Positions 1 to 15,623 of a stretch of 15,623 nt of DNA are shown piece after piece. The notes below the pieces were generated by a model. That model ran no database searches and had not been told where the DNA came from. It saw only the letters and a list, made by a program, of their open reading frames with translations. The stretch comes from Chloroflexota bacterium. GTDB taxonomy: Bacteria; Chloroflexota; Anaerolineae; B4-G1; SLSP01. The position numbers and the translations under genes are program-made. Where the stretch lies: positions 1 to 15,623 of the forward strand of contig JAKJAE010000029.1 of NCBI GenBank assembly GCA_022707665.1. The letters are read 5' to 3'. How positions within the stretch are numbered: position 1 is the first letter of the stretch; each line of letters begins with the position of its first letter.

Positions 1-3526
<3,526 letters not shown>

Positions 3527-3550
3527 TGCCTATATGCCAAAGGGGTTCTG

Positions 3551-3578
3551 TTGACCTTTAGAGGCTTTGTGGTAGAAT
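3551..3578 (+). promoter_or_regulatory. Predicted sigma70-type promoter for the rpsL cluster
   Basis: TTGACC (3551-3556) is followed after 16 bases by TAGAAT (3573-3578), with an extended -10 TG at 3570-3571 one base upstream of the -10. Both hexamers match the housekeeping consensus at five of six positions. The position between rpoB and rpsL is where a str promoter is expected if rpoC is absent. Transcription should begin near 3585. No other gap in the window has a comparable pair. Confidence 0.75.
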
Positions 3579-3597
3579 CACCCTTCGCATGAGGGTG
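3579..3597 (+). promoter_or_regulatory. Inverted repeat over the predicted start site
   Basis: CACCCT (3579-3584) and AGGGTG (3592-3597) form a perfect 6-base inverted repeat around a 7-base centre, immediately after the -10 hexamer. The predicted start (about 3585) falls in the centre, so this fits an operator better than an RNA hairpin. No known regulator was recognised. Confidence 0.4.
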
Positions 3598-3664
3598 GCA
3601 GCTACATCTCCTGCCATCGACAATGGGGTAGGGCGGCTGGGAAGCCGACACGGTCGACATCAGG

Positions 3665-3688
3665 AGGCCATCGCAGCATAGATGGCCT
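3665..3688 (+). promoter_or_regulatory. Leader hairpin upstream of rpsL
   Basis: AGGCCATC (3665-3672) pairs perfectly with GATGGCCT (3681-3688) over an 8-base loop, extendable by a G-U pair. The following TCTTC is only weakly U-rich, so this may be an attenuator or a protein-binding leader element rather than an efficient terminator. It lies inside the predicted rpsL leader. Confidence 0.5.
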
Positions 3689-3725
3689 TCTTCAGTGAGA
3701 AAATGGAAGGGCTAGGTTCTGCCGG

Positions 3726-3745
3726 CGTCTGGTTTGAGCCAGGCG
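3726..3745 (+). promoter_or_regulatory. Hairpin just upstream of the rpsL ribosome binding site
   Basis: CGTCTGG (3726-3732) pairs with CCAGGCG (3739-3745), including one G-U pair, over a 6-base loop. It ends 11 bases before AGGAGG at 3757, close enough to influence ribosome access. A role is inferred only from position. Confidence 0.35.
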
Positions 3746-3767
3746 GAATCTGAATCAGGAGGAGAAA

Positions 3768-4202
3768 GTGCCGACGATTAACCAATTGCTGCGAAAGGGA
3801 CGTAAGCCGAAGGTGCGGAAGGCGAAATCACCTGCGCTGGCCTTCAACGTCAACACGAAGCGGGGTAACAGGCGTGAGCGCGTCAGCGGTGGAAACCCCA
3901 TGAAGCGTGGCGTCTGCACGATCGTGCGTACCACGACGCCTAAGAAGCCTAACTCGGCGCTCCGCAAGACCGCTCGTGTGCGGTTGTCGAATCGAATCGA
4001 GGTAACGGCTTATATCCCGGGCGAGGGCCATAACCTGCAGGAGCACTCGGTGGTGCTGGTGCGTGGTGGGCGTGTGAGGGATCTCCCTGGCGTTCGCTAT
4101 CACATTGTGCGTGGCGCTTTGGACTCTGCTGGGGTGAATGGCCGCCATCAGCAGCGCTCCAAATACGGCACCAAGCACGCGGCTGAGAAGAGCGGGAAGT
4201 AA
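3768..4202 (+). CDS. rpsL: 30S ribosomal protein S12
   Basis: S12 sits at the decoding centre of the 30S subunit and contacts EF-Tu and EF-G. The GTG start at 3768 is chosen because AGGAGG at 3757-3762 is well spaced and [13 protein letters not shown] is the family N-terminus. The protein has 144 residues against 124 in E. coli. Part of the excess is an insertion of about 16 residues (roughly 25-43) between SPAL and KRGVC, at the site where Bacillus S12 also has one. [13 protein letters not shown] (55-67) keeps both lysines equivalent to K43/K44. [13 protein letters not shown] is canonical except for Arg104 (AGG, 4077-4079), which aligns with E. coli Lys88, where K88R is a classical streptomycin-resistance change. 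The gene heads the str cluster behind the 3551 promoter. Confidence 0.98.
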
Positions 4203-4211
4203 TCCGCGTGG

Positions 4212-4248
4212 CCGTTCGAATTGACGCCAGGATGGGTCATTGGAACGG
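4212..4248 (+). promoter_or_regulatory. Hairpin in the rpsL-rpsG spacer, possible S7 autoregulatory site
   Basis: CCGTTC (4212-4217) pairs with GAACGG (4243-4248). After a single G/G mismatch the stem continues as AAT/ATT and GAC/GTC, with one bulged T (4222), closing on a 10-base loop. In E. coli, S7 represses the str operon by binding the rpsL-rpsG spacer, so an analogous role is plausible. No sequence match to the E. coli site was claimed. Confidence 0.45.
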
Positions 4249-4278
4249 ACGATAGAACGGTTGAGGATGGAATAGAGA

Positions 4279-4749
4279 ATGTCAAGACGAAATCGTCCAG
4301 CTAGGCGACAGGTTGAGCCCGATATCCGCTACGACAGCGTGCCACTGCAGAAGTTCATCAATCGGATGATGCGTGGGGGCAAGAAGAGTGTGGCTCAGCG
4401 GATCATGTACGATGCGTTGGATCAGGCTGAGGCGCGTGCGAACAAGCCGGCGATCGAGGTCTTCAGCGACGCGCTGGCGAATGTCCTCCCTGCTGTCGAG
4501 GTGAAGCCGCGACGTGTCGGTGGGGCTACGTATCAGATCCCGGTAGAGGTGCCTGAGTATCGGCAATTGTCTCTGGCTATCCGTTGGATGTTGGCCGCGG
4601 CGCGGAACCGCTCGGGCCGTAATATGGCCTCGAAGCTGGCGGCTGAGTTAGTGGATGCGGCGAACGGTGCCGGATCGGCAGTCAAGCGGCGCGAGGATAC
4701 ATTGAAGATGGCGGAAGCCAACCGGGCGTTTGCCCATCTGCGCTGGTAG
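4279..4749 (+). CDS. rpsG: 30S ribosomal protein S7
   Basis: S7 is a primary 16S rRNA-binding protein of the 30S head, at the E-site side, and nucleates head assembly. The ATG at 4279 gives the family N-terminus MSRRNRPARR and a normal 156 residues. RRVGGATYQIPVEV (about 75-88), AIRWML and the C-terminal KMAEANRAFAHLRW are diagnostic. The SD sequence is weak: GAGG at 4263-4266 lies 12 bases from the start, so translation may depend on coupling or on the spacer hairpin at 4212-4248. It lies 76 bases after rpsL and 131 bases before fusA. Confidence 0.98.
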   Translation: MSRRNRPARRQVEPDIRYDSVPLQKFINRMMRGGKKSVAQRIMYDALDQAEARANKPAIEVFSDALANVLPAVEVKPRRVGGATYQIPVEVPEYRQLSLAIRWMLAAARNRSGRNMASKLAAELVDAANGAGSAVKRREDTLKMAEANRAFAHLRW

Positions 4750-4799
4750 GGTCGCTCGGCGGTCGTTGCGGCGCAGATGAAATCGCTGTAACGGCTTGA

Positions 4800-4833
4800 C
4801 CGCTTCTTTCTAGAGCGGCGTGGTCTGGGACCA
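4800..4833 (+). promoter_or_regulatory. Two small hairpins in the rpsG-fusA spacer
   Basis: CCGCT (4800-4804) with AGCGG (4814-4818), and TGGTC (4821-4825) with GACCA (4829-4833), are each 5-base-pair stems. They lie in the 131-base spacer 4750-4880, which otherwise shows no gene and no good promoter. Stability is modest and function unknown. Confidence 0.25.
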
Positions 4834-4880
4834 TCGGAACAGGTTCGGCCATCGCTGGAAATGTAAACGGGGTTCAAGCG

Positions 4881-6959
4881 ATGTCCGAGGTACATTCACT
4901 AGAGAATATACGCAACATCGGGATCATTGCCCACATCGATGCGGGCAAGACCACGACGACGGAGCGCATCCTGTTCTACACCGGGCGCACCTATCGTCTT
5001 GGTAATGTGGATGAGGGCACTACCGTTACCGATTGGATGCTCCAGGAGAAGGAGCGCGGGATCACGATTATGTCCGCTGCAGTCACGTGTTACTGGCGCC
5101 ACTGCCAGATCAACATCGTGGATACACCTGGACATATCGACTTTACCGCGGAAGTTCAGCGCAGTCTTCGGGTTCTTGACGGCGGCATCGTCGTGTTTGA
5201 TGGTACGGCTGGTGTCGAGCCGCAGTCGGAGACTGTCTGGCGACAGGCTCAGGAATTTCATGTGCCACTGATCGCCTTTGTGAACAAGATGGACAAGCTG
5301 GGTGCGAGCTTCCCTTACGCCGTCGGCACGATTCGCGAGCGGCTGAAGGCAAACCCGGTGCCCATCCAGTGGCCGATCGGCGCAGAGTCGGACTTCCGAG
5401 GCGTTGTCGATCTGATCGAGTGGCGCGCTGTCTACTGGCAGGATGAGTTGGGACAGGTGCCTGAGTTCGGGCCGGTTCATGTGGAGCTTGAGGAAGAGGC
5501 CAGTGCGGCCCGTGATGCGATGGTCGAGGCTGTCGTCGAGACGGATGATGAGTTGATGGTCCGGTATCTTGATGACGAGGAGATCTCGGGCGCCGATTTG
5601 CGCTGGGCACTGCGAAAGGCTGTGGTCTCCGGCAAGGTTCAGCCGGTGTTGTGTGGTTCGTCACTGCGGAACAAGGGGGTGCAGTTGCTCCTGGATGCAG
5701 TGGTTGATTTCTTGCCTTCTCCGCTGGATGTCCCCCCGATAACGGGGTGGAATCCCAAAAAAGAGCGGACTGAGGAGCGGCCTGCAGATGCGGATGCTCC
5801 GCTGGCAGCCTTGATCTTTAAAATAGCTACAGATCCTTATGCGGGACGACTCGCATACTTCCGCATCTATTCCGGTACTATGACCCGCGGTTCTGTCTAC
5901 CTGAACTCTGGTAAGGCGATCCGCGAGCGTGTCACCAAGCTGCTCAGGATGTTTGCCGACCGCCGTGAGGAGGTCGATGAACTCCGCGCAGGCGACATCG
6001 GTGCCACGGTGGGGCTGAAAAACACCGTGACCGGCGATACGCTATCGGCGATGCACGCACCGATTGTACTGGAGCCGATACACTTCCCGGAGCCGGTTAT
6101 CTCCGTCGCTGTAGAGCCCAAAACGGTGGCTGATCAAGACCACCTGGTTGAGGCTTTGGCGCGGTTGGCCGAAGAGGACCCAACGTTCCGGGTGCAGGTT
6201 GATGAAGGTACTGGACAGACGCTTTTGTGGGGGATGGGAGAGCTGCACCTTGAGATTCTCGTAGACCGAATGCTCCGCGAGTTTAGGGTGGAAGCGAATG
6301 TCGGAAGGCCGCGCGTTGCGTATAAGGAGACCGTCACGACTACCGGGCGCGCCGAAGTTGTCTTTGATCGGCCGCTCGCCGGTAAGCCCCAATTCGCTCG
6401 GGTAGTACTCGAAGTCAGTCCTACCGGGCCAGGGGAATCGTCCGGGTTCATCAATCAACTGCGTCCGCAGGACCTGGCAGCTCCGTTCATTGAGTCTGTC
6501 AGAGCTGGGGCGCTTGAGTCGTTGGATAGCGGTGTGGTTGCCGGGTATCCGATGGTTGGGGTCTCGATCCGGCTGGTCGACGCGACGGCTGATGTGCTTC
6601 TTTCCACAGAGGTGGCGTTCAAAGCGGCAGCGTCGCAAGCCTTGCATCAGGCAGTAGAAGCGGCGACGCCGGTGTTGCTGGAGCCAACGATGGACGTCGA
6701 GGTTGTGGTACCGGAAGGGTTCGTAGGGGAGGTTCTGGGAGACCTGAACTCTCGAGATGCCGATATCCGGTTGATGGAGCCCAGGGCTGGTGGTAGCCAA
6801 GTAGTCCGGGCATTTGTGAAACTGGCACGGATGTTTGGGTACGCCACCGAGTTGCGGAGCTTGACGCAAGGACGGGGGACATTCACAATGGAGTTCCACC
6901 ATTACGACCCGGTGGACTCCCGGCAGTTGGATGCGATCGTGTACGGCTACGGAGCCTGA
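4881..6959 (+). CDS. fusA: Elongation factor G with divergent domain IV
   Basis: EF-G is the GTPase that drives tRNA-mRNA translocation and, with ribosome recycling factor, ribosome splitting. It has 692 residues, normal length. The ATG at 4881 gives the family N-terminus; its SD is only CGGGG at 4868-4872. GTPase motifs are intact: AHIDAGKT (17-24), RGIT (59-62), DTPGH (81-85), NKMD (135-138), and [10 protein letters not shown] later. [18 protein letters not shown] marks domain III, and [15 protein letters not shown] marks domain V. Domain IV is unusual. The loop normally resembling QTGGRGQYGH reads [10 protein letters not shown] (about 498-507). The GGVIPxEYIPAV segment is replaced. The tip histidine (Thermus H573) aligns with Asp571, and the RRG after GDLN is RDA (625-627). 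Unlike tuf it uses many CGG, CGA, AGG and AGA codons. It may be the main EF-G or a specialised paralogue. Confidence 0.93.
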
Positions 6960-6974
6960 GTACACGAGGCAGAG

Positions 6975-6993
6975 GTGCTGGCTGAGCTAGCAC
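6975..6993 (+). promoter_or_regulatory. Compact hairpin in the fusA-tuf spacer
   Basis: An 8-base-pair stem (one G-U pair) closes on a TGA triloop, from GTGCTGGC (6975-6982) to GCTAGCAC (6986-6993). It starts 15 bases after the fusA stop and is not followed by a T run, so it is not a clear terminator. It could protect an upstream transcript end or bind a protein. Function unknown. Confidence 0.4.
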
Positions 6994-7054
6994 ATAATCA
7001 AACACGACAGAGACCGTGGAATCAATCTGTAAGTAGAATAAGGAGAGGCAAGCA

Positions 7055-8275
7055 ATGGCTAAAGAGGTTTTCGAGCGTACTAAGCCACATGTGAACGTTG
7101 GGACTATTGGTCACATCGATCACGGTAAGACGACGTTGACCGCGGCAATCACGCGGACCTTGTCCACCAAGGGATGGGCAGAGTACAAGGCCTATGACGA
7201 GGTCGCCAAGGCCGATGCGAAGATGTTCCGTCGCGATGCGACCAAGATCCTCACCGTGGCTATCTCGCACGTTGAGTATGAGACCGAGAACCGGCACTAC
7301 GCGCACGTTGACTGCCCGGGTCACCGTGACTACATCAAGAACATGATCACGGGTGCTGCTCAGATGGACGGCGCAATCCTGGTCGTTTCCGCAGTCGACG
7401 GCCCGATGCCTCAGACGCGTGAGCACATCCTGCTGGCGAAGCAGGTTGAGGTCCCGGCTGTGGTCGTGTTCCTTAACAAGGTTGACCTCATGGACGATCC
7501 TGAGCTGCTGGAGCTTGTCGAGCTCGAGATCCGTGAGTTGCTCAACTCCTATCAGTTCCCCGGCGATGAGACCCCCGTGGTCCATGGTTCTGCTCTGCAG
7601 GCCCTTTCGTGCCAGAGCAATGATCCGAATGATCCGGCCTATGCGTCGATCTGGGAGCTGATGCGCGTCGTGGACGAGTACATCCCCACGCCAGTTCGTG
7701 ATGAGGATCTGCCCTTCTTGATGCCCATCGAGGACGTCTTCTCGATCAAGGGCCGTGGCACTGTGGTGACGGGGCGTGTTGACCGCGGTACGCTCAAGCC
7801 CAATACCGAGGTCGAGCTGGTTGGCGATATGTACGAGAAGCCACGCCGCACGGTGGTGACATCGATGGAGATGTTCCACAAGACGCTGCCGATCGTTCAG
7901 GCTGGTGACAACGCTGGTTTGCTGCTGCGCGGTGTCGGCAAGGAAGAGGTCGGTCGTGGTGTCGTCGTTGCGGCTCCTGGCTCGATTCAGGCCCGCAAGA
8001 AGTTCGAGGCCAACGTCTATATCCTGCGCAAGGATGAGGGCGGACGTCATAAGCCTTTCTTCACCGGCTACAAGCCGCAGTTCTATATCAACACGATGGA
8101 CATCACCGGCACCGTCTCCCTGCCCGAGGGCGTTGAGATGGTGATGCCCGGCGATAACACGACGATGACCGTCGACCTGATGAGCCCGGTTGCGCTTGAG
8201 TCTGGTCACCGCTTCGCGATTCGCGAGGGTGGTCTGACCGTCGGTGCTGGCGTCATCACCAAGATCATTGCCTAG
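7055..8275 (+). CDS. tuf: Elongation factor Tu with atypical switch I
   Basis: EF-Tu carries aminoacyl-tRNA to the ribosomal A site as a GTP ternary complex. It has 406 residues with the normal three domains. The ATG at 7055 follows AAGGAG (7040-7045). GHIDHGKT (19-26), DCPGH (86-90) and NKVD (141-144) are present, as are [10 protein letters not shown] and [11 protein letters not shown]. Switch I is abnormal. The usual PEEKARGITINT segment is replaced by residues 50-70, with about five extra residues, and KILT (64-67) stands where RGIT belongs; only the magnesium-binding Thr67 is kept. His90 is followed by Arg91 (PGHRDY, as in archaeal and eukaryotic EF1A) instead of Ala. Further unusual positions are Ala287 (DNAG), Ala307 (AAPGS) and Leu394 (REGGL). 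Arginine codons are almost all CGT or CGC, a sign of very high expression. No frameshift restores the normal motif. Confidence 0.95.
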
Positions 8276-8304
8276 TTGCAGGCAACCCCACAACAGGGTG
8301 GTTT

Positions 8305-8613
8305 ATGGCTAAACAACGCATTCGCATTCGGCTGAAGGGATACGATCACCGCATTCTCGACGAGTCTGCTCGTCGGATTGTCGAGGCTGCGGAGCGCACG
8401 GGTGCGCATGTTGCGGGTCCCGTTCCGCTACCTACCCGGGTCGAACGCTATACCGTTCGCCGCTCGACGTACATTGACAAGGATAGCCACGAGCACTTCG
8501 AGATTCGTACGCACAAGCGCCTGATCGATATCCAGGATCCGGATTCGAAGACGATCGACACGCTGATGCGGCTCAATATGCCGGCGGGCGTCGACATCGA
8601 GATTAAGCTGTAG
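8305..8613 (+). CDS. rpsJ: 30S ribosomal protein S10
   Basis: S10 belongs to the 30S head and also acts as NusE in antitermination complexes with NusB. The protein has 102 residues, normal length. The ATG at 8305 gives [19 protein letters not shown], the family N-terminus, followed by [28 protein letters not shown] split around the rRNA-binding loop and the typical ending [15 protein letters not shown]. The SD is weak (AGGG at 8295-8298). Only 29 bases separate it from tuf, so it belongs to the str transcription unit. A 191-base structured gap separates it from rplC, the gene it normally abuts. Confidence 0.98.
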
Positions 8614-8645
8614 TTCGTTCAGTTTGTGCATAACCGGCACATTCG

Positions 8646-8694
8646 CCCCCCCGGTCTTCGGTTCACTGTGTGCTTAGGGCCGATGCCGGGGGGG
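8646..8694 (+). promoter_or_regulatory. Nine-base-pair GC-only stem in the rpsJ-rplC spacer
   Basis: Seven C followed by GG (8646-8654) pair with CC followed by seven G (8686-8694) across a 31-base loop; an eighth G lies at 8695. There is no downstream T run, so it is not a canonical intrinsic terminator. The homopolymer arms could also be prone to sequencing or replication slippage. Confidence 0.5.
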
Positions 8695-8725
8695 GATGGT
8701 GTCGAAGCAACAGGGATGATGATGC

Positions 8726-8746
8726 GCGTGTGACACGCAGAGCGTG
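8726..8746 (+). promoter_or_regulatory. Two mutually exclusive stems sharing one arm
   Basis: GCGTGT (8726-8731) and ACACGC (8733-8738) are arms of a near-perfect palindrome around one base. The same CACGC (8734-8738) can instead pair with GCGTG (8742-8746) over a 3-base loop. As DNA this resembles an operator with three half-sites; as RNA it resembles a small switch. Function is not known. Confidence 0.35.
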
Positions 8747-8804
8747 CTAAGAGCCCGGTCCACCGTGACTGAGCTTGAGCGCTGGCAGTCCCAAGGAGGA
8801 ATCG

Positions 8805-9452
8805 GTGAAAGGTATTCTAGGACGGAAGGTCGGTATGACCCAGATCTACAAGCAGGATGGCACGGTTGTGCCGGTCACTGTTGTGGAAGCTGGGCCGTGC
8901 TTTGTGACTCAGTTGCGTGTGCCCGAGCGAGATGGCTATCGGGCTGTGCAGCTCGGGTTTGGTCCCGCGAAGACCAAGCATTTGACCAAGGGGCAACAGG
9001 GCCACCTGGAGAATGCTGGTGTGCCGCAGCTTCGTCATCTGCGCGAGGTGCGGACACGCGAGGATGAGACATATACGCTTGGGCAGCAGATCCTCGTGGA
9101 CATCTTCGAGCCCGGCGAACGTGTCGATATTCAGGGCAAATCCAAGGGTCGTGGCTTTCAGGGTGTGGTGAAGCGACATCACTTTGCGGGTGGTCCCCAT
9201 ACCCATGGCCAGTCTGACCGTGAGCGCGCCCCCGGTTCTATTGGTGCTTGCGCAACCCCTGGTAGGGTCTGGAAGGGCCAGAGGATGCCCGGCCAGCTCG
9301 GGAACAAGCAGACTACGGTTCAGAACTTGGAGGTCGTGTTGGTGGATCCGGAGCGAAATCTCCTGGCCGTCCGCGGCTCTGTGCCCGGGCCAAAGGGAGC
9401 CCTGGTTCTGATCAAGGGCGTCCGTAAGCAGCGGGTCGCCAGAGGAGGCTAG
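8805..9452 (+). CDS. rplC: 50S ribosomal protein L3
   Basis: L3 is an early-assembly 50S protein whose extension reaches towards the peptidyl transferase centre. The GTG at 8805 is chosen because AAGGAGG (8793-8799) is five bases upstream and [15 protein letters not shown] is the family start; a TTG at 8775 in the same frame would add ten atypical residues. The 215 residues are normal. GKGRGFQG-like [37 protein letters not shown] and [13 protein letters not shown] are diagnostic. PGQLGN keeps the glutamine that is methylated in E. coli L3. It opens the S10-spc gene run, and an AGGAGG in its last codons serves rplD. Confidence 0.98.
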
Positions 9453-9454
9453 CC

Positions 9455-10093
9455 ATGCTAGTTCCCGTCGTCAATATGCAGGGGGAGAAGGTCGGCGAAG
9501 TTATGCTACGACCTGAGGTTTTCGAGGGTGCAGTCAACGTCCCATTGATGCATCAGGCGCTGGTTCGGCAGTTGAGCAACGCTCGCCTGGGGACGCATAA
9601 GACGAAGACTCGCGGCGAGAACAACCGCTCGAAGGCAAAGTGGTATCGTCAGAAGGGCACCGGGCGCGCGCGGCACGGAAGCCGTAATGCGCCCATCTTC
9701 GTCGGTGGTGGTGTGGCCCATGGACCAATGCCGCGGAGCTATGAGAAGAAAATGCCCAAGAAGATGCGTCAGGCGGCCCTGCGTTCAGCGCTTTCGGCAA
9801 AGGCTGCAGCCCAGCAGGTTGTTGTTGTGGACGAACTGCAACTGAATGCCCCCAAGACCAAGGAAATCGTCGGCGCGCTTCGGCGGATGTCGGCATATGA
9901 GGGGCGGACGCTCGTCGTGTTGCCCTCGAGCAACCCCGCGGTTGAGCTGTCGGTGCGGAACCTTGCGCAGGCCAAGACGTTGCGGGCTCAGTATCTGAAT
10001 GTCCGCGACCTGTTGAACTTCGACACACTGGTGCTGCCGCTGGCATCGCTCGAGGCCATCCATGGGCTTCTGGGCGCAGGTGCCGAGGAGTAG
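9455..10093 (+). CDS. rplD: 50S ribosomal protein L4
   Basis: L4 binds 23S rRNA and lines the peptide exit tunnel constriction with its extended loop; in enterobacteria it also represses the S10 operon. The ATG at 9455 lies two bases after the rplC stop, with AGGAGG at 9442-9447 inside rplC, so the two are translationally coupled. The 212 residues are normal. YRQKGTGRARHGSRNAPIF followed by VGGGVAHGP (about 64-90) is the tunnel loop, and ALRSALSAKA and the DxLxL-like C-terminal region match the family. Whether it regulates this cluster through the 8614-8804 spacer is unknown. Confidence 0.97.
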   Translation: MLVPVVNMQGEKVGEVMLRPEVFEGAVNVPLMHQALVRQLSNARLGTHKTKTRGENNRSKAKWYRQKGTGRARHGSRNAPIFVGGGVAHGPMPRSYEKKMPKKMRQAALRSALSAKAAAQQVVVVDELQLNAPKTKEIVGALRRMSAYEGRTLVVLPSSNPAVELSVRNLAQAKTLRAQYLNVRDLLNFDTLVLPLASLEAIHGLLGAGAEE

Positions 10094-10096
10094 CTG

Positions 10097-10384
10097 ATGA
10101 ACACCTATGACATTATCGTGCGACCACTGGAGACGGAGAAGGCTTTCGCTCTGCGTGAGCAGCAGCAATATGTCTTCGTCGTCCATATGAAAGCGAACAA
10201 GCTGGAGATCAAGCGCGCGGTCGAGGAGATCTATCGTGTGGACGTGGATCGCGTTCGGACGATGGTGATGGCCGGGAAGGCGAACAAGATGCGCGGTCGG
10301 CGGGTTGTCCGCCGGCGGACTCCCTGGAAGAAGGCTGTCGTCACCCTGGCCGCCGGCGAGCGGATTAAGGCACTGGAGGCGTAA
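10097..10384 (+). CDS. rplW: 50S ribosomal protein L23
   Basis: L23 sits at the exit of the peptide tunnel and is the docking site for trigger factor and signal recognition particle. The ATG at 10097 lies three bases after the rplD stop. The 95 residues are normal. The N-terminal [19 protein letters not shown] and the central [20 protein letters not shown] match the family, with the [18 protein letters not shown] extension near the C-terminus. It is packed between rplD and rplB with gaps of three and one bases. Confidence 0.97.
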
Positions 10385-10385
10385 C

Positions 10386-11234
10386 ATGGCTATTAAGAAG
10401 TTCCGCCCAACATCCCCGGGCCGCCGGAACCTGGTCGGTCAGACCTTTGAGGAGATCACCCGGACGACACCGGAGAAGAGCTTGGTACGCCAGCTCAATA
10501 AGCGCGGCGGCCGAAACGCCTATGGGCGTATCACGGTACGTCATCACGGCGGTGGCCACGCCCGGAAGTATCGGGTGGTAGATTTCAAGCGCGACAAGCT
10601 TGACATCCCGGCTCGCGTTGACTCGATCGAGTATGATCCCAATCGTTCGGCGCGCATTGCTCTTTTGGTCTATGCCGACGGCGAGAAACGCTACATCCTG
10701 GCTCCGGTGGGGCTGAAGGTGGGAGCTATCATCCTCAGTTCCCGGACTGAAGCCGAGGTCGTGGTTGGAAACGCACTGCCACTTGAGCGCATCCCTATGG
10801 GTACGCTCGTGCACAATGTCGAACTGCACCCCGGGCGGGGTGGGCAGATGGTTCGCGCTGCCGGTGCTGTGGCCCAGCTGATGGCTCGCGAAGGTGATTA
10901 TGCCACGTTGCGTTTGCCCAGCGGTGAGATTCGCATGGTGCGTAAGGTCTGTATGGCAACGATAGGCCAGGTCGGGAACCTCGACCACGCTAACGTCCAG
11001 TTGGGTAAGGCAGGCCGGAAGCGTTGGCTGGGCCGGCGCCCTTCAGTTCGTGGTTCGGCGATGACGCCCCGCGATCATCCCCATGGGGGTGGTGAGGGTA
11101 GGAGCCCGGTGGGTATGCCAGGGCCGAAGTCACCTTGGGGATGGCGTACGCTCGGTCGCAAGACGCGAAAGAACAAGGCGACGGATCGGTATATCGTTCG
11201 GCGGCGTCAGTCGGGCTCTGACCGGCGGCGCTAG
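10386..11234 (+). CDS. rplB: 50S ribosomal protein L2
   Basis: L2 is a core 50S protein needed for subunit association and peptidyl transferase activity. The ATG at 10386, one base after the rplW stop, gives [15 protein letters not shown], the family start; extending upstream would only read through rplW. The 282 residues are slightly above the common 275. [21 protein letters not shown] is split here as [10 protein letters not shown] and [31 protein letters not shown] and [14 protein letters not shown] follow. The loop before the key His-Pro-His reads [13 protein letters not shown], where I would expect VRGVAMNPVDHPH, so the histidines are kept but three flanking residues differ. Confidence 0.98.
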
Positions 11235-11250
11235 GTAGGAGGATAGGATT

Positions 11251-11535
11251 ATGTCACGTTCCCTGAAAAAAGGGCCGTATGTCGAGCCGAAGCTTCTGCA
11301 GAAGATCGAGGAGATGAACCGGACCGGTGCGAAGCGCGTCATCCGGACGTGGTCACGTGCTTCTGTGATCTTCCCGCAGATGGTTGGCCATACCCTGGCC
11401 GTCCATGATGGGCGTCGTCATGTACCGATCTACGTCACGGAGAACATGGTAGGCCATCGCTTGGGTGAGTTTGCGCCCACGCGGACCTTCCGCGGTCACG
11501 TGGCTCGCGAAAAGAAAGTCCGGGTAGGGGGTTAG
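11251..11535 (+). CDS. rpsS: 30S ribosomal protein S19
   Basis: S19 binds 16S rRNA in the 30S head with S13 and contacts the A-site tRNA and the B1a bridge. The ATG at 11251 follows a strong AGGAGGA at 11237-11243. The 94 residues begin [11 protein letters not shown] and include [39 protein letters not shown] split over the middle and end, and the terminal [10 protein letters not shown]. All are canonical, and nothing unusual was seen. It lies 16 bases after rplB and three before rplV. Confidence 0.98.
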
Positions 11536-11538
11536 GCT

Positions 11539-11895
11539 ATGGCTGAGACAGTTCATGCTAAGGCCCGCTATATTCCGATATCTCCGATGAAGGTGCGCCG
11601 GGTCATCGATGCGGTGAGAGGGATGGAGGCTCAGGCGGCCATGAACGCTCTCAACGCGATGCCACACGCAGCGGCAGTCCCGATCTCCAAGCTAATCCAC
11701 TCCGCAGTTGCGAACGCTGATGAGATCGGTTTGGACATCAACAGTTTGTTCATCGCTCAGATCGCTGCGGATGAAGCACCCGGTGTCATGCCCGGTAAGG
11801 GTTGGCGCGCACGCTGGGGAAGCCGTGGACGGTATCGCCCGATTCGCAAGCGTTCGTCCCATATCACCGTCGTTCTCGAAGAGCGACAGGGCTAG
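11539..11895 (+). CDS. rplV: 50S ribosomal protein L22
   Basis: L22 contacts all 23S rRNA domains, and its beta-hairpin forms the peptide tunnel constriction with L4. The ATG at 11539 lies three bases after rpsS. The 118 residues are normal. [22 protein letters not shown] marks the N-terminal region, seen as [16 protein letters not shown] plus [16 protein letters not shown] marks the core, and [18 protein letters not shown] ends the hairpin. The hairpin stretch [19 protein letters not shown] is more divergent than the rest; this segment is variable in the family. Confidence 0.97.
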
Positions 11896-11915
11896 ACGCA
11901 CTAAGGAGGTTTGAC

Positions 11916-12599
11916 TTGGGACGCAAGGTTCATCCCTACGGGTTTCGTCTGAAGGTAGTCCGGGACTGGAAGTCTCGGTGGTTTGCCCAGGGGCGCGAGT
12001 ACGCCAATCTGTTGGACGAGGATCGCAAAATCCGCGAGTTGGTCCAGCGCGTGATGGTCGAGCGTTCGCGTGATGGGCAGGGTGGCGTTTCACGTGTCGA
12101 GATCGAACGATTCCCGCCCAACCAGGTATCGGTCATCATCTGGACATCACGTCCGGGCATCGTGATCGGTCGCAAGGGTGACAATGTCAAGGCACTGCGC
12201 AAAGACATTGAGGATCTGACCGGTGGTAAGCACGTGCATATCGACGTCCACGAAGTCGAGCAGCCTGATCTGGACGCCACACTGGTCGCGGAGAATATCG
12301 TCTCGCAGCTCGAGAAGCGTATCTACCACAACCGCGCGATCAAACGTGCGGTCCGACAGGCGATGCGCGCCGGAGCTGAGGGCGTGAAGGTGATGTGCAG
12401 TGGTCGTCTCTCGGGGTCCGAGATGGCGCGAACCACCTGGATGCGCGAGGGGCAGGTACCCCTGCAGACACTGCGCGCCGACATCGACTACGCTCAGAAC
12501 GAGGCCCTGACGACTTACGGACGGATCGGCGTAAAGGTGTGGATCTACAAGGGTGAGGTTCTGCCGCAGAAGCCGGTAGCCCTGGAAGAGGCCCACTAG
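11916..12599 (+). CDS. rpsC: 30S ribosomal protein S3
   Basis: S3 lies at the mRNA entry site of the 30S head and contributes to helicase activity with S4 and S5. A TTG at 11916 is chosen: AAGGAGG (11903-11909) is six bases upstream and translation gives [14 protein letters not shown], the family N-terminus. A longer frame open from 11802 would overlap rplV and is not credible. The 227 residues contain the KH-domain loop [14 protein letters not shown] (about 80-93), [16 protein letters not shown], and the C-terminal [20 protein letters not shown] and [14 protein letters not shown]. It lies 20 bases after rplV. Confidence 0.97.
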
Positions 12600-12630
12600 C
12601 CCGCTGGTTCTTGGCTAAGGAGATTGAGTT

Positions 12631-13062
12631 ATGTTGATGCCGAAACGCATGAAATACCGCAAGCAACACCGCGGGCGGATGACGGGAACTGAGAGCCGAG
12701 GGGCCAAGGTCGACTTTGGCGACTATGGACTTCAGGCGCTCGAACCCGCCTGGGTATCTGCCCGTCAAATCGAGGCGGCACGACGCGCTATCGTGCGTCA
12801 TATGCGCCGCCGAGGTCGCTATTGGGTCCGGATCTTCCCGGACAAGCCGATCACGAGCAAGCCCGCTGAGACCCGGATGGGTAAGGGCAAGGGTGATGTG
12901 GAATACTGGGCGGCGGTGGTTCGCCCCGGCCGGGTTCTGTTCGAGATCGCTGGCGTTCCCGATGACGTAGCGCAGGAGGCCCTGAACCTTGCGGCCTTCA
13001 AGTTGCCGATTCGAACCCAGATCATCAGCCGCATCGAGTATGGTGGCGAGGCAGGAGAGTAG
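12631..13062 (+). CDS. rplP: 50S ribosomal protein L16
   Basis: L16 organises the A-site tRNA region of the 50S subunit and is a late-assembly protein. The ATG at 12631 follows AAGGAG (12617-12622). The 143 residues begin [17 protein letters not shown] and contain the core [20 protein letters not shown] in two adjoining motifs, [21 protein letters not shown], and [20 protein letters not shown]. The C-terminal LPIRTQII is typical. Nothing atypical was found. It lies 31 bases after rpsC and two before rpmC. Confidence 0.98.
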
Positions 13063-13064
13063 GC

Positions 13065-13283
13065 ATGCGCGCGACAGACTTTCGAGCTATTACGTCCGAG
13101 GATCTGCGTACTCGCCTGCAGGAAACCCGTCGCGAGTTGTTCAACCTGCGCCAGCAATGGTACGCTGGTAGCCTGCAGGATCACAATCGACTGCGTGCCG
13201 TCCGCAAGGACATCGCCCGTATCCTGACGGTCCTGCGCGAGCGCGAGCTGGCTACGGAGAAAGAGGGAGGAGCGACGGTATGA
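13065..13283 (+). CDS. rpmC: 50S ribosomal protein L29
   Basis: L29 is a small helical protein near the peptide tunnel exit, next to L23. The ATG at 13065 lies two bases after rplP, with GGAG in the end of rplP as its SD. The 72 residues start MRATDFRAITSEDLRTRL and continue with the family signature RRELFNLRQQWYAGSLQDHN and RLRAVRKDIARILTVLRERE. Its TGA stop (13281-13283) overlaps the rpsQ ATG in an ATGA junction, a sign of translational coupling. Confidence 0.97.
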   Translation: MRATDFRAITSEDLRTRLQETRRELFNLRQQWYAGSLQDHNRLRAVRKDIARILTVLRERELATEKEGGATV

Positions 13284-13531
13284 AAGAGAGACGGAGACGA
13301 CTGGTCGGGACGGTGACCAGTGATGCGATGGACAAGACCGTCGTGGTGAGCGTGGAGCGTAAGTACCGCCACTCGCTGTATGAGAAGGTAGTGCGCTCGG
13401 TCAAGAAGTATATGGCGCATGATGAGAACAACGATTGTCGCATCGGCGACAAGGTCCAGATTGTGGAAACACGCCCCTTCAGCCGGCGTAAGCGCTGGGC
13501 CGTCGAGGAGATTCTGGAGCGCGCCGCATAG
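13280..13531 (+). CDS. rpsQ: 30S ribosomal protein S17
   Basis: S17 is a primary 16S rRNA-binding protein of OB-fold type. The ATG at 13280 overlaps the rpmC stop by four bases, and GGAGG at 13266-13270 inside rpmC provides the SD. The 83 residues contain RRRLVGTVTSDAMDKTVVV (near the start), KKYMAHDENNDCRIGDKVQI and ETRPFSRRKRWAVEEIL, all family-typical. It ends the S10-type part; rplN follows after 23 bases with no promoter seen, so the S10 and spc parts look co-transcribed. Confidence 0.97.
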   Translation: MKERRRRLVGTVTSDAMDKTVVVSVERKYRHSLYEKVVRSVKKYMAHDENNDCRIGDKVQIVETRPFSRRKRWAVEEILERAA

Positions 13532-13554
13532 GCTAGCTGCAAGGGAGTCGTGCA

Positions 13555-13926
13555 ATGATTCAACGAGAGACGCGTTTACAGGTTGCTGACAATTCGGGGG
13601 CGCAGGAATTGCTGTGCATCCGTGTGTTGGGTGGGTCGCGCCGACGGTATGGGTACGTCGGGGACTCCATCGTCGCCACGGTGAAAGCAGCGACGCCGAC
13701 GTCTTCCGTGAAGAAGGGCGAAGTCGTTCGCGCGGTTATCGTGCGTGTCGTCAAGGAATATCGTCGGCCCGATGGGTCCTACATTCGCTTCGACGATAAT
13801 GCTGCTGTCATCCTCGACTCGGCGGGGGTGAACCCACGGGGAACGCGCATTTTCGGGCCGGTTGCGCGCGAGCTGCGTGAGCGCGGCTACATGAAGATCG
13901 TGTCGCTGGCGCCTGAAGTGCTGTAG
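13555..13926 (+). CDS. rplN: 50S ribosomal protein L14
   Basis: L14 lies at the subunit interface of the 50S subunit, contributes to bridge B5 and is the binding site of the silencing factor RsfS. The ATG at 13555 follows AAGGGAG (13541-13547). The 123 residues open [19 protein letters not shown] and end with the highly conserved [19 protein letters not shown] and [22 protein letters not shown] (about 54-65) is canonical. It starts the spc-type part of the cluster and lies 22 bases before rplX. Confidence 0.98.
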
Positions 13927-13948
13927 TGCCGGTGGTAAGGAACGAGAA

Positions 13949-14269
13949 ATGAACCGTATAAAGAAGGGTGACACTGTCGAGGTTATCGCTGGCGATGACC
14001 TCGGTGCACGGGGAGAAGTTCTGCGTCTGATGCTGAAAGAGAACCGCGTGGTGGTTGCGGGCGTCAATATCGCCATCAAGCACCAGGACCCGCAGCGCGC
14101 TGGTCGTGCACAGGTACAAGGCGGTCGCGTGCAGTTTGAGGCGCCGCTGAACCTATCCAATGTGATGCTCGTCTGCCCGCACTGCAACCAGGCATCGCGC
14201 GTGGGGTTCCAGGTTGTCGATGGTACCAAGACTCGCGTGTGCCGCAAGTGCGGTGAGGCAATTGACTAA
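13949..14269 (+). CDS. rplX: 50S ribosomal protein L24, four-cysteine form
   Basis: L24 initiates 50S assembly and lies near the tunnel exit. The ATG at 13949 gives [20 protein letters not shown], which includes the KOW motif of the family. The 106 residues are normal. After [12 protein letters not shown] the C-terminal half contains CPHC (Cys76, Cys79) and CRKC (Cys98, Cys101), a zinc-ribbon type arrangement found in only some lineages. Together with the four-cysteine S14 downstream this suggests two zinc-binding ribosomal proteins here. Zinc binding is inferred from the spacing only. Confidence 0.96.
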
Positions 14270-14282
14270 GGAGATGGGGACT

Positions 14283-14819
14283 ATGCAACGCTTAGCTAAG
14301 CAGTACCGTGAGTCGATCCTGCCGACGATGGTCGACGAGTTCGGCTACGACAACGTTATGCAGGTTCCCCGGATCCGCAAGGTTGTGATCAATATCGGTG
14401 TGGGAGAGGCTTTGGATAACCCCAAGGCTCTGGAGTACGCGGTCGCCGACCTGCGCATGATCACGGGTCAACAGCCCGTCATCACGCGCGCGCGCAATTC
14501 GGTTGCCAATTTCAAGCTGCGAGAGGGACGCGCGATCGGGGTGAAGGTCACGCTTCGCGGTGCGCGTATGTGGGCATTTCTCGATCGGCTGATCAGCATT
14601 GCCCTTCCCCGCACGCGTGACTTCCGGGGTATTCCGGACCGCTTTGACGGGCGTGGGAACTACACCCTGGGGCTACGTGAGCAACTGATCTTCCCAGAGA
14701 TCGATTACGACAAGATTGACAAGATCCGGGGTATGGAGATCTCGATCAACACGACGGCAGAGACTGATGAGGAAGCCCGGCGACTCTTGGCGTTGCTGGG
14801 AATGCCGTTCGAGCATTAG
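14283..14819 (+). CDS. rplE: 50S ribosomal protein L5
   Basis: L5 is part of the 5S rRNA-L5-L18 complex in the 50S central protuberance and contacts the P-site tRNA. The ATG at 14283 is chosen because AAGGAG (14268-14273) is nine bases upstream; an in-frame ATG at 14274 touches the SD and is unlikely. The 178 residues contain [40 protein letters not shown] and [13 protein letters not shown], then [21 protein letters not shown] in adjoining motifs, all canonical. It begins 13 bases after rplX and ends 64 bases before rpsN. Confidence 0.97.
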
Positions 14820-14883
14820 GGCTAACGTGATCTAGAGGTGCCTCAGCCTCTGAAGCTGCGGAGTACTGAACAAGGAGTGAGGT

Positions 14884-15066
14884 ATGGCAAAAACCTGTAT
14901 GCCGATTCGCGAAACCCGGCGTAAGTATAAGGTGCGTGTACGAAATCGCTGCTCGCGCTGCGGTCGCCCACGGGGATACTACCGTCGTTTCGGTCTATGC
15001 CGAATCTGTATCCGTGAACTGGCCTTGGAGGGGAAGATCCCCGGTATGGTCAAGTCCAGTTGGTGA
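14884..15066 (+). CDS. rpsN: 30S ribosomal protein S14, zinc-binding (type Z)
   Basis: S14 is a late-assembly protein of the 30S head. The 60-residue length and the four cysteines CSRC (Cys23, Cys26) and CRIC (Cys39, Cys42) identify the short zinc-binding type rather than the longer cysteine-free type of E. coli. The ATG at 14884 follows AAGGAG at 14872-14877. [19 protein letters not shown] and the final [11 protein letters not shown] are family signatures. The 64-base spacer before it (14820-14883) holds no clear element beyond the ribosome binding site. Confidence 0.97.
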
Positions 15067-15078
15067 TGAGGTGCTAGG

Positions 15079-15489
15079 ATGACAACGTCAGATCCGATTG
15101 CCGATATGCTGGCACGCTTACGGAATGCTCTAATGGTTAGGCATGCGACGGTCTCGATGCCCTCTTCCAAGATCAAGGTAGCAATTGCCAAGATCCTGAA
15201 GGAGGAAGGTTACATCAGTGACTATCGGGTGACCAGCGACGAGAAATCATTCCAGACTCTGGTGATGAACCTCAAGTATGTGGGGGACACAAAGCACCAG
15301 CGTGCTGTGATCACTGAGATGAAGAGAGTCAGCAAGCCAGGACGCCGCATCTACACGTCCGTTCAGGACATACCGTGGGTACGCAGTGGCATGGGTATTG
15401 CTGTGCTGTCGACGCCTAAGGGCGTGATAACTGGACAACAGGCGCGTCGCCTCAATGTGGGCGGCGAGGTCCTGTGCTACGTCTGGTAG
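15079..15489 (+). CDS. rpsH: 30S ribosomal protein S8
   Basis: S8 is a primary 16S rRNA-binding protein of the central domain and in E. coli is the translational repressor of the spc operon. The ATG at 15079 lies 12 bases after rpsN. The 136 residues are close to normal. [18 protein letters not shown] (3-20), [20 protein letters not shown] and the C-terminal [20 protein letters not shown], with GGEVLCYVW at the end, are diagnostic. In E. coli the S8 target is near the rplE start; no clear equivalent was recognised here by eye. Confidence 0.98.
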
Positions 15490-15531
15490 GCGGGGCTCCA
15501 CGAATGTGGGGTCGTCATAGGGAGGTATGCT

Positions 15532-15623
15532 GTGTCTCGAATAGGTAAGATGCCAATCCCGGTACCCGCCACGGTCAACGTAGCCATCGAGGGAAGTACG
15601 GTTACTGTCAAGGGCCCAAAGGG
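15532..15623 (+). CDS. rplF: 50S ribosomal protein L6, 3' partial
   Basis: L6 binds 23S rRNA near the factor-binding site and the sarcin-ricin loop. Only 30 codons are in the window. The GTG at 15532 gives [20 protein letters not shown], a clear L6 N-terminus, followed by [11 protein letters not shown]. The start is supported by AGGGAGGT (15519-15526) five bases upstream; the nearby ATG at 15527 is in another frame and stops at once. It follows rpsH after 42 bases, the usual spc order. Confidence 0.93.

Follow-up and report, generated by a model that had tools for sequence, protein, structure and literature searches.

A second widespread switch I sequence in the only EF-Tu type found in an order of Chloroflexota, probably acquired by recombination

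Results

The tuf locus and its neighbourhood

The window, that is, the whole 15,623-nucleotide stretch of Chloroflexota DNA analysed here, carries a tuf gene in the ordinary str/S10 gene order (rpsL, rpsG, fusA, tuf, rpsJ, rplC), its neighbours having been assigned by eye. The features used below are as follows; row counts refer to aligned EF-Tu sequences, sorted by switch I into the canonical RGIT type, the long or KILT type of the window protein and a short type described below.

3768-4202, plus strand: rpsL, str operon context, by eye from the sequence
4279-4749, plus strand: rpsG, str operon context, by eye from the sequence
4881-6959, plus strand: fusA, EF-G with an ERGITI switch I, by eye and by a PF00009 match
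7055-8275, plus strand: tuf, EF-Tu of 406 amino acids, KILT type, from the open frame, a curated profile and Pfam domains
7109-7135, plus strand: P-loop at residues 19-27 (GHIDHGKTT), which includes the conserved Asp22
7196-7258, plus strand: replaced switch I core, residues 48-68 (21 residues), five shorter in canonical Chloroflexota EF-Tu
7244-7255, plus strand: residues 64-67, KILT where canonical EF-Tu has RGIT; Thr67 is the expected Mg ligand
7322-7324, plus strand: His90, the catalytic His of DCPGH, kept; the next residue is Arg91, usually Ala
7487-7489, plus strand: Leu145, following the guanine motif NKVD; this position is Met in 38 of 63 RGIT rows and in 1 of 81 KILT or short rows
7607-7609, plus strand: Ser185, following SAL of the G5 motif; this position is Glu in 48 of 63 RGIT rows and in 9 of 81 KILT or short rows
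8305-8613, plus strand: rpsJ, start of the S10 operon, by eye from the sequence

Upstream, rpoB is followed directly by rpsL without an intervening rpoC (3526-3768). A 423-codon open frame runs antisense to tuf (7022-8293, minus strand); an antisense tuf frame from a planctomycete, used as the query, matched 22 of 30 genomes, which presumably reflects conservation of the protein together with codon bias. PADLOC gave no match.

The window protein scored 636.1 bits against the EF-Tu equivalog profile NCBIfam TIGR00485 (cut-off 522.4), and the three Pfam domains (GTP_EFTU, D2 and D3) were all above their cut-offs. The curated cut-offs for EF-1A, SelB, CysN and IF2-gamma were not reached, the best score being 230.8 against 502 for EF-1A and the rest lower. 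Asp22, Lys25, Thr67, His90 and Asn141-Asp144 were invariant among 28 aligned relatives, as was the SA of SAL, and the P-loop Asp was present in 144 of 144 aligned rows. The effective codon number of tuf (40.0) was the lowest of the 11 window genes tested. The initial annotation had considered decay unlikely, and the open frame, the invariant motifs and the strong codon bias bear this out and rule out a pseudogene.

The genome from which the window comes contains 12 places of the GTP_EFTU family, of which the protein search recognised as EF-Tu only the window gene itself (C221:7055); its five other matches had at most 40% identity, and a fragment on contig C19 appeared EF-G-like by eye. So the second tuf with RGIT that had been envisaged was not found by protein search in this assembly, which is 73% complete. 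Because of this completeness, the argument for a sole EF-Tu type is carried by the order-wide result given below, which includes a genome (G192) that is 100% complete.

The replaced switch I segment

The initial annotation had described an EF-Tu without RGIT, and this can be read directly in the 406-residue open frame, in which KILT occupies residues 64-67 and the Mg-binding Thr67 is retained. At this position E. coli EF-Tu has Arg58, Gly59, Ile60 and Thr61; the Gly of RGIT is thus Ile in KILT, and the Thr stays. The extra residues, first put at about five, number exactly five by alignment to canonical EF-Tu: the stretch has 29 residues in the window protein against 24 in a canonical Chloroflexota EF-Tu (L201), and the same length difference was found in the three alignments inspected. 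A search of solved structures with the long-type segment as the query matched 10 chains, the stretch being five residues shorter in each (three were inspected aligned), and no structure with the long-type segment was found by this query.

Ile21, originally listed as a further peculiarity, turned out to be ordinary variation, being present in 16 of 63 sequences of the RGIT type, 16 of 72 of the long type and 7 of 9 of the short type; these counts rule it out as a marker of the switch I type. Arg91 (7325-7327), which follows CPGH in 4 of 63 RGIT, 8 of 72 long-type and none of 9 short-type rows, is ruled out as a type marker in the same way. Arg after CPGH is a feature of EF-1A.

The same segment throughout the order

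All 120 best homologs of the window protein, which where named belong to Anaerolineae, Anaerolineales, Thermoflexia or Chloroflexi/Chloroflexota, carried KILT and none carried RGIT. The corresponding DNA pattern was present in 46 of the 48 genomes of the window's order, covering 28 of 28 genera. An assembly or base error, which had been named as a possible cause of the unusual segment, is ruled out by these two results. The protein search found EF-Tu in the same 46 genomes, with the pattern inside the EF-Tu place each time, and the two genomes without the pattern gave no EF-Tu match either. There was one EF-Tu place per genome, except in G307, where it lay in two pieces, and in G323, which has one full EF-Tu plus a further piece that breaks off beyond switch I where its contig ends.

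All 45 order genomes typed from sequence had the long type only, and no RGIT copy was seen among the 46 genomes with tuf. The proposal of a specialised EF-Tu was therefore not supported, since the KILT form is the only EF-Tu type seen in 46 of 46 of these genomes. A specialised second copy of the actEF-Tu or EF-Tu3 kind was likewise rejected, no common EF-Tu having been seen beside it in the 46 genomes. As the only EF-Tu type found, the product of the window tuf would be expected to deliver aminoacyl-tRNA to the ribosome.

Spread of the long and short types across bacteria

Among 301 sampled genomes of the phylum Chloroflexota, the DNA pattern was found in 11 and was confirmed as EF-Tu by translation in four (G000, G192, G011 and G122); the remaining pattern matches could not be assigned to EF-Tu. 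When named genomes were scanned with a longer degenerate DNA pattern (DxxKILT...HxEY), at least 119 stretches were obtained. All 80 of those listed were EF-Tu with the motif, and 36 of the 39 further stretches were recognised as long-type EF-Tu. Uniqueness of the segment must accordingly be given up, since many public EF-Tu sequences share it, nearly unchanged in sequence, in at least 17 named phyla, as judged from NCBI record names or from the group searched. These include Planctomycetota, Gemmatimonadota, Nitrospirota, Kiritimatiellota, Lentisphaerota, Verrucomicrobiota, Acidobacteriota, Spirochaetota, Pseudomonadota and Chloroflexota; that Bacillota, Actinomycetota and Bacteroidota lacked the long type among the matches listed is only a hint. 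Public KILT-type records, where named, are simply called elongation factor Tu.

In the 24 long-type genomes searched whole, every full-length EF-Tu was of the KILT type. Two side observations concern additional sequences. Genome G364, whose other EF-Tu is of the KILT type, has an extra EF-Tu-like paralog (L416, contig C26) with 40% identity to the query and CPGN for CPGH, located on the minus strand between fusA and rpsJ; G368 has two additional fragments.

A short switch I form, KGGxVRDx[ST]K[TIV][VL]T, was found mainly in planctomycetes and in a few others. This form or near variants of it were seen at loci L341, L344-L347, L352, L357, L102, L019 and L336.

In a census of 196 genomes with a recognisable EF-Tu locus, 102 had RGIT only, 81 the long type only and 10 the short type only; one had the long type together with RGIT, and two had the long type together with a copy lacking the switch I Thr. 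Thus 93 of the 196 genomes had no RGIT EF-Tu among the loci examined. The census was drawn around the matches, so that it gives no estimate of frequency, and it counts only the loci examined, 18 loci from L052 on being unrecognised.

Genomes with two kinds of tuf

The genome holding both types (G490, loci L365 and L382) belongs to Acidobacteriota. Its KILT tuf is followed by rpsJ, and its RGIT tuf lies between tRNA genes and tRNA-Trp/secE/nusG, the classical place of tufB. The two gene bodies agree by 63% in residues 111-212, by 75% in 213-310 and by 81% in 311-406. Another Acidobacteriota genome, G506, has a KILT tuf, whose protein is close to that of G490 (88-97%, depending on the region, with the most conserved part excluded), and a tufB copy (L385) in which the switch I Thr is lost (AAGVPLN). 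The same combination was found in the Chloroflexota genome G011 (8% contamination), in which the tufB copy (L029) reads HGVGINI. Both Thr-less copies sit beside tRNA-Trp, secE and nusG, the same place as in G490. These genomes, only three in number and none of them closed, fit a path by which a new allele becomes established in one tuf copy while the other copy is released.

Trees and regional identities

Proteins shorter than 385 residues or containing X were dropped from the trees and row counts, as were near-copies above 86.5% identity. The two Thr-less rows were left out of all trees and L357 out of the regional ones; EF-Tu with P-loop KTS, among them most alphaproteobacterial RGIT loci and the short-type G122, are in no tree.

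In the whole-protein tree calculated without switch I (144 EF-Tu), the KILT rows stood mostly beside RGIT rows of their own phylum, and the switch I type changed at least 16 times, five of the changes being forced by well supported (starred) branches; L148 entered this count wrongly as short type, which is corrected in the row counts given above. For domains II and III (143 rows, quick tree), a single KILT clade was rejected (dlnL 211, p-AU 0.000953). Here the type required 23 changes and the phylum 19, the latter counted over 12 groups with the 14 rows in no group left out. KILT and RGIT rows formed one group in Chloroflexota (support 93) and likewise in Alphaproteobacteria (96, starred); Spirochaetota (9 changes) and some small phyla were not coherent.

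For residues 73-212 of the G domain, a first quick AU test did not reject the KILT clade (p 0.641), but the free tree used there was inadequate: constraining Alphaproteobacteria to stay together gave a tree better by 134 log units. A fuller search (LG+G4), in which the free and phylum searches were stopped before convergence, gave log-likelihoods of about -13105 for the free tree, -13264 for the KILT clade and -13168 with Alphaproteobacteria, Gammaproteobacteria and Chloroflexota held as clades. The KILT clade was now rejected (dlnL 158, p-AU 0.0147), and the three phylum-level clades were not (p-AU 0.14).

The tree of the segment itself (residues 22-72) required one change of type and 41 of phylum. 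With 51 columns, few supported forks and a long-branch warning, this tree does not prove descent of the segment from one source. Since the body trees reject a KILT clade and the segment tree has a single change of type, the history of the switch I allele differs from that of the remaining protein, and switch I appears to have evolved apart from the other parts of the tuf gene.

Regional identities agree with this in Chloroflexota, where KILT and RGIT proteins are 29% identical in residues 43-72 and 76% in 111-212, against 75% and 78%, respectively, for RGIT proteins among themselves. Compared with KILT proteins of other phyla, the Chloroflexota KILT proteins have 57% identity in 43-72 and 61% in 111-212 (mean best match 84% and 70%). 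In domain II, they are 65% identical to RGIT, against 75% among RGIT proteins, and 62% identical to other KILT phyla. The picture is different in residues 111-212 of Alphaproteobacteria (KILT to RGIT 65%, RGIT among themselves 85%) and Gammaproteobacteria (63% and 87%); because this region is so divergent there, a short cassette does not fit every lineage; in these two groups the incoming piece may have been larger, or the domain may have adapted. Covariation of positions outside the segment with its type (Met145 and Glu185), suggested by the row counts, was not significant in an underpowered phylogeny-aware comparison, which had only three independent pairs on supported branches.

Discussion

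Origin of the second allele

We consider it probable, from sequence comparison, that the window tuf is the sole housekeeping EF-Tu gene (tufA of the str operon) of its uncultured Chloroflexota order and carries a second widespread switch I allele acquired by recombination. The canonical PEE[KR]xRGIT and the alternative RDx[ST]K[IVT][LV]T would then be two bacterial alleles that replace each other, the window having the long (+5) form of the latter. The allele would have been taken up by resident tuf genes in the form of a short cassette of about residues 43-72, with the conserved P-loop and HVEY-CPGH flanks serving as homology arms. Entry probably took place into one of two tuf copies, the other then being free to diverge or to be lost.

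Three other origins were weighed. An ancient paralogy, in which two ancestral tuf genes differed in switch I, conversion homogenised their bodies, selection kept the switches apart and many losses followed, would account for the two tuf loci in many genomes examined, for bodies of both types that group largely by phylum, and for the single genome whose two classical loci carry different types, as well as the two with KILT and a decayed-looking tufB. It is nevertheless unlikely, since both types occur together in just one of the census genomes and conversion would need to have spared the same segment in many lineages for a very long time; in G490, moreover, the divergence of the two bodies implies that conversion does not keep them together.

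Somewhat more doubtful still is a repeated independent origin, by which RDxTKILT would be a second optimum reached separately and constraint would then produce look-alikes. The many type changes on the whole-protein tree, some of them forced, could be read in this way, as could the short and long forms, which have RDx[ST]K..T in common and are unlike in length. Against it, some 20 residues including a five-residue lengthening agree across phyla, the mean best identity in residues 43-72 is 81-98% over six groups, and a 16-residue sub-type is found in Chloroflexota, Caldifarciminota and Acidobacteriota, with a starred set of 13 rows in the segment tree.

Transfer of a whole KILT tuf between phyla is very improbable: the gammaproteobacterial KILT protein L111 is indeed nearer to L083 of Gemmatimonadota than to the gammaproteobacterial RGIT protein L288 in residues 111-212 (78% against 68%) and 311-406 (88% against 80%), but in 213-310 it is nearer to L288 (81%) than to L083 (77%), domains II and III unite both types within Chloroflexota and within Alphaproteobacteria, and the window tuf stands in its ordinary gene order. 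For the lineage of the window such a transfer is disfavoured; the grouping of Gammaproteobacteria has a support of 66.

A selective cause for the change can be imagined. Lit, a protease of the e14 prophage, is reported to cleave EF-Tu at the bond joining Gly59 to Ile60 (PMC3014915). This cut site lies inside RGIT, so that KILT is without such a bond. As a speculation to which we give little weight, switch I could be a horizontally exchanged cassette with two alleles, RGIT being a target, for instance of Lit-type proteases, and lineages under this pressure having repeatedly swapped the uncuttable RDxTKILT into one tuf copy and lost the other.

How the segment may work

The invariance of Thr67, Asp22, His90, NKVD and the SA of SAL makes ordinary GTP binding and hydrolysis by the KILT EF-Tu likely. 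The form would work as an ordinary EF-Tu in which Thr67 closes on Mg-GTP and Lys64 stands for Arg58. The initial annotation's idea that switch I is ordered in another manner is plausible, because the Gly of RGIT is replaced: the longer and more basic loop might adopt a different arrangement above the nucleotide and next to the tRNA acceptor stem, so that accommodation or nucleotide kinetics would be altered, not abolished.

The Gly of RGIT is also, as we assume, the switch I Gly of the monovalent cation site, and with Ile in its place this site would be built by the main chain or lost. An earlier survey of translational GTPases describes the P-loop Asp and a Gly of switch I as the residues that hold the cation (PMC4342817). 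Simulations have Arg58 of switch I passing the tRNA acceptor stem on release (PMC10495418); since this residue is Lys here and the loop is longer and more basic, accommodation could plausibly be affected.

Significance and comparison with known systems

Models of decoding, of GTP hydrolysis and of EF-Tu inhibitors rest on one switch I. A second conserved switch I, present as the sole EF-Tu type in many bacteria, would show by comparison which contacts are really needed. Moreover, if the segment moved on its own, this would be a striking exchange below the level of the gene, across phyla, in a most conserved protein.

No description of the variant was found in the open-access literature, searched by titles and the starts of abstracts and with subscription literature outside the scope; a prior description is possible. 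In the accessible parts of three further sources, EF-Tu is named solely as a marker for trees and in the title of a cited work (PMC3444138), switch I and sequence diversity are studied without mention of the variant (PMC13351119), and tuf is swapped between species, the ten extant species used there not being among the 80 listed motif records (PMC5574714).

With canonical EF-Tu (TIGR00485; E. coli, Thermus), the window protein has in common the three domains, the P-loop, DCPGH, NKxD, SAL, the Mg-binding Thr and the place in the str operon. It differs from it in a switch I that is five residues longer, with KILT for RGIT and Ile for Gly, and it passes the curated cut-off without RGIT, a motif conserved in the family as usually described.

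The EF-Tu of Brachyspira pilosicoli, Hydrocarboniphaga effusa, Fontimonas thermophila, Hyphomicrobium and Nitrospira have the RRDxTKILT core and the loop length of the window protein. Other KILT-type EF-Tu mostly read AKASESQG where the window protein reads AKADAKMF, and Ala follows CPGH in 63 of 72 long-type rows, in contrast to Arg in the window protein. The short-type EF-Tu of planctomycetes shares the RDx[ST]K..T core and the Thr with the window; its loop is about three residues shorter and usually ends in KTVT.

Finally, actEF-Tu and Streptomyces EF-Tu3 are, like the window protein, EF-Tu distinct from the common form, and actEF-Tu is the only clearly distinct one named in the accessible sections of the translational GTPase survey; by the description given there, these proteins are duplicates that stand beside a common EF-Tu and are thereby set apart from the window form, which is the only type found (PMC4342817).
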